DNA from: Curtobacterium sp. MR_MD2014
GTDB taxonomy: Bacteria > Actinomycetota > Actinomycetes > Actinomycetales > Microbacteriaceae
Length of the DNA stretch: 64,000 nt
Reading direction: 5' to 3'
NCBI RefSeq assembly: GCF_000772085.1
Contig: NZ_CP009755.1
Coordinates: 1,612,001 to 1,676,000 of the forward strand
Shown: piece after piece, positions 1 to 64,000 of the stretch
Layout: the number at the start of each line of letters is the position of its first letter
Numbering within the stretch: position 1 is the stretch's first letter
Notes under the pieces: model-generated
Told to the model about the DNA's origin: nothing
Databases searched by the model: none
The model's input: the letters and a program-made list of their open reading frames with translations, nothing else
Program-made: the position numbers and the translations under genes

Positions 1-498
1 GCCGCCGGAGCCGACAACGCCCGGGGCGACCAGGTCCGCGTCGCGATGATGGACTTCGACGACTCCGCGGCGAAGGACGCCGCCAAGGCCCTCGAGGAGC
101 AGCAGCAGGCCGAGCAGCAGCAGGCCATGTGGTCGGCCATCCGCACCGCCGGCATCGTCGTCGCCGTCCTCGCCGCCGCGATCGTGCTCGCGATCGTGCT
201 GGCCCGCCGTGCCCGCCGTCAGTCGCGCGAGGCCGTCGACGTCGGTGAGCTCGACGCCTTCGCCGGTGAGACGTTCGAACTGCCCCTCGGTACCGACGAC
301 CTGGCGATCCCGGCCGTCGAGCCGCAGACGGTCGCGCTGCAGACGCTGCCCCACGACGACGCCCCGACCGAGGTGCTGACGACGGACGAGATCAGCGCCG
401 AGCGTCGCCGGCAGGAGATCTCCGCGCTGGCCGAGCGCGACCCGAAGCGCACCGCCGACCTGCTCCGCGGGCTCCTCGACGACCGGTCGCCGGTGTGA
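1..498 (+). CDS. fliF: FliF, flagellar MS-ring protein, C-terminal part
   Basis: Only the last 165 codons are in the window; the 5' part lies upstream. FliF forms the MS ring in the cytoplasmic membrane and carries the rotor protein FliG on its cytoplasmic tail. Visible here are the end of the periplasmic region, a Gln/Ala-rich stretch, one hydrophobic segment (about bases 130-195, IVVAVLAAAIVLAIVLA) followed by an RRARRQ positive stop, and an acidic cytoplasmic tail. The tail ends in a short amphipathic region (ERDPKRTADLLRGLLDD), the usual FliG-binding end. Its TGA overlaps the fliG GTG by four bases, so the two are translationally coupled. The assignment rests on the C-terminal features and on the complete flagellar order downstream. 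Confidence 0.93.
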   Translation, partial: AAGADNARGDQVRVAMMDFDDSAAKDAAKALEEQQQAEQQQAMWSAIRTAGIVVAVLAAAIVLAIVLARRARRQSREAVDVGELDAFAGETFELPLGTDDLAIPAVEPQTVALQTLPHDDAPTEVLTTDEISAERRRQEISALAERDPKRTADLLRGLLDDRSPV

Positions 499-1544
499 GC
501 GCGCTCGTCCCGGTCCCCGCCGGCGGGGGCACCACCGACCGCGCCCTGACCGGCGCGCAGAAGGTCGCGCTCATCCTCATGCAGATGGAGACCGAGCGCG
601 CGGCCGAGGTGATGAAGCAGTTCACCGAGCTCGAGGCCGAGGAGATCAGCGCCGAGATCGTCCGGATGCGCCGCGTGGACGACTCCGTCGTGGACCGCAC
701 GATGAGCGAGTTCCACCGCATCACGCAGCGCGGCCGCGTGCAGAAGCGCGGCGGCAAGGACGCCGCGCTCGGGCTGCTCGAGGCGTCGTTCGGGTCCGAA
801 CGCGCCGCGGGCGTGATGGACCGGCTGGCCTCGAACCTCGCCGGGCAGTCGTTCGAGTTCCTCGACGACGCCGAACCCGGCCAGGTCGTCAGCCTGCTCG
901 AGGGCGAGCTGCCCCAGACCATCGCCCTCGTGCTCGCGCACCTGCAGCCCGGGCAGGCGAGCGCGGTGCTCGCCGGGGTCGACGACCGTGTCCGCACCGA
1001 CGTCGCCCAGGCCTTCGCGACGATGGGCACGGCGACCCCCGAGGCCGTCGGGATCGTCGCCGGCGTCCTCCGCCAGCGCGCCGGTGCCGTGGTCTCGCCG
1101 CGCGAGAGCGTCGAGGTCGTCGGCGGCATCGCGCCCCTGGTCGAGATCATCAACCGCTCGGACGTCGCCACCGAGAAGGCCGTGCTCGACGGCCTCGAGG
1201 CGCGCGACCCGGAGCTCGCGGAGGACATCCGCTCGCGGATGCTCACGTTCGAGGACATCGTCAAGCTCGAGTCGCGCGACATCCAGCAGGTGCTCCGCGG
1301 CATCGACTCGAAGCTCCTCGCGACCGCCATGAAGGGTGCGCCGACGCCGGTCGTCGAGACGATCCGCGCGAACGTGTCCGAGCGCAACCGCGAGCTGCTG
1401 GACGACGAGCTGCAGGCCATGGGCCCCGTGCGCGTCTCGCAGGTCGAGGAGGCGCGCGCCGAGGTGGTCCGCTCCGTCCGCGAGCTGGAGGCCGAGGGCA
1501 CGATCACCGTCCACCGCGCCGAGGAGGACGAGCTCGTTGACTGA
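495..1544 (+). CDS. fliG: FliG, flagellar rotor/switch protein
   Basis: 349 residues, the usual FliG length. FliG joins FliF to FliM and contacts the MotA/MotB stator to produce torque. The start GTG overlaps the fliF stop (GTGA). Family features seen: an N-terminal FliF-binding region (LTGAQKVALILMQME), a middle domain with the FliM-binding segment in the form ELPQTIALVLAHLQP (EHPQ-like), and a C-terminal torque helix with alternating charges (FEDIVKLESRDIQQVLR). Second gene of the + strand flagellar operon. Confidence 0.97.
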   Translation: MSALVPVPAGGGTTDRALTGAQKVALILMQMETERAAEVMKQFTELEAEEISAEIVRMRRVDDSVVDRTMSEFHRITQRGRVQKRGGKDAALGLLEASFGSERAAGVMDRLASNLAGQSFEFLDDAEPGQVVSLLEGELPQTIALVLAHLQPGQASAVLAGVDDRVRTDVAQAFATMGTATPEAVGIVAGVLRQRAGAVVSPRESVEVVGGIAPLVEIINRSDVATEKAVLDGLEARDPELAEDIRSRMLTFEDIVKLESRDIQQVLRGIDSKLLATAMKGAPTPVVETIRANVSERNRELLDDELQAMGPVRVSQVEEARAEVVRSVRELEAEGTITVHRAEEDELVD

Positions 1545-2199
1545 CACCACCGTGCAGCGCGTCGCGTTCCCCGTGCTCGGGAGCGCGACGACCCGCGACC
1601 TCGCAGCGGCCGCCGACGTGCGCGGCCACGCCGCGGGCTACGCCGCGGGCCTCCGTGCCGCCCAGGCCGAGACCGCTGCGCTGCACGCCCGGCTCGAGGC
1701 CGAGCACGCAACGCGACTTGCGGCGCTCCAGGCCGAGACCGTCCGCCGTGTCCAGGTGCTCGACGCGGCCACGAACGCGATGCTCTCCCAGGTCGTGCCG
1801 GTGCTGGCCGACGCCGAGGAGTCCCTGGTCGACGCTGCGCTCGACCTGGCCGAGGCCGTCGTCGGACACGTGGTGCGTTCCGGGCGCCAGGACGACGCGA
1901 CCGGCGAGGGCGACGGCCAGGAGGCACGCCCCACCACCGGTGCGGAGGCGACCGTCCGTCGGGCGCTCGCCTCGGTCGACGCCACCGTCGCGGTGGCCGT
2001 CCGGCTCAGCCCCGCCGACGCAGCCCGCGTCGCCGACCTCGCGCTGCCGGTCCCGGTCGTGCCGGACGTGGCGCTGCTCGACGGCGACGCCGTCGTGGAC
2101 CTGCCGGACGGGCTGCTCGACCTCCGCATCGGCGCAGCGCTCGACCGTGCGCGCGCGGCGCTGGGCCGCTCCGCCGACCGGCCGGAGGCGTCCCGGTGA
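1537..2199 (+). CDS. fliH: FliH, flagellar export ATPase regulator
   Basis: 220 residues if translation begins at the TTG at 1537, eight bases inside fliG; a GTG at 1552 is the alternative. FliH holds the FliI ATPase at the export gate. The sequence is Ala-rich and mostly helical, with a predicted long coiled coil (about residues 30-85, RLEAEHATRLAALQAE) followed by a compact C-terminal domain with VVGHVV. Similarity across FliH proteins is weak, so the call depends strongly on the position between fliG and fliI. The 3' end overlaps the fliI start by four bases. Confidence 0.85.
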   Translation: MTDTTVQRVAFPVLGSATTRDLAAAADVRGHAAGYAAGLRAAQAETAALHARLEAEHATRLAALQAETVRRVQVLDAATNAMLSQVVPVLADAEESLVDAALDLAEAVVGHVVRSGRQDDATGEGDGQEARPTTGAEATVRRALASVDATVAVAVRLSPADAARVADLALPVPVVPDVALLDGDAVVDLPDGLLDLRIGAALDRARAALGRSADRPEASR

Positions 2200-3527
2200 C
2201 CGCGACCCTCCTCCGTCCCCGTGGGCTCGACGAGGCGATCGCCCTCGCCGCGCCGCAGCGCGTGGGCCTCGTCACGAGCGCGGTGGGCCTCGGGCTGACC
2301 GTCGCCGGGGTCGAGGCCCGGATCGGCGACGTCCTGACCGTCGGCACCGAGGGCAGTCCGCAGACCCCCGTCGAGGTCGTCGCCACCGATCCCACGGGTG
2401 TGCGCTGCATGCCGCTCGGACGCCTCGTCGCGGTGACCGCGGGCACCCCCGTCCGCCCGACCGGTCGTCCCGTGCTGGTGCCGACCGGTGCAGGGCTGTT
2501 CGGCCGGGTGCTCGACGGGCTCGGGCGGCCGATCGACGACCGTGGTCCGCTCGACACCGACGGCTGGGTGCCGCTCGACCACGCGACGCCGAACGCCATG
2601 GCGCGAACGCGGATCGACGCGCCGATGCAGCTCGGCGTCCGCGTGCTCGACACCCTGACGACCGTGGGTCGTGGACAGCGCATGGGCCTGTTCGCCGGCT
2701 CCGGCGTCGGCAAGTCCTCGCTGCTGTCGATGATCGCGCGCGGGAGCGACGCAGCCGTCAACGTCATCGCCCTGGTGGGGGAGCGCGGCCGCGAAGTTCG
2801 GGAGTTCCTCGAGGACGACCTCGGGCCCGAGGGCCTCGCCCGCTCGATCGTCGTGGTCTCGACGTCCGACGAGCCGGCCCTGATGCGCCTGCGCGCGGCG
2901 TTCGTCGCCACCCGGATCGCGGAGTCGTTCCGCGACGCCGGGCAGGACGTCGTGCTCATGATGGACTCGCTCACCCGCGTCGCGATGGCGCAGCGCGAGA
3001 TCGGACTGTCCGTGGGCGAACCGCCCGCGACCCGGGGCTACCCGCCGTCGACCTTCTCGGTGCTCGCCGGGCTCCTCGAGCGCGCGGGCACCGACCGGGT
3101 CGGCAGCATCACCGGGCTCTACACCGTGCTCGTGGACGGCGACGACCACAACGAGCCGATCGCGGACAGCGCCAGGAGCATCCTCGACGGGCACGTCGTG
3201 CTCGACCGGAAGCTCGCCGTGACCGGGCACTTCCCCTCCGTCGACGCGCTCGGCTCGGTGTCCCGCGTCGCCTCGAAGGTCACCGAGCCGTGGCAGCGTG
3301 CTGCGGCCACCGCGCTCCGGAAGGTGATGGCGGCCCGCCGGAACGCGCAGGACCTGCTCGACGTCGGCGCCTACCAGCCCGGCACGAACCCGCTCGTCGA
3401 CGCAGCGGTCACCCACCAGGACGCGATCGACGCGTTCCTCCGACAGGGGATGGACGACCGCGCCGACGCCGGGACGTCCTGGCGAGCCCTCGACGCCCTC
3501 GTCGCCCGACTGGGGGTGTCCGCCTGA
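2196..3527 (+). CDS. fliI: FliI, flagellum-specific ATPase
   Basis: 443 residues, full length for FliI. This F1-beta-like ATPase powers type III export of rod, hook and filament subunits. Walker A is GSGVGKSS near residue 168, Walker B is VVLMMDSLTR near residue 251, and the T3SS/FliI ATPase signature GYPPSTFSVLAGLLERAG follows. Start is a GTG inside the fliH stop (GTGA). Confidence 0.97.
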   Translation: MTATLLRPRGLDEAIALAAPQRVGLVTSAVGLGLTVAGVEARIGDVLTVGTEGSPQTPVEVVATDPTGVRCMPLGRLVAVTAGTPVRPTGRPVLVPTGAGLFGRVLDGLGRPIDDRGPLDTDGWVPLDHATPNAMARTRIDAPMQLGVRVLDTLTTVGRGQRMGLFAGSGVGKSSLLSMIARGSDAAVNVIALVGERGREVREFLEDDLGPEGLARSIVVVSTSDEPALMRLRAAFVATRIAESFRDAGQDVVLMMDSLTRVAMAQREIGLSVGEPPATRGYPPSTFSVLAGLLERAGTDRVGSITGLYTVLVDGDDHNEPIADSARSILDGHVVLDRKLAVTGHFPSVDALGSVSRVASKVTEPWQRAAATALRKVMAARRNAQDLLDVGAYQPGTNPLVDAAVTHQDAIDAFLRQGMDDRADAGTSWRALDALVARLGVSA

Positions 3528-3958
3528 TGGCCCGACGCTTCCCCCTCGCCGGCCTGCTGCGTCTGCGGCACGCCGAGCAGGACCGCGCCGCCGCCGCCCT
3601 GGCCGCCGCGAACGACCGTGTCCGCGACGCCGCCGACGCCCGCATCGCCGCGCGGCGGAACCTGGCGGACCGCGAGCAGGAGCAGCTCGTCACGGACGCC
3701 GCGACGCTGAGCGCGCTCGCGGCCGCGCGGGCCTCGACCCGCGGGATGCTCGAGGAGCTCGACGCCGTCGCACGCACCCGTCGTGCCGATGCCGATGCCG
3801 CCCGGACCGCGTACTCCGCCGCCCGCCGTGCCGCGCTCGGCCTCGAGAAGCTCGAGGGCCACCACGACCACGAGCAGGCCGCCGCCGACCTGCGCGCCGA
3901 GCAGGACGCCCTCGACGAGATCGCGGCACGACGCCGCACGGAAGGTGGTGTCCGATGA
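3527..3958 (+). CDS. fliJ: FliJ-like flagellar export chaperone
   Basis: 143 residues. The ATG overlaps the fliI stop (TGATG). The product is almost wholly helical and highly charged with heptad-like Ala/Arg/Asp/Glu spacing (for example AEQDRAAAALAAANDRVRDA), matching FliJ, a short coiled-coil protein that sits in the FliI ring like the gamma subunit of F1. Sequence identity in this family is low; position directly after fliI and size are the main support. Confidence 0.85.
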   Translation: MARRFPLAGLLRLRHAEQDRAAAALAAANDRVRDAADARIAARRNLADREQEQLVTDAATLSALAAARASTRGMLEELDAVARTRRADADAARTAYSAARRAALGLEKLEGHHDHEQAAADLRAEQDALDEIAARRRTEGGVR

Positions 3959-4683
3959 GCGTCGACGCCGTGCTCTCCCGGATCGCCGAGATCCGCACCC
4001 AGATCGACGCCCTGCGCGGCGGTACCACCGCCTCCGCGGGCGGCTCCGCCTCGAACGAGGCCACGACCCGCGCGTTCGCCGACGCCCTGGCGACCGCGAC
4101 CGGGACGTCGACGAGCGCCGGCGCCGCCGGCACCGCTGCTGCCGACGGGGCGTCCCGCACGCCGGCCACCTCGGTCGACGCGGGCCGCGGCACCCTGGCG
4201 ACCGGCAGCGGCGCCACGGGGTCCGACGTGGTCGAGGACGCGAAGAAGTACCTCGGCGTGCCCTACGTGTTCGGCGGGACGACCCGGTCCGGCATGGACT
4301 GCTCCGGGCTCGTGCAGACGGTGTTCAAGGACCTCGGGGTGACCATGCCGCGCGTGGTGCCCGACCAGGCGGACATGGGGGTGCCCGTCGGGTCGCTCAA
4401 GGACGCGAAGCCGGGCGACCTCATCATCCCGAAGGGCGAGCAGCACATCGTGATCTACGTCGGTGACGGCAAGGTGCTGCACGCACCCCGACCCGGCAAG
4501 GACGTCCGGATCGTGGACAACTGGTACAAGGACTCCGACATCGCGACGATCCGCCGCATCGTGCCGAGCGAGGCCGCGGCTCCTGCGGCGACCCGCTCGG
4601 TCTCCGCAGCGGGTGCGGCGCAGTCGGTCACCGACCTGCAGACCGCGGCACTCCTGTCGGCGATGCGGGGGAGTGCTGCATGA
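3955..4683 (+). CDS. NlpC/P60 peptidoglycan hydrolase in the flagellar operon
   Basis: 242 residues. An N-terminal helix (SVDAVLSRIAEIRTQIDALR), a low-complexity Ala/Thr/Gly linker (about residues 20-85), then an NlpC/P60 cysteine peptidase domain from about residue 90. The catalytic Cys is in DCSGLVQ (Cys116), the catalytic His in EQHIVIYVGDG (His164), and a third polar residue is probably the His of LHAPRPG. There is no signal peptide, so export through the flagellar apparatus is likely (inference). Between fliJ and fliK it occupies the role that FlgJ muramidase fills in Proteobacteria: opening peptidoglycan for the rod. Overlaps both neighbours by four bases. Confidence 0.9.
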   Translation: MSVDAVLSRIAEIRTQIDALRGGTTASAGGSASNEATTRAFADALATATGTSTSAGAAGTAAADGASRTPATSVDAGRGTLATGSGATGSDVVEDAKKYLGVPYVFGGTTRSGMDCSGLVQTVFKDLGVTMPRVVPDQADMGVPVGSLKDAKPGDLIIPKGEQHIVIYVGDGKVLHAPRPGKDVRIVDNWYKDSDIATIRRIVPSEAAAPAATRSVSAAGAAQSVTDLQTAALLSAMRGSAA

Positions 4684-6488
4684 GCACCGTGAGCACGACG
4701 ACCCTCTCCCCGGCCCCCGCCGCACCGGGGAGCGCTGCGACCGCCGGGTCGACGACCTCGGCGCTGCCGTTCGGCGCCGCCCTCGCCGCGGTGCTCGCGC
4801 CGGCCGCGTCGAGCACGTCGGGCGGCGCGTCGGTGGGGCCCGCGGGCGTCACCGGTGCGCCGTCCGGGACGGCCGCCGCGACCAGCGCTCCGGGCTCGAC
4901 CGCCGCGGCCTTGACCGCCGCGGCCTCGACCGCCGCGGCCTCGACCGCCGCGGCTTCGACCGCCGCAGTCACGACCACCGCGGACACGACGACCGCTGCC
5001 CCCGCCACCGATCCGTCGCTGCTCGGCATCGTGCCGGTGCCCACCGCCCTCGTCGCGGTCCCGTCGGCCAGCGCCGCCGCCGTGCCGGACGATGCGGTGT
5101 CGCCCCAGGTCGGGACCGCGGGGACGGACGGTGCCGAGCCCTCGGCCGGCAATGCACGACCGACCGGAGCGTCCGACCCGCTCGGAGCCACGGAGACGCG
5201 CGGGACCGCCGGTCCTGCCGGCACCGCGGACCGCGCAGCGTCGGCCGGGATCGCTACGCCGGCACCGGTTGCCGGCTCCGGACCCGCCGTTGCGCGGTCC
5301 ACCGGACCGCAGGTCGGCGCCGTGCCGTCCACGACCGCTCGACCTGCAGGAACGTCCGGCGCTCCCCGGCCCGGTGCGGTACAGCCCACCGTGGTCCGTC
5401 CCGCTGCGGCGCCGCTCGAGGGTGACGTGTCCGACGTGTCCGCGGTCACGACGCCCGTCCTCGCGACCACGCGGTCGACGACCGGTGCACCCGGTGCGCC
5501 CTCGACGACCGCCACCTCGACGGCGACCGGCTCGACCGCCGCGGCCCCGTCGGTCCTCGGACCCGTCGCGGTGGACGGGGCGTCGAGCTCCGCCGCGCCC
5601 GGAGCCGCGACAGCCGTTGTTGTGACCGCGTCCGCGAGCACGACGACTGGAACCAGCGCGGCGGGGACCACCACGACCGGGACCACCGCGACCGGGGCCA
5701 CCGCGACCGGGGCCACCACGACCCTGACCACCACGACGCCGAGCAGTCCGCTCTCGACGACGGACGCCGCGGCCGCGGCCGCCGGCCCCACGGCAGCGAC
5801 CAGCGGGTCGTCCGCGCCCCCGACCGCTCGCCCTGCCGACACCGGCACGGCGAGCACGGTGAGCACGGCGACCACCGCCGCCCCGATCGTGCAGACCGGA
5901 CCGGCCACCGGGTCCCGGAGCGACCACGGGTCGGACCGGCGGACGGGCGGCCAGGGTGATCCGAGCCTCCAGGCCATGACCGCCCCGCGCAGTGGCGAGA
6001 CGCCCTTCGCGGTCCCCGCACCCGCGACGACCGGGCTCCCCACCGCGCCGGGCGCGGCGACGGCGAACGCCCCGGCGCCCCTCGCACAGCAGCTCGCGCG
6101 CCCGGTGTTCACGCTCGCGCAGGCCGGTCCCGGCGACCACGTCGTCACGGTGCAGGTCACGCCCGACGCGCTCGGTCCCGTCACGGTCCGCGCGCACGTG
6201 ACCGCGCACGGGATGCACGTCGAGCTCTTCGCCGCGTCGGACGCCGGCCGCGACGCGGTCCGGCAGGTGCTGCCCGACCTCCGCCGTGACGCTGCCGGCA
6301 GCGGGACCACCACGACCCTCGACCTGTCCTCCCAGAACCACCCGGGCGCGCAGCCCGGTCGCGACGACCGGCCGGCACCGACGGTGCTGCGCCCGGGAGT
6401 CGGCCTGGAGGCCCGCCCCACCCCGACCGCGCCGGTCACCACCCGGCCCACCACCGTCCGATCCGTCGGACTCGACGTCCTCGCCTGA
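4680..6488 (+). CDS. fliK: FliK, flagellar hook-length control protein
   Basis: 602 residues. About residues 1-470 are low complexity (Ala, Thr, Pro, Ser, Gly), the presumed molecular ruler, and include two blocks of five 15-bp repeats. A conserved C-terminal flagellar-hook domain follows (about residues 475-560; VTVQVTPDALGPVTVRAHV, then VELFAASDAGRDAVRQVLPD). This domain binds FlhB and switches export from hook to filament subunits. The ATG overlaps the preceding stop. The large antisense frames across this gene follow from its extreme composition. Confidence 0.92.
   Translation: MSTVSTTTLSPAPAAPGSAATAGSTTSALPFGAALAAVLAPAASSTSGGASVGPAGVTGAPSGTAAATSAPGSTAAALTAAASTAAASTAAASTAAVTTTADTTTAAPATDPSLLGIVPVPTALVAVPSASAAAVPDDAVSPQVGTAGTDGAEPSAGNARPTGASDPLGATETRGTAGPAGTADRAASAGIATPAPVAGSGPAVARSTGPQVGAVPSTTARPAGTSGAPRPGAVQPTVVRPAAAPLEGDVSDVSAVTTPVLATTRSTTGAPGAPSTTATSTATGSTAAAPSVLGPVAVDGASSSAAPGAATAVVVTASASTTTGTSAAGTTTTGTTATGATATGATTTLTTTTPSSPLSTTDAAAAAAGPTAATSGSSAPPTARPADTGTASTVSTATTAAPIVQTGPATGSRSDHGSDRRTGGQGDPSLQAMTAPRSGETPFAVPAPATTGLPTAPGAATANAPAPLAQQLARPVFTLAQAGPGDHVVTVQVTPDALGPVTVRAHVTAHGMHVELFAASDAGRDAVRQVLPDLRRDAAGSGTTTTLDLSSQNHPGAQPGRDDRPAPTVLRPGVGLEARPTPTAPVTTRPTTVRSVGLDVLA
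4896..4970 (+). repeat. Five 15-bp tandem repeats inside fliK
   Basis: Units start at 4896, 4911, 4926, 4941 and 4956 (consensus tcgaccgccgcggcc) and encode STAAA pentapeptides in frame. The 15-bp period preserves the reading frame. Confidence 0.9.
5664..5738 (+). repeat. Second block of five 15-bp tandem repeats inside fliK
   Basis: Units start at 5664, 5679, 5694, 5709 and 5724 (consensus ggggccaccgcgacc, with variants) and encode Gly-Thr/Ala-Thr-Thr/Ala-Thr pentapeptides. The sequence is unrelated to the first block but has the same period and copy number. Confidence 0.9.
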
Positions 6489-6514
6489 CGCGGACACGAG
6501 AAGGAGACCACACC

Positions 6515-6946
6515 ATGCCCCTCGACGGCATCACCGGCTCGGTGGACGCTGCCACGCAGGCAGCGGCGATCGCCCAGACCGCCGGTGCGAAGAAGTCCCA
6601 GACGATGGACTCGGAGGTGTTCATGAAGCTGCTCGTCACGCAGCTCCGGAACCAGGACCCGTCCTCGCCGATGGACACCAACCAGATGATCAGCCAGCAG
6701 ACGCAGCTCGCGACGATGGAGCAGATCACCAACCAGACCAGGACGGCGAACGAGAACTTCTCGCTGCAGATGCGGATCGCCGCCGCGAACCTCGTCGGGA
6801 AGCAGGTCAGCTACACCGACGCGAGCACCGGGACCGCGGTCTCGGGCACCGCCACCGCCGTGTCGTACGCGAACAGCGTGCCGACCGTGACCGTGAACGG
6901 GAAGGAGGTCGACCTCGACGTGATCTCCGGTATCAAGGCCGCCTGA
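6515..6946 (+). CDS. flgD: FlgD, hook-cap (scaffolding) protein
   Basis: 143 residues, the short form lacking the long C-terminal Ig-like part of enterobacterial FlgD. The conserved FlgD core is clear (DSEVFMKLLVTQLRNQDPSS, then MDTNQMISQQTQLATMEQI). FlgD caps the growing hook so that FlgE can polymerise. A good ribosome binding site (gaaggaga, 6499-6506) precedes the ATG, in contrast with the coupled genes upstream. Confidence 0.95.
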   Translation: MPLDGITGSVDAATQAAAIAQTAGAKKSQTMDSEVFMKLLVTQLRNQDPSSPMDTNQMISQQTQLATMEQITNQTRTANENFSLQMRIAAANLVGKQVSYTDASTGTAVSGTATAVSYANSVPTVTVNGKEVDLDVISGIKAA

Positions 6947-6984
6947 CCCGCGGCCGCGCTCCTCGTCCCCCTCCTGTTCGTCCT

Positions 6985-7024
6985 CCCTCCACGAGTCTTC
7001 CCTCCACGAGTCTTCCTTCCACGA
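6985..7024 (+). repeat. Pyrimidine-rich 15-bp direct repeats in the flgE leader
   Basis: Two exact copies of ccctccacgagtctt (6985-6999 and 7000-7014) and a partial third (7015-7024, ccttccacga) run up to the flgE ribosome binding site (aaagg, 7024-7028). The stretch is noncoding and pyrimidine-rich. Confidence 0.85.
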
Positions 7025-7035
7025 AAGGTCGCACC

Positions 7036-8217
7036 ATGCTCCGCTCCCTCTACTCCGGCATCTCCGGTCTCCGTTCGCACCAGCAGATGCTCGACGTCAC
7101 CGGCAACAACATCGCCAACGTCAACACCGTCGGCTTCAAGTCGTCGACCACCGTCTTCCAGGACACCCTGTCGCAGATGACCCAGGGTGCCGGAGGACCG
7201 CAGACCGGCCTCGGCGGCACCAACCCCGCGCAGATCGGCCTCGGCGTGCAGGTCGCCGGCGTCTCCACCAACTTCGCCCAGGGCTCCGCACAGGCCACCG
7301 GCAAGGCCACCGACCTGATGATCTCCGGCGACGGGTTCTTCGTCACCCGCCTCGGCAACGACACCGTCTACTCCCGCGCCGGCGCGTTCGACTTCGACGC
7401 CGACGGCCGCCTCGTCACCGCCGACGGCAAGATCGTGCAGGGCTACTCGGCCACGAACGGTGTCGTCAACGAGGGTGGCGGCCTGACCGACATCCGGCTG
7501 CCCATCGACGCCGCAGCACCCGCGGTGCGGACCACGACGGCCGGGGTCACGGGCAACCTGCCGTCCGAGACCGCCGTCGACGCCCAGAAGGTCCGCGAGG
7601 CCACCGTCTACGGCCCGGACGGCGAGAAGCGCTCCCTCACGCTGACCTACACGAAGACCTCGGCGACGCAGTGGAGCGTCCAGGGCCGCATCGACGGCGG
7701 GACGCCCGGCCCGGCGACGACGCTGACGTTCAACACCGACGGGTCGCTCGCCAGCGGTGGCCCCGTCACCGTCGGCGGGATCACCGTCGACGTCTCGAAG
7801 ACGACCGGCTACGCGTCGCTCGACACCGCGTCGATCTCGGAGCAGAACGGCAGCGCGGCCGGCTCCCTGCAGGGGTACTCGATCTCGAAGGACGGCACCG
7901 TCGTCGGGTCGTTCTCCAACGGGTCCTCGCTGGCGATCGGCCGCATCGCCCTCGCCACCTTCGCGAACCCGGCCGGCCTCGAGAAGACCGGCGCATCCGG
8001 GTACCGCGCGACCGCGAACTCCGGCCAGGCCACCGTCGGCGCTCCCGGCGACCCGGGTGTGGGTCAGCTCGCCTCGGGCACCCTCGAGATGTCGAACGTG
8101 GACCTGTCGCAGGAGTTCACGAACCTGATCGTGGCGCAGCGCGGCTTCCAGGCGAACGCGCGGATCATCACGACCTCGGACGAGGTGCTGCAGGAGCTGA
8201 CGAACCTGAAGCGGTAG
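7036..8217 (+). CDS. flgE: FlgE, flagellar hook protein
   Basis: 393 residues, typical hook protein length. The N terminus has the axial-protein motif SLYSGISGLRSHQQMLDVTG followed by NNIANVNT, and the C terminus has the matching coiled segment EFTNLIVAQRGFQANARII. FlgE polymerises into the hook that links rod and filament. Last gene of the first flagellar block; a strong hairpin follows within 60 bp and the next gene is on the opposite strand. Confidence 0.97.
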   Translation: MLRSLYSGISGLRSHQQMLDVTGNNIANVNTVGFKSSTTVFQDTLSQMTQGAGGPQTGLGGTNPAQIGLGVQVAGVSTNFAQGSAQATGKATDLMISGDGFFVTRLGNDTVYSRAGAFDFDADGRLVTADGKIVQGYSATNGVVNEGGGLTDIRLPIDAAAPAVRTTTAGVTGNLPSETAVDAQKVREATVYGPDGEKRSLTLTYTKTSATQWSVQGRIDGGTPGPATTLTFNTDGSLASGGPVTVGGITVDVSKTTGYASLDTASISEQNGSAAGSLQGYSISKDGTVVGSFSNGSSLAIGRIALATFANPAGLEKTGASGYRATANSGQATVGAPGDPGVGQLASGTLEMSNVDLSQEFTNLIVAQRGFQANARIITTSDEVLQELTNLKR

Positions 8218-8272
8218 GGGAGCGGGGCGGTCGGTCGCGGCCGCTCCGTCCCTGCTCCTGCTCGGTGTGGCG

Positions 8273-8312
8273 CCGCCCCTCGGGCCGTGGCGAACCACGG
8301 CTCGAGGGGCGG
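8273..8312. terminator. Bidirectional hairpin terminator after flgE
   Basis: Arms 8273-8290 and 8295-8312 pair over 18 bp with one mismatch around a CGAA loop. It lies between the convergent ends of flgE (+) and the BLUF-TetR gene (-). No T-run is present, as is common in high-GC Actinobacteria. Confidence 0.8.
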
Positions 8313-8323
8313 TCCCGCAGGCG

Positions 8324-9376
8324 CTAGCGGGTCCCGGCGCCGGGCGTGTCCCAGTACGACGGCTGTTCGTACTGCTCCGACCACCCGCGACGCATCCGCG
8401 TCGCCGCACGGTCGAACGCGTCGACGAGGTCCGTGTCCGTGGTGAGCAGCGCCTGCAGGCGGAGCCCGTCGTACAGCGCCAGCAACTGCTGCGCGCCCCG
8501 GACCGGGTCCATGGTCGCCGGCTCCCGTCCGTCGCGGACGTCCGCTGCGAGTCCGTCACGGATCGACTGCCGGAACCGCCGGTAGGTGGATCGGTGGTAG
8601 TCGGCACCCTCCACCGTCGGGTCAGCGGCGGACGCGAGACTCGCCGCGAGGAGTTCCATCAGTGCCGGCTGCTCCGCATGTGCAGCGAGCAGGGCGTGCA
8701 GGAACGGGACGGTGCCCTTCTCCGCCATCAACGGCACGAGCGGCGCCGCGATCGTCTGCGTCCACCGTTCGACGGTCGCGGCCAGCAGCGCCCGCTCCGT
8801 CGGGAACGCCGCACGGACCTCGTCGGCGTCCATCCCCGCACGCTCGGCGACGACGTCGAGGGTGAACCGGGAGATGCCGCCGTCGTGGAGCGCGGCGATC
8901 GCCCCGCCGATCGCGCGTGTGCGTGGTACTTCGTCCGCTTCGGCCGTCCGGCTCGTCAACGGTGCCAGCGGGTGCTTCCGGAACCACTCCAACAGCCCTC
9001 GCGCCCGGGTCAGGCCGAACATGGGGTCTGCTGGCTGGCTGGGGCCGAACAGGTCACTGAAGCCCGGGACCTCCTGCATCAGCGGATCGAGCGGCTGGAA
9101 CGCCATCGACCAGTCCGGGAACGACCGCTGGGCGACGGGCTCGTCCGCCAGGACCCGCACGTTCGTGTGCCGAGGGTCACGGCGGACCTGTTCGAAGCGG
9201 ACAGCAACGCTCTCGTCGTCGCCCTCGATGATCCCGAGGCAGTTGTCACCCTTGTGCGCCAGGATGCCCGTCACCCCGAGGGCCGTGTTCTTCTCCCGCC
9301 CGACCGCGAGGATCTGCGCGAGCTCGGTGTCCGTGATCGGACGGGTCTGTGTGCTGGTGTACACGATCGAACGCAT
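8324..9376 (-). CDS. BLUF-domain/TetR-type fusion transcription regulator
   Basis: 350 residues. Residues 1-95 form a BLUF flavin photoreceptor fold: the conserved Tyr (Tyr6 in IVYTS), Asn (Asn30 in KNTALGVTG), the DPRHTNVRVL strand and Trp89/Met91 in FPDWSM are all present. The Gln that drives BLUF photochemistry (before xxEG) is replaced by Gly48 in NCLGIIEG. Residues 100-145 resemble BLUF cap helices. About residues 150-350 are a TetR-type regulator: the HTH is around ISRFTLDVVAERAGMDADEV and an all-helical C domain follows. The start is the ATG at 9376 with ggagacc upstream. It lies alone on the minus strand. The family is that of a light- or redox-sensing regulator; the missing Gln makes light sensing doubtful. 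Confidence 0.85.
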   Translation of the reverse strand: MRSIVYTSTQTRPITDTELAQILAVGREKNTALGVTGILAHKGDNCLGIIEGDDESVAVRFEQVRRDPRHTNVRVLADEPVAQRSFPDWSMAFQPLDPLMQEVPGFSDLFGPSQPADPMFGLTRARGLLEWFRKHPLAPLTSRTAEADEVPRTRAIGGAIAALHDGGISRFTLDVVAERAGMDADEVRAAFPTERALLAATVERWTQTIAAPLVPLMAEKGTVPFLHALLAAHAEQPALMELLAASLASAADPTVEGADYHRSTYRRFRQSIRDGLAADVRDGREPATMDPVRGAQQLLALYDGLRLQALLTTDTDLVDAFDRAATRMRRGWSEQYEQPSYWDTPGAGTR

Positions 9377-9712
9377 CAGTGCTGGTCTCCCTGCCGTAGT
9401 GGAACACGGTGCGCTCTCGAGTGAACTGCTCTGTCTACTGCTCCGCAACCCCCCGACCGGCCGCGGACAGTGCTCATCCCGTGGAACCCCCGTGCAGGAG
9501 TCGCGGACCGGCCGGAGACGGGCGGGACACGGGAAGTGGTGCCTGGCTGCAACCCGAATGCAGCCAGACACGACACCGTCCGGATCACGAGTCCGGTACG
9601 GGGATCATCGAACCAGGCCGTGAGCAGGCTCTCGAGACCCACAACGCGGGGAGAACGACCGTCCCCGGAGCGCATCCCTCGTCGACCGATCGCCTCGCAG
9701 GTGCTCCGGCGT
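9377..9712. other. Intergenic gap of 336 bp
   Basis: Upstream region of the BLUF-TetR gene and downstream of the minus-strand MerR gene. It holds the BLUF-TetR ribosome binding site (9382-9388) and a short direct repeat (accgatcgc twice near 9685-9725). I see no convincing gene, RNA or recognisable promoter. Confidence 0.6.
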
Positions 9713-10102
9713 TCACCGATCGCGGAGGATCCCGAGGAACTCGTCGGCCATGCCGAGGTGCTGTTCGAGCTTCGCGCGCCGCTGCTCGGTGTCGCGGATG
9801 TACTCGTCGAGCTGCCCACGGAGACGCGCCTGCCCGGGTCCGTCACCGGCGACCTCGAGGGCGTCGACGACGGCGAGCAGTTCGGCCATCTGTTCGAGGG
9901 AGAAGCCGAGGGGCTTCATGCGGCGGATGATGAGCAGCCGGGCGAGGTCGGTGTCGGTGTAGAGCCGGAAGCCGCCCTCGGTCCGGCCGGACGGGTGCAG
10001 GAGACCGACCTCGTCGTAGTGGCGGATCGTCCGGTTCGACAGGCCCGTGCGGTCGGCGAGCTCGCCGATGTGCATCGTCGTCGGTGCGGCTCGCTCCGTC
10101 AT
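9713..10102 (-). CDS. MerR-family regulator (sister copy 1)
   Basis: 129 residues. An N-terminal winged HTH (MHIGELADRTGLSNRTIRHYDE, with GRTEGGFRLYTDTDLARLL) is followed by a dimerisation coiled coil ending in ADEFLGILRDR. The start is the ATG at 10102 behind an AAGGAGAA site. No metal-binding Cys cluster is present, so this is not a classical metal sensor. It is divergent from an MFS transporter gene and a 23-bp palindrome lies between them. It is closely similar to the MerR at 11591-11977, sharing MKPLGFSL and GFRLY. Probable role: inducible control of the neighbouring transporter and of itself. Confidence 0.88.
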   Translation of the reverse strand: MTERAAPTTMHIGELADRTGLSNRTIRHYDEVGLLHPSGRTEGGFRLYTDTDLARLLIIRRMKPLGFSLEQMAELLAVVDALEVAGDGPGQARLRGQLDEYIRDTEQRRAKLEQHLGMADEFLGILRDR

Positions 10103-10181
10103 CGGCTTCTCCTTCGTGGTCCTGCTGGGCTCTGGCGAGCGTAGCGCCGTCGTGTCCCCGGCTCCTGTACCAGGTATCGAC

Positions 10182-10204
10182 AACCCTTCCGTGGCGGTAG
10201 GGTT
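10182..10204. promoter_or_regulatory. MerR-type palindromic operator, MFS/merR copy 1
   Basis: AACCCT-t-CCG-tgg-CGG-t-AGGGTT is a 23-bp palindrome between the divergent merR and MFS genes. Its left half, aacccttccg, recurs at 12002 next to the second merR gene. MerR proteins bind such sites within over-long promoter spacers. Confidence 0.75.
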
Positions 10205-10347
10205 CAGGAGTCCCCAGTGAAAGCGAGCGTGGCATCACGTCCTCCCCGAGCACATCTGACATCACCCTGCCCACCCCGGGTGCCGTCCCACCGGCGGATC
10301 CGACAGCGACGCCGCCCGGCCGGACGGCGAGGGGTGTACGTGGCTGG

Positions 10348-11541
10348 TTGCCGTGGGTCGCGGTGATCGCTGCGGGCGGTGCCCTGTCGGTCATGAGTGC
10401 GCCGGGGCAGACGGCGGGCCTGTCGGTGTTCACGGACCCGCTGATCCGGGAGCTGGGCATCTCACGGACGGAGGTGTCGACGAGTTACCTCATCGGCACC
10501 CTGCTGGGTGCGTGCGTCCTGCCGTTGACGGGTCGAGCGTTGGACCGGTGGGGCGTCCGGCGGATGACGATCATCATCGGGGTCGCGTTCGCCGTGTTCC
10601 TCGCCGCGTTGAGCTTCGTCGCGGGGATCGTCGGCCTGACGGCTGGGTTCGTCGGTGTGCGCATGGCCGGGCAGGGCGCGCTCTCGCTCGCCGCGACGAC
10701 GCTCGTCGCCCGCAGCATCGCCGACCGACGGGGCCTCGCGCTCGGGATCGCGTCAGGGATCGGCTCCGGGGGGATCTCCCTGGTGCCGGTGTTCGTCGAG
10801 ACCCTGATCGCGGGCACCGACATCCACGTCGCGTGGCGGGTGGAGGCGGTCGTCGTCGCCGCGGTCGTGATCCCGATCGGATTGCTCCTTCCGCGACGTA
10901 CCGCCACTGCCCAGGGCAGGAAGTCCGCGGAAGCTGCCGGTGGCGGGCCGGTGTGGACGCTCCGGAAAGCGGCCGCCACGGGCATGTTCTGGACCATCGC
11001 TGCCGGGCTCGCGGTGTCCGGGATGCTCAGCACCGCGCTGGCCTTCCACCAGGTCGCCGTCCTCGGCGAGCAGGGCCTCACCCCGGGGGAAGCGGCCGCG
11101 AACTTCCTCCCGCAGACCGTCACCGGCATCGCCGCGACCCTGCTCACGGGCGCGCTGTCGGACCGCATCCCGCCGAAGTTCGGCGTCACCATCGCGATGA
11201 CGACCCTCACCGGCGCACTCCTGCTGCTCCCGATCGTGCACACCGGGTGGACCGCTGTCCTCTACGGGCTCGTCCTCGGCGCCGCCGGCGGAGCCCTGCG
11301 TGGCATCGAAGCCGCCGCGTACGTCCGGTACTACGGAACGGCGAACATCGGCGTGATCCGCGGCGTCGCGACCGGGACGAACCTCGCCTCGACCGCGTTC
11401 GGGCCGCTGCTGCTCGCGCTCGGCCACGACGTCGCCGGCGACTACACCACCCCGGTGCTGGTCGCCGCGATCCTGCCGGCAGTCGTCGCCGTCGTCTCCG
11501 TCTTCGCCCGCGCCCCACGTCACCCGGCACTGCACAGCTGA
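10348..11541 (+). CDS. MFS transporter
   Basis: 397 residues from the TTG at 10348. It has the MFS 12-helix pattern with the motif-A-like loop GRALDRWGVRRMT between TM2 and TM3 and a matching GALSDRIPPKFGV in the second half. The substrate cannot be told from sequence; drug export is one possibility. Divergent from merR copy 1. Start unclear: the same frame is open and coding-like back to 10201 but contains no ATG or GTG, only CTG and the TTG used here, so the true N terminus may be longer. Confidence 0.85.
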   Translation: MPWVAVIAAGGALSVMSAPGQTAGLSVFTDPLIRELGISRTEVSTSYLIGTLLGACVLPLTGRALDRWGVRRMTIIIGVAFAVFLAALSFVAGIVGLTAGFVGVRMAGQGALSLAATTLVARSIADRRGLALGIASGIGSGGISLVPVFVETLIAGTDIHVAWRVEAVVVAAVVIPIGLLLPRRTATAQGRKSAEAAGGGPVWTLRKAAATGMFWTIAAGLAVSGMLSTALAFHQVAVLGEQGLTPGEAAANFLPQTVTGIAATLLTGALSDRIPPKFGVTIAMTTLTGALLLLPIVHTGWTAVLYGLVLGAAGGALRGIEAAAYVRYYGTANIGVIRGVATGTNLASTAFGPLLLALGHDVAGDYTTPVLVAAILPAVVAVVSVFARAPRHPALHS

Positions 11542-11590
11542 TCGGCCAGCGGCACGCGAGTACCAGCGGCCGCCCGCGCCCGCGCCCGGA

Positions 11591-11977
11591 TCAGTGCGCG
11601 CGGAGTTCGTCGAGGAACTCGTCGACCATGTGCAGCTGCTCCTGGAGGCGCCCTCGTCGTGTCTCAGCGTCCCGGATGAACGCAGCGACCCGCGAACGGA
11701 CCGCGGTCAGGTCCACGTCGGGCTGCGCTTCGTCGAGCATCTTCACCGCGTCCACCAGGATCCCGGCCTCCCCGAGGGAGAACCCGAGCGGTTTCATCCG
11801 CCGCACCATCAGGAGTCGGGCGACGTCGTCCTCGGAGTACAGGCGGAACCCGCCTCCGGTGCGGCCGGACGGGTGCAGCACCTCGGCGGCGTCGTAGTCG
11901 CGGATCGTCTTCACACTCAACCCGGTGCGCTCGGCGACCTCGCCGATGTGCATCAGGTACTCGTTCGACATCGTCAC
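11591..11977 (-). CDS. MerR-family regulator (sister copy 2)
   Basis: 128 residues from a GTG at 11977, chosen because GGAGGG lies seven bases upstream; ATG 11971 and GTG 11992 are alternatives. The winged HTH (MHIGEVAERTGLSVKTIRDYD, GRTGGGFRLYSEDDVARLL) and the coiled-coil end (MVDEFLDELRAH) match the MerR at 9713-10102 along the whole length. Divergent from the SulP transporter gene with operator-like inverted repeats between them. The two regulators and their two transporters look like a duplicated regulatory module placed in front of different transporters. Confidence 0.88.
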   Translation of the reverse strand: MTMSNEYLMHIGEVAERTGLSVKTIRDYDAAEVLHPSGRTGGGFRLYSEDDVARLLMVRRMKPLGFSLGEAGILVDAVKMLDEAQPDVDLTAVRSRVAAFIRDAETRRGRLQEQLHMVDEFLDELRAH

Positions 11978-12000
11978 GTCGTCACCCTCCACTTGCGCAA

Positions 12001-12058
12001 CAACCCTTCCGTTGCGTTAGAGTCGGACCATACCAACCTTCCCGCAACGGAAGGGTTG
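12001..12058. promoter_or_regulatory. Inverted-repeat operator region, merR copy 2 / SulP
   Basis: caacccttccgttgcg (12001-12016) and its exact reverse complement (12043-12058) form a perfect 16-bp inverted repeat separated by 26 bp. Each arm is half of an operator of the type found at 10182-10204: 12002-12024 resembles it directly and 12035-12057 is a second imperfect palindrome facing the merR gene. The site probably controls both divergent genes. Confidence 0.75.
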
Positions 12059-12120
12059 GGCCCGGCTGGACGCTCTGCCGCCGCCGGCCGTGCGCGATGA
12101 CGCGCCCCACGACAGCTCTC

Positions 12121-12137
12121 GCGGGCGCAGCGCCCGC
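12121..12137 (+). other. Small hairpin in the SulP leader
   Basis: gcgggcg-cag-cgcccgc forms a 7-bp stem about a dozen bases before the ribosome binding site (aaggaga, 12149-12155). It may stabilise or tune the transcript; no further evidence. Confidence 0.45.
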
Positions 12138-12158
12138 ACCCCCATCCGAAGGAGACCC

Positions 12159-13679
12159 GTGACCACCGTCACGCAGTCGGTGCCCGTCCAGGTGCACCAC
12201 AGCCCCACCGTCCTGTCCGCACTGCGGAACCCGAAGATCCTGCTCCGTGAGGTCCTGGCCGGCCTCGTCGTCGCCCTCGCCCTGATCCCCGAGGCGATCT
12301 CGTTCTCGATCATCGCCGGGGTCGACCCCCGCGTCGGCCTGTTCTCGGCATTCGTGATGGCTGTCGTCATCTCCTTCGTCGGCGGCCGCGCCGCGATGAT
12401 CACCGGCGCCACCGGAGCCATCGCCCTCGTCGTCGCGCCCGTCGTCGAGGAACACGGTCTCGACTACCTCATCGCCACCGTCCTCCTCGGCGGGATCTTC
12501 CAGCTCGTCCTCGGCGGGCTGGGCGCGGCGAAGCTCATGCGGTTCGTGCCCCGGTCCGTGATGGTCGGCTTCGTCAACGCGCTCGCGATCCTGATCTTCA
12601 CCGCGCAGCTGCCGAACATCATCGGCGTCTCCTGGCTCGTCTGGCCGATCGCCGCCGCTGGCATCGCGATCATCGTCCTACTGCCACGCCTCACGAAGGC
12701 GATCCCTGCACCCCTGGTCGCGATCGTCGTCCTGACCCTGGTGACCGTGTTCGCGTCGATCGCCGTCCCGACCGTCGGCGACGAGGGCAAGCTGCCCGAC
12801 AGCCTCCCGAGCCTGTTCATCCCGAACGTCCCGGTGAACCTCGAGACGCTCACGATCATCGCCCCGTACGCCCTCGCCATGGCGCTCGTCGGGCTGCTCG
12901 AGTCGCTGATGACCGCGAAGCTCGTCGACGAGGTCACCGACACCGGTTCCCGCAAGACCCGCGAAGCCCTCGGGCAGGGCGTCGCGAACATCGCCTCGGG
13001 CCTCTTCGGCGGCATGGGCGGCTGCGCGATGATCGGCCAGACGATGATCAACGTCAAGGCCTCCGGCGCTCGGACCCGCATCTCGACGTTCCTGTCCGGC
13101 GTGTTCCTGCTGGTCCTCGTCGTCGGGCTCGGCGACGTCGTCGCGATCATCCCGATGGCAGCCCTCGTCGCCGTCATGGTGATGGTGTCGGTCGGGACCT
13201 TCGACTGGCACAGCATCAAGCCCTCCACGCTCAAGCGGATGCCGGTCGGCGAGACGATCGTCATGGTCCTCACCGTCGTGATCGTCGTCGCCACCGACAA
13301 CCTCGCCATCGGTGTGATCCTCGGTGTGATCGCCGCGATGGTCGTCTTCGCCCGCCGCGTCTCCCACTTCACCAACGTCTCGCGGAGCATCGAGACGCTC
13401 CCGACCGGTGAACAACACGCGCTGTACACCGTCGAGGGTGAGCTGTTCTTCGCCTCCTCCAACGACCTCACCACCCAGTTCGACTACTCGGACGACCCCG
13501 AGCTCGTGATCATCGACATGACCAGGTCGCACGTGTGGGACGCCTCCACCGTCGCCGCGCTCGACTCGATCGAGACGAAGTACCACCAGCACGGCAAGCG
13601 GGTCGAGATCCGCGGCATGAACGACGCCAGCCGGGCCTTCCACGGCCGCCTCGCCGGGAACCTCGGCGCCGGCCACTGA
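12159..13679 (+). CDS. SulP-family anion transporter with STAS domain
   Basis: 506 residues from a GTG behind an aaggaga site. The N-terminal 400 residues are a hydrophobic SLC26/SulP domain (LVVALALIPEAISFSIIAGV is the family signature, then GATGAIALVV). A cytoplasmic STAS domain begins near residue 420, with VIIDMTRSHVWDASTVAALD corresponding to the STAS phospho-site loop. SulP proteins move sulfate, bicarbonate or other anions; the substrate here is not evident. The promoter region is shared with the divergent merR copy 2, so regulated expression is likely. Confidence 0.93.
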   Translation: MTTVTQSVPVQVHHSPTVLSALRNPKILLREVLAGLVVALALIPEAISFSIIAGVDPRVGLFSAFVMAVVISFVGGRAAMITGATGAIALVVAPVVEEHGLDYLIATVLLGGIFQLVLGGLGAAKLMRFVPRSVMVGFVNALAILIFTAQLPNIIGVSWLVWPIAAAGIAIIVLLPRLTKAIPAPLVAIVVLTLVTVFASIAVPTVGDEGKLPDSLPSLFIPNVPVNLETLTIIAPYALAMALVGLLESLMTAKLVDEVTDTGSRKTREALGQGVANIASGLFGGMGGCAMIGQTMINVKASGARTRISTFLSGVFLLVLVVGLGDVVAIIPMAALVAVMVMVSVGTFDWHSIKPSTLKRMPVGETIVMVLTVVIVVATDNLAIGVILGVIAAMVVFARRVSHFTNVSRSIETLPTGEQHALYTVEGELFFASSNDLTTQFDYSDDPELVIIDMTRSHVWDASTVAALDSIETKYHQHGKRVEIRGMNDASRAFHGRLAGNLGAGH

Positions 13680-13769
13680 GGCCGCTCCGACCTCCGCCCG
13701 GCCCCGACCCGGGACACCGAGTGAACGGGCGGAGCAGTGAGGCCGGTTCCTGATCCACCGGCTTCGCGG

Positions 13770-13803
13770 CGGGCACCGTCACGTCGTCCACGGACGGTGC
13801 CCG
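13770..13803. terminator. Hairpin downstream of SulP gene
   Basis: A perfect 11-bp stem, 13770-13780 with 13793-13803 (cgggcaccgtc), and a 12-base loop, 90 bp after the SulP stop and before the small LacI-like gene. Confidence 0.65.
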
Positions 13804-13828
13804 CACCTCACGTCGACGGGAGCCAGCT

Positions 13829-14032
13829 GTGCCGAAACCACCCACCATCCACGACGTCGCCGCCGCTGCGCACGTGTCACACCAGACCGTGTCCCGCGTC
13901 CTCAACGGTGCCACCAACGTCCGACCCACGACCCGCTCGCGCGTCGAACACGCGATCCAGGCGCTCGACTACACCCGCGATGACCAAGCCGCAGCACTCG
14001 CCCGCCGCCCGCGGCGACGGACGACCGACTGA
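13829..14032 (+). CDS. Stand-alone LacI-type DNA-binding headpiece
   Basis: 67 residues from a GTG behind gggag. It contains a complete LacI HTH (TIHDVAAAAHVSHQTVSRVL, then NGATNVRPTTRSRVEHAIQ) and the start of the hinge (AAALARRPRRR), then stops. The roughly 270-residue sugar-binding and dimerisation domain is absent, and no continuation is visible in other frames downstream. Either the remnant of a deleted repressor or a functioning minimal DNA-binding protein. The following hairpin (14057-14090) suggests the short form is a transcription unit of its own. Confidence 0.65.
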   Translation: MPKPPTIHDVAAAAHVSHQTVSRVLNGATNVRPTTRSRVEHAIQALDYTRDDQAAALARRPRRRTTD

Positions 14033-14056
14033 CTGACGACGGTCGCCCTGACGCCC

Positions 14057-14090
14057 ACGGCCCCTCCGGCAGCTCGCCGTCAGGGGCCGT
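14057..14090. terminator. Hairpin after LacI-type headpiece
   Basis: acggcccct (14057-14065) pairs perfectly with aggggccgt (14082-14090) around a 16-base loop, between the LacI fragment and the GNAT gene. Confidence 0.6.
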
Positions 14091-14167
14091 TCGTGGCTCA
14101 GCACGGTGTCGTCCGGATCGACGCGTTGCTCGTTGACCTGCGAGACGTGCGGTGGGAGGCTCGCTCG

Positions 14168-14656
14168 ATGCGAGGGAGTGAGCGAGCGCTGATCCTCCGG
14201 CCCACCACGCCTGACGACCTCCTCGAGGTGCGGGCACTGTTCCGCGATCCGGCGTTCGAGGGATGGGGCGGGCCTGGGTTCCGGTCCGACTCGCAGCTCC
14301 GGGAGAAGTACGTGGGCGCTCGTCTCCCGGACGTCGAGTGCTTCCTCGTCGAGGTCGACGACCGAGTGGTCGGCTTCACGCAGTTGTACGCGGATGGATC
14401 GGGCGCCGGTACGGACCTCATCCTGCTGCCCGCGGAGCGTGGTGCGGGTGTCGGTCGACAGGTGGTCGAGGCCCTGCTCGAGCGGATCCGGGCGAGCGGC
14501 AGGACCCACTTCGTGGTCGACCCGTCACCCGAGGACCGCGGTGCGGTCGCGTTCTGGCGAGCTGTCGGCTTCCGAGGTCGAGGTCGAGGTCGAAGCCGAG
14601 GCACCATGGCGTACCCGCTCCAGGAGACGGACGAGCAGCAGAACGTGGTGAGGTGA
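14168..14656 (+). CDS. GNAT-family N-acetyltransferase
   Basis: 162 residues from the ATG at 14168, which has ggagg upstream. GNAT fold: ALILRPTTPDDLLEVRALF at the start, a central strand VGFTQLYADGSG, the acetyl-CoA loop ERGAGVGRQVVEALL (Q/RxxGxG/A), and AFWRAVGFRGRG near the end. Layout resembles aminoglycoside 6'-acetyltransferases, but nothing decides the substrate. A run of gaggtc repeats near 14575 encodes RGRGRGR at the C terminus, unusual for the family and possibly slippage-prone. The broken Nudix gene follows four bases later. Confidence 0.83.
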   Translation: MRGSERALILRPTTPDDLLEVRALFRDPAFEGWGGPGFRSDSQLREKYVGARLPDVECFLVEVDDRVVGFTQLYADGSGAGTDLILLPAERGAGVGRQVVEALLERIRASGRTHFVVDPSPEDRGAVAFWRAVGFRGRGRGRSRGTMAYPLQETDEQQNVVR

Positions 14657-14660
14657 GGTC

Positions 14661-14887
14661 GTGCGCATCCGATCAGTGGCAGTCGTCGTCCGCGACGAGC
14701 GGGTGCTCGTGATCGAGCGACGCAAGGACGGGCGGAGCTACTGCGTGCCTCGGAGCGCAACGAGTACGCCCCGACCTGGATCGCCGCGACGTCGCTCGAC
14801 GACGTGCACCTCGTGCCCGCTGAGGCGGTACAGGCGGTACGCCTCGTCCTGCGCGCCACCTCGCCATCGTCCGAGCCGCTTCGGTAG
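14661..14887 (+). pseudogene. Nudix hydrolase gene with internal deletion
   Basis: Good ribosome binding site (gaggtgagg) and a GTG. The first 30 codons are a Nudix N terminus (RIRSVAVVVRDERVLVIERR, then GRSYCVPR). The sequence then jumps directly to a Nudix C terminus in the +1 frame (ERNEYAPTWIAATSLDDVHL, then PAEAVQAVRLV, stop at 14885-14887). The middle, including the catalytic Nudix box GX5EX7REUXEEXGU, is missing, so the product cannot be active. Junction near 14752. Confidence 0.75.
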
Positions 14888-14907
14888 CCGACCGCCCAGC
14901 GGACGGT

Positions 14908-15450
14908 TCAGCCGTCGGGGCTGCGCCGGGCCAGGTCGTTGCGACGGGAGAAGTCCTCGAGGGCCGCACGGTCCGGCAGGAGGACCTTCGGTCGTCCGAA
15001 CTCGTCGAAGGCGTGTCGGTACCGGAGCCGGTTCGTCCTGGCGGGTCCGAGCATGAACCGGATCATCTCCATGCGGAGACGGTCGCGAGTGCCCTCCAGG
15101 CTCCCGGCGCGGTCGGGTTCGAAGAGCGTCCGGCGGACGTACCGGACGACGCTCGCTGCCGGCGAGGCATCCAGGACCACCAGGCCCGTCGCCCGCCGGA
15201 GCCGCTCGGGGAGCCAGCGGGAGTAGTTGCCGTCGATGACCCACCGATCGGTGCGGACCACCTCGTCGTGCATCAGCTCGAACTCGTCGTCCGGGCGCTC
15301 GACCCACTGTGTCCCGGGCAGGTGCCGGTACTGGTCCAGATGGATCACCGGAAGGGAACGGACTCGGCCGACGGCCGCCGCGAGGGTCGACTTGCCGCTG
15401 TTCGACGGCCCCAGGATGCAGATCCGCTGGCCGAGGTCGTCGAGGTCCAT
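14908..15450 (-). CDS. P-loop nucleoside kinase-like (adenylate-kinase/FlaR-type) protein
   Basis: 180 residues from the ATG at 15450. Walker A GPSNSGKST lies near residue 14. The further pattern (PVIHLDQYRHLPGTQWV, a DRWVIDGNYSRWLPERL region and an RRTLFEP lid) is that of adenylate-kinase-like proteins annotated as topology modulation/FlaR-type. Probable phosphotransfer to a small molecule; substrate unknown. Convergent with the broken Nudix gene and divergent from the App1-type phosphatase. Confidence 0.78.
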   Translation of the reverse strand: MDLDDLGQRICILGPSNSGKSTLAAAVGRVRSLPVIHLDQYRHLPGTQWVERPDDEFELMHDEVVRTDRWVIDGNYSRWLPERLRRATGLVVLDASPAASVVRYVRRTLFEPDRAGSLEGTRDRLRMEMIRFMLGPARTNRLRYRHAFDEFGRPKVLLPDRAALEDFSRRNDLARRSPDG

Positions 15451-15542
15451 GTCGCGAGTCTTCCACGGGCACGTCGACGGTCCGGCTGCCCTGGATCGTC
15501 GGTGATCACCCGTCGGGCAGTCCCTGGTCGACCCTGCCCCCG

Positions 15543-15554
15543 TACGGTGGACGG
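15543..15554 (+). promoter_or_regulatory. -10 element of a leaderless promoter for the App1-type gene
   Basis: TACGGT (15543-15548) lies exactly six bases before the GTG at 15555, the TAnnnT-N6-RTG arrangement of leaderless actinobacterial mRNAs. No Shine-Dalgarno sequence is present. Confidence 0.7.
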
Positions 15555-16577
15555 GTGTCATCGTCGCTCCGCAGCCCGGGGACCTCGCGTCCGAAGCTCC
15601 TCACCGTCACGTACGTCGTCGTGACCGGTGCCCGCAAGTGGCTCGCTCGCGGACTGACGCAGCTCGGCTGGCGCCCGGCCCTGCTGCCGTACTCCGGCTA
15701 CGCCGACGCGCAGCAGGGCCGTGTCCTGGCCCGGGTGGTGCTCGCGCCGGCATCGGTCGACCCGGCCGCCCGACGTGGGATCGCCGCATGGCGTCGGCTG
15801 CTGACGGTGGAGCGCCCCGACGTCGAGGTCGAGGTCGAGCTCGGCGGCACGACCACGACGGCGATCAGCGACGAGCAAGGGCTCGTGGACGTGAGCGTGG
15901 CGCTCGAGCACTCGTCGGGGTCTGCTCCCGAGGACGCCGTCCTGCGGCTGCCGGGGCGAGCGCCGACCCGTGTGCCGATCCAGGCCGTCGCAGGCGGGTC
16001 ACACCGGGGCGTCGTCTGCGACATCGACGACACCGTGTGGGTCACGGGCATGTCGAACCCGCTCGCAGCCGCCCGACGGACGTTCTTCGGCAGGAGTGCG
16101 ACGCGGAAGGCCGTCCCCGGCATGGCCGAGCTCGTGCAGGACGTCGTCCGTGGTCAAGGTCAGCCGACGGTCGTCTACGTCAGCAACGGTCCGTGGAACT
16201 TCGCGGGGATCGCCTCGCGGTTCCTGCAGCGCAACGGGTTCCCGGCCGGCACGCTGCTCATGACGGACTGGGGGATCACGCCGACGCACTGGTTCCGGGA
16301 CGGGAAGGAACACAAGCGGTCCTCCCTCCTCCGGCTGCGCGAGGACCTGCCCGACGTCTCCTGGGTGCTCATCGGCGACGACGGCGAACACGACCCCGAG
16401 CTCTACTCGGCCTTCGCCCGCGACCACCACGACGCGGTCGCAGCGATCGCCATCCGTGAGGTGCAGGAGTCCACGTCGGGGCGTGAGCAGGTGACGCTGG
16501 TGCACGGCGTGCCCGTCGTCCGGGGCCGCGACGGGAACGCGCTGCTGCCGTTGCTGCGCCGAGCGCTCGAGCAGTGA
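15555..16577 (+). CDS. App1-type phosphatidate phosphatase (HAD-like, DUF2183)
   Basis: 340 residues from a leaderless-type GTG. The N-terminal beta-rich half is followed by an App1 catalytic domain: VCDIDDTVWVTG is the DxDxT nucleophile motif near residue 155. VYVSNGPWNFAGIASRFL, then WGITPTHWFRDG and LIGDDGEHDPELYS are the later HAD-like motifs. App1 enzymes dephosphorylate phosphatidic acid; in bacteria the physiological substrate is not established. The gene stands alone, divergent from the P-loop kinase gene and convergent with the AraC gene. Confidence 0.88.
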   Translation: MSSSLRSPGTSRPKLLTVTYVVVTGARKWLARGLTQLGWRPALLPYSGYADAQQGRVLARVVLAPASVDPAARRGIAAWRRLLTVERPDVEVEVELGGTTTTAISDEQGLVDVSVALEHSSGSAPEDAVLRLPGRAPTRVPIQAVAGGSHRGVVCDIDDTVWVTGMSNPLAAARRTFFGRSATRKAVPGMAELVQDVVRGQGQPTVVYVSNGPWNFAGIASRFLQRNGFPAGTLLMTDWGITPTHWFRDGKEHKRSSLLRLREDLPDVSWVLIGDDGEHDPELYSAFARDHHDAVAAIAIREVQESTSGREQVTLVHGVPVVRGRDGNALLPLLRRALEQ

Positions 16578-16700
16578 CCGGCAGGACGGCGACGTGGACG
16601 ACTCCACCCGGCTCCTGCGACTCCTGACCCCCGAGCAGTCGCGGACCGAGGTCGTCAGGGACGCAACACGACCGCCCGACCTGACGGGCCAGCGCGACCG

Positions 16701-17540
16701 TCAGTGCCTCGGGCCCTCGCGGAGTTGGGCCCGGTACGTGCCCGGTGCCGTCCCGCAGGCCCGGGTGAAGTGCGCGTAGAAGCTCGACTGCGACCCGAAG
16801 CCCGCCGCGTGCGCGATCTCCGAGATCGTCAACGAGGTGGTCGCGAGCAACCGCTGCGACTCGGCGACCCGGCAGCGCGTCAGGTACTCGAGGATCGTCG
16901 CGCCGACGTCCTGACGGAACACCGTCATCGCGTAGTGCGGGTGCAGGTGCGCCGCGGCAGCGACGTCGGCGACGTCGATCGGGTCCCGGAACCGGTCGAC
17001 GACGAACCGCACCATGTCGATCACCCGGTGCATCGCGTCCGCTGTGCCGTGTCCGTCCTCGGCGCGCAGGGCGAGGGCGTCACGGTGGTGGCGGAGGAGC
17101 CGCCGGACGAGCGCCTGGGCCTCGAGGTTCGCGATCACCTCGGCGCCGTCGTCCGCGAAGTCCCGCTGCCACGACCCCAGCATCGACTCGACGTCCCGAC
17201 CGGCGGCAGCCGTGGGCACGACGACGGGCCGGTTGAGGAGCATGGCGCCCAGGTCGTGGTCGGGCAGCCCCCACGCCAGGACCTCGCCGAGCGGGATGTG
17301 CACCCAGCGGAACTGCCCGGTCCCGGTCGCGTCGCCGACGAGCTGGTGGGGTGTCCACCCCCAGAAGAGTGCGATCTGCCCGGCGTGGACGCTCACGGGC
17401 GCACCGCCGAACCGGTAGTCCAGCCGCCCCTCGAGGACGAGGTTGATCTCGAGGTCGTCGTGCCGGTGCGACGACGCCATGAGCGGCGCCGGGCCGCGAT
17501 GGCTCCAGTACGCCGCTTCCACCGTCTCCACGTCGAGCAC
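16701..17540 (-). CDS. AraC-family regulator of the adjacent GH4/sugar ABC operon
   Basis: 279 residues, GTG start of the leaderless type. The N-terminal cupin (SSHRHDDLEINLVLEGRLDY, FGGAPVSVHAGQIALFWG) binds the inducer. Two C-terminal HTH motifs follow (ADVAAAAHLHPHYAMTVFRQ and ISEIAHAAGFGSQSSFYAHF). Layout and length resemble MelR. Transcribed away from the GH4 gene, so it most likely activates the alpha-galactoside operon; direct repeats in the shared promoter are candidate sites. Confidence 0.9.
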   Translation of the reverse strand: MLDVETVEAAYWSHRGPAPLMASSHRHDDLEINLVLEGRLDYRFGGAPVSVHAGQIALFWGWTPHQLVGDATGTGQFRWVHIPLGEVLAWGLPDHDLGAMLLNRPVVVPTAAAGRDVESMLGSWQRDFADDGAEVIANLEAQALVRRLLRHHRDALALRAEDGHGTADAMHRVIDMVRFVVDRFRDPIDVADVAAAAHLHPHYAMTVFRQDVGATILEYLTRCRVAESQRLLATTSLTISEIAHAAGFGSQSSFYAHFTRACGTAPGTYRAQLREGPRH

Positions 17541-17552
17541 ACCGCGAGCCTA
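17541..17552 (-). promoter_or_regulatory. Leaderless promoter -10 for the araC-type gene
   Basis: Read on the minus strand: TAGGCT (17552-17547), six bases, then the GTG start at 17540. Confidence 0.7.
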
Positions 17553-17623
17553 CGACAGCGCACCGCCCGACCGGCAGGGCCGGCACCGCCCGCTCGGCCG
17601 GGCGGGCACCCGTCGGGGAGCAG

Positions 17624-17656
17624 CCCGTCCGAGGATCCTGGAACCCTCCCGTCCGA
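17624..17656. promoter_or_regulatory. Direct repeats, candidate AraC-type activator sites
   Basis: cccgtccga occurs at 17624-17632 and 17648-17656, a 24-bp period. This places the pair about 43-75 bases upstream of the predicted GH4 start point, the usual position for an AraC-type activator. Confidence 0.5.
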
Positions 17657-17686
17657 AGCCGGAGGACCCGGGGGAGCCTCGCTTCC

Positions 17687-17698
17687 TAGCGTGACGAC
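17687..17698 (+). promoter_or_regulatory. Leaderless promoter -10 for the GH4 gene
   Basis: TAGCGT (17687-17692), six bases, then the ATG at 17699. The ggagga farther upstream (17661-17666) is too distant to act as a ribosome binding site. Confidence 0.7.
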
Positions 17699-19129
17699 AT
17701 GACCAAGATCACCATCATCGGCGCCGGCGGCTTCGTCTTCCCCTTCCGCCTCATCGGCGACCTCGTGAGCTTCCCCGCACTGCAGGACGCGACCCTGCAC
17801 CTCATGGACCTCGACGCGGGCAGGGTCGCCCGCACCGCGACGGCCGCGCGCGAACTCGTGGCCCACCACGGGCTCGGGGTCGAGGTCCTCGAGACCACCG
17901 ACCGGCGCGAAGCCCTCGACGGCGCGGACGTCGTCATCATCACGTTCCAGGTCGGCGGGGTCGAGTCGTACCGGTGGGACGTCGAGATCCCGCGGAGGTA
18001 CGGCATCGACCAGGCGGTCGGCGACACCGTCGGCCCCGGCGGCGTCTTCCGGTTCCTCCGGTCCGTCCGCGCCTACGAGGACATCGCCCGTGACGCCCTC
18101 GAGCTCTGCCCGGACGCCCAGTTCATCAACTACGCCAACCCGATGGCGATGGCGACGGCGTTCCTCAACGCGAAGGGCCTGCGCACCGTCGGGCTGTGCC
18201 ACAGCGTGCAGGGGACGACGCGGATGCTCGCCCGGACCCTCGACGTGCCGTACGACGAGGTCGAGTTCGTCAGCGCCGGCATCAACCACCAGGCCTGGAT
18301 CCTCGAGTTCCGACGCCGGGGCGGCGAGGACCTGTACCCGCGCCTCCGCGAGGTCATGTCCGCGAAGCACCGGCGGGGGACCGCGGCGTCCGACCTGCAC
18401 GACGACGACGGTGACCACAGCGAGGCCGCCGTCGCCGCGAGCAACTACGAGGGTGGGAACGAACAGGTCCGCACCGAGCTGATGCGGTCCTTCGGGTACT
18501 TCGAGACCGAGTCCAGCCACCACGCGAGCGAGTACGTCCCGTACTTCCGGAAGGACCCGGAGACCGTGCTCGAGTACATCCCGGAGCGCTGGGACTACTA
18601 CGAGATCTGCCTCGCGCACGACGAACAGGGCGACGTGGACGCCCAGCTCGAGAAGCTCAAGGCCGACCTGTCGCCGAGCGTGGAGTACGGCGCGTCCATC
18701 GTCAACGCGATCGTCACCGGCGTCCCCGCGGTCGTGTACGGCAACGTGCCGAACAGCACGGGCGTCATCCAGAACCTGCCGTCCGACGCCTGCGTCGAGG
18801 TCGCGTGCCTGGTCGACGGCAAGGGCGTGCAGCCGACGTCGTTCGGCGAACTCCCGCCCCAGCTCGCCGCGCTCAACCGCACGAACACCAACGTGCAGAC
18901 GCTCGCCGTGCGCGCCGCACTCACGGGGGACGTGGCACACGTGCACCACGCGGTCGCGCTCGACCCGTTGACCGCAGCGCACCTGACCCTCGACCGGATC
19001 GCCGCGATGACCGACGAACTCCTGCACGCGCACGCCGCGCTGCTGCCCGAGTCCCTGCGTCCGGCGTCGGCGGTCACCCCCGGTGCGCCCGCGGGAGCCG
19101 ACCGGGAGGCTCGTCCCGCGCTCGTCTGA
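17699..19129 (+). CDS. GH4 alpha-galactosidase (MelA-type)
   Basis: 476 residues, full length for glycoside hydrolase family 4. The N-terminal NAD+-binding fold starts IIGAGGFVFPFRLIGDL, with the acidic strand end HLMDLDAGR. The metal/sugar motif is CHSVQGT (Cys167), which in GH4 marks alpha-galactosidases and related enzymes on unphosphorylated sugars; 6-phospho-glycosidases usually have CNxP. His197 in GINHQAW is the second metal ligand. These enzymes need NAD+ and Mn2+. First gene of an operon with a sugar-binding protein and two permeases; probably acts in the cytoplasm on imported alpha-galactosides. Confidence 0.9.
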   Translation: MTKITIIGAGGFVFPFRLIGDLVSFPALQDATLHLMDLDAGRVARTATAARELVAHHGLGVEVLETTDRREALDGADVVIITFQVGGVESYRWDVEIPRRYGIDQAVGDTVGPGGVFRFLRSVRAYEDIARDALELCPDAQFINYANPMAMATAFLNAKGLRTVGLCHSVQGTTRMLARTLDVPYDEVEFVSAGINHQAWILEFRRRGGEDLYPRLREVMSAKHRRGTAASDLHDDDGDHSEAAVAASNYEGGNEQVRTELMRSFGYFETESSHHASEYVPYFRKDPETVLEYIPERWDYYEICLAHDEQGDVDAQLEKLKADLSPSVEYGASIVNAIVTGVPAVVYGNVPNSTGVIQNLPSDACVEVACLVDGKGVQPTSFGELPPQLAALNRTNTNVQTLAVRAALTGDVAHVHHAVALDPLTAAHLTLDRIAAMTDELLHAHAALLPESLRPASAVTPGAPAGADREARPALV

Positions 19130-19140
19130 CCCCGCACGCC

Positions 19141-19167
19141 CGGCGCGGGGCCACCGTCCCCGCGCCG
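19141..19167 (+). other. Intercistronic hairpin between GH4 and binding-protein genes
   Basis: cggcgcgggg (19141-19150) pairs perfectly with 19158-19167 around a 7-base loop. It sits in the only sizeable gap of the operon (169 bp) and may set the expression ratio by partial termination or 3'-end protection. Confidence 0.55.
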
Positions 19168-19298
19168 GCGCGGCCACCCGTCGGGTCGCGACCGCCGCAC
19201 CGGTCGCGACCCCTCCACGCGGGGCGCGACGACGCGCCCGCGCAGGCCGCGCCTCCCGTCCGAACGCACACGGCACCACGACCTCGAAGGAGAGGACC

Positions 19299-20603
19299 AT
19301 GCCGACCCGACCATCCCCCCAGCTGGCCAGACGGGGGTTCCTCGCGCTCGCCGGCATCTCCATGGCCGGCGCACTCGCGGCCTGCGCGGGGCAGGGGACC
19401 GCCGCGCACGGCGGCACCAAGCACATCCGCCTGTCGACCTGGAACATCCCGACCGACATCACCAGCTACCAGGCGATCGCCGACGAGTTCGTCGCCACGC
19501 ACCCCGGCACGAGCGTCGCCGTCGAGGTCACGACGGGCCAGTTCCACCAGTGGTTCATCACCCGCCTCGCCGCCGACCTCGCCCCGGACATCATCCGGAT
19601 CACCCCGCAGCAGATCGGTCGGTACGCCGCCAACGGCAGCCTGGTCGACATCAGCGGGCAGGTTCCCGCCGACTACCGGGCCGACTACACGGACCCGTTC
19701 TGGGCGATCGGCGCTCGGAACGACGGCGTGTACGGGGTGTTCCAGCACACCGACAACTTCATCACCTACTACAACCGCACCGTCATGGAACGCATCGGCG
19801 TCACGCCGCCGACCGCCGTCGCGGACGCCTGGACGTGGGACGAGTTCCTCGACGTCGCCCGCGAGGTCAAGCAGGTCACCGGGAAGTACGCCTTCGGCTA
19901 CGGCTGGAGCGGACCGGAGACCGCGTACCGGTGGCTGCCCTTCGTGTACCAGAACAGCGGCGCCTTCCTCGGCGAGGACGGAGCGACCCCGTCGATGGAC
20001 ACCCCCGAGGCGATCGGTGCCCTCGAGTTCGGACGGAAGTGGTACGCCGAGGGCCTCGCCACCACGGGCAACCTCAGCAAGACCGGCGGCGGCGACGTCG
20101 CCCGGAACCTCTTCATGACGGGGCAGATCGGGATGATGCTCAACAACCCCGAGCCGATGGCACAGCTCGACGAGGAGATGCCCGACGACTGGGGCACCGC
20201 GCCGATGGTGCGCAACACCGGCGAGGCGAGCGACCTGGGCGGGAACGCCCTGGCGGTCACCAAGTCGAGCCGGTACCCGGAGCTCGCAGCGGAACTCGTC
20301 GTGATGATCACGAGCCGGGCGAACGTCGAACGCTTCTGCCACGACGGCAACTGGCTGCCGGCTCGGAAGTCCCTCGACGCCGCCGACATCGGGTACGCGA
20401 CCCACTCCGACACCATGCAGCAGTTCATCGACCAGGGCGCGACGATCCCCCTGTCGATGGTGAAGGCCGAGAGCGGGCAGTACTTCGCATCGCTCAACGC
20501 GGTCTTCGCCGACTACCTCGACCTGTGTCTCCTCGGGCAGCTCAGCCCGGAGGACGCAGCAGACCAGATGATGGGGGCGATGCGCAGTGTCACTGCGAAC
20601 TGA
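19299..20603 (+). CDS. ABC sugar transporter, substrate-binding lipoprotein
   Basis: 434 residues, ATG with aaggaga upstream. The signal peptide has a twin-arginine start (LARRGFLALAG) and a lipobox (ALAACA), so it is a membrane-anchored lipoprotein, possibly Tat-exported. The mature part is a family 1 extracellular solute-binding protein (VSGPETAYRWLPFVY-like middle, NPEPMAQLDEEMPDDWG, GGNALAVTKSSRYPELAAEL). Follows the alpha-galactosidase, so an alpha-galactoside such as melibiose or raffinose is the likely ligand (inference). Confidence 0.9.
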   Translation: MPTRPSPQLARRGFLALAGISMAGALAACAGQGTAAHGGTKHIRLSTWNIPTDITSYQAIADEFVATHPGTSVAVEVTTGQFHQWFITRLAADLAPDIIRITPQQIGRYAANGSLVDISGQVPADYRADYTDPFWAIGARNDGVYGVFQHTDNFITYYNRTVMERIGVTPPTAVADAWTWDEFLDVAREVKQVTGKYAFGYGWSGPETAYRWLPFVYQNSGAFLGEDGATPSMDTPEAIGALEFGRKWYAEGLATTGNLSKTGGGDVARNLFMTGQIGMMLNNPEPMAQLDEEMPDDWGTAPMVRNTGEASDLGGNALAVTKSSRYPELAAELVVMITSRANVERFCHDGNWLPARKSLDAADIGYATHSDTMQQFIDQGATIPLSMVKAESGQYFASLNAVFADYLDLCLLGQLSPEDAADQMMGAMRSVTAN

Positions 20604-21543
20604 GACCGCGCCGGTGCACCCGGCGACGACCAGGCCGCCGACCGGCGGGCTCCGCGCCGGACGGCCCACCCGGTCGCGACGGGGCCGCTTCGTCCCGTAC
20701 GTCTTCGTCGGTCCCGCGGGACTGCTCTTCCTGGCGTTCTCGCTCGTCCCGATCGTCATCGCGGTCCTGCTGAGCCTGCGCGACAGCAGCACCTCGATCG
20801 GCGACGGGGAGTGGATCGGGGGCGGCAACTTCGTCTCCATGGGCTCGGACCCGTTGATCGTGACCGCGCTGCGGAACACGCTCGTGTTCACGATCGGGAC
20901 CGTCCCGACGTCGATGGCGATCGGACTCGCGCTCGCCGTGGCGCTCAACCGACCGCTGCCGGGTCGCGGGGTCTTCCGTGCGCTGTTCTTCGTCCCGATG
21001 GTCGCCGCGGGCGTGGTCGTCGGCGTCGTCATGTCGTGGATCTTCAACGGCGACTACGGCGTGGTGAACAACCTGCTCGAAGCCCTCGGGCTGGGACGGT
21101 CGCCGTGGTTGACCGCTCCCGGATGGGCGATGGCCACGCTGGTGATCGTCGTGGTGTGGACCCGCATCGGGTTCTGCATGGTGATCTACCTCGGTGCGCT
21201 GCAGTCCGTCCCCGCCGAGCTCAAGGAGGCCGCGGCGATCGACGGGGCGTCCCGCTGGGCCCGGTTCCGGACGATCACGTGGCCGCTCCTCCGACCGACC
21301 ACGTCGATCCTCACGATCCTCAACGTGGTGTTCTCGCTGCAGGCGTTCGACGTCATCTACGTGATGACCGGCGGCGGTCCGGGCTTCTCCACCACCGTGC
21401 TCATCCAGTACGTGTTCCGGTCGGCGTTCATCGACGCCCGGATGGGCTACGCGGCAGCCCTCGGACTGGTGCTGGTCGCGATCCTGCTCGTGTTCACGCT
21501 GCTCCGGCAGCGAGCCAACCGCAAGGCGGAGGAGATGCTCTGA
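20587..21543 (+). CDS. Sugar ABC transporter permease (MalF-type)
   Basis: 318 residues from a GTG that overlaps the end of the binding-protein gene by 17 bp. Six predicted membrane helices; the cytoplasmic ATPase-contact loop is EAAAIDGASRWARFRTITWP (EAA motif). Its stop overlaps the next start (TGATG). Confidence 0.93.
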   Translation: MSLRTETAPVHPATTRPPTGGLRAGRPTRSRRGRFVPYVFVGPAGLLFLAFSLVPIVIAVLLSLRDSSTSIGDGEWIGGGNFVSMGSDPLIVTALRNTLVFTIGTVPTSMAIGLALAVALNRPLPGRGVFRALFFVPMVAAGVVVGVVMSWIFNGDYGVVNNLLEALGLGRSPWLTAPGWAMATLVIVVVWTRIGFCMVIYLGALQSVPAELKEAAAIDGASRWARFRTITWPLLRPTTSILTILNVVFSLQAFDVIYVMTGGGPGFSTTVLIQYVFRSAFIDARMGYAAALGLVLVAILLVFTLLRQRANRKAEEML

Positions 21544-22427
21544 TGGCCGTCCTCGAGACCCGTGGCCGTACCGCGCCCCGCTCCGCACCGACCCGCCTGC
21601 GCGTTCGGAACCGCCCCCGCCGGTGGCTGCTCGTCGCCGTCCTGACCGCCCTGGCGGTCATCATGGTGTTCCCGCTCTACTGGATGATCGTGTCGGCGCT
21701 CACGCCCGGCGGCCAGTCGCAGAGCGGCTCCTTCTACCTGTTCCCCGCGGACCCGTCCTTCGACAACTACGCTCAGGTGTTCAGCACCCAGCCGGTGTGG
21801 CGGTGGTTGGGCAACTCGGCGCTCATCACCAGCCTCGGCACCGCGCTGAGCGTCGGCGTGTCGCTGATGGCCGGGTACGCGCTCGCGAAGTTCCGGTTCC
21901 GCGGGCGCGGACTGCTCTACGCCGCGTTCCTCGTCACGATCATGATCCCGATCCAGGTGACCATCGTGCCGAGCTTCCTCGTCGTCGCGAAGATGGGGCT
22001 GGTCGACTCCCCGTGGGCGGTGATCCTGCCGACGGTGTTCGACGTGGTCGGGATCTTCATCGCCCGGCAGTTCATGCTCGGCGTCCCCGACGCGCTGATG
22101 GAGGCCGCCCGGCTCGACGGGGCAGGGGAGTTCCAGACGTTCTTCCGGGTCGTGCTGCCGTCGTGCGGGCCCCTCGTCGGCGTCCTCGTCATCCTGGGGT
22201 TCATGACGCGCTGGAACGACTTCCTCTGGCCGCTCGTCGTGCTGCAGGGGAACGAGAACCTGACCGTGCCGGTGGCACTGTCCACGCTGACGAACAACCC
22301 GGCGTTCAGCTCGCCGTGGGGCGCGGTGATGGCGATCGCGACCGTCACGGTGCTGCCGCTGCTCGTGGTCTTCCTGGCCTTCCAGCGGCAGTTCGTGCAG
22401 GGCATCGCGTCCACCGGCATCAAGTGA
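21543..22427 (+). CDS. Sugar ABC transporter permease (MalG-type)
   Basis: 294 residues, six membrane helices, EAA loop EAARLDGAGEFQTFFRVVLP. Pairs with the preceding permease. No ATP-binding subunit is encoded in the operon; as in many Actinobacteria, a shared MsmK-type ATPase encoded elsewhere probably powers it. A long hairpin follows. Confidence 0.93.
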   Translation: MAVLETRGRTAPRSAPTRLRVRNRPRRWLLVAVLTALAVIMVFPLYWMIVSALTPGGQSQSGSFYLFPADPSFDNYAQVFSTQPVWRWLGNSALITSLGTALSVGVSLMAGYALAKFRFRGRGLLYAAFLVTIMIPIQVTIVPSFLVVAKMGLVDSPWAVILPTVFDVVGIFIARQFMLGVPDALMEAARLDGAGEFQTFFRVVLPSCGPLVGVLVILGFMTRWNDFLWPLVVLQGNENLTVPVALSTLTNNPAFSSPWGAVMAIATVTVLPLLVVFLAFQRQFVQGIASTGIK

Positions 22428-22447
22428 GGGGGTGCCGGTACGACCGA

Positions 22448-22496
22448 GTCGGACGGGAGGCGTGTGGCGGACACGCCACGCGCCTCCCCGTCCGAC
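22448..22496. terminator. Palindromic terminator repeat, copy A
   Basis: gtcggacgggaggcgtgtgg with the complementary arm ending at 22496, a stem of about 22 bp with one bulge and one mismatch, just after the sugar ABC operon. Member of the GGGAGGCxCGTGGCGG family also found at 26275, 35524 and 38049. Confidence 0.85.
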
Positions 22497-22574
22497 ACGC
22501 CGTCCCCTTGCTCCTGCCGCAGCGTCATGTGGTCTGCTCGGGAGCACGTCCTGTCCCGAGCCGAGAGGCCTGCC

Positions 22575-23456
22575 GTGCACGCGTTCCCCGTCCCACCCCG
22601 CCACGTCCCGATCGGCGACGCCGCGGCGTTCGTCGGCACCACGCCGCGTGCGATCCGGCACTACCACCAGCTCGGCCTGCTCCCCGAGCAGGAGCGGGGG
22701 AGCGACGGCCGGCGCCGCTACGGCCCAGCGGACATCACACGGCTGCTCTGGATCCGCCGGATGGCCGAGGCGGGCGTCGCGCTCGAGGACGTCCGCGACG
22801 CCTTCGACGGCGCGGCTCCGAGCACCCTCGACGACGACGGGACGGTGGCCGACGTCCTCGGGCGCCTCGAGGACCGGCTGGCAGAACAGGAGGCCGAGCT
22901 CCGACGCAAGCGTGCCGCGGTCCGTCGGATGCGCGCTCGCGGGAGCCGCCTCGGCCTGCTCCACGACATCGTCGCGCACCGGCTCGAGGATGCGCCGGAT
23001 GGTTCCCTGCGGTCGGACGACCTCGACACGCTGCTCGTCACCGAACGCATCCTCGGCCCGCTCGGCGCCTTCGCGCAGGCCGGCCGGTTCGTCGCCCTCG
23101 CTCGGGACCCGGCGCTGCGCGCAGCATCCGACCGCGTCGACGCAGCCGAGGAGGCGCTCGACGACAGCGTCGCGGTGGACGATCCGAGGGTGGCCCAGGT
23201 CGCCGCCGAACGGCACGCCTTCGAGAGCGCGCTGATGCGGGCCGTCGAAGAGTCCGGGCAGCTGCAGGAGGACGAGGCGGTCTTCGATGCCTGGAACCGT
23301 CAGGACCCCGGGGACGTCGACACGCCGACCGCAGCAGGAGGCCGGGGCACGGGGGCAGCGGCGGTGATCGCGCGCATGCCGTGGGACCTCTCGCCGGCTC
23401 GACTCCGGGCGGCGGAGCTGGCCCTGCAGCTCGCGTTCCCGTCGGACGACGCCTGA
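22575..23456 (+). CDS. MerR-family regulator with large C-terminal domain
   Basis: 293 residues from the GTG at 22575 (gagagg upstream). The N-terminal HTH is HVPIGDAAAFVGTTPRAIRH, with the wing GSDGRRRYGPADITRLLWIR. A coiled coil follows (DRLAEQEAELRRKRAAVRRM) and then a 180-residue helical domain of unknown ligand. Longer than the two small MerR proteins upstream and not a close relative. No adjacent target is obvious; the next gene has its own promoter. Confidence 0.85.
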   Translation: MHAFPVPPRHVPIGDAAAFVGTTPRAIRHYHQLGLLPEQERGSDGRRRYGPADITRLLWIRRMAEAGVALEDVRDAFDGAAPSTLDDDGTVADVLGRLEDRLAEQEAELRRKRAAVRRMRARGSRLGLLHDIVAHRLEDAPDGSLRSDDLDTLLVTERILGPLGAFAQAGRFVALARDPALRAASDRVDAAEEALDDSVAVDDPRVAQVAAERHAFESALMRAVEESGQLQEDEAVFDAWNRQDPGDVDTPTAAGGRGTGAAAVIARMPWDLSPARLRAAELALQLAFPSDDA

Positions 23457-23520
23457 GTCGGAGCCGTCGGTCTCCTCCGGCGCCGTCCTCGATGCCCGGT
23501 CGGCAACCATGCAACCCTTT

Positions 23521-23536
23521 TCAGTATCGATACTGA
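23521..23536. promoter_or_regulatory. Perfect 16-bp palindromic operator
   Basis: tcagtatcgatactga is a perfect palindrome immediately upstream of the -10 of the HTH gene at 23549. The A/T content is strikingly higher than the surroundings. Probably the autoregulatory site of that HTH protein. Confidence 0.8.
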
Positions 23537-23548
23537 TATTGTTCGGGT
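23537..23548 (+). promoter_or_regulatory. Leaderless promoter -10, HTH-ABC operon
   Basis: TATTGT (23537-23542), six bases, then ATG at 23549, directly abutting the palindrome. A repressor on the palindrome would block polymerase. Confidence 0.75.
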
Positions 23549-24160
23549 ATGCACTCCTCCGAAATCCTCCTGCACCCGGTCCGGCTGCGGATCGCCCAGG
23601 TCCTGCTGGGCACGCCGGGGCTGAGTCCCCACCGTCTGCACGAGCGGCTCCCCGACGTCCCCATCGCGACGCTCTACCGTCACGTCAACGCGCTCGAGCG
23701 GGCTGGGTTGCTCGAGGTCCTCGACGAACGCCGCGTCCGTGGCGCGACCGAGCGGTCGTACCGACTCGCACCGGGCATCAGCAACCCCACGGCGGAAGAC
23801 CTCCGAGCGCTCAGCCGTGACCAGCTCGAACAGGTCTTCACGGTCTTCGTGTCCGGTGTGATCAGGGACTTCGGTCAGTACCTCGCGGTCGGGCAGCCAG
23901 ACCTCGCGGACGACCGGGTGAGCTTCGGGCAGGCATCGTTCTGGGCAGACGACGCCGAGGTCGACGCGTTCGGCCAGGCGCTCGTGGGGCTGCTCGGTGG
24001 GCTGATGGCCAACGAGGCCACCTCGGGCCGCCGGCGGCGCACGCTCACCACGATCCTGATGCCGCGTGACGTCGACGTCGACGCCGACACCGACGTCGAC
24101 GCCGACGACACGGCCGACCGGCCCGACGCCGCGGTGTCCGAGCGCGAGGACGAGCGGTGA
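23549..24160 (+). CDS. ArsR-like winged-helix repressor
   Basis: 203 residues. The N-terminal winged helix (ILLHPVRLRIAQVLLGTPGL, IATLYRHVNALERAGLLEVL, with wing VRGATERSYRLAP) is of the ArsR/HTH_20 type. A helical middle domain of unknown ligand follows. The last 40 residues end in an acidic, repeated DVDVDADTDVDADD tract encoded by near-perfect gacgtc/gacgcc hexamers (about 24067-24110), probably a disordered tail grown by slippage. First gene of an operon with a small membrane protein and an ABC exporter, and likely their repressor. Confidence 0.85.
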   Translation: MHSSEILLHPVRLRIAQVLLGTPGLSPHRLHERLPDVPIATLYRHVNALERAGLLEVLDERRVRGATERSYRLAPGISNPTAEDLRALSRDQLEQVFTVFVSGVIRDFGQYLAVGQPDLADDRVSFGQASFWADDAEVDAFGQALVGLLGGLMANEATSGRRRRTLTTILMPRDVDVDADTDVDADDTADRPDAAVSEREDER

Positions 24161-24390
24161 ACGGTCTGCCGATCGACCCCGCGCTGCTCGCACCGCTCGC
24201 CCCGGTCGCCGCCCTCGTGGTGGCACTGGTCGGATGGTCCCTCGTCAGCCTCGTGCGGAAGCCCGCGCAGTACCTGCCCAAGACCGTCTGGGCTGTCGTC
24301 ATCGTGCTGGCCGTCCCGGCCGGGGCGGTGCTCTACCTCGTCCTCGGGCGCGGTCGGGGACCGGCGCTCGTCGACGGAGACGCCCGGTGA
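24157..24390 (+). CDS. Small membrane protein, PLDc_N-type
   Basis: 77 residues, GTG overlapping the previous stop. Two hydrophobic segments (APLAPVAALVVALVGWSLVS and KTVWAVVIVLAVPAGAVLYL) separated by a basic loop RKPAQYLP, then a short positive/acidic tail. This is the pattern of the phospholipase-D nuclease N-terminal domain as a free-standing protein, often found beside ABC exporters in Actinobacteria. Function unknown. Coupled to the ATPase gene by GTGA. Confidence 0.8.
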   Translation: MNGLPIDPALLAPLAPVAALVVALVGWSLVSLVRKPAQYLPKTVWAVVIVLAVPAGAVLYLVLGRGRGPALVDGDAR

Positions 24391-25313
24391 CCGCGGCCCT
24401 CACCGTCGACGCGGTGACCCGCACCTTCCGCGGCGACGCGGGGGTGCGCGACGTGTCCTTCGTCGCGCAGGAGCGGTCGGTCACCGCCGTGATCGGACCC
24501 AACGGCGCCGGGAAGACCGTGCTGTTCGGGCTCCTCGCGGGCCTGGCGGACCCCGAGACCGGTTCCGTGGTCCGGGCGTCGCCGGACACCACGGTCGCGT
24601 ACTGCCCCGACGTCCCGCAGTTCGAGTCCTTCCTCACGGCGGCCGAGGTCGTGCGGGTGTCCCTCGCAGCAGCGCGCGGACGGCGGCGAGGGTCCGGCCG
24701 GAGTTCACCAACCGGTGACGTTGCACTCGAGGCGCTCGACACCTGCGGCCTCCTCACGGTGGCGCACCGACGGGTGGCGGACTTCTCGCGCGGGATGCTG
24801 CAGCGCCTCGGCCTCGCGGCAGCCCTCGTGACGGACCCGGACGTCCTCGTCCTCGACGAACCGAACAGCGCCCTCGACCCGGTCGGCAGGGCCGACGTCC
24901 GCGACCTCGTCCGCGCTGAGCGGGAGCGCCGGTGCATCGTGCTGTCGAGCCACCTGCTGAGCGAGGTCGAGCAGCTTGCCGACCACGTCGTGGTGCTGCA
25001 CGAGGGACGGGTCGTCCTGCAGGGAACGACCGACGACGTCCTCGGCCACGCACTCGAACCCGTGTGGTCGGTGCGACTCGCGCACCCGCCGGAGCGCAGC
25101 GTCGCGGAGCTCGCCGCGCTCGTCCCGGGCGCACGGTTCGACTTCCCGTCCGCTCAGGCCGCCAGCCTGCGGTTCCAGGGGTTCGACAGTGCGGCGACGT
25201 TGCTGGTCCCCGCACTCGTCGCCCTCGACACACCGGTCCTCGAGGTCACCCTGCGCGACCGCGACCTCGACGCGTCCTTCGCCCGCATCATCCGTCAGGA
25301 GCAGCGCCCGTGA
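24387..25313 (+). CDS. ABC transporter ATP-binding protein
   Basis: 308 residues. Walker A GPNGAGKT near residue 38, signature in the variant form FSRGMLQRLGLA (not LSGGQ), Walker B DVLVLDEPNSALDP, switch His in IVLSSHLLSE. The C-terminal 80 residues form the regulatory extension typical of CcmA/NatA-like exporters. It acts with the permease encoded next. Confidence 0.93.
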   Translation: MTAALTVDAVTRTFRGDAGVRDVSFVAQERSVTAVIGPNGAGKTVLFGLLAGLADPETGSVVRASPDTTVAYCPDVPQFESFLTAAEVVRVSLAAARGRRRGSGRSSPTGDVALEALDTCGLLTVAHRRVADFSRGMLQRLGLAAALVTDPDVLVLDEPNSALDPVGRADVRDLVRAERERRCIVLSSHLLSEVEQLADHVVVLHEGRVVLQGTTDDVLGHALEPVWSVRLAHPPERSVAELAALVPGARFDFPSAQAASLRFQGFDSAATLLVPALVALDTPVLEVTLRDRDLDASFARIIRQEQRP

Positions 25314-26071
25314 ACCTCGTCCTGACGTCCGCCCACGTGGAGTTCAAGCGCCTCACCAGGACGGGGCTGCTCACCGGTCTCGTCGCGGTGTTCGCGTTCT
25401 TCGGTGTGTCGAGTCCGGCGCTGGCACTGCTGCTGCCGGACCTCCTCCGGAGCGCGGCCAGCACCGAGCAACTCACCGTGCACGCGGCGACGGCAACCCC
25501 GGGTGACGCGCTCGCGCTCTACGTGCAGAGCGCCATGCAGCTCGGCCTCGTCCTCGCCGCGGCGGTCGCGGTCACCGCGCTCGGATGGGACGCGCGTCCG
25601 GGCTCCTCGGTCTTCTACCGCACGCGCTCCGTCAGCCTGGCGGCGCTCGTGCTCCCGCGCGTGCTCGTCGGCTGGGTCGTGGTCGTCGTGTGTCACCTCG
25701 CGGCGCTGACGGCCGCAGCGGTGTCGACGGCCGTGGTCATCGCGCCGGTCGAGTCCCAGGAGATCGTGCGTCTCGGCGCCGCGACGTCCGCCTACCTGGT
25801 GATGGCGATGGCGATCGGGCACGTGCTGATGGCGACGCTCCGACGCACCGCTGCGGCGTTGGCGACGACGACCCTGCTCATGCTGGTGCTCCCGCTCCTC
25901 AACAGCCTGCCGGGCGCCGTCGCCTGGGCGCCGACCGCGCTGCTCGCGGCTGCCACGGCCTCGTCCGGAGCCCTCGTGGTCCCGTACCTGACGACGATCG
26001 GCACGACGGCCGCGTGCCTCCTCGTCGCGGCGAGGGTCACGGCACAGCGGTCCATCCGCCGCGACGCCTGA
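25310..26071 (+). CDS. ABC exporter permease
   Basis: 253 residues, GTG overlapping the ATPase stop. Six hydrophobic segments, for example LTGLVAVFAFFGVSSPALAL and VLVGWVVVVVCHLAALTAAA. No hydrolase or substrate-binding domain. With the ATPase it forms an ABC-2-like exporter; cargo unknown. Confidence 0.82.
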   Translation: MNLVLTSAHVEFKRLTRTGLLTGLVAVFAFFGVSSPALALLLPDLLRSAASTEQLTVHAATATPGDALALYVQSAMQLGLVLAAAVAVTALGWDARPGSSVFYRTRSVSLAALVLPRVLVGWVVVVVCHLAALTAAAVSTAVVIAPVESQEIVRLGAATSAYLVMAMAIGHVLMATLRRTAAALATTTLLMLVLPLLNSLPGAVAWAPTALLAAATASSGALVVPYLTTIGTTAACLLVAARVTAQRSIRRDA

Positions 26072-26114
26072 CAGCCGGTGCCGGCGGACAAGTAGCAGAG
26101 CCCGATCACCGCAG

Positions 26115-26126
26115 TACCGTGGTGGC
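26115..26126 (+). promoter_or_regulatory. Leaderless promoter -10 for the 40-residue gene
   Basis: TACCGT (26115-26120), six bases, then the GTG at 26127. Confidence 0.65.
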
Positions 26127-26249
26127 GTGCAGCGCATCTCGAGCCGGAGGACACGCGCGGACGGCCGCGGGTCCGCGGTCCCCGCCCTCTGCGCGGTCCT
26201 GCTCGTCCTGGCCCCGGTCCTGCTCTGGTTCGGTCCCGTCTGGTCCTGA
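26127..26249 (+). CDS. Putative 40-residue single-helix membrane peptide
   Basis: GTG to TGA, 40 residues: a basic N terminus (QRISSRRTRADGRG), one hydrophobic segment of about 18 residues (ALCAVLLVLAPVLLWF), ending in GPVWS. The exact TAnnnT-N6-GTG spacing and a terminator repeat 25 bp downstream delimit a complete small transcription unit. Too short for routine gene calling and of unknown function. Could be a toxin-like or transporter-associated peptide. Confidence 0.55.
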   Translation: MQRISSRRTRADGRGSAVPALCAVLLVLAPVLLWFGPVWS

Positions 26250-26274
26250 CCCCGACGGCGCCCGGCCCGGTCGA

Positions 26275-26322
26275 GACGGACGGGAGGCGCGTGGCGGGCC
26301 GGCTGCGGGCCTCCCGTCCGGT
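26275..26322. terminator. Palindromic terminator repeat, copy B
   Basis: Arms ggacgggaggc (26278-26288) and gcctcccgtcc (26309-26319) with the conserved loop start gcgtggcggg. Lies between the convergent 40-residue gene and the MFS gene, so it serves both strands. Confidence 0.85.
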
Positions 26323-26333
26323 CCCGTGTCGCG

Positions 26334-27563
26334 TCAGGAGCCGGTCGGCGGCCCTGCCACGTCGGCGTCGGTCCCCGTCGTGACCGGCACACCGGCGGCG
26401 TCCGAGCGCAGCGCGCGCCACCCGACCAAGCCGACCGCGGCGGTCGCGACCGCCGCGACCGCGATGGCCGCGGGCAGGCCCCACGCCGTCGCCACGGCGC
26501 CGACGAGCAGCGGCCCACCGGCGTCGCCGACCTCACGCCCGAGTTCCGCGTTGCCCATCGTCCGGCCCATCCGGTCGTCGGGGGTGGACGCGGCCAGGTG
26601 CGCGAACGCGAGCGGCGTGACCGTGCCGAGCATGCCGCCGACCGCCGCGGCCGCGACGAACAGCGTGACCGGGCCGGGCAGGGCTGCGAGGACCGCGAGT
26701 CCGGCGGCAGCGAGCAGCAGTCCACCCGTGCACCCGGCTCGGGCGTCGAGGCGACCCTGGTCGCGCAGCCGCCCGGTGAGCGGTTGCAGCACGGTGGACA
26801 CGAGGGCGACCACGGCGATGGCGACCGCGCCGACGAGGGCGGGCAGGTCGAGCCGGACCGCCACGAGTGGGAGGAACCCGACCACGACCCCGAGCACGCC
26901 GGTCGTCGTCGCGAGCAGGAGCGTCGGGACGAGGAACGACCGGTCCGTGGTCTGCCGGACCAGGTCGGCGAGCGTCGTGCGGCGCCGCGCGTGCACGGGC
27001 AGGACCGGCATCGCGACCGCGACCCACGTGGCTGCGACGATCGCCAGGACCGTCAGCGCCACGTACAGCGCGCGCAGGCCGATGCCCTCGACGAGCACGA
27101 TGCCGAGCACCGGGCCGAGCACGTAGCCGAGGCTCTTCCACGCGCCGTAGCGGCCGAAGTACCGGCCGAGCCGCTGGCGTCCGGCCAGCCGTGCGACCGC
27201 GGCGGACGACGCGGGGGAGAACGCCGACGCGGCGGCCCCCTGGCCGAGCCGAGCCAGCGCAAGGACCAGGACCGAGGGGACGGCGACCGCGAGCAGCGAG
27301 GCGACCGCGAAGCCGGTCAGGCCGCCGACGATCACGGGCTTGGCGCCGATGCGGTCGCTGAGGGCGCCCAACAGCGGCTTGAGCACGACCTCGGCGACGT
27401 CGTAGAGGGCGAGCACGGCACCGAGGGTGACGAGCGACAGCCCGAGGTCGTCGGTCTCGGCGCCGAGCACGCTCGCGACACCGTGGGCGCCGAAGGCCGT
27501 GGTGAAGCCGGCGAGGTACAGCGGGGCGAGGCCGCGGGCGGGCGGCTGGAGCGCAGTCGTCAC
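26334..27563 (-). CDS. MFS exporter
   Basis: 409 residues from a GTG at 27563. Twelve membrane helices; motif A appears as GALSDRIGAKPVIVG between TM2 and TM3, and a C-terminal counterpart GRLRDQGRLDARAG. Layout is of the drug:H+ antiporter group (ALARLGQGAAASAFSPAS near TM4-5). Substrate unknown. Monocistronic, divergent from the polysaccharide operon. Confidence 0.88.
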   Translation of the reverse strand: MTTALQPPARGLAPLYLAGFTTAFGAHGVASVLGAETDDLGLSLVTLGAVLALYDVAEVVLKPLLGALSDRIGAKPVIVGGLTGFAVASLLAVAVPSVLVLALARLGQGAAASAFSPASSAAVARLAGRQRLGRYFGRYGAWKSLGYVLGPVLGIVLVEGIGLRALYVALTVLAIVAATWVAVAMPVLPVHARRRTTLADLVRQTTDRSFLVPTLLLATTTGVLGVVVGFLPLVAVRLDLPALVGAVAIAVVALVSTVLQPLTGRLRDQGRLDARAGCTGGLLLAAAGLAVLAALPGPVTLFVAAAAVGGMLGTVTPLAFAHLAASTPDDRMGRTMGNAELGREVGDAGGPLLVGAVATAWGLPAAIAVAAVATAAVGLVGWRALRSDAAGVPVTTGTDADVAGPPTGS

Positions 27564-27868
27564 CGCACCAGTGTTGCGGAACACCGTGCTTCGGATTCGC
27601 GCAAACCCGCATTGCGGTCTCCTGTGCTTGTGGTGCGACACACCCGAGAGTACGTTCAGGCCAACGCTCAGCGTCGGAGGCGGGACAACGCTCCCCAGAC
27701 CGGCCTGGCGGTTCGCAGCGACGGGGGGATCCGGCGCTGTCCCGACCCTCTCTGCACCGCTGACCCAGGCCTCTCTCCGCGTCACCCTGCGCGGTGCGTC
27801 GTCGTGCGGTGCTGCCGAGTGTCGTGTTCCGTACCCGAAACCGAACACCGCACGAAGGACCCGACCTC
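27564..27868. other. Intergenic gap of 305 bp, divergent promoters
   Basis: Contains the upstream region of the MFS gene and a long leader of the glycosyltransferase gene, with a candidate promoter at 27628-27656 and the ribosome binding site gaagga near 27854. No gene is convincing in either strand. Confidence 0.6.
27628..27656 (+). promoter_or_regulatory. Candidate promoter of the polysaccharide operon
   Basis: TTGTGG (27628-27633), 17-bp spacer, TACGTT (27651-27656). If used, the leader before the ATG is about 200 bases. Confidence 0.45.
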
Positions 27869-29227
27869 ATGCACCCGCTCGTCCTCTTCGCGTCGCAGAC
27901 CTCGACCCAGGTCGTGCTCGACAACCTCGCCGCCTTCGGCCACGAAGCGCTCAAGTACTTCCCGATCGGCATCGCCGGCATCATCGTCTGGGCGCTCTGG
28001 CTCTACCGGGTCGTGCTCTCGGCACGGGCCCGTCCGGTCGAGAACGGCTTCCGCACGACGACCTCGGTCGTGGTGCCGTCCTTCCACGAGGACCCCGACA
28101 TCCTGCTCCGCTGCCTGGACTCCTGGCGGGAGCAGCACCCGGACGAGATCATCATCGTGCTCGACGTCGCGGACACCGAGGCGTACCGCCGGATCGTGGC
28201 GGTGGGCGACCCCACCGTCAAGCCGGTGCTCTTCCACCACGTCGGCAAGCGCAGCGCGCTCGGCGAGGGCATCCGTCGCGCGAAGTACGACGTCCTGGTC
28301 CTCGTCGACTCGGACACCTCGTGGGAGCCCGGTCTCCTCGAGGCGGTGCAGATGCCATTCGTCGACGAGCGCGTCGGCGGCGTCGGCACGCAGCAGAACG
28401 TGTACCAGCGGAACTCCAGCATCTGGCGCATCATCGCGGACTGGCTGGTCAACCTGCGGTACTTCAACTACGTCCCCGCGATGGGTGCCGCCGGCGCCGT
28501 GCCGATCCTCTCCGGGCGCACCGCCGCGTACCGCCGCTCCGCCGTCCTGCCGGTGCTCGACAACCTCGAGAACGAGTTCTTCCTCGGCCGCCGGTGCATC
28601 GCCGGGGACGACGGCCGTCTGACGTGGCTCGTCATCGCGTCGGGCTACAAGACCGTGCACCAGTCGTCGGCGAAGGCGCTGTCGATGTTCCCGGCGAGCG
28701 GCAAGGCGTTCTTCAAGCAGCGCATCCGCTGGAGCCGCAACTCCTACCGCACGTACCTGACGGCGATCGCCAAGGGGTGGGTCTGGCGGGTGCCCTTCGT
28801 GACGAAGATCACGGTGCTGCAGATCATCCTGACCCCGGTGACGATGGGCATCACGATGTGGTACCTGCTGTTCAGCCGCCTGGAGCTCAGCACCGTCGGC
28901 GTCCTGTTCACCATCGGCTGGCTGCTCTTCGGCCGTGCGGTGCGCGGGGTCTCGAACCTCAAGCGCCACCCGCTCGACCTGCTCGTGCTGCCGATGCTCG
29001 CCCTCGTCGTGATCGCGGTCGCCCTGCCGATCAAGGTGTACTCGTTCGTCACCATGAACAAGCAGGGGTGGCTCACCCGGCACGCCGACCAGGTCGGGGG
29101 TGACGGGCAGCAGGCTCGGACCCTCCAGCCGGAGACGACGACCGGTCGCCGGGTGGCCTCACCCGGTGTCGTCCTGCCGCAGGGTGCCGTCGCGGCGACC
29201 TCCGACGACCAGGCGGTCGCGGCATGA
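27869..29227 (+). CDS. Processive GT2 glycosyltransferase (hyaluronan/NodC/Alg8-like synthase)
   Basis: 452 residues. An N-terminal membrane helix (IGIAGIIVWALWLYRVVL), a cytoplasmic GT2 domain and C-terminal membrane helices from about residue 310. Processive-synthase motifs in order: VVPSFHEDP, IIVLDVADTE, DSDTSW (DxD), GDDGRLTWL and QRIRWSRNSYR (Q/RxxRW). Enzymes of this shape polymerise a nucleotide sugar and push the chain through the membrane. With the UDP-glucose dehydrogenase of the same operon, a UDP-glucuronic-acid-based polymer is the natural guess. Alanine/Thr-rich cytoplasmic tail of about 50 residues. The next gene starts inside its stop. Confidence 0.9.
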   Translation: MHPLVLFASQTSTQVVLDNLAAFGHEALKYFPIGIAGIIVWALWLYRVVLSARARPVENGFRTTTSVVVPSFHEDPDILLRCLDSWREQHPDEIIIVLDVADTEAYRRIVAVGDPTVKPVLFHHVGKRSALGEGIRRAKYDVLVLVDSDTSWEPGLLEAVQMPFVDERVGGVGTQQNVYQRNSSIWRIIADWLVNLRYFNYVPAMGAAGAVPILSGRTAAYRRSAVLPVLDNLENEFFLGRRCIAGDDGRLTWLVIASGYKTVHQSSAKALSMFPASGKAFFKQRIRWSRNSYRTYLTAIAKGWVWRVPFVTKITVLQIILTPVTMGITMWYLLFSRLELSTVGVLFTIGWLLFGRAVRGVSNLKRHPLDLLVLPMLALVVIAVALPIKVYSFVTMNKQGWLTRHADQVGGDGQQARTLQPETTTGRRVASPGVVLPQGAVAATSDDQAVAA

Positions 29228-31137
29228 GCGCGCTGACGAAGACGACGCCGCGGCTCGCCGCGGGGCTGCTCGTCGGTGCCGGGCTCCTGCTCACGGGTGT
29301 CCTCGGCGTGCCCACCGCCGCCGTCGCGGCGACGACGTCCGCGGCCGCGGCCCCGGTGACGGGACGACCCTACGGGGGCGACCCGGACAAGGAGGCCCGG
29401 CTGGTGACGGCCGAGAACGACCGCATCTACAACGTCCGTGCACTGGCCTCGGCGGCGCGGTGGAGCGGCCTCGCGGTCTCGCAGCCGTACCGGCTCGCCA
29501 CGGGCTCGTCGTACACACTCGTCCTCGTCGCCCGTGGTGCGGCGTACACCGTCGACGACCTCGCACGGCTCGCACCGTCCACGTTCGTCAAGCAGCCGGA
29601 CGGCTCCTGGTTGCTCAGCGAGAACATCGTCGTCGAGAACGGCGCGACCCTGCGACTCGCGAGCCCCGACGGCCTGCGCATCCACCTCGCGAGCAACCAC
29701 GAGGGCTTCGTGTCGATCGTCACCCAGGCCGGCAGCCTGCAGGTCGTCGGTTCGGCGAAGGCTCCGGTCACGATCGACGCCTGGGACCCGCAGGCAGGGC
29801 GGGTCGACCAGCAGACCTCGGACGGACGGGCGTACGTCCGGGTGCAGGGCGGGACCGCGACCCTGCAGTACGCGGCGTTCTCGCACCTGGGGTTCTGGAG
29901 CGGAACGACCGGCGGGGTCTCCCTGACCGGGACGAACCTCTCCACCCTGGACCAGGCCTCCGGCGACCAGCAGGGCAAGACCGAACGGACCACGAAGGAC
30001 GTCTTCGGCAACGCCATCCTGCCGACCGGCGAGCTGCCGAAGAGCGGCAGCGCCACGGCGAGCGCCGGCGGCTACAGCTACGTGTCCGCCCTCGTGCAGC
30101 ACGTCACCTTCGCCGGGAACGCCTACGGCCTCTTCCTGACGAGCGCGGACGGCGTGACGATGTCGGACGCCACGGTGGAGCACTCGCTCATCGACGGCCT
30201 CGTGCTGCACCGCTACGTCACGAACTCGACGTTCACATCGGTCCGGTCGACGGACAACGCGGTGGACGGGGTGAAGATGACGCGGGCGTCGACCGGCATC
30301 GTCCTCAGCCAGGTGACCGCCTCGGACAACGGTCGCAACGGGATCACGCTGAACGGCAGCGGGCTCGCGGCGGGGCCGAACGCGGCCGGCATGCCGACGA
30401 CGACCTACGGCAACAACGCGCTCTCGGACAGCAACAGCTCCGGCAACGGGCGCTACGGCATCGAGGTGATCGGCGGGAAGAACGTCCGGATCAGCGGGTC
30501 GACGGTCGCACGCAACGAGATGGGCATCGTCGTCCGGCACGACGCCGACGACGTGGTCGTCCGCAACAACGTGGTCAAGGACTCGTCGCAGAACGGCATC
30601 GCCGTCCTCGACGGGCCCAGTCGCACCGAGGTCTCCGAGAACTCGGTCGACGGCGCGGACATCGGCGTGTACGTCCGGGACAGCGCGACCTCGTCGGTGA
30701 CGAACAACGCGATCGACGATGCCCGCGTGCACGGGGTCACGATGGTCGGGGCGGTGGGTGGCACGGCCGTCGAGAACAACACGGTGGACGGTCGCGGGCC
30801 GAGCGCGATCGACCTCGCCCGGTCCGACGGAGCCGCCCAGCAGGGCAACACGACCGTCGAGTGGCAGTCGACGAAACCGTTCCTCGTCACCCTGCGCGCG
30901 GTGTTCCAACCGTTGACGGTGCTGTGGCTCCTGCTACTGACGGTGGTGCTGGTCGCGGCGATCGGCGGGACACGACGTCGACGTCGGGGACAGCGCGAGC
31001 TGCCGTACGCGAAGCAGGCACCGCTGTCCAGCTACACCCGCGGCGCGGTGGACCCGGCCTCGCTCGGTCTCCCGCCCGTGGCGGGCCGCGGCACGCACGC
31101 TGCCGAGCCGGGTGCGGTCGCACCCTCGGGGAGCTGA
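29224..31137 (+). CDS. Membrane-anchored right-handed beta-helix protein
   Basis: 637 residues. Signal peptide (residues 1-36), about 500 residues of parallel beta-helix repeats (recognisable NNxxxxxSxxGI turns, for example NNVVKDSSQNGIAVLD, NSVDGADIGVYVRD), one membrane helix near residues 561-581 (LTVLWLLLLTVVLVAAIGG), a TRRRRRGQR stop and a 50-residue cytoplasmic tail. The fold is shared by alginate C5-epimerases (AlgG) and polysaccharide lyases, so a role in modifying or guiding the exported polymer is likely. Catalytic residues cannot be assigned. Overlaps the synthase by four bases. Confidence 0.85.
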   Translation: MSALTKTTPRLAAGLLVGAGLLLTGVLGVPTAAVAATTSAAAAPVTGRPYGGDPDKEARLVTAENDRIYNVRALASAARWSGLAVSQPYRLATGSSYTLVLVARGAAYTVDDLARLAPSTFVKQPDGSWLLSENIVVENGATLRLASPDGLRIHLASNHEGFVSIVTQAGSLQVVGSAKAPVTIDAWDPQAGRVDQQTSDGRAYVRVQGGTATLQYAAFSHLGFWSGTTGGVSLTGTNLSTLDQASGDQQGKTERTTKDVFGNAILPTGELPKSGSATASAGGYSYVSALVQHVTFAGNAYGLFLTSADGVTMSDATVEHSLIDGLVLHRYVTNSTFTSVRSTDNAVDGVKMTRASTGIVLSQVTASDNGRNGITLNGSGLAAGPNAAGMPTTTYGNNALSDSNSSGNGRYGIEVIGGKNVRISGSTVARNEMGIVVRHDADDVVVRNNVVKDSSQNGIAVLDGPSRTEVSENSVDGADIGVYVRDSATSSVTNNAIDDARVHGVTMVGAVGGTAVENNTVDGRGPSAIDLARSDGAAQQGNTTVEWQSTKPFLVTLRAVFQPLTVLWLLLLTVVLVAAIGGTRRRRRGQRELPYAKQAPLSSYTRGAVDPASLGLPPVAGRGTHAAEPGAVAPSGS

Positions 31138-31140
31138 CCG

Positions 31141-32310
31141 GTGACGCGACGACCCCGTCGCCTGCGGTCACACCTCGTCGTCGGCGCAGCGGGCCTGGCG
31201 GTCGGAGCGCTGGTGGTCGGCGGTGTGTGGGCCGCCACGAGCGGTGCGGACCGGGGGGACGAGCAGGCCGCTCGCCCCCGGCCGACGCCGAGCGTCGAGC
31301 AGACCCCGGCCGCGACGCCGAACGGTGTCCCGGACACCCGTGCGACGCCCGACGCGACCGCGACTGGATCGCCCGACGCCGGGACGGGACAGGCCTCCCC
31401 GGTCGACACGGCCCGGTGCGACGCCGCCGCGACGACGACGGTCAGCACGGCGAAGGCCCTGGAGAAGGCACTCGACGACGCTCGAGCAGGGGCCGTGATC
31501 CGGCTCGCGTCCGGCACGTACACCGGCCGGTTCGAGGCCTCCGCGGCCGGGACGTCGGACGCACCCGTGACGCTGTGCGGCCCGCGTGACGCCGTGCTCG
31601 ACGGCGGCGACGTGGAGGGCGGGTACGTCCTGCACCTCGACGGCGCGTCCTACTGGCGGCTCGAGGGGTTCACGGTCCGCAACGGGCAGAAGGGCGTCAT
31701 GTTCGACGACGTCCAGCACTCGACGGTCGACGGCCTCACGGTCACCGACATCGGTGACGAGGGGATCCACCTGCGCGCCGACAGCAGCGACAACACCGTC
31801 CGCGGCAACAGCGTCAGCAGGACCGGTCTCCGGAAGCCGCAGTTCGGCGAGGGCATCTACATCGGCTCCTCGAAGAGCAACTGGTGCAAGGTCTCGGACT
31901 GCCGTGAGGACCGCAGCGACCGAAACGTCGTCACGGGCAACACCATCGCCGACACCGCTGCCGAGAACGTCGACATCAAGGAGGGGACGACCGGAGGCAC
32001 CCTCTCCGACAACTCCTTCGACGGTGTCGGGATGCAGGGCGAGAACCACGCCGACTCGTGGGTGGACGTCAAGGGGAACGGGTGGACCGTCACCGGGAAC
32101 CGGGGCGTCCGCTCACCGCTCGACGGCTTCCAGACCCACGAACTGCTGTCCGGCTGGGGGACCGACAACACCTTCACCGACAACCGCGTCGACCTCGGCA
32201 ACACCGACGGCGTCGCGTTCGCCCTCCGACCCGTCGAGGGCAACACCGTCTCCTGCGACAACACCGTGGTCGGCTCGAACGAGTTCAGCACCACGGCCTG
32301 CACCGACTGA
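31141..32310 (+). CDS. Secreted or anchored beta-helix (pectate-lyase-like) protein
   Basis: 389 residues. N-terminal membrane segment (HLVVGAAGLAVGALVVGGVW), a Pro/Thr linker, then a parallel beta-helix domain from about residue 100 with an N-terminal cap (ALEKALDDARAGAVIRLASG) and repeated NTVRGNSVSRTG-type coils. Four Cys in the domain (for example NWCKVSDC) may form disulfides, agreeing with an extracellular site. Probably a lyase or epimerase acting on the polymer made by the synthase two genes upstream. Confidence 0.82.
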   Translation: MTRRPRRLRSHLVVGAAGLAVGALVVGGVWAATSGADRGDEQAARPRPTPSVEQTPAATPNGVPDTRATPDATATGSPDAGTGQASPVDTARCDAAATTTVSTAKALEKALDDARAGAVIRLASGTYTGRFEASAAGTSDAPVTLCGPRDAVLDGGDVEGGYVLHLDGASYWRLEGFTVRNGQKGVMFDDVQHSTVDGLTVTDIGDEGIHLRADSSDNTVRGNSVSRTGLRKPQFGEGIYIGSSKSNWCKVSDCREDRSDRNVVTGNTIADTAAENVDIKEGTTGGTLSDNSFDGVGMQGENHADSWVDVKGNGWTVTGNRGVRSPLDGFQTHELLSGWGTDNTFTDNRVDLGNTDGVAFALRPVEGNTVSCDNTVVGSNEFSTTACTD

Positions 32311-32373
32311 CACCCGACGGCCACCGCGGTCCGTCACCACCCACCCTTCGCGACCCGAGAGCGAGCCCTTCCC

Positions 32374-33804
32374 ATGTCTGCTTCCGTCACACCCATCCCC
32401 GACACCGCGATGCCGCCGGTCGCCCACCAGCCCCGCCTGACCGTCATCGGCACGGGGTACCTCGGCGCCACCCACGCCGTCTCGATGGCCGTCCTCGGGT
32501 ACGAGGTCCTCGGCGTCGACGTCGACCCCGCCAAGGTCGAGGCGCTGATGTCCGGCCGGGTGCCCTTCCACGAGCCCGGCCTGCCCGAGCAGCTCGCGCA
32601 GGCCCTGGCGTCCGGTCGGCTGCGGTTCACCTCGTCACTGCGCGAGGCCGCCGAGTTCGGCGACGTCCACTTCGTCTGCGTGGGCACGCCCCAGCAGCGG
32701 GGGTCGCACGCCGCCGACATGACGTACGTCGACTCCGCCTTCCGCGAGCTCGCGATGCACATCGACCGCCGCGCGCTCGTCGTCGGGAAGTCGACCGTGC
32801 CGGTCGGGACCGCCGAACGGCTCGCCGCGCTCGTCGCGGAGGTCGCCCCCGCCGGGACCGAGGTCGAGGTCGCCTGGAACCCGGAGTTCCTCCGCGAGGG
32901 CTACGCCGTGCAGGACACGCTGCACCCCGACCGGCTCGTCTTCGGCGTGCAGACGGCGTGGGCCGAGGCGCAGCTGCGTGCAGCCTTCCGCCCGGTCCTC
33001 GACGAGGGGACGCCGCTGGTCGTGGCCGACCTGCCGACGGCGGAACTCGTCAAGGTGGCCGCCAACTCGTTCCTCGCGACGAAGATCTCCTTCATCAACG
33101 CGATGGCGGAGGTCTGCGAGGCGGCCGGTGCGGACGTCAGCGTCCTGGCGAGCGCCCTGTCCCACGACACCCGCATCGGCGGCCGCTTCCTCAAGCCCGG
33201 CCTCGGCTTCGGTGGCGGGTGCCTGCCGAAGGACATCCGCGCGTTCTCGGCCCGGGCGCAGGAGCTCGGTGTCGGCCAGGCGGTCCGCTTCCTCGACGAG
33301 GTCGACGCGATCAACCTGCGCCGCCGCCAGCGGACCGTCGACCTGGTCACGGAGATGGCCGAGGGGGACCTGGCGGGCAAGCGGATCGCGGCGCTCGGCG
33401 CGGCGTTCAAGCCGAACTCCGACGACATCCGCGATGCGCCGGCGCTCGACGTCGCACGGATGCTCGACGAGGCGGGTGCCGTCGTCACCGTGTACGACCC
33501 CGAGGCGATGGAGAACGCCGCGCGCGCCTACCCGACCCTGCGGTACGCGCCGTCGCTCACCGCGGCGGTGATCGATGCGGACGTGGTCGTGCTGCTGACC
33601 GAGTGGGAGCAGTTCCGCACGGTGGACCCGCACGACCTCGGCGCGCTCGTCCACCACCGACGCATCGTCGACGGCCGGCACGCGCTCGACGCGGACGCGT
33701 ACCGCGCGGCCGGCTGGGAGCACCGTGCGCTCGGCCGACCGTCCGCGTCCGGCACGGTGGAGATCGCGGTCGACGAGCAGGACCGCCTGCAGGCCACGGC
33801 CTGA
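32374..33804 (+). CDS. UDP-glucose 6-dehydrogenase
   Basis: 476 residues. Rossmann start LTVIGTGYLGATHAVSMAVLG; KSTVPVGTAERL, NPEFLREGYAV, the central helix ELVKVAANSFLATKISFINA and the catalytic loop FGGGCLPKD with Cys283 as thiohemiacetal nucleophile. The central motif fits UDP-glucose rather than GDP-mannose dehydrogenases. Makes UDP-glucuronate from UDP-glucose with two NAD+. Last gene of the polysaccharide operon, followed by two hairpins. Confidence 0.9.
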   Translation: MSASVTPIPDTAMPPVAHQPRLTVIGTGYLGATHAVSMAVLGYEVLGVDVDPAKVEALMSGRVPFHEPGLPEQLAQALASGRLRFTSSLREAAEFGDVHFVCVGTPQQRGSHAADMTYVDSAFRELAMHIDRRALVVGKSTVPVGTAERLAALVAEVAPAGTEVEVAWNPEFLREGYAVQDTLHPDRLVFGVQTAWAEAQLRAAFRPVLDEGTPLVVADLPTAELVKVAANSFLATKISFINAMAEVCEAAGADVSVLASALSHDTRIGGRFLKPGLGFGGGCLPKDIRAFSARAQELGVGQAVRFLDEVDAINLRRRQRTVDLVTEMAEGDLAGKRIAALGAAFKPNSDDIRDAPALDVARMLDEAGAVVTVYDPEAMENAARAYPTLRYAPSLTAAVIDADVVVLLTEWEQFRTVDPHDLGALVHHRRIVDGRHALDADAYRAAGWEHRALGRPSASGTVEIAVDEQDRLQATA

Positions 33805-33811
33805 CGGCCGG

Positions 33812-33870
33812 ACGTCTCGGTGGGGGTACCACCGAGGACGCGCCCGGTTCACGACGACGTGCACCGGGCG
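33812..33870. terminator. Tandem hairpins ending the polysaccharide operon
   Basis: A hairpin at 33812-33840 (cgtctcggtgg with one bulge) and a perfect 8-bp stem, 33841-33848 with 33863-33870, between convergent genes. Confidence 0.7.
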
Positions 33871-33921
33871 GTGCGGAGGAGGCGGCTTCGGGCAGTGCCG
33901 CCCCTCCGCGCAGGGTGCTGC

Positions 33922-34671
33922 TCAGGCGCCGAGCAGCTCGGCGGCCTCGCGCACCGCGGTCGGGGCTCCGGCGAGGTGCCAGTCGTGCCCGTGGGCCCGG
34001 ACGACGGTGGCCGCGCCACCGGCGCCCTCGACGAGCGCCCGCCCCGGGAGCCAGTCCCAGTCGGCGCAGTCGGTCTGCACCCAGAGGCCGATGCGGCCCG
34101 CTGCGACGTCCACCAGGTCGCAGGACCCCGACCCGCTGATCCGGACCGTTGCCGCCGCTGCCAGGAGCGCCGTCATGGGCGCCGCCTCGGCGGCGCGCAG
34201 GTGCGAGCTGTTGAGGAAGGTCGCCACGCTCGTCGCGGCGAGGGTCACGTCCTGCACCGGCGGCACGGCCTCGCCGTCACGGGTCGTCACCCCGTCCGAC
34301 GCCACCCACGTCTCGTCGGCGAGCGGACGGCGGACCGCACCGACCCGGAGCACGCCGTCGACCTCGAGCGACACCGCGCTGCACCACGCGGGCAGGCCGG
34401 CGACGTAGTTGAACGTCCCGTCGATCGGGTCGACGGTCCACCGGCGTCCGTGGGTCGCCTCGGACCGGGTGCCCTCCTCGCCGAGCACCCCGTCGTCCGG
34501 GCGGTGCTCGAGCAGCATCCGACGGACGAGGTCCTCGGCGGCGCGGTCGGCGGCGGTGACGAGGTCGGCGGCCGAGGTCTTCCGCTCCGCGTCGGTCCCG
34601 TCCCGACGCATGTCGGCCGCGAGCCGGGCGGCGTCGGTCACGAGGGCAGCGGCGAGGGCGTGGTCGTCCAT
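33922..34671 (-). CDS. Inositol-monophosphatase-family phosphatase
   Basis: 249 residues, leaderless ATG. Metal-site motifs: GEEG (first Mg2+ site), DPIDGTFNYVAG (DxIDGT), and a C-terminal DCADWDWLPG (WDxxxG). The family covers inositol-1-phosphatase, histidinol-phosphatase and 3'-phosphoadenosine-5'-phosphate phosphatases; sequence alone does not choose between them. Convergent with the UDP-glucose dehydrogenase gene. Confidence 0.87.
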   Translation of the reverse strand: MDDHALAAALVTDAARLAADMRRDGTDAERKTSAADLVTAADRAAEDLVRRMLLEHRPDDGVLGEEGTRSEATHGRRWTVDPIDGTFNYVAGLPAWCSAVSLEVDGVLRVGAVRRPLADETWVASDGVTTRDGEAVPPVQDVTLAATSVATFLNSSHLRAAEAAPMTALLAAAATVRISGSGSCDLVDVAAGRIGLWVQTDCADWDWLPGRALVEGAGGAATVVRAHGHDWHLAGAPTAVREAAELLGA

Positions 34672-34683
34672 CCGGCAACGGTA
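34672..34683 (-). promoter_or_regulatory. Leaderless promoter -10 for the IMPase-family gene
   Basis: Minus strand: TACCGT (34683-34678), six bases, ATG at 34671. Confidence 0.7.
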
Positions 34684-34811
34684 GCGGGCGGAGGACGGAC
34701 GACGCAGGCCCGACGTCGCAGCGTCAGGACGTCGTACGGGATCCGGTCCGAGCCGTCAGGACGCCGTCAGGACCGGCTCGGCCCCGAACAGTCCGCCACA
34801 GGCTGGTCGTC

Positions 34812-35381
34812 GTGGACACGAACCGAGACCGACGACCGCTCCCGACACGGCGCACCGGGTGGCACCCGTGGGGCCGGTGCACCGTGCAGCCCGTCTCCCG
34901 CGCACTGTGGAGCGGGCGCACGCTCGAGGTGCACGCCCCGGGGACCACCGCGGGCGAGCTCCTGCTGCTCCGAGCGCTCCAGGTCTGGGGTGCGGCCGGC
35001 GCACTCGTAGCGGTCGCACTCGTCGTGGCGCTGCACCGCGTGCCGGCGGTCGGCCTCGTCGTCGCCGTCCTGCTCTACGCCGCCGGTCCCGTCCTGCTCG
35101 TCCGGGCGACACGGCGGTTGCGTCCCGGGGTCAGACGCTTGACGATCACGGTGTTCCACGGCAACGGTCAGCCGGAGGTGCACGGCGACGTCCGGCTCCT
35201 CGAGGCCTCGCTCGACCTGCTCTGCCTGGTCGAGGACGCCGTCCGTCGCGGGCAGGTGTCCCGCGTCGAGTACGAGCAGGTCTGGGGACAGGTGTGGCGG
35301 GCGATGCCCGAGCCCGCGGCGCGGGCCGCAGGCCGACCGCGGTCCGGCGAGGTCGCCCAGCGGCGTGGGACCCACCGGTGA
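34812..35381 (+). CDS. Two-helix membrane protein of unknown function
   Basis: 189 residues, GTG start without clear ribosome binding site. N-terminal soluble part (WHPWGRCTVQPVSRALWSGR), two adjacent membrane segments (AAGALVAVALVVALHRVPAV and GLVVAVLLYAAGPVLLVRAT), then a C-terminal domain (TVFHGNGQPEVHGDVRLLEA, VEYEQVWGQVWRAM). I do not recognise the family. Its stop overlaps the start of a 27-residue frame (GTGA). Confidence 0.75.
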   Translation: MDTNRDRRPLPTRRTGWHPWGRCTVQPVSRALWSGRTLEVHAPGTTAGELLLLRALQVWGAAGALVAVALVVALHRVPAVGLVVAVLLYAAGPVLLVRATRRLRPGVRRLTITVFHGNGQPEVHGDVRLLEASLDLLCLVEDAVRRGQVSRVEYEQVWGQVWRAMPEPAARAAGRPRSGEVAQRRGTHR

Positions 35382-35461
35382 ACGGCGTGCCCGAGCCGAC
35401 GGCGTCGGCGCCGCCGGATGCCGAGGTCGACGATCCGTCGGTCGTGCTCGGCTACGACTGA
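35378..35461 (+). CDS. Putative 27-residue coupled peptide
   Basis: GTG overlapping the preceding stop by GTGA; encodes 27 residues, acidic, ending VDDPSVVLGYD. The overlap geometry is the same as in real operon pairs of this genome. Function unknown; could also be a chance frame. Confidence 0.4.
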   Translation: MNGVPEPTASAPPDAEVDDPSVVLGYD

Positions 35462-35523
35462 GCACGCGGTCGGCCCACGGGCCGGTCCGCACGACCGGGC
35501 ACGCTCATGCCGCGGGGACCACC

Positions 35524-35565
35524 GGACGGGAGGCCCGTGGCGGCCCCGCCCTGCGCCTCCCGTCC
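35524..35565. terminator. Palindromic terminator repeat, copy C
   Basis: Arms ggacgggaggc (35524-35534) and gcctcccgtcc (35555-35565) with the conserved loop start ccgtggcggc, between convergent genes. Confidence 0.85.
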
Positions 35566-35573
35566 GTCGTCCG

Positions 35574-36506
35574 CTACAGGACCGCCTTCGGCACCCGGTG
35601 CAGGGTCACCGCCCCGACCGCTGCGAACGGGTGCAGCGGGTCCGGGTCGCCGGAACCGGTCGGCCCGCCGAGCTTCGAGTCGCCGACCGCGCTGAGCACC
35701 GCGTAGGCGTCCTCGGCCGTCCACCCGTGGTCCTCGACGAGGAACGCGAACGCGTCCTCGTAGCCGCGTCGGACACTCTCCTGCACGGGGTCGCCGAGCC
35801 CGACGAAGAGCCACTCGTCGGCGGTCTCGATGCGCGGCGCACGGATCGGCCGACCGCCCTGTACGAGGTCGACGGAGACGATCGCGGTGCCCTGCGCCTC
35901 GATCGCGACGAAGGACGACTCGCCCTCGGCCATGATCGCGTGGATGTCCCCGATCGACAGCAGGGCACCGGGCACCCGGACCGGCAGGTACACGGTCGAG
36001 CCGGGACGCGCCTCGGTGACGTCCATGTTCCCGCCCTCGGCGTACGCCGGCATGATCGTCGAGTTCGTCCCCGATGCCGGTGCGACGCCGATGCAGCCGA
36101 TCATCGGTCGGACCGGGAAGGCGTGCCGGTCGGTGACGTGCACCACGCCGTCCTCGATCGGGCAGCGACGGGCGAAGACGCCCTCGGGCATGACGTGCTG
36201 GAGCGCGCCCGATCCCGGCAGCGACACCGACCACCCGTGGGTGGTGAGCTGGATGTCGTGGATGTGCACCGCGAGCACGTCACCGGGCTCGGCACCCTCG
36301 ACCCAGACGGGGCCGGTGACCGGGTTGATCGGTGCCTGCAGCTGCGCCAGGTCGTGGTGCTCGTCGAGTTCGGCGTAGACGGCGTCCGTGGTCTCGAAGC
36401 CGATCGTCTCGCCGGTGCCCGGGGTGATCCGGAGCACGGGCTCCCGGTCGGCGGCGAACCCGGGACGACCCAGGCTGTTCGGCAGGAAGTGGTCGGGGGT
36501 GGTCAT
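35574..36506 (-). CDS. Acetamidase/formamidase-family amidohydrolase
   Basis: 310 residues from the ATG at 36506 (agaaggg upstream). FmdA/AmdA features: AEPGDVLAVHIHDIQ, RPMIGCIGVAPASG, YAEGGNMDVTEARPGSTVYL, GDIHAIMAEGE. Hydrolyses short amides such as formamide or acetamide to ammonia and the acid; the exact substrate is open. ATGA overlap with the upstream permease gene makes these two one operon, so the permease may import the amide or an amino-acid derivative. Confidence 0.9.
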   Translation of the reverse strand: MTTPDHFLPNSLGRPGFAADREPVLRITPGTGETIGFETTDAVYAELDEHHDLAQLQAPINPVTGPVWVEGAEPGDVLAVHIHDIQLTTHGWSVSLPGSGALQHVMPEGVFARRCPIEDGVVHVTDRHAFPVRPMIGCIGVAPASGTNSTIMPAYAEGGNMDVTEARPGSTVYLPVRVPGALLSIGDIHAIMAEGESSFVAIEAQGTAIVSVDLVQGGRPIRAPRIETADEWLFVGLGDPVQESVRRGYEDAFAFLVEDHGWTAEDAYAVLSAVGDSKLGGPTGSGDPDPLHPFAAVGAVTLHRVPKAVL

Positions 36507-37951
36507 CGGTGGCCCTTCTCCGTGGTGGTGGTGTCGAGGCCGCCGACGGACCCCTCGCCCAGTGTGCCGGGCTCTTCCGACCCGACCTCGGTCGAGCGGC
36601 CGGTCCGGCGGTAGTAGAGGAACACCGCGGCGCCGACGACGAGCCAGACGATGCCGCCGACCTTCGCCTCGACGGCGGCGTTGAGCAGGACGTAGCCGAT
36701 GATCAGGAAGCCGATGAGCGGCACGACGAGGTGCAGCAGCCAGTTGCGGGACCTCCCCTTCACGACGTGGTGCACGAAGACCGACACGTGCAGGAGCATG
36801 AAGCCGAACAGCGCGCCGAAGTTCACGAGCGACGAGATGGTGTCGATCTGCCCGACGAAGAACAGCACGAGGATCGCGGAGAGCACGGAGACGACGATGA
36901 TCGCGTTCTGCGGGACGAGCCTGCCGTTCAGCTTGTGCAGGAACGCGGGCAGCTGCCGGTCGCGGCTCATCGAGAAGAGCAGGCGACTCGTCGCGGCCTG
37001 GGCGGCCATGGCGTTCGCGATACCGACGGCGAGCACGTTGACGGCGAAGAACGCGGTGGCCCACCCGCTCGAGGAGGCCTGCTCGACGATGGTGAAGAAC
37101 GCGTTCCCGGCCTCGCCCTCCGGGAACGAGGCACGACCGCCCGCCAGCGCCGACGCGAGCCACGTCTGCAGCACGAACAGGAACGCGACGATGACGAGTG
37201 CCAGGACCATCGCGAGTCCGGCGCCACCGCGGCGACCGGTCGACTCCTCGGACAGCGTCGAGATGCCGTCGAAGCCGAGGAAGCTCAGCACGGCGATCGA
37301 CAGGGCGCTCGCGATGAGCGGTGCGGACACCTTCGACGGGTCCCACACCTGGTCGGTGCTGAACGAGGCGCCGGGCACGGTCCCGCCGGTCAACGCGACG
37401 ATCGCGATGACGACGAAGATCGCCACGAAGACGAGCTCGATGAGCAGGAAGATGCGGTTCGCGAGCTTGAGGGACGAGACACCGAGCAGGTTGATCACGG
37501 TGTTGATCGCGACGAACACGAGCGCCCAGAGCCAGCGTGGCGTGCCGGGGAAGATGCCGACCATGCTCTCGGCCGCGAACACGTAGAGCAGCGTCGGGAC
37601 GAGCAGGTAGTCGAGCAGGATCGCCCAGCCCGCGAAGAACCCGGCGGTGGGGTGGATGCCGCGACCGACGTACGAGAACACGCTGCCCGCGAGGGGGATC
37701 GACTTCGCCATCTGCGCGTACGCGAGCGCGGTGAAGATCATCGCGACGAGGCCGACCAGGTAGACGAGCGGCACCATGCCGCTCGAGGCGTTGTAGACGG
37801 TGCCGAAGATCGCCCACGGGGCGATCGGCACCATGAAGACGAGCCCGTAGACGAGCAGGTCGGTGGTGGAGACGGAGCGCTTGAGCTCCTGCTTGTAGCC
37901 GTAGGCCTCGAGCTGCTGCTGTGCAGAGAGCTCGCTGTGCTGCTGCGACAT
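36503..37951 (-). CDS. APC-family amino acid permease
   Basis: 482 residues, twelve membrane segments. Family marks: VYGLVFMVPIAPWAIFGTVY (TM1), PLAGSVFSYVGRGIHPTAGF (TM2-3 region) and FLGFDGISTLSEESTGRRGG (consensus amphipathic region between TM6 and TM7). Probably imports an amino acid or amide. Coupled to the formamidase gene. The start region lies 97 bp from terminator copy D. Confidence 0.93.
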   Translation of the reverse strand: MSQQHSELSAQQQLEAYGYKQELKRSVSTTDLLVYGLVFMVPIAPWAIFGTVYNASSGMVPLVYLVGLVAMIFTALAYAQMAKSIPLAGSVFSYVGRGIHPTAGFFAGWAILLDYLLVPTLLYVFAAESMVGIFPGTPRWLWALVFVAINTVINLLGVSSLKLANRIFLLIELVFVAIFVVIAIVALTGGTVPGASFSTDQVWDPSKVSAPLIASALSIAVLSFLGFDGISTLSEESTGRRGGAGLAMVLALVIVAFLFVLQTWLASALAGGRASFPEGEAGNAFFTIVEQASSSGWATAFFAVNVLAVGIANAMAAQAATSRLLFSMSRDRQLPAFLHKLNGRLVPQNAIIVVSVLSAILVLFFVGQIDTISSLVNFGALFGFMLLHVSVFVHHVVKGRSRNWLLHLVVPLIGFLIIGYVLLNAAVEAKVGGIVWLVVGAAVFLYYRRTGRSTEVGSEEPGTLGEGSVGGLDTTTTEKGHR

Positions 37952-38048
37952 CGTGGTTCCGTTCGGGGAGACGGTGCGTGGGAGGGGGGGATGACGGACG
38001 CCGGGCGTGTGGCTGGGTGGGCACGCCGGTCGGGTCCGGTGGGGTGTC

Positions 38049-38091
38049 GGCCGGGAGGCGCGTGGCGGGGTGAGGTGCGCGCCTCCCGGCC
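38049..38091. terminator. Palindromic terminator repeat, copy D
   Basis: A perfect 14-bp stem (38049-38062 with 38078-38091), loop beginning tggcggggt. Lies just past the 3' end of the prolyl aminopeptidase gene on the minus strand. Confidence 0.85.
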
Positions 38092-38106
38092 GGCTGGCTG
38101 GTCGCC

Positions 38107-39021
38107 TCAGCCGGTGGGCTGGTCGTCGTGCTCGGCGAGGAACGCCGCGACCACGCGGCGGAACTCCTCGGGCTGCTCCAGGTGCGAGCAGTGGCTCGCA
38201 CCGGGGAAGACGTGCTGGCGGACGTCGGCGATGCGCTCGACGAAGGGCTGCCACGTGGCGGGCGTCGCCTCGTCGTGCTCGCCCGCGACGACGAGGGTCG
38301 GGACCGCCACGCGGTCGAGCCGGTCGACGACGGTCCAGTCGCGCATCGTGCCGACGACGTGGAACTCGTTCGGCCCGTTCATGGTGTGGTACACCGTCGG
38401 CTCCTGCTCCATCTGGGTCTCGGAGTCGACGAAGTCCTGTGGCATGGGGACGACGCGGCACACGTGGCGCTGGTAGAACACCTGCGTGGCAGCGAGGTAC
38501 TCGGGGTCGTCGACGGTGCCGGCCTGCTCGTGCCGCGTGAGGGCGTCCTGCACGTCCTCGGGCAGCTGCGCGCGGAGCTCGGCGGCGCCCTCGACCCAGA
38601 GCTGCATCGACGCGGGGGAGTTGCAGATCGCCAGGGAGCGGAGGCCCTCGGGCTGCCGGACCGCGATCTCGGAGCCGAGCATGCCGCCCCACGACTGGCC
38701 GAGCACGTGGTGGTCGCCGAGACCGAGGTGGTCCACGAGGGCCGCGTACTCGTCCACGAAGAGCTGCGGGGTCCAGTACTCCGTCGGGGCGTCGGGTCGG
38801 TGGGAGCTGCGGCCGCAGCCGAACTGGTCGTGGTGCACGACGGTGCGACCGGTCTCGTCGGCCAGTGCCGCGAGGTTCCGGAGGTAGTCGTGCGCCATGC
38901 CGGGGCCGCCGTGCAGGACCACGAGCGGGAGCGCACCGGGGGTCGGGGCGTCGGGTTCGGTGACGCGATACCAGGTCTCGCCGTCCTGGAACGGCATCGT
39001 GCCTTCGGTGATGCGGGACAT
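38107..39021 (-). CDS. Prolyl aminopeptidase (alpha/beta hydrolase, PIP family)
   Basis: 304 residues from the ATG at 39021; an ATG at 39033 is possible. Serine peptidase family S33: the oxyanion motif HGGPGMAHDYL, nucleophile elbow GQSWGGMLG (Ser near residue 109), DQFGCGRSS, the acid in VVAGEHDEATP and the catalytic His in PGASHCSHLEQPEEF. Releases N-terminal proline or similar residues from peptides in the cytoplasm. Divergent from a GntR gene with an inverted repeat between the two starts, so regulation by that protein is likely. Confidence 0.9.
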   Translation of the reverse strand: MSRITEGTMPFQDGETWYRVTEPDAPTPGALPLVVLHGGPGMAHDYLRNLAALADETGRTVVHHDQFGCGRSSHRPDAPTEYWTPQLFVDEYAALVDHLGLGDHHVLGQSWGGMLGSEIAVRQPEGLRSLAICNSPASMQLWVEGAAELRAQLPEDVQDALTRHEQAGTVDDPEYLAATQVFYQRHVCRVVPMPQDFVDSETQMEQEPTVYHTMNGPNEFHVVGTMRDWTVVDRLDRVAVPTLVVAGEHDEATPATWQPFVERIADVRQHVFPGASHCSHLEQPEEFRRVVAAFLAEHDDQPTG

Positions 39022-39042
39022 GACGCACAGCATGGACCGGGC

Positions 39043-39064
39043 AAAGGTTCTCTGCAATACCTTT
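39043..39064. promoter_or_regulatory. Candidate GntR operator
   Basis: aaaggt (39043-39048) and accttt (39059-39064) form an inverted repeat in the short AT-richer region between the divergent peptidase and GntR genes. Confidence 0.5.
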
Positions 39065-39105
39065 TCTTGTCCTTTAACGTGGACGAAACGCAAGGAGGGG
39101 GCCGA

Positions 39106-39837
39106 GTGCCAGATCGCGCGACGGAGACCCGTGTCGACGAGGTCGAGGACCGGCTCGTCACCGCCGTGGCCGTCGGAGAGTACCTGCCCGCCTCCCGGCT
39201 GCCGCCCGAGCGTGAGCTCGCCGTGCTCCTCGGTGTCGGACGCGTCACCGTGCGCGCGGCCCTCGCGCGACTGGTCGACCGCGGCCTGCTCGAGACACGT
39301 CGAGGACGGGGCGGCGGGACCTTCGTCCGTTCGCAGTGGCCGGACTCGTCCTCCGACGCCGTCGCCCGGACGCTGCTCGCACGCTGGGCCGGCATCCGCG
39401 ACACCACCGACGCGATCGCCCTGCTGCACGGCGCACTCGCCACCGCAGCGGCCGAGCGGATCACCGACGACGGCCGGACGACGCTGCGCACCCGGCTCGA
39501 GGACTTCCGCGCCGCCGCGTCCGGGCTCGAGAAGCAGCAGGCGGACGCGGTGCTGCACCGAGCGATCATCGACGCCGCCGGCAACGCCGTGCTCGCAGCG
39601 GCGCTCGCCGACCTCGAGTCGCAGGTGTCGATCGCGGCGCCCGCACACCTCTGGGGCACCGCCGAGGGCATGGCCGAGATGGAGCACCGTGCCCTGCTCG
39701 AGCACGAGGGGCTCGTCGACGCCGTCTGCGCCGGGCAGTCGGTCGACGCGGGGGTGCTCGCACGTCGGCACGTCGGCATCGATCTCGAACTGCTCGAGCG
39801 GGCGATGCTCCGGGCAGGCCAGGTCCCGACCTCCTGA
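39106..39837 (+). CDS. GntR-family regulator (FadR-type)
   Basis: 243 residues, GTG with a strong aaggagggg site. The N-terminal winged HTH (YLPASRLPPERELAVLLGVG, VTVRAALARLVDRGLLETRR) is followed by an all-helical FCD ligand-binding domain with typical His/Asp positions (LHRAIIDAAGNAVL, HRALLEHEGLVDAV). Likely controls the divergent peptidase and perhaps the permease/formamidase genes beyond it. Confidence 0.9.
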   Translation: MPDRATETRVDEVEDRLVTAVAVGEYLPASRLPPERELAVLLGVGRVTVRAALARLVDRGLLETRRGRGGGTFVRSQWPDSSSDAVARTLLARWAGIRDTTDAIALLHGALATAAAERITDDGRTTLRTRLEDFRAAASGLEKQQADAVLHRAIIDAAGNAVLAAALADLESQVSIAAPAHLWGTAEGMAEMEHRALLEHEGLVDAVCAGQSVDAGVLARRHVGIDLELLERAMLRAGQVPTS

Positions 39838-39876
39838 CGGCGTCCGTCGTGCATGATCGTCGCAACGGAGGTGCAC

Positions 39877-40560
39877 GTGGCGGAGATCCTGGTGGTCGAG
39901 GACGACCCGGCGATGGGCGCGCTCGTCGAGCGTGGACTGGTCGGCGAGGGGCACGCGGTCACGGTGGTCACCGACGGCGTCGCCGCGCTCGTGGCTGCGG
40001 CCGCGCGGTCGTTCGACGCGGCGGCGATCGACGTCATGCTCCCCGAGATGACCGGATTCGAGGTGTGTCGTCGGTTGCGCGAGACGGGCCAGGACTTCCC
40101 GGTGATCCTCGTCACCGCGCGGGATGCCGTCGACGACCGGGTCTTCGGGCTCGACGCCGGCGCGGACGACTACCTCACGAAGCCCTTCGCGATCGCCGAG
40201 CTCAACGCCCGGATCCGGGCGCAGCTCCGCCGCAGGTCCGCCGGTGCCGTGACCGTCGTGCAGGCCGGCGCCGTCCGACTCGACACCGTGACCGTCCGGG
40301 CGACCGTGGCGGGCCGGGACCTGCCCCTCAGCGTGAAGGAGTTCTCGCTGTTGCGGTACCTGGTGCAGGGGGCGCCGGAGACCCGGTCCCGGGCGGAGGT
40401 GCTGCGTGAGGTGTGGGGGAGCGCCGAGCACTTCGACCCCACGATCGTCGACCAGTACGTCAGCTACGTGCGGAAGAAGCTGCACGCCTCGGGCGCCGAC
40501 GTGGCCATCCGGACCGTGCGGGGCGTCGGCTACGCGCTCGACGTCGTGTCCCGTCCGTGA
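39877..40560 (+). CDS. OmpR-family response regulator
   Basis: 227 residues from the GTG at 39877, chosen for the ggaggt site; an ATG at 39853 is the alternative. Receiver domain: acidic pair VVEDDP, phospho-acceptor Asp52 (IDVMLPEMTGFE), Lys in YLTKPF. C-terminal winged helix (SVKEFSLLRYLVQ, RSRAEVLREVWG, VDQYVSYVRKKL, TVRGVGYAL). Coupled by GTGA to its kinase. Likely controls the redox operon that follows. Confidence 0.94.
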   Translation: MAEILVVEDDPAMGALVERGLVGEGHAVTVVTDGVAALVAAAARSFDAAAIDVMLPEMTGFEVCRRLRETGQDFPVILVTARDAVDDRVFGLDAGADDYLTKPFAIAELNARIRAQLRRRSAGAVTVVQAGAVRLDTVTVRATVAGRDLPLSVKEFSLLRYLVQGAPETRSRAEVLREVWGSAEHFDPTIVDQYVSYVRKKLHASGADVAIRTVRGVGYALDVVSRP

Positions 40561-41915
40561 GGCTCCTGCGGCGGCTGTCCGTCCGCGCGCGCATCACGAT
40601 CGGGAGTGTGCTCGTCGGCGCGGTCGTGCTCTCCCTGGTCGCGCTCGTGCTGCACGCCGAGGTGCGGCAGGCCACGCTGGAGACCGACCGGTCCCTCGCC
40701 GTCGGCGACGCGGCGCCGTTCGTCGCCGACCTCCGGGACAACCCGGGTGAGGCGCCCGACCGACCGGCCGACGGCGTCCTCGTGGGGATCCGCTCCTCGA
40801 CCGGCGAGTGGATCGTCGACACGCTGCCGGACGACCTCCGCCGGTCGCTCCCGGACGGCGTCCCACGATCGACCACGACGCTCCGGCTCGGCGACGGGCA
40901 CCGCAGCGCGACGCTCGTCGGCACACCGGTCGCGAGCGCCGACGGACGGTTCGTCGTGTGGGCTGCGCAGGACGGCCGTGCCGGGCACGAGACGGTCGAA
41001 CGCGTCGACCGCTCGCTCGTCGTGGGGACCCTGCTCGCGCTCGTCGCATCGGGCCTCGCCGCCTGGCTGCTCTCGACCGTCGCGCTCCGACCCGTCGCGC
41101 GGATGCGTCGGACCGCCGAGGCGCTCAGCGGCGGGGACGCGACCGGGCACCTGCCCGTCGGCCCGTCGGAGGACGAGCTCGCCGACCTCGCGAGGACCCT
41201 CAACGCCTTCATCGACCGGCAACGCGAGAACGCGGTCCGCGAACGACGGATGGTGTCCGACGCCAGCCACGAACTCCGGACGCCGCTCGCGGCACTGACG
41301 GCACGACTCGAGCTCGCGCACCGGTCGTCCGGTGACGCCGCCGCGCTCGAGCGGGAGCTGGCGGCCGCCGAGTCCGACGCCGCGCGTCTCACCGCACTCG
41401 CCGACACCATGCTCGAGCTGAGCCGGCTCGACGAGACGCAGGCCACGCCGTCGACCACCGCAGCGGAGCTCGTGACGGAGCTGATGGGCAGTGTCGACCG
41501 GGCTCGGGCGCTCGGGGGGACCAGCGGGGTCGACTTCACCGTGGACGTGCCCGACGGTGCCGAACGGTACGGCATCACCCCCGCGGCGTTCGGACGGGTC
41601 GTCGACAACCTCGTCGCGAACGCGATCGCCGCGGGCGCTCCGGACGTCGAGGTCGGCATCACGTTGGTCCGGCAGGAGGACCGCGCACTGCAGCTGGTCG
41701 TCCGTGACGACGGTCCCGGTGTGCCGGAGGACTTCCTCCCGCGTGCGTTCGACCGCTTCACCCGTGCCGACGACGCACGGCGGGCCGTCCTCGGTGGCAG
41801 CGGACTGGGCCTGGCGCTCGTCCGAGGGCTCGCCGAGCGGGCGGGCGGGGAGGCCACGCTTGCGAACGCACCCGGCGGCGGCGCCGTCGCGGTGGTGCGA
41901 CTGCCCGCGCGCTGA
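40557..41915 (+). CDS. Sensor histidine kinase
   Basis: 452 residues. Two membrane helices (near 14-34 and 155-178) flank an extracellular sensor region of about 120 residues without a known fold. HAMP linker (ALRPVARMRRTAEALSGGD), H-box SDASHELRTPLAAL (His near 238), N-box VVDNLVANAI, G-boxes DDGPGVPEDF and GGSGLGLALVRGL. Phosphorylates the response regulator encoded just upstream. Ends at a very strong hairpin. Confidence 0.94.
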   Translation: MRLLRRLSVRARITIGSVLVGAVVLSLVALVLHAEVRQATLETDRSLAVGDAAPFVADLRDNPGEAPDRPADGVLVGIRSSTGEWIVDTLPDDLRRSLPDGVPRSTTTLRLGDGHRSATLVGTPVASADGRFVVWAAQDGRAGHETVERVDRSLVVGTLLALVASGLAAWLLSTVALRPVARMRRTAEALSGGDATGHLPVGPSEDELADLARTLNAFIDRQRENAVRERRMVSDASHELRTPLAALTARLELAHRSSGDAAALERELAAAESDAARLTALADTMLELSRLDETQATPSTTAAELVTELMGSVDRARALGGTSGVDFTVDVPDGAERYGITPAAFGRVVDNLVANAIAAGAPDVEVGITLVRQEDRALQLVVRDDGPGVPEDFLPRAFDRFTRADDARRAVLGGSGLGLALVRGLAERAGGEATLANAPGGGAVAVVRLPAR

Positions 41916-41924
41916 GGCCCGGGG

Positions 41925-41966
41925 ACGGCCCTGCTTCGTTCGAGGTCTCGAACGAAGCAGGGCCGT
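41925..41966. terminator. Perfect 20-bp palindromic terminator
   Basis: acggccctgcttcgttcgag (41925-41944) pairs with 41947-41966 without mismatch around a two-base centre. Followed by gtt, it is the strongest hairpin in the window and separates the two-component genes from the redox operon. Confidence 0.9.
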
Positions 41967-42040
41967 CGTTCCGGGCTGCTTCATGGGACCGGTGTCGATG
42001 CTGAACGTCACCCGATCACCTGCTGGAGAGGAACGAGACG

Positions 42041-43495
42041 ATGATCGACACCGCTCGCCCCACCCGACGTGCCGCGGCGGCTCCGCCGCGGCACTTCCCG
42101 GCACCGCCCGCGGAGCCCCTCGAGGTCGCCGCCCGGCGCCGTCGCCGATCCGGTCGCGGCCGTGCTGCGGTCACCGACCTGCTCGGTGTCCTCGCGTGGG
42201 CGTCCGCCGCCGTCGCCGTCGCGCTCTGGCTGGCCTCGCCGGGATCGCACTCGGTCTCGGGCGTCGGCGGCGTGCTCACCGACACCGGGATCGTCGCCGG
42301 TCTGGTCGCGACCGACCTGGTGCTCGTGATGCTCGTGCTCGCCGCGCGTGTGCCGCTGATCGACCGCGTGTTCGGCCAGGACAAGGCGATCGCGGTGCAC
42401 CGGTCGCTCGGCGAGCCCGTGCTGTACCTGCTGCTGGCACACGGCGTGCTGCTGACGCTGGGCTACGGCGCGTCGTCGGGTACCGGCCCGATCGCCGAGA
42501 CCGTCTCGCTCTTCTCCACGCCGGACATGCCGCTCGCGTACCTCGCCCTGGGGCTGTTCGTCGCGGTCGTGGTGTCGTCCCTCGTCGCGGTCCGGCGTCG
42601 ACTGCCGTACGAGGCGTGGCACGTCGTCCACCTGCTCAGCTACGCCGCCGTCCTCGTCGCGTTGCCGCACATGCTCAGCGTCGGCAGCGTGCTCGGGCAG
42701 GGCACCTGGCAGCGGGCGTACTGGATCGCCGCGTACGCCGTCGCGCTCGGTCTCGTCGTCGTCCACCGCTTCGTCCGACCGGTGGTCGTGAGCCTGCGGC
42801 ACCGCATCCGGGTGGTGGCGGTGGAGCCGATCGCTCCCGGAGTCGTGTCGATCCACCTGGCGGGCCGCGACCTCGACCGGCTGGGTGCCCGCGGCGGCCA
42901 GTACGGCGTCTGGCGGTTCTGGTCCGCGCGGACCTGGTGGCACGCCCACCCGGTGTCGTTCTCGGCCGTGCCCGGACGAGAGCGTGCCCGGATCACCGTG
43001 CGCGACCTCGGAGCGGGGTCCGCGCGCCTCGGGCGGATCCGGCCGGGTACCGCGGTGTCCCTCGAGGGCCCCTACGGCCTGTTCACGACCCGGGCCCGCA
43101 CGGCCCCGTACCTCGCCCTCGTCGCATCGGGCATCGGGATCACGCCGGTCCGCGCGCTGCTCGAGGACACCGACCTGCGTCCCGGCGAGGCCACGGTGCT
43201 CCTGCGGGGGACCGACGCCGAGCAGCAGTACCTGTGGCAGGAGACCGCGGAGCTCGCTGCGGCGACCGGGAGCACCCTCTTCGCCGTGGTCGGGCACCGC
43301 GCGAGGTCGCAGGAGAGCTGGATGACGGAGGACGACCTCCGTCGTGGGGTCAGCCTGCGGTCGGCGTTCCCGCGGTTGCTCGAGTCCGACCTCTACGTCT
43401 GCGGGCCGCAGGCGTGGTCCGACCTGGTGGTGCGGGAGGCCCGGCTCGCCGGCGTCCCGGAGCACCAGATCCACCAGGAACGGTTCGGGTCGTGA
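42041..43495 (+). CDS. Ferric-reductase-like transmembrane flavocytochrome
   Basis: 484 residues, ATG with gagagga upstream. About residues 45-265 form the six-helix ferric reductase-like domain, with paired helix histidines that can hold haem (VHRSLGEPVLYLLLAHG and WHVVHLLSYAAVLVALPHML). An FAD-binding FR-type domain follows (HAHPVSFSAVPG) and an NAD(P)-binding domain (LVASGIGITPVRALLED, YVCGPQAW). It moves electrons from cytoplasmic NAD(P)H across the membrane. Followed, with coupled starts, by an FMN-binding protein and ApbE, which gives the probable electron acceptor. Confidence 0.9.
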   Translation: MIDTARPTRRAAAAPPRHFPAPPAEPLEVAARRRRRSGRGRAAVTDLLGVLAWASAAVAVALWLASPGSHSVSGVGGVLTDTGIVAGLVATDLVLVMLVLAARVPLIDRVFGQDKAIAVHRSLGEPVLYLLLAHGVLLTLGYGASSGTGPIAETVSLFSTPDMPLAYLALGLFVAVVVSSLVAVRRRLPYEAWHVVHLLSYAAVLVALPHMLSVGSVLGQGTWQRAYWIAAYAVALGLVVVHRFVRPVVVSLRHRIRVVAVEPIAPGVVSIHLAGRDLDRLGARGGQYGVWRFWSARTWWHAHPVSFSAVPGRERARITVRDLGAGSARLGRIRPGTAVSLEGPYGLFTTRARTAPYLALVASGIGITPVRALLEDTDLRPGEATVLLRGTDAEQQYLWQETAELAAATGSTLFAVVGHRARSQESWMTEDDLRRGVSLRSAFPRLLESDLYVCGPQAWSDLVVREARLAGVPEHQIHQERFGS

Positions 43496-43992
43496 GGGCC
43501 CGGGTGGTCGTCGGCGGCGTCCTGTCCTCGGTGGCGGTGCTCGCCATCGGGTGGCAGCTCGGCGGACAGCCGGCCGTGACGACACCGGCGCAGGGCACGA
43601 CGTCGGGGAGCGCCGGCTCGGGCGGGACCTCCGGCTCGTCGGCGTCGCCGGGACCGTCCGGTACCGGCTCGTCGGCGTCCGGCTCGTCTGCATCCGGCTC
43701 GTCCGGCGCGTCCGACTCCGGGACCTTCACCGGTGCCGCGGCGCAGACGCAGTACGGCGAGGTCCAGGTGCAGATCACCGTCGCCGACGGGAAGATCACC
43801 GACGTGACCCCCCTGCACCTGACCGACCGGGACGGCCGCTCCGTCGCGATCAGCCAGCAGGCCGCCCCGATCCTCCGGCAGGAGGCCCTGCAGACCCAGT
43901 CGGCGCAGATCCAGGCGGTGAGCGGCGCGACGTTCACGAGCGGGGGCTACACCACGTCGTTGCAGTCCGCGATCGACCAGGCCGGCCTGTGA
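43492..43992 (+). CDS. Extracytoplasmic FMN-binding domain protein (flavinylated)
   Basis: 166 residues. N-terminal membrane anchor (VVVGGVLSSVAVLAIGWQLG), a Ser/Gly linker of about 45 residues, then an FMN-binding domain (about 80-166). The flavinylation motif SGAT is at residues 144-147 (VSGATFTSGGYTTSL); FMN is joined to its last Thr by ApbE. Probably takes electrons from the flavocytochrome upstream on the outer face of the membrane. GTG overlaps the previous stop. Confidence 0.9.
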   Translation: MRARVVVGGVLSSVAVLAIGWQLGGQPAVTTPAQGTTSGSAGSGGTSGSSASPGPSGTGSSASGSSASGSSGASDSGTFTGAAAQTQYGEVQVQITVADGKITDVTPLHLTDRDGRSVAISQQAAPILRQEALQTQSAQIQAVSGATFTSGGYTTSLQSAIDQAGL

Positions 43993-44819
43993 GCGTCCTG
44001 ACGTTCGAGACGATGGGGACCGTCGTGAGCCTCCGCGGTGCCACTCCGGAGGCCGCGTCCGCGGTCCGCGCCGTGTTCGCCGGGTACGACCACCGCTACA
44101 GCCTCTGGGACCCCGCTTCGGTGCTGAGCCGCATCGCCGCCGGGTCGCTCCGGCTGTCCGATGCGCCGACCGCGGTCCGGGACGTCTACGCGCTCGCCCT
44201 GTCGTGGCGGGACCGGACCGGTGGTGCCTTCACGCCCCACCGTCCGGACGGGGTGATCGACCTGTCCGGCGTCGTCAAGGCACTCGCGATCCGTGACGCC
44301 GGGGAGGTCCTCGACACCGGCACGGACGCCTGGATGCTCAGCGCCGGCGGCGACGTACTCGTCCGCGGCACCCACCGACCCGACGAGCCGTGGTCGGTCG
44401 GTGTCGTCGATCCCGGACGTCGGGACACCGTCGTCGGGGTCGTGCGGCTCGGCCGCAGCCGACGTGCGGTCGCGACCTCGGGGACCGCGGAGCGCGGGGA
44501 GCACATCTGGCGACGGAGCGCGCCCGTGTTCGTGCAGGCGACCGTCGTCGCCGACGACGTCCTGACGGCGGACGTCCTCGCAACGGCCGTCGTCGCCGGG
44601 GACGAGGACGACCTCCGGCGACTGACCGCCGACGGGGACGTCGACGTGCTCGCCTTCACTGCCGACGGCATCGTCTGGGCGACGCCCGGTGCGGCTCCCT
44701 GGGTGTCGTCAGCGCTCGGGCCGGGCGCTGTGCCCGTGGCGGGGCCGCTCGAGCAACCGCCCACGGGGCGGGCTCAGGTCGGCGTCGATCCCTCGAGCCG
44801 CGCCTCCTCGGCGTCGTAG
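43989..44819 (+). CDS. apbE: ApbE, FAD:protein FMN transferase
   Basis: 276 residues, GTGA overlap with the FMN-binding gene. ApbE features: LTFETMGTVVSLRG, a start cap YDHRYSLWDPASVLSRI, LSGVVKALAIRDAGEVL, LSAGGDVLVRG (Mg2+/FAD site), TSGTAERGEHIW. Transfers FMN from FAD to the Thr of SGAT in the neighbouring protein. The 3' end overlaps the convergent antiporter gene by 46 bp. Confidence 0.9.
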   Translation: MSVLTFETMGTVVSLRGATPEAASAVRAVFAGYDHRYSLWDPASVLSRIAAGSLRLSDAPTAVRDVYALALSWRDRTGGAFTPHRPDGVIDLSGVVKALAIRDAGEVLDTGTDAWMLSAGGDVLVRGTHRPDEPWSVGVVDPGRRDTVVGVVRLGRSRRAVATSGTAERGEHIWRRSAPVFVQATVVADDVLTADVLATAVVAGDEDDLRRLTADGDVDVLAFTADGIVWATPGAAPWVSSALGPGAVPVAGPLEQPPTGRAQVGVDPSSRASSAS

Positions 44820-46354
44820 CCCGCGCGCACCTGCCGGAGCACCAGGTCGTCGATCTCGTCGTCGTCCCGCAGCCGCAGCAGGGTGGCGGCCTTGTGCCGG
44901 ACCAGGGCGAGCTCGAGCGCGACCGTCGCGTCGTGTCGCTGCAGCGTCGGGTGGTCCTCGTCGTCCTCCTCCCGAGCCTGGATCACGTCGAGGTGGGCCT
45001 CCAGGTCGCGTCGGACGCGGTCGATCGTCGCCCGGTCGGCACCTGCCCTGCGCGCCAGGCGGGGGAGCGCGTCGAGCGCTTCCTCGACCGCCGTGCGCTC
45101 GGCGTAGCGGCGTTCCTCGCCGACGGACTCGTCCTCGGGGAGCGCCGCGCGCCGCAGGACGGCGGGGAGCACGAGTGCCTGGCCGACGATGGTCACGACG
45201 ACGACGCCGGCGGTGACGAACACGATGAGGTCGCGGTCGGGGAAGGCGCCCCCGGACTCGAGCGTGCGCGGCACCGCCACCGCCATCGCCAGGGAGACCG
45301 CACCGCGGAACCCGGCGAAGCCGCTCACCAGTCGGTCGCGTCGACCCTCCCGCGGTTCGCCGCCGAACCGCCGGGTGACGAGCCAGACGGTTCCTCCGAT
45401 CGTGCCCTCGAAGGCGAACCGCACGAGCACGAGCACGACGGAGACCGCGAGCACGAGACCGACGCCGCTCCACAGCTCACGGGCGTCGAGGGCACGGGCA
45501 GCGACCATGGCCTCGATGCCGACGAGCACGAACAGCGCACCGTTGAGCAGGTACGTGAGGAACGACCAGAAGGCGCGGACCTGCTGGCGGGTCTCCGCCC
45601 GGTCGAGCTTCGGAGCGACCTGGCTCACGACGATGCCCGCGGCGACGACGGCGAGCACCCCGGACGCGCCGACGGCCTCGGCGCCGAGGAACGCCGCGAA
45701 CGGCACGAGCAGCGTGACGAGGTTCTCGAGCACGACCGTGTCGACCCGTCGGAGCACGAGCGAGCCGAGCCACGCGGCGAGGAGTCCGGCCGCGACCCCG
45801 CCGACGTACGACAGGACGAGCATGCCGGAGACGTTCCAGAACGTGAGCTCCTGCGTCCCGACGGTCACGGCGACCGCGATGCCGTACACGACCAGGGTGG
45901 TGCCGTCGTTCACCAGGCTCTCCGCGCGGAGGACCGTGACGTTCCGGCGGGGCAGCATCTTCGTGAGCACACCCACGGCCGTGGCGTCGGTCGGGGCAAC
46001 CGCTGCGCCGAGCACCCAGGCCGGCCCCCAGGGCATGCCCAGCAGGTGCAGGAGCGTCGCCACGACGCCGGCGGTCACGACGACGAGCAGCGTGCCCATC
46101 AACACGATGCCGCGCAGGTTCTTGCGGATCTCCCGGAGCGACGTGGTGAGGCTCTCCCAGTAGAGCAGTGCGGGGAGGAACAGCAGCAGCACGGCCTCGG
46201 CGGGCAGTTCGACCCGACCGAAGGTGGGGACGAAGGCGAGCAGCGCGCCGATGACGAGCAGGAGCACGGGCGGCGCGATCCTGATGCGGTCCGCGACGGC
46301 AGCCGTCACGGCGATGGCGAGCCCGAGGGCCACCACCAGTTCTGGACCGAGCAC
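44774..46354 (-). CDS. CPA1-family Na+/H+ antiporter
   Basis: 526 residues from a GTG at 46354 (gaggag upstream). About twelve membrane helices with the family core: GAAVAPTDATAVGVLTKMLP, then AESLVNDGTTLVVYGIAV and GFAGFRGAVSLAMAVAVP. A 110-residue charged cytoplasmic C-terminal domain follows. Exchanges Na+ (or K+) for protons at the cell membrane. Monocistronic; tail-to-tail overlap with apbE. Confidence 0.92.
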   Translation of the reverse strand: MLGPELVVALGLAIAVTAAVADRIRIAPPVLLLVIGALLAFVPTFGRVELPAEAVLLLFLPALLYWESLTTSLREIRKNLRGIVLMGTLLVVVTAGVVATLLHLLGMPWGPAWVLGAAVAPTDATAVGVLTKMLPRRNVTVLRAESLVNDGTTLVVYGIAVAVTVGTQELTFWNVSGMLVLSYVGGVAAGLLAAWLGSLVLRRVDTVVLENLVTLLVPFAAFLGAEAVGASGVLAVVAAGIVVSQVAPKLDRAETRQQVRAFWSFLTYLLNGALFVLVGIEAMVAARALDARELWSGVGLVLAVSVVLVLVRFAFEGTIGGTVWLVTRRFGGEPREGRRDRLVSGFAGFRGAVSLAMAVAVPRTLESGGAFPDRDLIVFVTAGVVVVTIVGQALVLPAVLRRAALPEDESVGEERRYAERTAVEEALDALPRLARRAGADRATIDRVRRDLEAHLDVIQAREEDDEDHPTLQRHDATVALELALVRHKAATLLRLRDDDEIDDLVLRQVRAGYDAEEARLEGSTPT

Positions 46355-46461
46355 GTGTCTCCTCAGGATTCGTTGCGACGCGTCAGTCAACGCCGAACGT
46401 GCTGCACGTCCTTCCCGATCGGTCCGGCACGGATGGTGGAGGGCGGCTATGCTCCACCTGT

Positions 46462-48414
46462 ATGGGGGTACAGTTCGACGACGGCGCCGCGCAGGGACTC
46501 GTGACGGCAGCATCACACGCAGACCGGGTCCTCGCTGAGCAGGGGGCAGGGAGACGCAGCTCGGCAGAGTCGGCGTCGCAGGAGTTCCGGGGCGCGTACG
46601 CACGCCTCTTCCAACAGGCGTGCGCGACCGAGGCCCAGGATCGAGCCCGCTTGGCGTCGGTGCTCGACGACCTGGCGCGGCAGGTCCGGCTCGCCGCGCA
46701 GCTGGCCGCCGAGGAGCGCGCTCGGCTCGCCGACGTCGCGGCCTGGGACGCGCGTGAGGCGGACCGCGCTGAACGACGGGACGACGACGCGGTGCAGTGG
46801 ATCGCCTCGGGGGTGGAGGGGCTCTTCGACCCGCGGCCGACCGCGCCGCCCGTGCAGCCCCCGACGGTCGCCGTCGCGTTCTCGCCCACGCAGCGCATCA
46901 GGACCTCGACCGGCTCCGGATCCGCGACGAGCAGCGCCGACCCGACCGACCTCCGGAGCTTCGTGACGCACGCCCGAGCGGCCGACACCGCGCTCCGCGC
47001 CGAGGTGGACCGGGTCGGGACCGCGTGGTCGCACTTCGTTGCCTCGTGTTCGTGGGTGCCGACCGGCGGCCCGGGGTTCGTCGACGGCGCTCGGCGCCTC
47101 GTGGACGAGAACGACGCGGACGCAGGATGGATCGAGCACGTCGCTGGCGCCTTCGAGCAGGCGGGCAACGGCACCCTCACCGACCGGGTCCTCGACCTCG
47201 TCGTCGCCGCCGCCCTCTCCGCCGAGGGTGTCGACCCCCTCGAGGTCCTGTCGCACATGGATCCGGAGGTCGGAGCGGCATGGCTGGCGGCGAACCCGGA
47301 CGTCCTCGACCGGCTCGTCGCGGATCCACCCGCGTGGGGGACGTCGTCGACGGTGCTGTCGGCGATCGTCGGAGCGGCCCGCGCCGCCGACCTGCCGCCG
47401 ACCCGGTACGCCGACGTGCTGCAACGCATGTACGTGACCCGTGCGGCCGAGAAGGTCGGCATCGACATGGCGACGTGGCAGCTGGACCGTGGAGCTCCGG
47501 CACTGATGCCGCAGGTCGCCGGCTCGTACGAGTACTACGCGAGCCTGTACCTCGACGATCCCGCCTTCACGTGGGCCGGCATGGCGAACATGGTCGGCCC
47601 GGACTTCGCGGCGGGCTTCCTCGACCTGCACTCGTTCCGCGACCACATCCAGACGGCACGTCCGCTGGCGCCTCCGTCGATCCGACCGCTCATCGACCAG
47701 CTGGCCGGGATGGGCGACGACGAGATCGCCTTCTACGAACGCACGTTCCTCGGCATGCAGAAGGACATCTTCCTGGACGCTTCGACGATGCACGAGGCCT
47801 ACCTCGACGGCGGCATGACGAGCATCGACGAGCTCCGTGCCGCGGGGCTCCTCCGCGGTGCGAACGACGACCCGGTCGACGCCGCGCTGTCGGAGCGGCA
47901 GACGTACTCCGCCTGGCAGGACATCGACGCCGGCAGGCGCACGGGGGACCAGGACCGCATCGCACAGGGCAACGAGACCCTGCTGCTCCGCGAGCAGCGC
48001 GACACCATCCAGGGCGCCTACCAGCAGATGCACGACCGAGAGCCGACCGGTGAGGCCCTCACGACGATGTTGGGGATCGTCGGCGACGCGTCCATCCCCG
48101 GAACCAAGACGCTCGGCCAGTTCGAGGGCGGCATCGACGTACCGGTCGACGTGAACCCCTTCAGCCCCGGCACACAGGGCTGGGTGGACCACTGGTACAT
48201 CCCCCAGGGGAACATCTCGGAGTTCGATACCCGGTGGGACTACATCGAGGGAGACACACTGCCCGCGTGGCAGCAGCTCGTCCAGGACGACCCCGACCGT
48301 GCCCGCGAACTCGTGGGTGGGTCGGTCCCCGATCGGATCCAGCAACGTCGGCTCGACAACCGCATCCCGGAACTCCTCGACAACCTCCACGACTCGGAGC
48401 TCGCATGGCACTGA
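46462..48414 (+). CDS. Large helical protein with WXG-like N terminus, function unknown
   Basis: 650 residues from the ATG at 46462; a TATGCT element lies eight bases upstream, so the mRNA is nearly leaderless. Residues 1-105 are a charged helical hairpin (MGVQFDDGAAQGLVTAAS, then EFRGAYARLFQQACATEAQD), reminiscent of WXG100/LXG-type secretion domains but lacking a WxG. A Pro/Thr/Ser linker (about 115-160) leads to a 480-residue mostly helical region (SYEYYASLYLDDPAFTWAGM, VGPDFAAGFLDLHSF). No signal peptide. I recognise no catalytic motif. Its stop overlaps a lipoprotein gene by ten bases, an arrangement seen for secreted effectors with cognate partners; that reading is inference. Confidence 0.7.
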   Translation: MGVQFDDGAAQGLVTAASHADRVLAEQGAGRRSSAESASQEFRGAYARLFQQACATEAQDRARLASVLDDLARQVRLAAQLAAEERARLADVAAWDAREADRAERRDDDAVQWIASGVEGLFDPRPTAPPVQPPTVAVAFSPTQRIRTSTGSGSATSSADPTDLRSFVTHARAADTALRAEVDRVGTAWSHFVASCSWVPTGGPGFVDGARRLVDENDADAGWIEHVAGAFEQAGNGTLTDRVLDLVVAAALSAEGVDPLEVLSHMDPEVGAAWLAANPDVLDRLVADPPAWGTSSTVLSAIVGAARAADLPPTRYADVLQRMYVTRAAEKVGIDMATWQLDRGAPALMPQVAGSYEYYASLYLDDPAFTWAGMANMVGPDFAAGFLDLHSFRDHIQTARPLAPPSIRPLIDQLAGMGDDEIAFYERTFLGMQKDIFLDASTMHEAYLDGGMTSIDELRAAGLLRGANDDPVDAALSERQTYSAWQDIDAGRRTGDQDRIAQGNETLLLREQRDTIQGAYQQMHDREPTGEALTTMLGIVGDASIPGTKTLGQFEGGIDVPVDVNPFSPGTQGWVDHWYIPQGNISEFDTRWDYIEGDTLPAWQQLVQDDPDRARELVGGSVPDRIQQRRLDNRIPELLDNLHDSELAWH

Positions 48415-49139
48415 ACGCTCGTCGCCCAGGGATCGCGGCAGCGGTCGTCGCCACCGCGGTCGTCGCCCTGCTGTCGGGCTGCGCCGGCCCGCCACCGGGG
48501 GCCCAGTCCGACCCCTCCACCCGTCCCGACCGAAGCGAGACCGACGTGCAGCACAACGGCCCCACCCCGACCGCCATGCGCCTCGAGGACGGCGTGGAGG
48601 TCTGGGACCTCACCGGCACGCCGAGCGTCGAGGCGTTCGGCGTCGACACCGACGGCGAGTCGCCGGTCCGGAACGCGGTCGCCGCCTACAGCTCCACCGA
48701 TGATCGACCGGCACGCTTCGTCCTCCCGGGCGACCGGGTCGTCGACCTGCCGGTCGGCGAGGTGATCGTCACCGTCGACGACTACCCGGACGGGCTCACC
48801 GACTCCTCCGGCGAGGTCATCACCCCGGCAGGTCGGTCGTTCGTCCTGCAGGTCGAGGGACCGACGACCTCCGGTGCGGCCGCAGGGGTCGCGGCCTACC
48901 GGGACGCGCTCGAGTCGGCCGACCTCCCGACGAACGGAGCGGACGAGCTGCAGGAGAAGGTCGAGTCGGTCCCCTCGATCGACGGGACGGAGACGAGCGG
49001 GCGGCTGGGCGCGAGCACCGACGTGCCCGTGCCGGACGGGATGTCCGCGGCGCTCAGCTCGCGGTTCCGTCCGTCGGACACGACGCCGACGTTCCGGATG
49101 CAGCTCTTCGTCTCCTGGGAGCCGGTGCCGATCCCCTGA
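48405..49139 (+). CDS. Putative lipoprotein partner of the preceding protein
   Basis: 244 residues, ATG ten bases inside the preceding gene. Signal peptide with lipobox (AAAVVATAVVALLSGC), Pro/Ser/Thr-rich linker, then a beta-rich domain with WDLTGTPSVEAFGVD and two segments of alternating hydrophobicity. No known family. Tight overlap argues for joint function, for example anchoring or neutralising the upstream product. Confidence 0.7.
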   Translation: MALNARRPGIAAAVVATAVVALLSGCAGPPPGAQSDPSTRPDRSETDVQHNGPTPTAMRLEDGVEVWDLTGTPSVEAFGVDTDGESPVRNAVAAYSSTDDRPARFVLPGDRVVDLPVGEVIVTVDDYPDGLTDSSGEVITPAGRSFVLQVEGPTTSGAAAGVAAYRDALESADLPTNGADELQEKVESVPSIDGTETSGRLGASTDVPVPDGMSAALSSRFRPSDTTPTFRMQLFVSWEPVPIP

Positions 49140-49170
49140 ACGGCGAGGGGCGGCACGGACCGCGATCGCG

Positions 49171-50292
49171 TCAGCCCGCCAGGGTCCGCCGCCGGAACCG
49201 TCGCGCCCATGCCCGCCACGGCAGCGAGCTGGCCAGCGCGAGACCGATGACGACGGTGCCGAACCAGGCGACGACCACCCCGGGGACCGGCACGAGCAGG
49301 CTCGTCCAGAGCAGCACCGCGAGGACCCCGAGGACGTACGCGGCCCCGGCCTTCAGGTACCGGAGGCGCTTGAGCGTCGCCGCCTGGTCCAGGCGCGACG
49401 TCGTCCGGGCGAGGAACACCGCGCCGACGGCGATGGCTGCGACCGCGAGTGCGGCCTTCTCGAGCGCACCGAGTCCGTCCACGCCGAGCACGCCCGACCC
49501 CGACAGGCTGTACACGCCGTCGAGGATCTCGAACAGCATGAAGACGACGAGCCCGCGTTCGAAGACCACCGTCGAGGCGTAGGCGTGGACCCGCCACGCG
49601 CCGCTCGTCCCGACCGCTCCGGTGTCCGTGCCGTCCACGCCCCGCAGCGCCCACCGGGCGATCCGCTTCGACACGAGGTACGCGCCGACGCCGGCCGCGC
49701 CGCAGACGGCGACCGGCAGCACCGTGTCAGGGGCCCACGCGTCGTGGCGTCCGACCAGGACGGTCGTGACGAGCACGCAGGTCGCAGCGGTGACCACGGA
49801 CCAGACGCGCGGCCGCGCGACCCGGGCGAGCCGTGCCTCCAGACCGCCCAGCCAGGACCGCCGTGACAGGCGGTCGGTGTTGAACAGGTACTCGGCGAAG
49901 ACCAACCAGATGAAGGCCGCGCCGAAGGAAGCCAGTGCGGGACGGACCTCGGCGAGGTGCTCCGAGAAGGACCCGGGGGCGAAGACGGCCTCGTCGACGG
50001 CGGACGCGGGGTCCGCCGCTCCGCCGACGGCGACGGCCGCGGGTGGCAGGAGCAGGCGCATCGCGAGCACTCCGGCGACGATGCCGAGCGACAGGAAGAG
50101 CCGTCGTGCGGGGGAGTGCAGCCGACCGGCGATGCCCGCCATCGGGACCGACGAGTCCGCGGCCATCGCGATCTCGAGCAGGGCGAGTGCGGCGAAGGCC
50201 AGGGCGGCTGCCGGGCCGAGGGTGACCCACGCGGCGGCGGCGGCCGCCACGGTGAGGACGAGGGGGACGGTCAGGAGCGATCTCGTGGCCAT
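49171..50292 (-). CDS. TerC/DUF475-like integral membrane protein
   Basis: 373 residues from the ATG at 50292. Nine or so membrane helices; ALLEIAMAADSSVPMAGIAG near residue 40 lies where TerC/DUF475 proteins have their LExxLSxDNAxVxA segment, and the later FIWLVFAEYLFNTDRL and STVVFERGLVVFMLFEILDG fit the same family. The usual DNA of SxDNA is replaced by DSS, so the metal site is altered. Possible role in metal-ion or tellurite response; uncertain. Confidence 0.65.
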   Translation of the reverse strand: MATRSLLTVPLVLTVAAAAAAWVTLGPAAALAFAALALLEIAMAADSSVPMAGIAGRLHSPARRLFLSLGIVAGVLAMRLLLPPAAVAVGGAADPASAVDEAVFAPGSFSEHLAEVRPALASFGAAFIWLVFAEYLFNTDRLSRRSWLGGLEARLARVARPRVWSVVTAATCVLVTTVLVGRHDAWAPDTVLPVAVCGAAGVGAYLVSKRIARWALRGVDGTDTGAVGTSGAWRVHAYASTVVFERGLVVFMLFEILDGVYSLSGSGVLGVDGLGALEKAALAVAAIAVGAVFLARTTSRLDQAATLKRLRYLKAGAAYVLGVLAVLLWTSLLVPVPGVVVAWFGTVVIGLALASSLPWRAWARRFRRRTLAG

Positions 50293-50380
50293 GTCCCCAT
50301 GCAGCACCTGTCGGCTGGATCGCGCATCCGTCCCGTCTGGCAGACGCGTCGGAGGCACCGGTGCGTTCTCCGGAACGGGT

Positions 50381-50414
50381 GACGGCCCGTCCCCACTTGC
50401 GGGGACGGGCCGTC
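50381..50414. terminator. Hairpin terminator of the XRE-MurA gene
   Basis: gacggcccgtcccc (50381-50394) pairs perfectly with 50401-50414, loop acttgc; 42 bp past the stop of the minus-strand gene. Confidence 0.85.
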
Positions 50415-50455
50415 GGGTGCGGTGACCGGAGAGGTCGCCCGGGCGGTGCTGAGGG

Positions 50456-52033
50456 TCAGTCGTGGAACGTCTCGATGGACGCGCCGAGCGAGTTGAGGCG
50501 TTCCTGCAGCTGCTCGTAGCCGCGGGCGATGATGCCGACGTTGCGCAGGACGCTCTCGCCCTTCGCGGCGAGCATCGCCAGCAGGATGACGACCGCGGGC
50601 CGCAGGGCGGGCGGGCAGCTGACCTCGGCGCCGGAGAAGTGCGTCGGGCCGGTCACGTCGAGGCGGTGCGGGTCGCGCAGGGTGACGCTCGCGCCGAGGC
50701 GGGTGAGGTCGAGCAGGTGGATCGCCCGGCCCTCGTACACCCAGTCGTGCACGAGCGTCGTGCCCTCGGCCATCGCCGCGATGACGACGAAGAACGGCAG
50801 GTTGTCGATGTTGAGGCCCGGGAACGGCATCGCGTGGATCTTGTCGATCGGCGCGTGCAGCTCGGACGGGTGCACCGTGATGTCGACCAGGCGCGTGCGA
50901 CCGTTGGCGGCGGCGTACTCCTCGCTGACGTCGAACCGCAGGCCCATCTCGGCGAGGGTCGCGAGCTCGATCTCGAGGAACTCGATCGGCGCTCGGGTCA
51001 CCGTGAGGGTGGACGCGGTGACGATCCCCGCGGTCAGGAGGCTCATCGCCTCGACCGGGTCCTCGCTCGGCCAGTAGTCCACGACCTCGTCGATACGGCT
51101 CTTCCCGGTGATGCGGAGCGTCGTCGAACCGATGCCCTCGACCTGCACGCCGAGCAGTTCGAGGAAGAAGCAGAGGTCCTGCACCATGTAGTTGGGGCTG
51201 GCGTTGCGGATCGTGGTGACGCCGTCGCGGGCGGCCGCGGCGAGGATCGCGTTCTCCGTGACGGTGTCACCGCGCTCGGTCAGCACGACCGACTTCGTCG
51301 GCACCTCGGTGTTCGCCACGTCGACCTCGTACCAGCCGGAGGTCGCCTCGACGTCGACGCCGAACGGCCGCAGGGCGATGAGGTGCGGTTCGACCGTGCG
51401 GGTGCCGAGGTCGCAGCCGCCGGCGTAGGGCAGACGGAACGAGCCGTAGCGACCGCTGAGCGGGCCGAGGAACATGAGCACGCTCCGGGTGCGCCGGGCG
51501 GCGTCGGCGTCGATCGCGTCCAGTCGCAGGTCCGACGGGGCGACGATCTCGAGGACCTCGCCGTCCTCCGACCACGTGACGGTGGCCCCGAGGCTGCGGA
51601 GCACGTCGATGATGCGGTCGACCTCGACGATGCGGGCCACCTTGTGCAGCCGGGTGACCCCGCGGTTGAGCAGCGACGCGCAGAGCAGTGCGACGGCGGC
51701 GTTCTTGCTCGAGTTCACGGCGATGGAGCCGCTGAGCTTCCGACCGCCCTGCACCCGGAGGTGGGCGCGCTGCGGGGCGCCGCCGATCGAGACGATCTGC
51801 TGGTCGAGCGCGTCGCTGATGCGCGTGAGCATCTCGAGCGACAGGTTCTGTCCGCCCTGCTCGATGCGGTTGATCGCGCTCTGGCTCGTGCCGACGCGTT
51901 CGGCGAGCTGGGTCTGGGTCATGCTGCGGCCCTTGCGGGCGCCCCGGATGAGGGCGCCGACCTCGCGCAGCGGAGCGGCGGGCGCGGTGCCGGTCGGCTC
52001 GGCGGGCGTGACGACGGTGGTGGTGTCGGACAT
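50456..52033 (-). CDS. XRE-type HTH fused to MurA-like enolpyruvyl transferase
   Basis: 525 residues from the ATG at 52033, with TACCGT seven bases upstream (nearly leaderless). About residues 25-85 form an XRE/Cro-type HTH (MTQTQLAERVGTSQSAINRI, then EQGGQNLSLEMLTRISDAL). From about residue 95 follows a full EPSP/MurA two-domain fold: SIAVNSSKNAAVALLCASLL (the Lys/Asn of the MurA active site) and LPYAGGCDLGTRTVEPHLIA with the catalytic Cys of the flexible loop. MurA joins enolpyruvate to UDP-GlcNAc in peptidoglycan synthesis. The active-site residues are retained, so the fusion may be an active enzyme that also binds DNA, or a regulator that senses UDP-GlcNAc. Confidence 0.88.
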   Translation of the reverse strand: MSDTTTVVTPAEPTGTAPAAPLREVGALIRGARKGRSMTQTQLAERVGTSQSAINRIEQGGQNLSLEMLTRISDALDQQIVSIGGAPQRAHLRVQGGRKLSGSIAVNSSKNAAVALLCASLLNRGVTRLHKVARIVEVDRIIDVLRSLGATVTWSEDGEVLEIVAPSDLRLDAIDADAARRTRSVLMFLGPLSGRYGSFRLPYAGGCDLGTRTVEPHLIALRPFGVDVEATSGWYEVDVANTEVPTKSVVLTERGDTVTENAILAAAARDGVTTIRNASPNYMVQDLCFFLELLGVQVEGIGSTTLRITGKSRIDEVVDYWPSEDPVEAMSLLTAGIVTASTLTVTRAPIEFLEIELATLAEMGLRFDVSEEYAAANGRTRLVDITVHPSELHAPIDKIHAMPFPGLNIDNLPFFVVIAAMAEGTTLVHDWVYEGRAIHLLDLTRLGASVTLRDPHRLDVTGPTHFSGAEVSCPPALRPAVVILLAMLAAKGESVLRNVGIIARGYEQLQERLNSLGASIETFHD

Positions 52034-52053
52034 GGTCGCCACGGTAACACGCT

Positions 52054-52124
52054 CATGAGATAAAACAGGGGACATCGCCCGGCGATCATCCAGGATCGGA
52101 TCGGGAATAACTCGTCCATGAGAG
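52054..52124. promoter_or_regulatory. Two catgaga boxes upstream of XRE-MurA
   Basis: catgaga occurs at 52054-52060 (within ctcatgagat) and 52118-52124 (within ccatgagagt), 64 bp apart, in the only AT-rich stretch near this promoter. They are candidate binding sites for the HTH of the fusion protein itself. Confidence 0.4.
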
Positions 52125-52125
52125 T

Positions 52126-53355
52126 TCAGGCCGGCAACCAGCCGCGGTCTTCGCCGCTCCACCGCCACATCGTCGAGGGGCCGAGCGCGGGTCGGGGGTC
52201 GCGCAGCCAGACCGTCGTGTCGGGGGTCCACCCGGCGATGACGCTCGCCGGGGTGCCGTCAGCCGAGTGCAGGGTGCCCTCTGCCGAGTCCAGGGTGCCG
52301 TCGGCCGAGTCCGCGGTGCCGTCGGCCGAGTCCGCGGTGCCGTCGGCCGAGTCCGCGTCGACCGGGATCGCGGTTCCGGAGGCGCGCAGCCACCCCCGCA
52401 GGGTCAGGTGCACCGCGTCGTACCGCTCGGCGATCGCGGCCCAGTCCGGCATCACCCAGGCGCCGTCGCGACCGGTCGCCCGGTACCAGTCGTGGCGACG
52501 GGTCGTGGCCGTGACGTCGATCGGTGCCGCACGGCAGAGCGCGGCCCAGTCCTCGGCGTCGTCGACCACCACGATGCGCGCGGACGGATCGACCGCAACG
52601 GGGGCGACCGCAGCGCGCTCCCACCCGGTGTGGTCCTCGACCGCCCACAACCCGAGTGGCCCGCGGCCGTCGCGTTCGGTGGTGGTGTCGAGGAGCCCGC
52701 TGGGAGGGGTCGTCCACCACGTCCCGCTGATCGGCGCGGTGACCGGGTCGCCCAGGCCGTGGGAGCGTTCGTCCAGCAGCTCGCGCCGCCACTCGGCGAG
52801 CACTGCTGCGGCAGGGCGAACGGCGCCGCCGTACCCGGACGTGTCCGGGATGACGGTCCACTGTCGCGAAGCCGAAGCCGAAGCCGGAGCCGGAGCCGGA
52901 GCCGGAGCAGGAGCCAGGGCCGGATCCTGGTCCGTGGCGAACAGTGCCTGCACGCCGGGGGCAGCCGCGACCGCCGTGGCGATCCGCTCGTGCAGCGACC
53001 GCGGGACGACGGTCTGGAGCAGGACGTCCTCGGCGTCCGGCTCCTGCCACCACATCGCCGACTCCGCCGCGCGTCCGAGGGCCGCGAGCACCTGGTCGAG
53101 CGTGGCCGACGCGGGGTCGGCAGCGTCGAACAGGGCCTCGACGGCGGTGACCACGTCGTCGTCCGACGGAGCCGGACGCGGCTCGGACGCTCCGGGTCCG
53201 AACAGCGAGACGCCGTCACCGCGGTGGGCGGAGGTCCAGTAGGACGCCCAGAAGAGCGTGTCGTCGTCCGGCTGGTCGCCGACGGTACCGAGCACGACCT
53301 CCCAGCAGAGGCGCCGCCCCCGCGGCCCGGCGAGCAGGTCCTCGACGATGGTCAC
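52126..53355 (-). CDS. Protein of unknown function with two internal repeat tracts
   Basis: 409 residues from the GTG at 53355, chosen because TAGCCT lies exactly six bases upstream (the GTG at 53358 is the alternative). Soluble; an N-terminal helical domain (about 1-135), an Ala/Pro/Ser repeat tract (about residues 145-165), a Trp-rich middle domain (GTWWTTPPSGLLDTTTERDG, LGLWAVEDHTGWERAAVAPV, HDWYRATGRDGAWVMPDWAA), then five heptad repeats of the type DSADGTA (about 335-370), and a C-terminal Trp-rich end (TTVWLRDPRPALG, MWRWSGEDRGWLPA). I do not recognise the family. Last gene before the second flagellar block, divergent from flbD. Confidence 0.7.
   Translation of the reverse strand: MTIVEDLLAGPRGRRLCWEVVLGTVGDQPDDDTLFWASYWTSAHRGDGVSLFGPGASEPRPAPSDDDVVTAVEALFDAADPASATLDQVLAALGRAAESAMWWQEPDAEDVLLQTVVPRSLHERIATAVAAAPGVQALFATDQDPALAPAPAPAPAPASASASRQWTVIPDTSGYGGAVRPAAAVLAEWRRELLDERSHGLGDPVTAPISGTWWTTPPSGLLDTTTERDGRGPLGLWAVEDHTGWERAAVAPVAVDPSARIVVVDDAEDWAALCRAAPIDVTATTRRHDWYRATGRDGAWVMPDWAAIAERYDAVHLTLRGWLRASGTAIPVDADSADGTADSADGTADSADGTLDSAEGTLHSADGTPASVIAGWTPDTTVWLRDPRPALGPSTMWRWSGEDRGWLPA
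52252..52356 (-). repeat. Five 21-bp tandem repeats
   Basis: Units begin at 52252, 52273, 52294, 52315 and 52336 (ggtgccgtcggccgagtccgc type); the last three are identical. They encode heptapeptides DSADGTA/L on the minus strand. Confidence 0.92.
52869..52917 (-). repeat. Hexanucleotide repeat tract
   Basis: Runs of gaagcc/ggagcc hexamers encode alternating Ala-Ser then Ala-Pro dipeptides in the same gene. Confidence 0.88.
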
Positions 53356-53367
53356 CACGCCAGGCTA
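53356..53367 (-). promoter_or_regulatory. Leaderless promoter -10 of the repeat-containing gene
   Basis: Minus strand: TAGCCT (53367-53362), six bases, GTG at 53355. It overlaps the -35 of the divergent flagellar promoter by two bases. Confidence 0.65.
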
Positions 53368-53392
53368 ACGGGGGTGCCATCGTCGCCGATAA
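53366..53392 (+). promoter_or_regulatory. Sigma-28 (FliA/WhiG)-type promoter for flbD-csrA block
   Basis: TAAC (53366-53369), a spacer of exactly 15 bp, then GCCGATAA (53385-53392). The sigma-28 family consensus is TAAA-N15-GCCGATAA, so eight of eight -10 bases and three of four -35 bases match. Predicted start near 53400, leader about 70 bases. Confidence 0.8.
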
Positions 53393-53470
53393 CGACCGGT
53401 GCACACCCACGGACGGGTCTGCATCCCGCCCCACGGACGGCGGCGGGACGATCGAGAACCAGGACGGGCC

Positions 53471-53773
53471 ATGATCGTCGTCACACGACTCAACGGCAGC
53501 GCTTTCGCTGTCAACCCCGACCTCGTGGAGCGCATCCAGGAGACGCCGGACACGACGCTCATCATGGTCGACGGCGCCAAGTACATCGTGCGCGAGTCCA
53601 TGGCCGACGTCATCGGCCTCGTCGCCGCCTACCGCGCGCGGATCGTCGGCATGGCCTACGGCACGGACACCGCGGTGGACGCGACCGGACCGCAGCCGGT
53701 CCTCGCGCCCGTCGCGCCGCTCGTCACCAACGGACGACGCGACGCCGTCCGGAGCCAGGACGGGGGGCGCTGA
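53471..53773 (+). CDS. flbD: FlbD, flagellar protein
   Basis: 100 residues from the ATG at 53471. FlbD (PF06289) core: IVVTRLNGSAFAVNPDLVERI, TLIMVDGAKYIVRESM, VIGLVAAYRARIV, then about 35 variable residues. Small conserved protein of Gram-positive flagellar operons, normally directly after flgE, function unclear. Here it opens the second flagellar block. Confidence 0.92.
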   Translation: MIVVTRLNGSAFAVNPDLVERIQETPDTTLIMVDGAKYIVRESMADVIGLVAAYRARIVGMAYGTDTAVDATGPQPVLAPVAPLVTNGRRDAVRSQDGGR

Positions 53774-53775
53774 CC

Positions 53776-54591
53776 GTGGACATCGCAACGATCGTCGGCA
53801 TCCTGCTCGCCTTCGGCGCCCTGTTCGGGATGGCGCAGATGGAGCACGTCGAGATGGCGGGACTCTTCCTGCCCGCGCCGATGCTCCTCGTCTTCGTCGC
53901 CACCATCGGCTGCGGCGTCGCGAGCACCACCATGAAGGACGCCCTCGCCGCGTTCAAGACCGTCCCGAAGGCGTTCACCGGCAAGGTCACCCCACCGCAG
54001 ACGGTCATCGACGACGTGGTCGGGTTGGCCGAGACGGCCCGCGCCAACGGCCTGCTCGCGCTCGAGCAGGAGGCCGACAAGCACGACGACCCGTTCATGA
54101 AGAAGGCCCTGCAGAACATCGCGGACGGCACCGACGGCGACGAGCTCCGGATCCTGCTCGAGGACGAGATCGAGTCGAACGCCGCACCGATGCGGAGCGC
54201 CAGCGCGTTCTTCATGGGCCTGGGCGGCTTCGCCCCGACCGTCGGCATCATCGGCACCGTCGTGTCCCTGACCCACGTGCTGGCGAACCTCGGCAAGCCC
54301 GACGAGCTCGGCCCGCTCATCGCGAGCGCGTTCGTCGCGACGCTCTGGGGCCTGCTCACCGCGAACTTCCTCTGGCTGCCCTTCGGCGGCAAGCTCCGGA
54401 AGCTCGCGCAGCTCGAGGCCGACCGGCAGACCCTGCTGATGGAGGGTCTGCTCGCCGTCCAGGCCGGCAGCCAACCCCGACTGCTCGGTGAGCGCCTCAC
54501 CGCGATGGTCCCGCCCGCTGCGCGCGGTGCCGGCGGCAAGGACGGGAAGACCGCGAAGGCCACCGCCGACGACCAGCAGCTGGCGGCCTGA
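53776..54591 (+). CDS. motA: MotA, flagellar stator proton channel subunit
   Basis: 271 residues, GTG start two bases after flbD. Four membrane helices; IATIVGILLAFGALFGMAQM and PAPMLLVFVATIGCGVASTT first, then PFMKKALQNIADGTDGDELR (charged cytoplasmic loop that meets FliG), GGFAPTVGIIGTVVSLTHVL and FVATLWGLLTANFLWLPFGG. Conserved Pro in APTVGIIGT. Confidence 0.95.
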   Translation: MDIATIVGILLAFGALFGMAQMEHVEMAGLFLPAPMLLVFVATIGCGVASTTMKDALAAFKTVPKAFTGKVTPPQTVIDDVVGLAETARANGLLALEQEADKHDDPFMKKALQNIADGTDGDELRILLEDEIESNAAPMRSASAFFMGLGGFAPTVGIIGTVVSLTHVLANLGKPDELGPLIASAFVATLWGLLTANFLWLPFGGKLRKLAQLEADRQTLLMEGLLAVQAGSQPRLLGERLTAMVPPAARGAGGKDGKTAKATADDQQLAA

Positions 54592-54593
54592 CC

Positions 54594-55526
54594 GTGAGCG
54601 CGAACCCTCGCGGGCGCGGGCGCGGCCGGAAGAAGGGCGGCCACGACGAGGCCGAGCACCCGGACGAGCGCTGGATGGCGTCGTACATGGACATGATCAC
54701 GGTGCTCATGTGCATGTTCCTCGTGCTCTTCGCCATGTCGTCGGTCGACCAGGAGAAGTACATCGCGCTGAAGAACTCGCTCGCGACGGGGTTCGGCGAG
54801 GTGAAGTCCGGCAAGGTCGACACCGCCTCGGGCACGATCGTGTCGAAGTCCCAGGTGACGAAGGACGGCAAGGGGTACGCGACGGACAAGTCCGACGCCG
54901 ACCACTCGACCGCCGCGTCCGGCGCCGACGACACGAACGTCGACCCGGCGTCGACCGCGGTGCCGCCGGTCGCGTCGAAGGCCGACCTGGCGGCGGCCCA
55001 GCGGGAGCTCGACGACCTCAAGGCGATCGAGGCGGCCATCCAGGGCAACCTCGAGCAGGCGGGGGAGTCGTCGAAGGTGCAGTTCGCCGTCGACGACCGC
55101 GGCCTGACGGTCCGGCTCGTCGGGAGCGAGACCTACTTCGCGACGAACAGCGCCGACCTGTCCGACCAGGCCCGCCGCATCATGGACGCGATCGCGCCGG
55201 TCCTGAAGACCAGCGGACACGACGTCAGCGTCGAGGGCCACGCCGACCAGCGGAACTCGACCGCCCCGTACGCGACGAACTGGGAGCTCAGCGCCGCACG
55301 CGCGACCGGGGTGCTCCGCGACCTGGTCGAACGGGGCGGGATGCCGGCGGACCACGTGCAGAGCGTCGGCTTCGGGTCGAGCCGCCCGCTCGCGAAGGGC
55401 GCGAGCGACGCGGACAACACCCTCAACCGCCGGGTCGACATCGTCGTGCTGTCGAACCAGGACCAGGACGTCAGCGAGCTGATGCCCGCCCTCGCCACGG
55501 CGCAGGACGGAGCGCGACAGGGGTAG
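54594..55526 (+). CDS. motB: MotB, stator anchor subunit
   Basis: 310 residues. A short basic cytoplasmic start, one membrane helix with the proton-carrying Asp33 (WMASYMDMITVLMCMFLVLF), a linker, and an OmpA-like peptidoglycan-binding domain from about residue 165 (DVSVEGHADQRN, NWELSAARATGVLRDLVERG, NTLNRRVDIVVL). Binds MotA and anchors the stator to the wall. Confidence 0.96.
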   Translation: MSANPRGRGRGRKKGGHDEAEHPDERWMASYMDMITVLMCMFLVLFAMSSVDQEKYIALKNSLATGFGEVKSGKVDTASGTIVSKSQVTKDGKGYATDKSDADHSTAASGADDTNVDPASTAVPPVASKADLAAAQRELDDLKAIEAAIQGNLEQAGESSKVQFAVDDRGLTVRLVGSETYFATNSADLSDQARRIMDAIAPVLKTSGHDVSVEGHADQRNSTAPYATNWELSAARATGVLRDLVERGGMPADHVQSVGFGSSRPLAKGASDADNTLNRRVDIVVLSNQDQDVSELMPALATAQDGARQG

Positions 55527-55679
55527 ACCCCGGCGGGCAGGGCCCGCACCCCAGCGCGGACCGGACCGCAGGACGAGCGCCGACGAGCGGCCACGGGTCG
55601 CCCCGACGCCGGGTCCGCCGCCGCCCCAGAACGGGGCACAGCGCTGACGCCTGCCCGTCGCCGGTCGACAGACGCACCC
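55527..55679 (+). other. 153-bp gap at the usual place of fliL
   Basis: No frame here encodes a FliL-like membrane helix. The frame of fliM is open throughout but has no ATG, GTG or TTG and an Arg/Pro-rich composition. I see no promoter; it could be a remnant. Confidence 0.6.
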
Positions 55680-56561
55680 GTGACCGACACCCTGCCAGCG
55701 CCCGAGGTGTACGACTTCGCGCGCCCGTCGACGCTCGCCCGCGAGCACGCACGGGTGCTCGAGCTCGCCTTCGAGACGTTCGCGCGGCAGTGGGGCACGC
55801 AGCTCACCGCGAAGGTGCGTGCCGTCAGCCAGGTGACCTGCGAGCAGGTCTCGATGACGACGTACGACGAGTACGCCGCGTCCCTGCCCGCCCTCACCGG
55901 CATGGTGCTGCTGCCGATCGCCGACACCGCGCCGAAGGGCGTGCTGCAGGTCCCGCTCGACGCGGCCCTGACGTGGGTGTCGCACGCCCTCGGCGCATCG
56001 AAGCCGCTGCCGACACCGGAGCGCACCTTCACGCCGATCGAGCAGGCCCTGGTGCGGAAGATCGTCGAGGACGCCCTCGACGACCTCCGCTACTCGTTCG
56101 GCGGGCTCCTCGCGCACGAGGTCACCACCGGCGGCTTCCAGTTCAACAGCCAGTTCGCCCAGGCCGCGCAGAAGGGCGACCTGATGATCGTCGCCGCGTT
56201 CTCGATCCGGGTCGGCGACCGCGTCGCACCCGGCACGCTCGCCCTGCCGGCGGAGGCCGTGCTGCCGCAGCTCGGCGAGGACACCACGAGCGTCTCGGCC
56301 GCCGACGCCCGCGCCCTGCTCGACGCGCAGCTCGCGAACGTCCCGGTCGGCGTCAGCCTGCACTTCGCGCCCGCCGCCGTGCTGCCCACGCAGGTGCTCC
56401 GGCTGGCCGTCGGCGACGTCCTGCCGCTGCCGCACCCGCAGCACCGCCCCCTGACCATCGCGGTCGACGGCGAACCCGTCGGTACCGCCGCCGTCGGCGC
56501 CAACGGCTCGCGCCTGGCCGGCATCGTCGTCACCACCACCGATCCGGAGCAGCACGCATGA
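55680..56561 (+). CDS. fliM: FliM, flagellar switch protein (N-terminally short)
   Basis: 293 residues, GTG start, weak ribosome binding site. The CheC-like middle domain starts at once (VYDFARPSTLAREHARVLEL, GGLLAHEVTTGGFQFNSQF) and a C-terminal SpoA domain is present. FliM forms the C ring between FliG and FliN. The N-terminal CheY-P-binding segment (LSQxEIDALL in most FliM) is absent and not encoded upstream. Confidence 0.9.
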   Translation: MTDTLPAPEVYDFARPSTLAREHARVLELAFETFARQWGTQLTAKVRAVSQVTCEQVSMTTYDEYAASLPALTGMVLLPIADTAPKGVLQVPLDAALTWVSHALGASKPLPTPERTFTPIEQALVRKIVEDALDDLRYSFGGLLAHEVTTGGFQFNSQFAQAAQKGDLMIVAAFSIRVGDRVAPGTLALPAEAVLPQLGEDTTSVSAADARALLDAQLANVPVGVSLHFAPAAVLPTQVLRLAVGDVLPLPHPQHRPLTIAVDGEPVGTAAVGANGSRLAGIVVTTTDPEQHA

Positions 56562-57265
56562 GCGCCACCACCACCCTCCACGCCACCGCGGCCGAGTCGC
56601 TCGCGGCGCAGCTCCCGACGGCGGCACCCCTGACCGCCGTGCCCCTGCCGGGAGGCGCGACCCCGGTCGTCCTCGAGGCCGCCGTCGACGGTGTGGTCGC
56701 GTCCTTCGTCGGCGGACTCTCCGCGGACCTCGCGCTGGTCCTCACCGACCTCGGCGCGGTCGTCGCCGCGGGCGGCGCCGACGCCGGCCTGGTCGACGTC
56801 ACCGACGTGCTCCGCCCGTCGCTCGAGGCCGCTGCCTCCGTGCTCGGCGTCGGTGTGCTCGGGGACGCCCGTCGCGAGTCGGCGGCCTCGCTGTTCGCCG
56901 ACCCGGAGACGGTCGTCTTCGAGCTCACCGCGGGCGGGGTCCCCGGCGGCTGGTTCGCGCTGCGCGTCCGTGAGAACGGCACGGTCTCGGCACCGCTCGC
57001 CGCCGGCGCCGTCCCCGCCGGGAACCTCGGTCGCATCAACAACGTCGAGATGACGCTGACCGTCGAGATCGGTCGGACCCGGATGTCGGTGCGCGACGTG
57101 CTCGGCATGGAACCCGGCGCCGTGGTCGAGCTCGACCGCAGCGCCGGTGCCCCCGCTGACGTGCTGCTCAACGGCCGGTTGATCGCCCACGGCGAGGTCG
57201 TCGTCGTCGACCAGGACTACGCCGTCCGCATCACCAGGATCCTCGACGTCGCCGAAGCGGTCTGA
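56558..57265 (+). CDS. fliN: FliN, flagellar switch protein (long form)
   Basis: 235 residues, ATGA overlap with fliM. An N-terminal CheC/FliY-like extension of about 140 residues precedes the SpoA domain (INNVEMTLTVEIGRTRMSVR, NGRLIAHGEVVVVDQDYAVR). The long form is known in Gram-positive bacteria (FliY type). Part of the C ring. Confidence 0.93.
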   Translation: MSATTTLHATAAESLAAQLPTAAPLTAVPLPGGATPVVLEAAVDGVVASFVGGLSADLALVLTDLGAVVAAGGADAGLVDVTDVLRPSLEAAASVLGVGVLGDARRESAASLFADPETVVFELTAGGVPGGWFALRVRENGTVSAPLAAGAVPAGNLGRINNVEMTLTVEIGRTRMSVRDVLGMEPGAVVELDRSAGAPADVLLNGRLIAHGEVVVVDQDYAVRITRILDVAEAV

Positions 57266-57268
57266 TCC

Positions 57269-57874
57269 GTGGACACCCTCTGGATGGCACTCCGGGTCGC
57301 CGTGTCGCTCGGCGTCGTGCTCGCGCTGATGTGGGTGCTGCACCGCCGTGCGACGAAGGGCGGTCTCGGAGCCGCGGTGAAGGCCCGGGGACGCCGGTCC
57401 GCCGCGGTCGAGGTCGTCGGTCGCCAGGGCATCGGCGGCAAGGCGAGCGTCGTCGTCGTCGACGTCGAGGGGGAGCGTCTCGTGCTCGGCGTGTCCGAGC
57501 AGAGCGTCTCGCTGCTCCGGAGTGGTCCGACCCCCGCGCCGGAGCTCACCGTCGTCGCCGGGCCGGTCGCACTGCCGACGGCCCCGCGCGCCGTCGCGTC
57601 GGCACCCGAGCCCGCCGAGCCGACCTCCGCCGGGCCGACCACGGTGGCGGCCCCGTCCGCCGACGCGTTCCGTGCGGAACTCGAGCGACAGGACCACGCC
57701 GCCACGGGCCTCCCGGCCGACGCCGCGCCCGTGCTCCCGATGCGTCCACGCGGTCCCGCGCGTCGTCCGTCCCGGACCGTCGTGCCGACCGCGCAGCAGC
57801 TCCAGGGCTCCGTGCTCTCCGCGGACACGTGGCGGCAGGCCGCCGCCGCGCTCCGAAGCCGGCGGGCCGGGTGA
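57269..57874 (+). CDS. fliO: FliO-type flagellar export protein
   Basis: 201 residues, GTG start. One N-terminal membrane helix (LRVAVSLGVVLALMWVLHRR), a short beta domain (SAAVEVVGRQGIGGKASVVV, EGERLVLGVSEQSVSLL) and a disordered Ala/Pro tail. FliO helps assemble FliP in the export gate. Overlaps fliP by four bases. Confidence 0.85.
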   Translation: MDTLWMALRVAVSLGVVLALMWVLHRRATKGGLGAAVKARGRRSAAVEVVGRQGIGGKASVVVVDVEGERLVLGVSEQSVSLLRSGPTPAPELTVVAGPVALPTAPRAVASAPEPAEPTSAGPTTVAAPSADAFRAELERQDHAATGLPADAAPVLPMRPRGPARRPSRTVVPTAQQLQGSVLSADTWRQAAAALRSRRAG

Positions 57875-58695
57875 CGGCCGCGCTCCGGACCGGCCGCACC
57901 GCCACCCTCGTCGTCCTGGGACTGGCGACGGTCGCCGGTCTCGTCCTCCTGACCACGACCGGCGCGCACGCCGTCGGCGTCACCGAGCCGACCGCGCCGG
58001 CGGCCCCGACGGCACCCGCGAGCGGTGACTTCAGCGTCAGCGTGAACGGGCCCGACGGTGCGCCGTCCTCGGCGATCGTCACGCTCCTCGGCATCACGCT
58101 GCTCAGCGTCGCGCCGGCCCTGCTGCTCATGATGACGTCGTTCACGAAGATCTTCGTGGTGCTCGCCATGACCCGGAACGCCCTCGGGCTGCAGGGGATC
58201 CCGCCGAACCAGGTCATCGCCGGGCTCGCGCTCTTCCTGTCCCTGTTCGTGATGGCCCCGGTGCTCGGGCACATCAACGACGACGCCCTGCAGCCCTACC
58301 TCGCCGGCCACATCGACTTCGCGAAGGCGGTCGAGGTGGGCACGAAGCCACTGCGGACGTTCATGCTGCACCAGACGCGCGAGGAGGACGTCGCGCTCAT
58401 CACGCGCGCCGCCGGTCAGGCGAACCCGACGGACCTCGACGCCGTGCCCATGACGACCGTGATCCCGGCGTTCGTCATCTCGGAGCTCCGGAGCGCCTTC
58501 ATCATCGGCTTCGTCATCTTCATCCCGTTCCTGGTCATCGACCTCGTCGTCTCCGCCGCGCTCATGTCGATGGGCATGATGATGCTGCCGCCGGTGATGA
58601 TCTCGCTGCCCTTCAAGATCCTGCTGTTCGTCCTCGTCGACGGCTGGGGGCTCATCATCACGTCCCTCATCGAGAGCTACCAGGTGGTGCGCTGA
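57871..58695 (+). CDS. fliP: FliP, flagellar export gate protein
   Basis: 274 residues. Cleavable signal (LGLATVAGLVLLTTTGAHA), then the FliP core: LLMMTSFTKIFVVLAMTRNA, VPMTTVIPAFVISELRSAF, and FIPFLVIDLVVSAALMSMGM. FliP pentamers form the central pore of the type III export gate. Confidence 0.97.
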   Translation: MTAALRTGRTATLVVLGLATVAGLVLLTTTGAHAVGVTEPTAPAAPTAPASGDFSVSVNGPDGAPSSAIVTLLGITLLSVAPALLLMMTSFTKIFVVLAMTRNALGLQGIPPNQVIAGLALFLSLFVMAPVLGHINDDALQPYLAGHIDFAKAVEVGTKPLRTFMLHQTREEDVALITRAAGQANPTDLDAVPMTTVIPAFVISELRSAFIIGFVIFIPFLVIDLVVSAALMSMGMMMLPPVMISLPFKILLFVLVDGWGLIITSLIESYQVVR

Positions 58696-58967
58696 TGAAC
58701 CAGCAGGCGGTCATCGACCTGACCCTCCAGGCACTCCTGGTGGCCGGCAAGCTCGCGGCCCCCGTGCTCGTGACCTCGCTCGTGGTCGGCTTCGCGATCT
58801 CGCTCTTCCAGTCGGTGACGCAGATCCAGGAGGTCACGCTCTCGTTCGTGCCGAAGGCGGTCGCCGTCGCGATCGCGCTCGTCGTCTGCGGCAACTGGAT
58901 GATCGCCGAGATGGTCGCGTTCACCCACGTCGCGTTCGACATGATCCCGAAGCTCCTCGGGACGTAG
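58695..58967 (+). CDS. fliQ: FliQ, flagellar export gate protein
   Basis: 90 residues, TGATG overlap with fliP. Two membrane helices (APVLVTSLVVGFAISLFQSV with QIQEVTLSFVPK, and AVAIALVVCGNWMIAEMVAF), exactly the FliQ pattern. Packs around FliP/FliR in the gate. Confidence 0.97.
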   Translation: MNQQAVIDLTLQALLVAGKLAAPVLVTSLVVGFAISLFQSVTQIQEVTLSFVPKAVAVAIALVVCGNWMIAEMVAFTHVAFDMIPKLLGT

Positions 58968-58969
58968 CC

Positions 58970-59746
58970 GTGGACCTCGCCATCGACGCCGACCGGCTCG
59001 AAGCCACCATGCTCGCCGGGGTCCGGCTCGTCGCCTTCCTCGTGATCGCGCCGCCGTTCGCCTACAAGGCGTTCCCCGGCACGGTGAAGGTGATCCTCGG
59101 GCTCGGTCTGGCGATCGGTGTCGCACCGCGGGTCGGCCTCGGGTACACCGCGCTCGACACCGGTGGGTTCCTGCTCGCCCTGCTCACCCAGCTGGTCGTC
59201 GGGCTGGGCCTCGGCTTCCTCGTGTACCTCGTGTTCGCCGCGGTGCAGTCCGCCGGCAGTCTCATCGACCTGTTCGGCGGCTTCACCCTCGCCCAGGCGT
59301 ACGACCCGCAGTCCCAGGTCAACGGCGCGCAGTTCACCCGGCTGTTCCAGATGGCGTCGCTCGCGCTGCTCTTCGCCAGCGGCGGGTACCAGCTCATCGT
59401 CGCGGGGCTCGTGCGGTCGTTCGACGCGGTGCCGCTCGTCACCGCCGACGGTTCGCCGGGCACCTTCGCCGTCGGCGGCTTCGCCTCGGTGCTCGTCGCG
59501 GCGGCCGGGCAGATGTTCCTCGCCGCACTGCAGATCGCGGGGCCGCTCGTCGTCGTCCTGTTCCTGGCCGACGTCGGCCTCGGGCTGCTCACGCGCGTCG
59601 CCCCGGCGCTCAACGCGTTCCAGATGGGCTTCCCGATCAAGATCGGGCTGACCGTCGTGTTCGCCGGTGCGCTCTTCATGGCGCTGCCGGCCGTCGTGTC
59701 GTCCCTGACCGGCGACGCCGTCGCCGCGATCACCGGGCGGGGGTGA
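58970..59746 (+). CDS. fliR: FliR, flagellar export gate protein
   Basis: 258 residues, GTG start two bases after fliQ. Six hydrophobic segments; VRLVAFLVIAPPFAYKAFPG, LLTQLVVGLGLGFLVYLVFA and FQMGFPIKIGLTVVFAGALF match FliR. Completes the FliPQR pore. Confidence 0.96.
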   Translation: MDLAIDADRLEATMLAGVRLVAFLVIAPPFAYKAFPGTVKVILGLGLAIGVAPRVGLGYTALDTGGFLLALLTQLVVGLGLGFLVYLVFAAVQSAGSLIDLFGGFTLAQAYDPQSQVNGAQFTRLFQMASLALLFASGGYQLIVAGLVRSFDAVPLVTADGSPGTFAVGGFASVLVAAAGQMFLAALQIAGPLVVVLFLADVGLGLLTRVAPALNAFQMGFPIKIGLTVVFAGALFMALPAVVSSLTGDAVAAITGRG

Positions 59747-59752
59747 GGCGAC

Positions 59753-60943
59753 GTGTCCGACGGAGGGAGCGGCGAACGCTCCGAGAAGGCCACCCAGAAG
59801 CGGATGCAGGAGGTGCACCGCAAGGGGCAGCTCGGCCGCTCGCAGGACCTCGGCGCCTGGGTCGGCATCGCGACGGCCGCGCTGGTCATGCCCGCCGCGA
59901 TCGGCAACGCCGCGGGTGCGGGGGAGCAGCAGCTCCACGCCGTGCAGCGCGTCATCGCGGACCCGACCGTCCCCGCGGTCCGGCAGGCACTGTCCGAGGC
60001 GCTCGGCTCCGTGGCCGGCACCGTCGGCCCGATGCTCGCCGTCGTCGCGGTCGCCGTCGCGGCGGTCTCCGTCGCGCAGGGCGGCGTGCACTTCCGGCGG
60101 ATGGCCCCGCAGCCGGACCACTTCGACCCGGTCGCCGGGTTCAAGCGGGTCTTCGGCGTCCAGGCGCTCTGGAACGGCGTGAAGGCACTGCTGAAGACCG
60201 CCGTCGTCGGGCTCGTCCTGTGGTTCGCCGTGCAGTCGCTCGTCCCCGTCCTCATGACGAGCGGTTCGCTGCCGCTGTCGTCCGTGCTCGACGCGGCGGA
60301 GGAGGGCACCGGGACCCTGCTCCGCGCCGCCGTCGCCGCGGGTCTGGTGCTCGCCGCGGTCGACGTGCTGGTCGTCGTGCGCCGCAACCGCAAGCGCACG
60401 ATGATGACCAAGCAGGAGGTCAAGGACGAGTCGAAGCGCACCGACGGCGACCCGCTCGTGAAGGGCCAGCGCCGGTCCCGACAGCTCGCGATGAGCCGGA
60501 ACCGGATGATCGCCGCGGTCGGGGACGCCGACGTCGTCATGACCAACCCCACGCACTACGCGGTCGCGCTCCGCTACGAGCCCGGGAAGTCCGCACCCCG
60601 TGTCGTCGCGAAGGGTGCCGGGCCGGTCGCCGACGTCATCCGGTCGACCGCCGAGGAGTCGCGCGTGCCGATCGTCCGCGACGTCCCGCTCACCCGGGCG
60701 CTGCACGCGGCGTGCGAGCTCGGGCAGGAGGTCCCGGTCGACCTCTACACGCCGGTCGCCCGGGTGCTCTCGTTCGTCATGGCGCTCAAGGCCCGCGGCG
60801 CCGCCGCCGGGACGCACGCCGCGCCGACGCCGACCACGGCCGACGAGGTCGCGACCGTCCTCGACCCCACCACGCTCACCGGCGACGCCCGACCACGGCG
60901 CCTCCGCACTCGTCCGTCCACCACCGAAGGGGCACCCGCATGA
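59753..60943 (+). CDS. flhB: FlhB, export specificity switch protein
   Basis: 396 residues, GTG start. The N terminus GERSEKATQKRMQEVHRKGQ is diagnostic, four membrane helices follow, and the cytoplasmic domain contains the autocleavage site NPTH (near residue 264, VVMTNPTHYAVALRYEPGK). Cleavage there allows the FliK-dependent switch to filament export. Ends ATGA into flhA. Confidence 0.97.
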   Translation: MSDGGSGERSEKATQKRMQEVHRKGQLGRSQDLGAWVGIATAALVMPAAIGNAAGAGEQQLHAVQRVIADPTVPAVRQALSEALGSVAGTVGPMLAVVAVAVAAVSVAQGGVHFRRMAPQPDHFDPVAGFKRVFGVQALWNGVKALLKTAVVGLVLWFAVQSLVPVLMTSGSLPLSSVLDAAEEGTGTLLRAAVAAGLVLAAVDVLVVVRRNRKRTMMTKQEVKDESKRTDGDPLVKGQRRSRQLAMSRNRMIAAVGDADVVMTNPTHYAVALRYEPGKSAPRVVAKGAGPVADVIRSTAEESRVPIVRDVPLTRALHAACELGQEVPVDLYTPVARVLSFVMALKARGAAAGTHAAPTPTTADEVATVLDPTTLTGDARPRRLRTRPSTTEGAPA

Positions 60944-62994
60944 ACCGCAAGGACCTGCCCAAGCTCGCCGTCCCGGTCTTCATCGTCGGCATCGTCCTGC
61001 TGCTGATCCTGCCGGTGCCGTCGTTCCTGCTCGACGTGCTCATCATCCTGAACATCCTGCTGGCGCTGGTGATCCTGCTCACGACGCTGTTCGTGAAGAA
61101 GCCGCTCGACTTCTCGGTGTTCCCGTCGCTGCTCCTCGTCGCGACGCTGTTCCGCCTCGGCCTCAACGTCGCCTCGACGCGACTGGTGCTCGGCGAGGGC
61201 TTCGCGGGCGACGTCATCCAGGCCTTCGGGCACGTCGCGGTGTCCGGCTCGATCATCATCGGCGCCGTCGTCTTCCTCATCCTCGTCGTCATCCAGTTCG
61301 TCGTCGTGACGAAGGGTGCCGAGCGCGTCGCCGAGGTCGGCGCCCGCTTCACCCTCGACGCGATGCCCGGCAAGCAGATGGCGATCGACGCCGACCTGAA
61401 CGCCGGACTCATCACCGATGCCGAGGCGAAGGAACGCCGTGCGGCGGTCTCCGCCGAGGCCGACTTCTACGGGGCGATGGACGGCGCGTCGAAGTTCGTC
61501 AAGGGCGACGCGATCGCCGGCATCCTGATCCTCGTCATCAACATGCTCGGTGGCGTCGCGATCGGCATGCTGCAGAACGGGCTCTCCGTCACCGACGCGC
61601 TGTCGAAGTACGGCATCCTGACCATCGGCGACGGCCTGGTCTCGCAGATCCCCGCACTGCTCATGGCCGTGTCGACCGGCATGATCGTGACCCGGTCGGG
61701 TGCGGAGACCGAGATCGGCGCGTCGGCGACGACGCAGCTGACGCAGTCGCGGAACGCGCTGGTGATCGCCGGGGTCGCTGCGATCGCGATGGGGTTCATC
61801 CCCGGCATGCCCATCGTGCCGTTCCTGCTCATCGGCGCCGGGCTGCTGTTCGCCGGCTGGCGGCTCTCGCGGCAGGCGGCGCAGCAGGCGGCAGCGGCCG
61901 AGCAGCAGCAGGCACTCGAGGCCGCGGCCCCCTCGGCGGACAGCCCCGAGGACCTGCTCGAGCAGATGCGTGTCCACGCCCTCGAGATCCTGCTCGCACC
62001 GGACCTGGTCGACATGGTGTCCGGGTCGTCCGACGACCTGCTCGGTCGCGTGCGCGCGCTCCGTCGGAAGATCGCCGTCGACATGGGCATCGTCGTGCCG
62101 CCCGTCCGCACCCGGGACAGCATCGAGCTGCCCCCGTCGACCTACGCGATCCGCATCGCCGGGGTCGAGGCCGGTCGCGGGACCGCCCCGTCCCGCAGCG
62201 TGCTCGCACTCGGCGACCAGCTCGACGGGCTCCCGGGCACCACGACGGTCGAGCCGGTGTTCGGTCTGGCCGGCAAGTGGGTCCCCGCCGAGCTCCGGCA
62301 CGCGGCCGAGATGACCGGCGCGACCGTCATCGACCGGGTCTCCGTGCTCGTCACGCACCTGCAGGCCGTGATCGGCGACAACGCGGCCCGGCTGCTCACC
62401 CGCGAGGACGTCAAGGTGCTCACCGAGGGTGTCAAGCAGGTGAACCCCGCGGCGGTCGAGGAGCTCGTGCCCGGCATGCTGTCCCTGGCCGAGGTGCAGC
62501 GCGTGCTCCAGGGCCTGCTCGCCGAGCGCGTGCCGATCAACGACCTCGGCCGCATCTGCGAGGCGCTGACGCTCCGCGCGAAGGTGTCGACCGACCCCGA
62601 GGGCCTGGTCGAGGCCGCCCGCGCAGCCCTCGGCCCAGCCCTGCCCGCCCGCCACGCCGAGGCCGGCACGCTCCGCGTCATCATGATCGACCCGCTGCTC
62701 GAGCAGTCGATGCTCGAGGGGCTCCGCCCGTCCGAGCAGGGCACCCAGATCGTGCTCGACGCCCACCGCATCGAGCAGGTCCTCGGGTCCCTGCGCGACG
62801 CCGTGCGCAGCGTCGAGGAGCAGGGCCTGTCCGCCGTGCTCGTCTGCGCCCCGCAGCTCCGACCGGCCGTGCACCGCATGGTGTCCGCGCAGGCGAACGG
62901 CCTGCCCGTGCTGTCCTACCAGGAGGCCACCGCCGCGGGCTCCACCATCGAGACCGTGGGAGTGGTCCGTGCCGCCGACCCGATCGCTGCGTAG
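60940..62994 (+). CDS. flhA: FlhA, flagellar export gate protein
   Basis: 684 residues. Eight membrane helices in the first 300 residues; the FHIPEP-type loop is LRLGLNVASTRLVLGEGFAG to FTLDAMPGKQMAIDADLNAG. A large cytoplasmic domain follows from about residue 330 (ending with LQGLLAERVPINDLGRICEA, VLSYQEATAAGSTIETVGVV), which docks chaperone-substrate complexes. Overlaps the next gene by 26 bp. Confidence 0.97.
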   Translation: MNRKDLPKLAVPVFIVGIVLLLILPVPSFLLDVLIILNILLALVILLTTLFVKKPLDFSVFPSLLLVATLFRLGLNVASTRLVLGEGFAGDVIQAFGHVAVSGSIIIGAVVFLILVVIQFVVVTKGAERVAEVGARFTLDAMPGKQMAIDADLNAGLITDAEAKERRAAVSAEADFYGAMDGASKFVKGDAIAGILILVINMLGGVAIGMLQNGLSVTDALSKYGILTIGDGLVSQIPALLMAVSTGMIVTRSGAETEIGASATTQLTQSRNALVIAGVAAIAMGFIPGMPIVPFLLIGAGLLFAGWRLSRQAAQQAAAAEQQQALEAAAPSADSPEDLLEQMRVHALEILLAPDLVDMVSGSSDDLLGRVRALRRKIAVDMGIVVPPVRTRDSIELPPSTYAIRIAGVEAGRGTAPSRSVLALGDQLDGLPGTTTVEPVFGLAGKWVPAELRHAAEMTGATVIDRVSVLVTHLQAVIGDNAARLLTREDVKVLTEGVKQVNPAAVEELVPGMLSLAEVQRVLQGLLAERVPINDLGRICEALTLRAKVSTDPEGLVEAARAALGPALPARHAEAGTLRVIMIDPLLEQSMLEGLRPSEQGTQIVLDAHRIEQVLGSLRDAVRSVEEQGLSAVLVCAPQLRPAVHRMVSAQANGLPVLSYQEATAAGSTIETVGVVRAADPIAA

Positions 62995-63943
62995 CGGCCC
63001 GACGCTCGAGGCGGTCCGCGACGCCCTCCGCACCGAGTTCGGTGCGGGAGCCCGGATCGTCTCGGCCGAACGCGTGTCCACGCCCGGCATCGGTGGGCTC
63101 TTCCGCCGCACCCACGTCGAGGCCGTCGTCGAGGTGCCGGACCCGCTCGACCCGCCGACCGCCCGGGTGGCGATCGCCGACGGCCCGGCCACCCGCATCG
63201 GGATCGCCGCGCTCCTCGCCGACGCCGAGGCTGCCGAGGCCCGCATCGCCGCAGGCGACGGCACCGCGTCGACACGGGCGGACGCGTTCGCCTCGGTGCT
63301 CGACGGCTTCGCGGCCGACGGGATCGCCGCGGCCGCCCCGCGTCCCGGCCGCCCCGGGACGGACGTGGGTCGGGTCGACCCGGCCGCGCCGCGCCTCCAG
63401 GACGGCCCGTCGCCGGCCGTGCCGGGCACGGACGAGGACCACGGTCGCCCGGGAGGCCCGCTGCCGGTCGCGGGACCGGCTCCCGTCGTCCCGCCGGTCA
63501 CCGCGGTGTCCGCCCCGGCGTCCGTCGGTCCGGTGCTGCCGGTGCCGGCCGTGCGGTCGGCCGACGGCGACCTCGTGCTGCTCGTCGGACGTGCCACCGA
63601 CGTCGACGCGGCGGCGGGGGTGTTCGCCGGACGGTACGCACTGCGCCCGACCGACGCGGCCGACCGTCGGGCGGGGATCCTCGCGCGCGCCGAGGGCGTG
63701 CGGAACGGCCACGCGCTGCTGGGCGTCTCCGCGTGGGACGACGCGGCGACGATCGAGGGACTCGCCGCCGACCAGGTGTGGGTCGTGGTCGACGTCGGTC
63801 GGAAGACCGAGGATGCTCGGGCCGTCGTGGCCGCGGTCGCCGGGCGGGTACCCGTCGCGGGTGTGGTGGCCATCGGTGCGGGGGAGACCGCCACGCCGGA
63901 GTCCGTCCACCAGCTGGGCCTGCCGGTGGTGTCGCTAGGCTGA
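62969..63943 (+). CDS. FlhF-like protein lacking a functional GTPase site
   Basis: 324 residues, GTG start inside flhA. The N terminus (TLEAVRDALRTEFGAGARIV, GGLFRRTHVEAVVEV) matches the FlhF start domain. A Pro/Ala linker (about 100-195) follows, then a Rossmann-like domain whose P-loop position reads LLVGRATDVDAAAG instead of GPTGVGKTT. The end (VWVVVDVGRKTEDARAVV, VVAIGAGETATPESVHQLGL) follows the FlhF G-domain order without the KLDE motif. It holds the place of flhF between flhA and csrA. Nucleotide binding looks lost. Confidence 0.7.
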   Translation: MPPTRSLRSGPTLEAVRDALRTEFGAGARIVSAERVSTPGIGGLFRRTHVEAVVEVPDPLDPPTARVAIADGPATRIGIAALLADAEAAEARIAAGDGTASTRADAFASVLDGFAADGIAAAAPRPGRPGTDVGRVDPAAPRLQDGPSPAVPGTDEDHGRPGGPLPVAGPAPVVPPVTAVSAPASVGPVLPVPAVRSADGDLVLLVGRATDVDAAAGVFAGRYALRPTDAADRRAGILARAEGVRNGHALLGVSAWDDAATIEGLAADQVWVVVDVGRKTEDARAVVAAVAGRVPVAGVVAIGAGETATPESVHQLGLPVVSLG

Positions 63944-63947
63944 CGGG
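63936..63947 (+). promoter_or_regulatory. Leaderless promoter -10 for csrA, inside the FlhF-like gene end
   Basis: TAGGCT (63936-63941), six bases, GTG at 63948. The element overlaps the last codons and stop of the FlhF-like gene. Confidence 0.6.
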
Positions 63948-64000
63948 GTGCTGGTACTCACGCGGAAGGTCGGCGAGCGGATCCTCGTCGGTGACGACGT
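63948..64000 (+). CDS. csrA: CsrA, RNA-binding regulator, 5' end only
   Basis: The first 17 codons are in the window (LVLTRKVGERILVGDD), the invariant N terminus of CsrA/RsmA. CsrA represses translation by covering ribosome binding sites and in Gram-positive flagellar operons controls hag (flagellin) mRNA; FliW is its usual antagonist and is probably encoded downstream. GTG start with a leaderless-type promoter element. Confidence 0.93.
   Translation, partial: MLVLTRKVGERILVGDD

What the first reader, a model, noticed from the sequence alone, without database searches (positions are those of the whole stretch)
8324..9376. BLUF-TetR fusion whose photoactive Gln is replaced by Gly
A flavin photoreceptor domain fused to a TetR-type DNA-binding domain is an unusual architecture: one-component light control of transcription. 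Tyr6, Asn30, Trp89 and Met91 of the BLUF site are kept, but the Gln whose rearrangement drives the photocycle is Gly48. In AppA, changing this Gln abolishes the photoreaction (established). The protein may therefore be a dark, redox or flavin sensor, or may signal light by an unknown route.
Basis: partly seen in the sequence, partly recalled or inferred. Interest (0 to 1): 0.75.

Follow-up and report, generated by a model that had tools for sequence, protein, structure and literature searches.

The report
Regulator with a disarmed light-sensor domain
A family of bacterial regulator proteins carries a blue-light sensor domain whose key light-switch residue was replaced and then stayed replaced while the rest of the domain remained under strong selection, so it probably senses something by a route not yet described.

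Summary
Window 8324-9376 (minus strand) encodes a 350-aa protein with a BLUF domain (residues 2-92) and a TetR-type part; the photocycle Gln is Gly48.

It is a family trait: 63 of 63 distinct fusion proteins recovered, nearly all Curtobacterium, have Gly48. Of 77 other BLUF sequences in hand 76 have Gln; the exception is a truncated fusion. On a BLUF tree the change happens once, on the fusion branch.

The domain is not decaying: dN/dS 0.20, with Tyr6, Asn30, Trp89 and Met91 invariant in 42 of 42 main-clade proteins. A new Cys46, two residues before Gly48, is in all 53 Tyr6 fusions and none of 10 Phe6 fusions. The TetR recognition helix is the fastest part (0.575; 0.164 in a canonical TetR control).

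SpoIIE-type phosphatase genes lie within 800 bp of 7 of 48 fusion genes. In this genome the fusion and one phosphatase gene share a promoter-like motif found nowhere else at up to one mismatch.

Best reading: canonical light switch lost; a flavin/thiol sensor in a stress module. Flavin binding, light response and DNA binding are untested.

The parts
8324..9376 (-). BLUF-TetR fusion gene, 350 aa
9101..9373 (-). BLUF domain, residues 2-92
9359..9361 (-). codon of Tyr6, the BLUF electron/proton donor, kept
   Evidence: 42 of 42 main-clade proteins
9239..9241 (-). codon of Cys46 on strand beta3 (model strand 45-52), two residues before Gly48; Phe or Ile in other BLUF domains
   Evidence: 42 of 42 main clade; 53 of 53 Tyr6 fusions, 0 of 10 Phe6 fusions; only Cys of the protein in 30 of 42
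9233..9235 (-). codon of Gly48 in place of the photocycle Gln
   Evidence: 63 of 63 distinct fusions
8936..9091 (-). linker 96-147 with a LLEWFRKHP motif that resembles the C-terminal ends of short Curtobacterium BLUF proteins
8762..8935 (-). TetR-type helix-turn-helix region, residues 148-205; TetR_N below cut-off
   Evidence: 12.4 bits against cut-off 24
8804..8839 (-). stretch at the recognition-helix position, residues 180-191, fastest-evolving part
   Evidence: dN/dS 0.575, 1 of 12 sites invariant
8432..8704 (-). TetR C-terminal domain, residues 225-315
   Evidence: TetR_C_6 33 bits against cut-off 27
9418..9451 (-). promoter-like motif GGGTTG-N20-TTSACTCG, 41 bp before the start codon
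   Evidence: at up to one mismatch in 21 of 62 fusion upstream regions

Best explanation
This is a BLUF-derived sensor fused to a TetR-type dimerising/regulatory domain, in which the canonical Gln hydrogen-bond light switch was lost at the origin of the family (shown by alignment and tree). The pocket has since been kept under strong purifying selection, with Tyr, Asn, Trp and Met retained and a Cys placed on the same strand as the missing Gln, two residues away (shown). From this I infer that the domain still holds a flavin and is used as a flavin/thiol (redox or oxidative stress) sensor rather than as a standard blue-light switch, and that its state is passed through the linker to the TetR dimer. 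The fusion is linked to SpoIIE-type PP2C phosphatases by gene neighbourhood and, in this genome, by a shared promoter-like motif (shown), so I infer that it serves a stress-response module. Whether the output is DNA binding or protein contact is open.
For: Gly48 in 63 of 63 distinct fusions; one Gln-to-Gly change on the tree, fusion branch SH-aLRT 95 (quick tree of 52 chosen rows). dN/dS of the BLUF part 0.20, 0.141 in the closest 11 sequences, 0.164 in the distant 26, against 0.289 for a mixed set of Gln-BLUF proteins. Tyr6, Asn30, Cys46, Asp67, Arg69, His70, Trp89, Met91 in 42 of 42 main-clade proteins. Tyr6 and Cys46 kept or lost together: 53 of 53 and 0 of 10. SpoIIE gene within 800 bp in 7 of 48 placements, in four arrangements; a rough binomial for four independent cases gives 8e-5. 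Motif GGGTTG-N20-TTSACTCG: two hits in the own genome at up to one mismatch, control 0: the fusion and a SpoIIE gene; the same motif precedes SpoIIE orthologues in 9 genomes looked at and osmC genes.
Against: No spectrum, flavin or DNA-binding data. The Tyr6/Cys46 link rests on only two changes on the tree. That Cys46 faces the flavin is inferred from strand alternation, not measured: no coordinates were available. In the Frigoribacterium plasmid copy Asp67 is His and Arg69 is Ser. SpoIIE genes are absent near 41 of 48 placements, the motif is absent (more than three mismatches) upstream of 31 of 62 fusions, and in the lineages with an adjacent SpoIIE gene it is mostly missing. This fusion gene itself has no SpoIIE neighbour.
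Confidence: 0.38

Rival explanations
1. Pseudo-BLUF: the domain no longer binds flavin and is kept as a structural dimerisation or protein-contact module.
For: The Phe6 lineages have lost Tyr6 and Cys46, and some also Arg69, His70 or Met91, so the fusion persists without an intact pocket. In BlsA, Q51A and Y7A proteins were insoluble, which its authors link to flavin binding (PMC6695109, passages).
Against: In the Tyr6 lineages pocket residues are invariant (42 of 42) and the BLUF part is as constrained as the C-terminal domain (0.20 and 0.196).
Confidence: 0.22
2. Still a light sensor by another route: photoreduction of flavin by Tyr6/Trp89, or photochemistry with Cys46.
For: Tyr6 and Trp89 are kept, Cys46 is new. 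LOV receptors signal without their conserved Gln (PMC9098866, abstract). Photoinactive BLUF mutants still photoreduce: OaPAC Y6F gives FADH- (PMC9486806, passage).
Against: No direct evidence. The genome already has five Gln-bearing BLUF genes.
Confidence: 0.18
3. Locked signalling state: Gly48 (and later Phe6) freezes the domain in the lit-like conformation, making a constitutive regulator whose level alone matters.
For: Slr1694 Q50A and AppA Q63E reported as pseudo-lit (PMC6695109, passages); PixD Y8F locked in a light-signalling conformation (PMC5899715, passage). Both residues were replaced in this family.
Against: Does not explain why Tyr6, Trp89, Met91 and Cys46 stay invariant.
Confidence: 0.15
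4. The TetR half no longer binds a specific operator; the fusion acts by contact with other proteins, such as the neighbouring SpoIIE phosphatase or another TetR.
For: TetR_N 12.4 bits, below cut-off. Recognition-helix dN/dS 0.575 (0.438 in the closest set) against 0.164 in the control, where it is below that protein's average. Net charge of the 25-residue helix stretch -1.3 against +2.2 in the control.
Confidence: 0.4
5. Ordinary one-component blue-light repressor with a normal BLUF photocycle.
For: Overall BLUF fold and most pocket residues kept.
Against: The Gln that makes the switch is Gly in 63 of 63; no other Gln is kept in all Tyr6 fusions.
Confidence: 0.04

Closest known systems
BLUF photoreceptors BlrB, PixD/Slr1694, OaPAC, AppA
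   Different: Photocycle Gln is Gly; Phe two residues earlier is Cys; TetR-type output.
LOV receptors lacking the active-site Gln (PMC9098866, abstract and outline seen)
   Same: Natural flavin sensor domains without a conserved Gln; a Cys is part of the chemistry there.
   Different: Different fold; here the Cys role is only inferred.
E. coli BluF (YcgF) and the MerR-type BluR (recalled, not from a call)
   Same: BLUF protein tied to a transcription regulator.
   Different: Separate proteins, MerR not TetR, Gln kept.
Unfused BLUF / TetR / BLUF gene cluster of Curtobacterium (own genome C1 2696123-2697730)
   Same: BLUF and TetR in one unit.
   Different: Separate genes, canonical TetR_N (50.4 bits), Gln kept in all 50 BLUF rows.
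TetR-family regulators with BetI-type C-terminal domain
   Different: Recognition helix non-canonical and variable; TetR_N below cut-off.

Membership tests
BLUF photoreceptor | PF04940 above curated cut-off | tested here: met
   89.1 bits, cut-off 25; 34 of 34 members of A1 hit
BLUF photoreceptor | BLUF fold | tested here: met
BLUF photoreceptor | conserved Tyr next to the flavin | tested here: met
   Tyr6 in this protein and in 53 of 63 fusions
BLUF photoreceptor | conserved Gln of the flavin-Gln-Tyr triad | tested here: not met
   Gly48 in 63 of 63 fusions
BLUF photoreceptor | FAD binding and 10-15 nm light-induced red shift | not testable with these tools
   needs purified protein
TetR-family transcription regulator | TetR_N (PF00440) above cut-off | tested here: not met
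   12.4 bits, cut-off 24; at E up to 1 in 19 of 34 members, best 3.4e-8
TetR-family transcription regulator | TetR C-terminal domain | tested here: met
   TetR_C_6 33 bits, cut-off 27
TetR-family transcription regulator | TetR fold | tested here: met
TetR-family transcription regulator | binding to an operator | not testable with these tools
   no operator identified; no conserved neighbour across loci
LOV receptor | LOV/PAS fold | tested here: inconclusive
   Pfam hits list BLUF, no LOV/PAS family at E up to 1; no LOV entry among the 50 structure rows shown

The most novel reading that the evidence does not exclude
A BLUF fold that has exchanged its Gln hydrogen-bond switch for cysteine-flavin chemistry (thiol redox or a LOV-like photoadduct at Cys46, with Tyr6 as partner), giving a third kind of flavin switch, wired to a TetR-type dimer in a SpoIIE-phosphatase stress module.
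Probability: 0.12. Interest if true: 0.9.

Novelty: new variant of a known kind. Interest (0 to 1): 0.6.

Why it matters
The Gln is treated as the heart of BLUF photochemistry. A natural family that dropped it once and then conserved the rest of the pocket, with a new Cys, is a ready-made test of how a flavin domain signals without that residue, as was done for Gln-less LOV receptors (PMC9098866, abstract). It also points to a stress module (fusion, SpoIIE phosphatase, OsmC-type gene) in a plant- and soil-associated genus rich in BLUF genes.

Tried and rejected
Another Gln takes the role: rejected for the family. Gln10 and Gln63 are in 46 of 53 Tyr6 fusions; the other 7 have Met10 and Gly63.

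Neutral decay of the BLUF part: rejected for the Tyr6 clades by dN/dS. These are Nei-Gojobori pairwise means without tree correction, paralogues included, pairs filtered on dS; the Gln-BLUF comparison set mixes two paralogues (22 of one, 7 of the other by locus), which inflates its 0.289.

A fixed neighbour gene as target: none across loci. The largest neighbour cluster other than the gene and its overlapping frames covered 8 of 46 loci. flgE, the neighbour here, is kept only in the nearest relative. SpoIIE genes are near 7 of 48 placements.

Operator: no dyad common to all upstream regions. The GGGTTG-N20-TTSACTCG motif looks more like a promoter, since a GTG start follows it by about 5 bp in the SpoIIE genes; with two mismatches allowed the own genome gives 18 hits and the control 9; over 66 genomes at one mismatch, 92 hits and 26 control hits (my count).

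Confined to Curtobacterium: I first thought so.

Literature: searches for BLUF with TetR (147 papers, 25 listed titles seen), BLUF with Curtobacterium (2 papers), BLUF-TetR phrases, degenerate BLUF, BLUF cysteine adduct. Open-access library only., for the position of the residue before Gln, gave nothing useful. PMC4630285 was opened; none of the terms was found.

Structure: one AF2 job; Foldseek 'pdb' and 'viral' searches never ran because the machine was busy.

Full report

The Gln column. A full or near-full fusion (at least 330 aligned residues) is present in 44 of 66 genomes of the genus by my count of the table (one of the 44, G034, has an internal stop). Over all loci fetched there are 63 distinct fusion proteins: 63 of 63 have Gly48; 53 have Tyr6 with Cys46, 7 have Phe6 with Val46, 3 have Phe6 with Ala46. 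Of 77 distinct non-fusion BLUF sequences in hand 76 have Gln; the one Gly is a fusion cut off after residue 235 (L118/L150). On a quick tree of 52 chosen BLUF rows the fusions form one group (SH-aLRT 95), next to a Gln-bearing short BLUF of Curtobacterium (L134, support 91), and the column needs one change. At position 46 the 77 others have Phe (67), Ile (9) and, in the truncated fusion, Cys.

Is the domain still used? In 42 distinct main-clade proteins, Tyr6, Asn30, Cys46, Gly48, Gln63, Asp67, Arg69, His70, Trp89 and Met91 are all invariant; dN/dS is 0.200 for the BLUF part, 0.196 for the C-terminal domain, 0.352 for the HTH region and 0.575 for residues 180-191. The same order holds in the 11 closest (0.141, 0.115, 0.227, 0.438) and the 26 most distant main-clade sequences (0.164, 0.181, 0.364, 0.563). 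Cys46 is the only Cys in 30 of 42. Strand beta3 of the model is 45-52, so residues 46 and 48 should face the same side; this is inference, as no coordinates could be measured.

Tyr6 and Cys46 go together: 53 of 53 and 0 of 10. On a tree of 61 fusions each needs two changes, so this is two events, not sixty. Several Phe6 proteins also lose other pocket residues, which suggests that the pocket decays once Tyr and Cys are gone.

The DNA-binding half. As control I used the canonical TetR of the own genome at C1 2696584-2697234, present in 58 of 66 genomes at E 1e-60. In 29 orthologues its recognition helix is its most constrained part (0.164; HTH 0.313; whole 0.268). The fusion shows the opposite. 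Net charge of the 25-residue helix stretch is -1.3 in the fusion and +2.2 in the control. Against a simple loss: some members do reach TetR_N (19 of 34 at E up to 1, best 3.4e-8), the whole-HTH ratios are similar, and the nearest unfused TetR relatives also have odd helices. DNA binding is therefore open.

Context. No neighbour is shared by most loci. The gene and about 95 bp before it move together: outside the nearest relative, nucleotide similarity to the window stops near 9392-9481 and 8322-8348. SpoIIE-family PP2C phosphatase genes (PF07228; four over cut-off in this genome) lie within 800 bp of 7 of 48 fusion placements with enough flank, in four arrangements: just upstream on the same strand in the Phe6 clade (L072, L073, L151), divergent at 372 bp (L065, L251), upstream on the same strand (L047) and downstream at 786 bp (L043). 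With 0.22 expected by a rough uniform model, four independent cases have a chance near 8e-5. Two other fusions of the clade that has the divergent arrangement (L146, L147) have none within 3 kb.

A motif GGGTTG-N20-TTSACTCG lies at 9418-9451. At up to one mismatch the own genome has two hits, both perfect, control none: this gene and a SpoIIE gene. It precedes the SpoIIE orthologue in nine genomes looked at (L156, L161, L268-L274) and osmC genes in others; of 11 regions fetched to check, 7 were SpoIIE, 3 osmC, 1 neither. Among fusions it is found at up to one mismatch in 21 of 62 upstream regions and at up to three in 31 of 62, against 1 of 62 for the reversed pattern; the lineages with an adjacent SpoIIE gene mostly lack it. 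The two links to SpoIIE thus come mostly from different lineages.

Light-related surroundings. The same genus has an unfused cluster: the canonical TetR with a BLUF gene on one or both sides. Of 30 such TetR loci fetched, 21 have two BLUF genes, 8 have one, 1 (L227) has none; all 50 BLUF rows have Gln. BLUF and TetR are thus linked twice over in this genus, once in a form that could be photoactive.

Mechanism. Passages seen: Gln links flavin and Tyr in the standard switch (PMC5899715; PMC9486806); Slr1694 Q50A and AppA Q63E are described as pseudo-lit (PMC6695109); PixD Y8F is locked in a light-signalling form (PMC5899715); LOV receptors can signal without their Gln (PMC9098866, abstract). From these and the constraint pattern I judge the canonical light switch lost (about 0.95), flavin probably still bound (about 0.65, inference), and a Cys/Tyr-based redox or oxidative-stress response the likeliest use. 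DNA binding by the TetR part is about even.

Novelty. I found no paper on BLUF-TetR fusions or Gln-less BLUF domains in the searches named under Tried and rejected, which cover open-access text only. It is a new variant of a known kind, with a bolder reading (Cys-flavin chemistry in a BLUF fold) that the evidence does not exclude.

Noticed in passing
own genome C1 2696123-2697730 (L005); L200-L229: Unfused cluster of a canonical TetR gene with Gln-bearing BLUF genes on one or both sides, in 29 of 30 TetR loci fetched.
   Followed up: partly
window 9418-9451; L156 1501-1534; L188 5090-5123: Motif GGGTTG-N20-TTSACTCG shared by fusion, SpoIIE phosphatase and osmC genes; in osmC it overlaps a GAACG-N2-CGTTC palindrome.
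   Followed up: partly
L250; one search list: Full-length fusions on plasmids: six C. flaccumfaciens records, one Curtobacterium sp. MCJR17_020, one Frigoribacterium sp. NBH87.
   Followed up: partly
L251 3099-4629: Fusion on plasmid P20 lies beside a SpoIIE phosphatase gene and a sigma-70-family gene.
   Followed up: partly
L117, L152, L153, downstream of the fusion: A second TetR-like gene (34-35% identical to the TetR part) follows the fusion directly in the Phe6/Ala46 clade.
   Followed up: no
upstream of the fusion in L050, L054, L058, L059, L060: A fusion subgroup lacks the promoter-like motif and has GGTTACGGTGACC-type and GTCGATTCGGGTTCGAC dyads instead.
   Followed up: no
window 9713-10183 and 11591-11992: Two MerR-like genes, about 54% identical, on either side of a transporter-like gene.
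   Followed up: no
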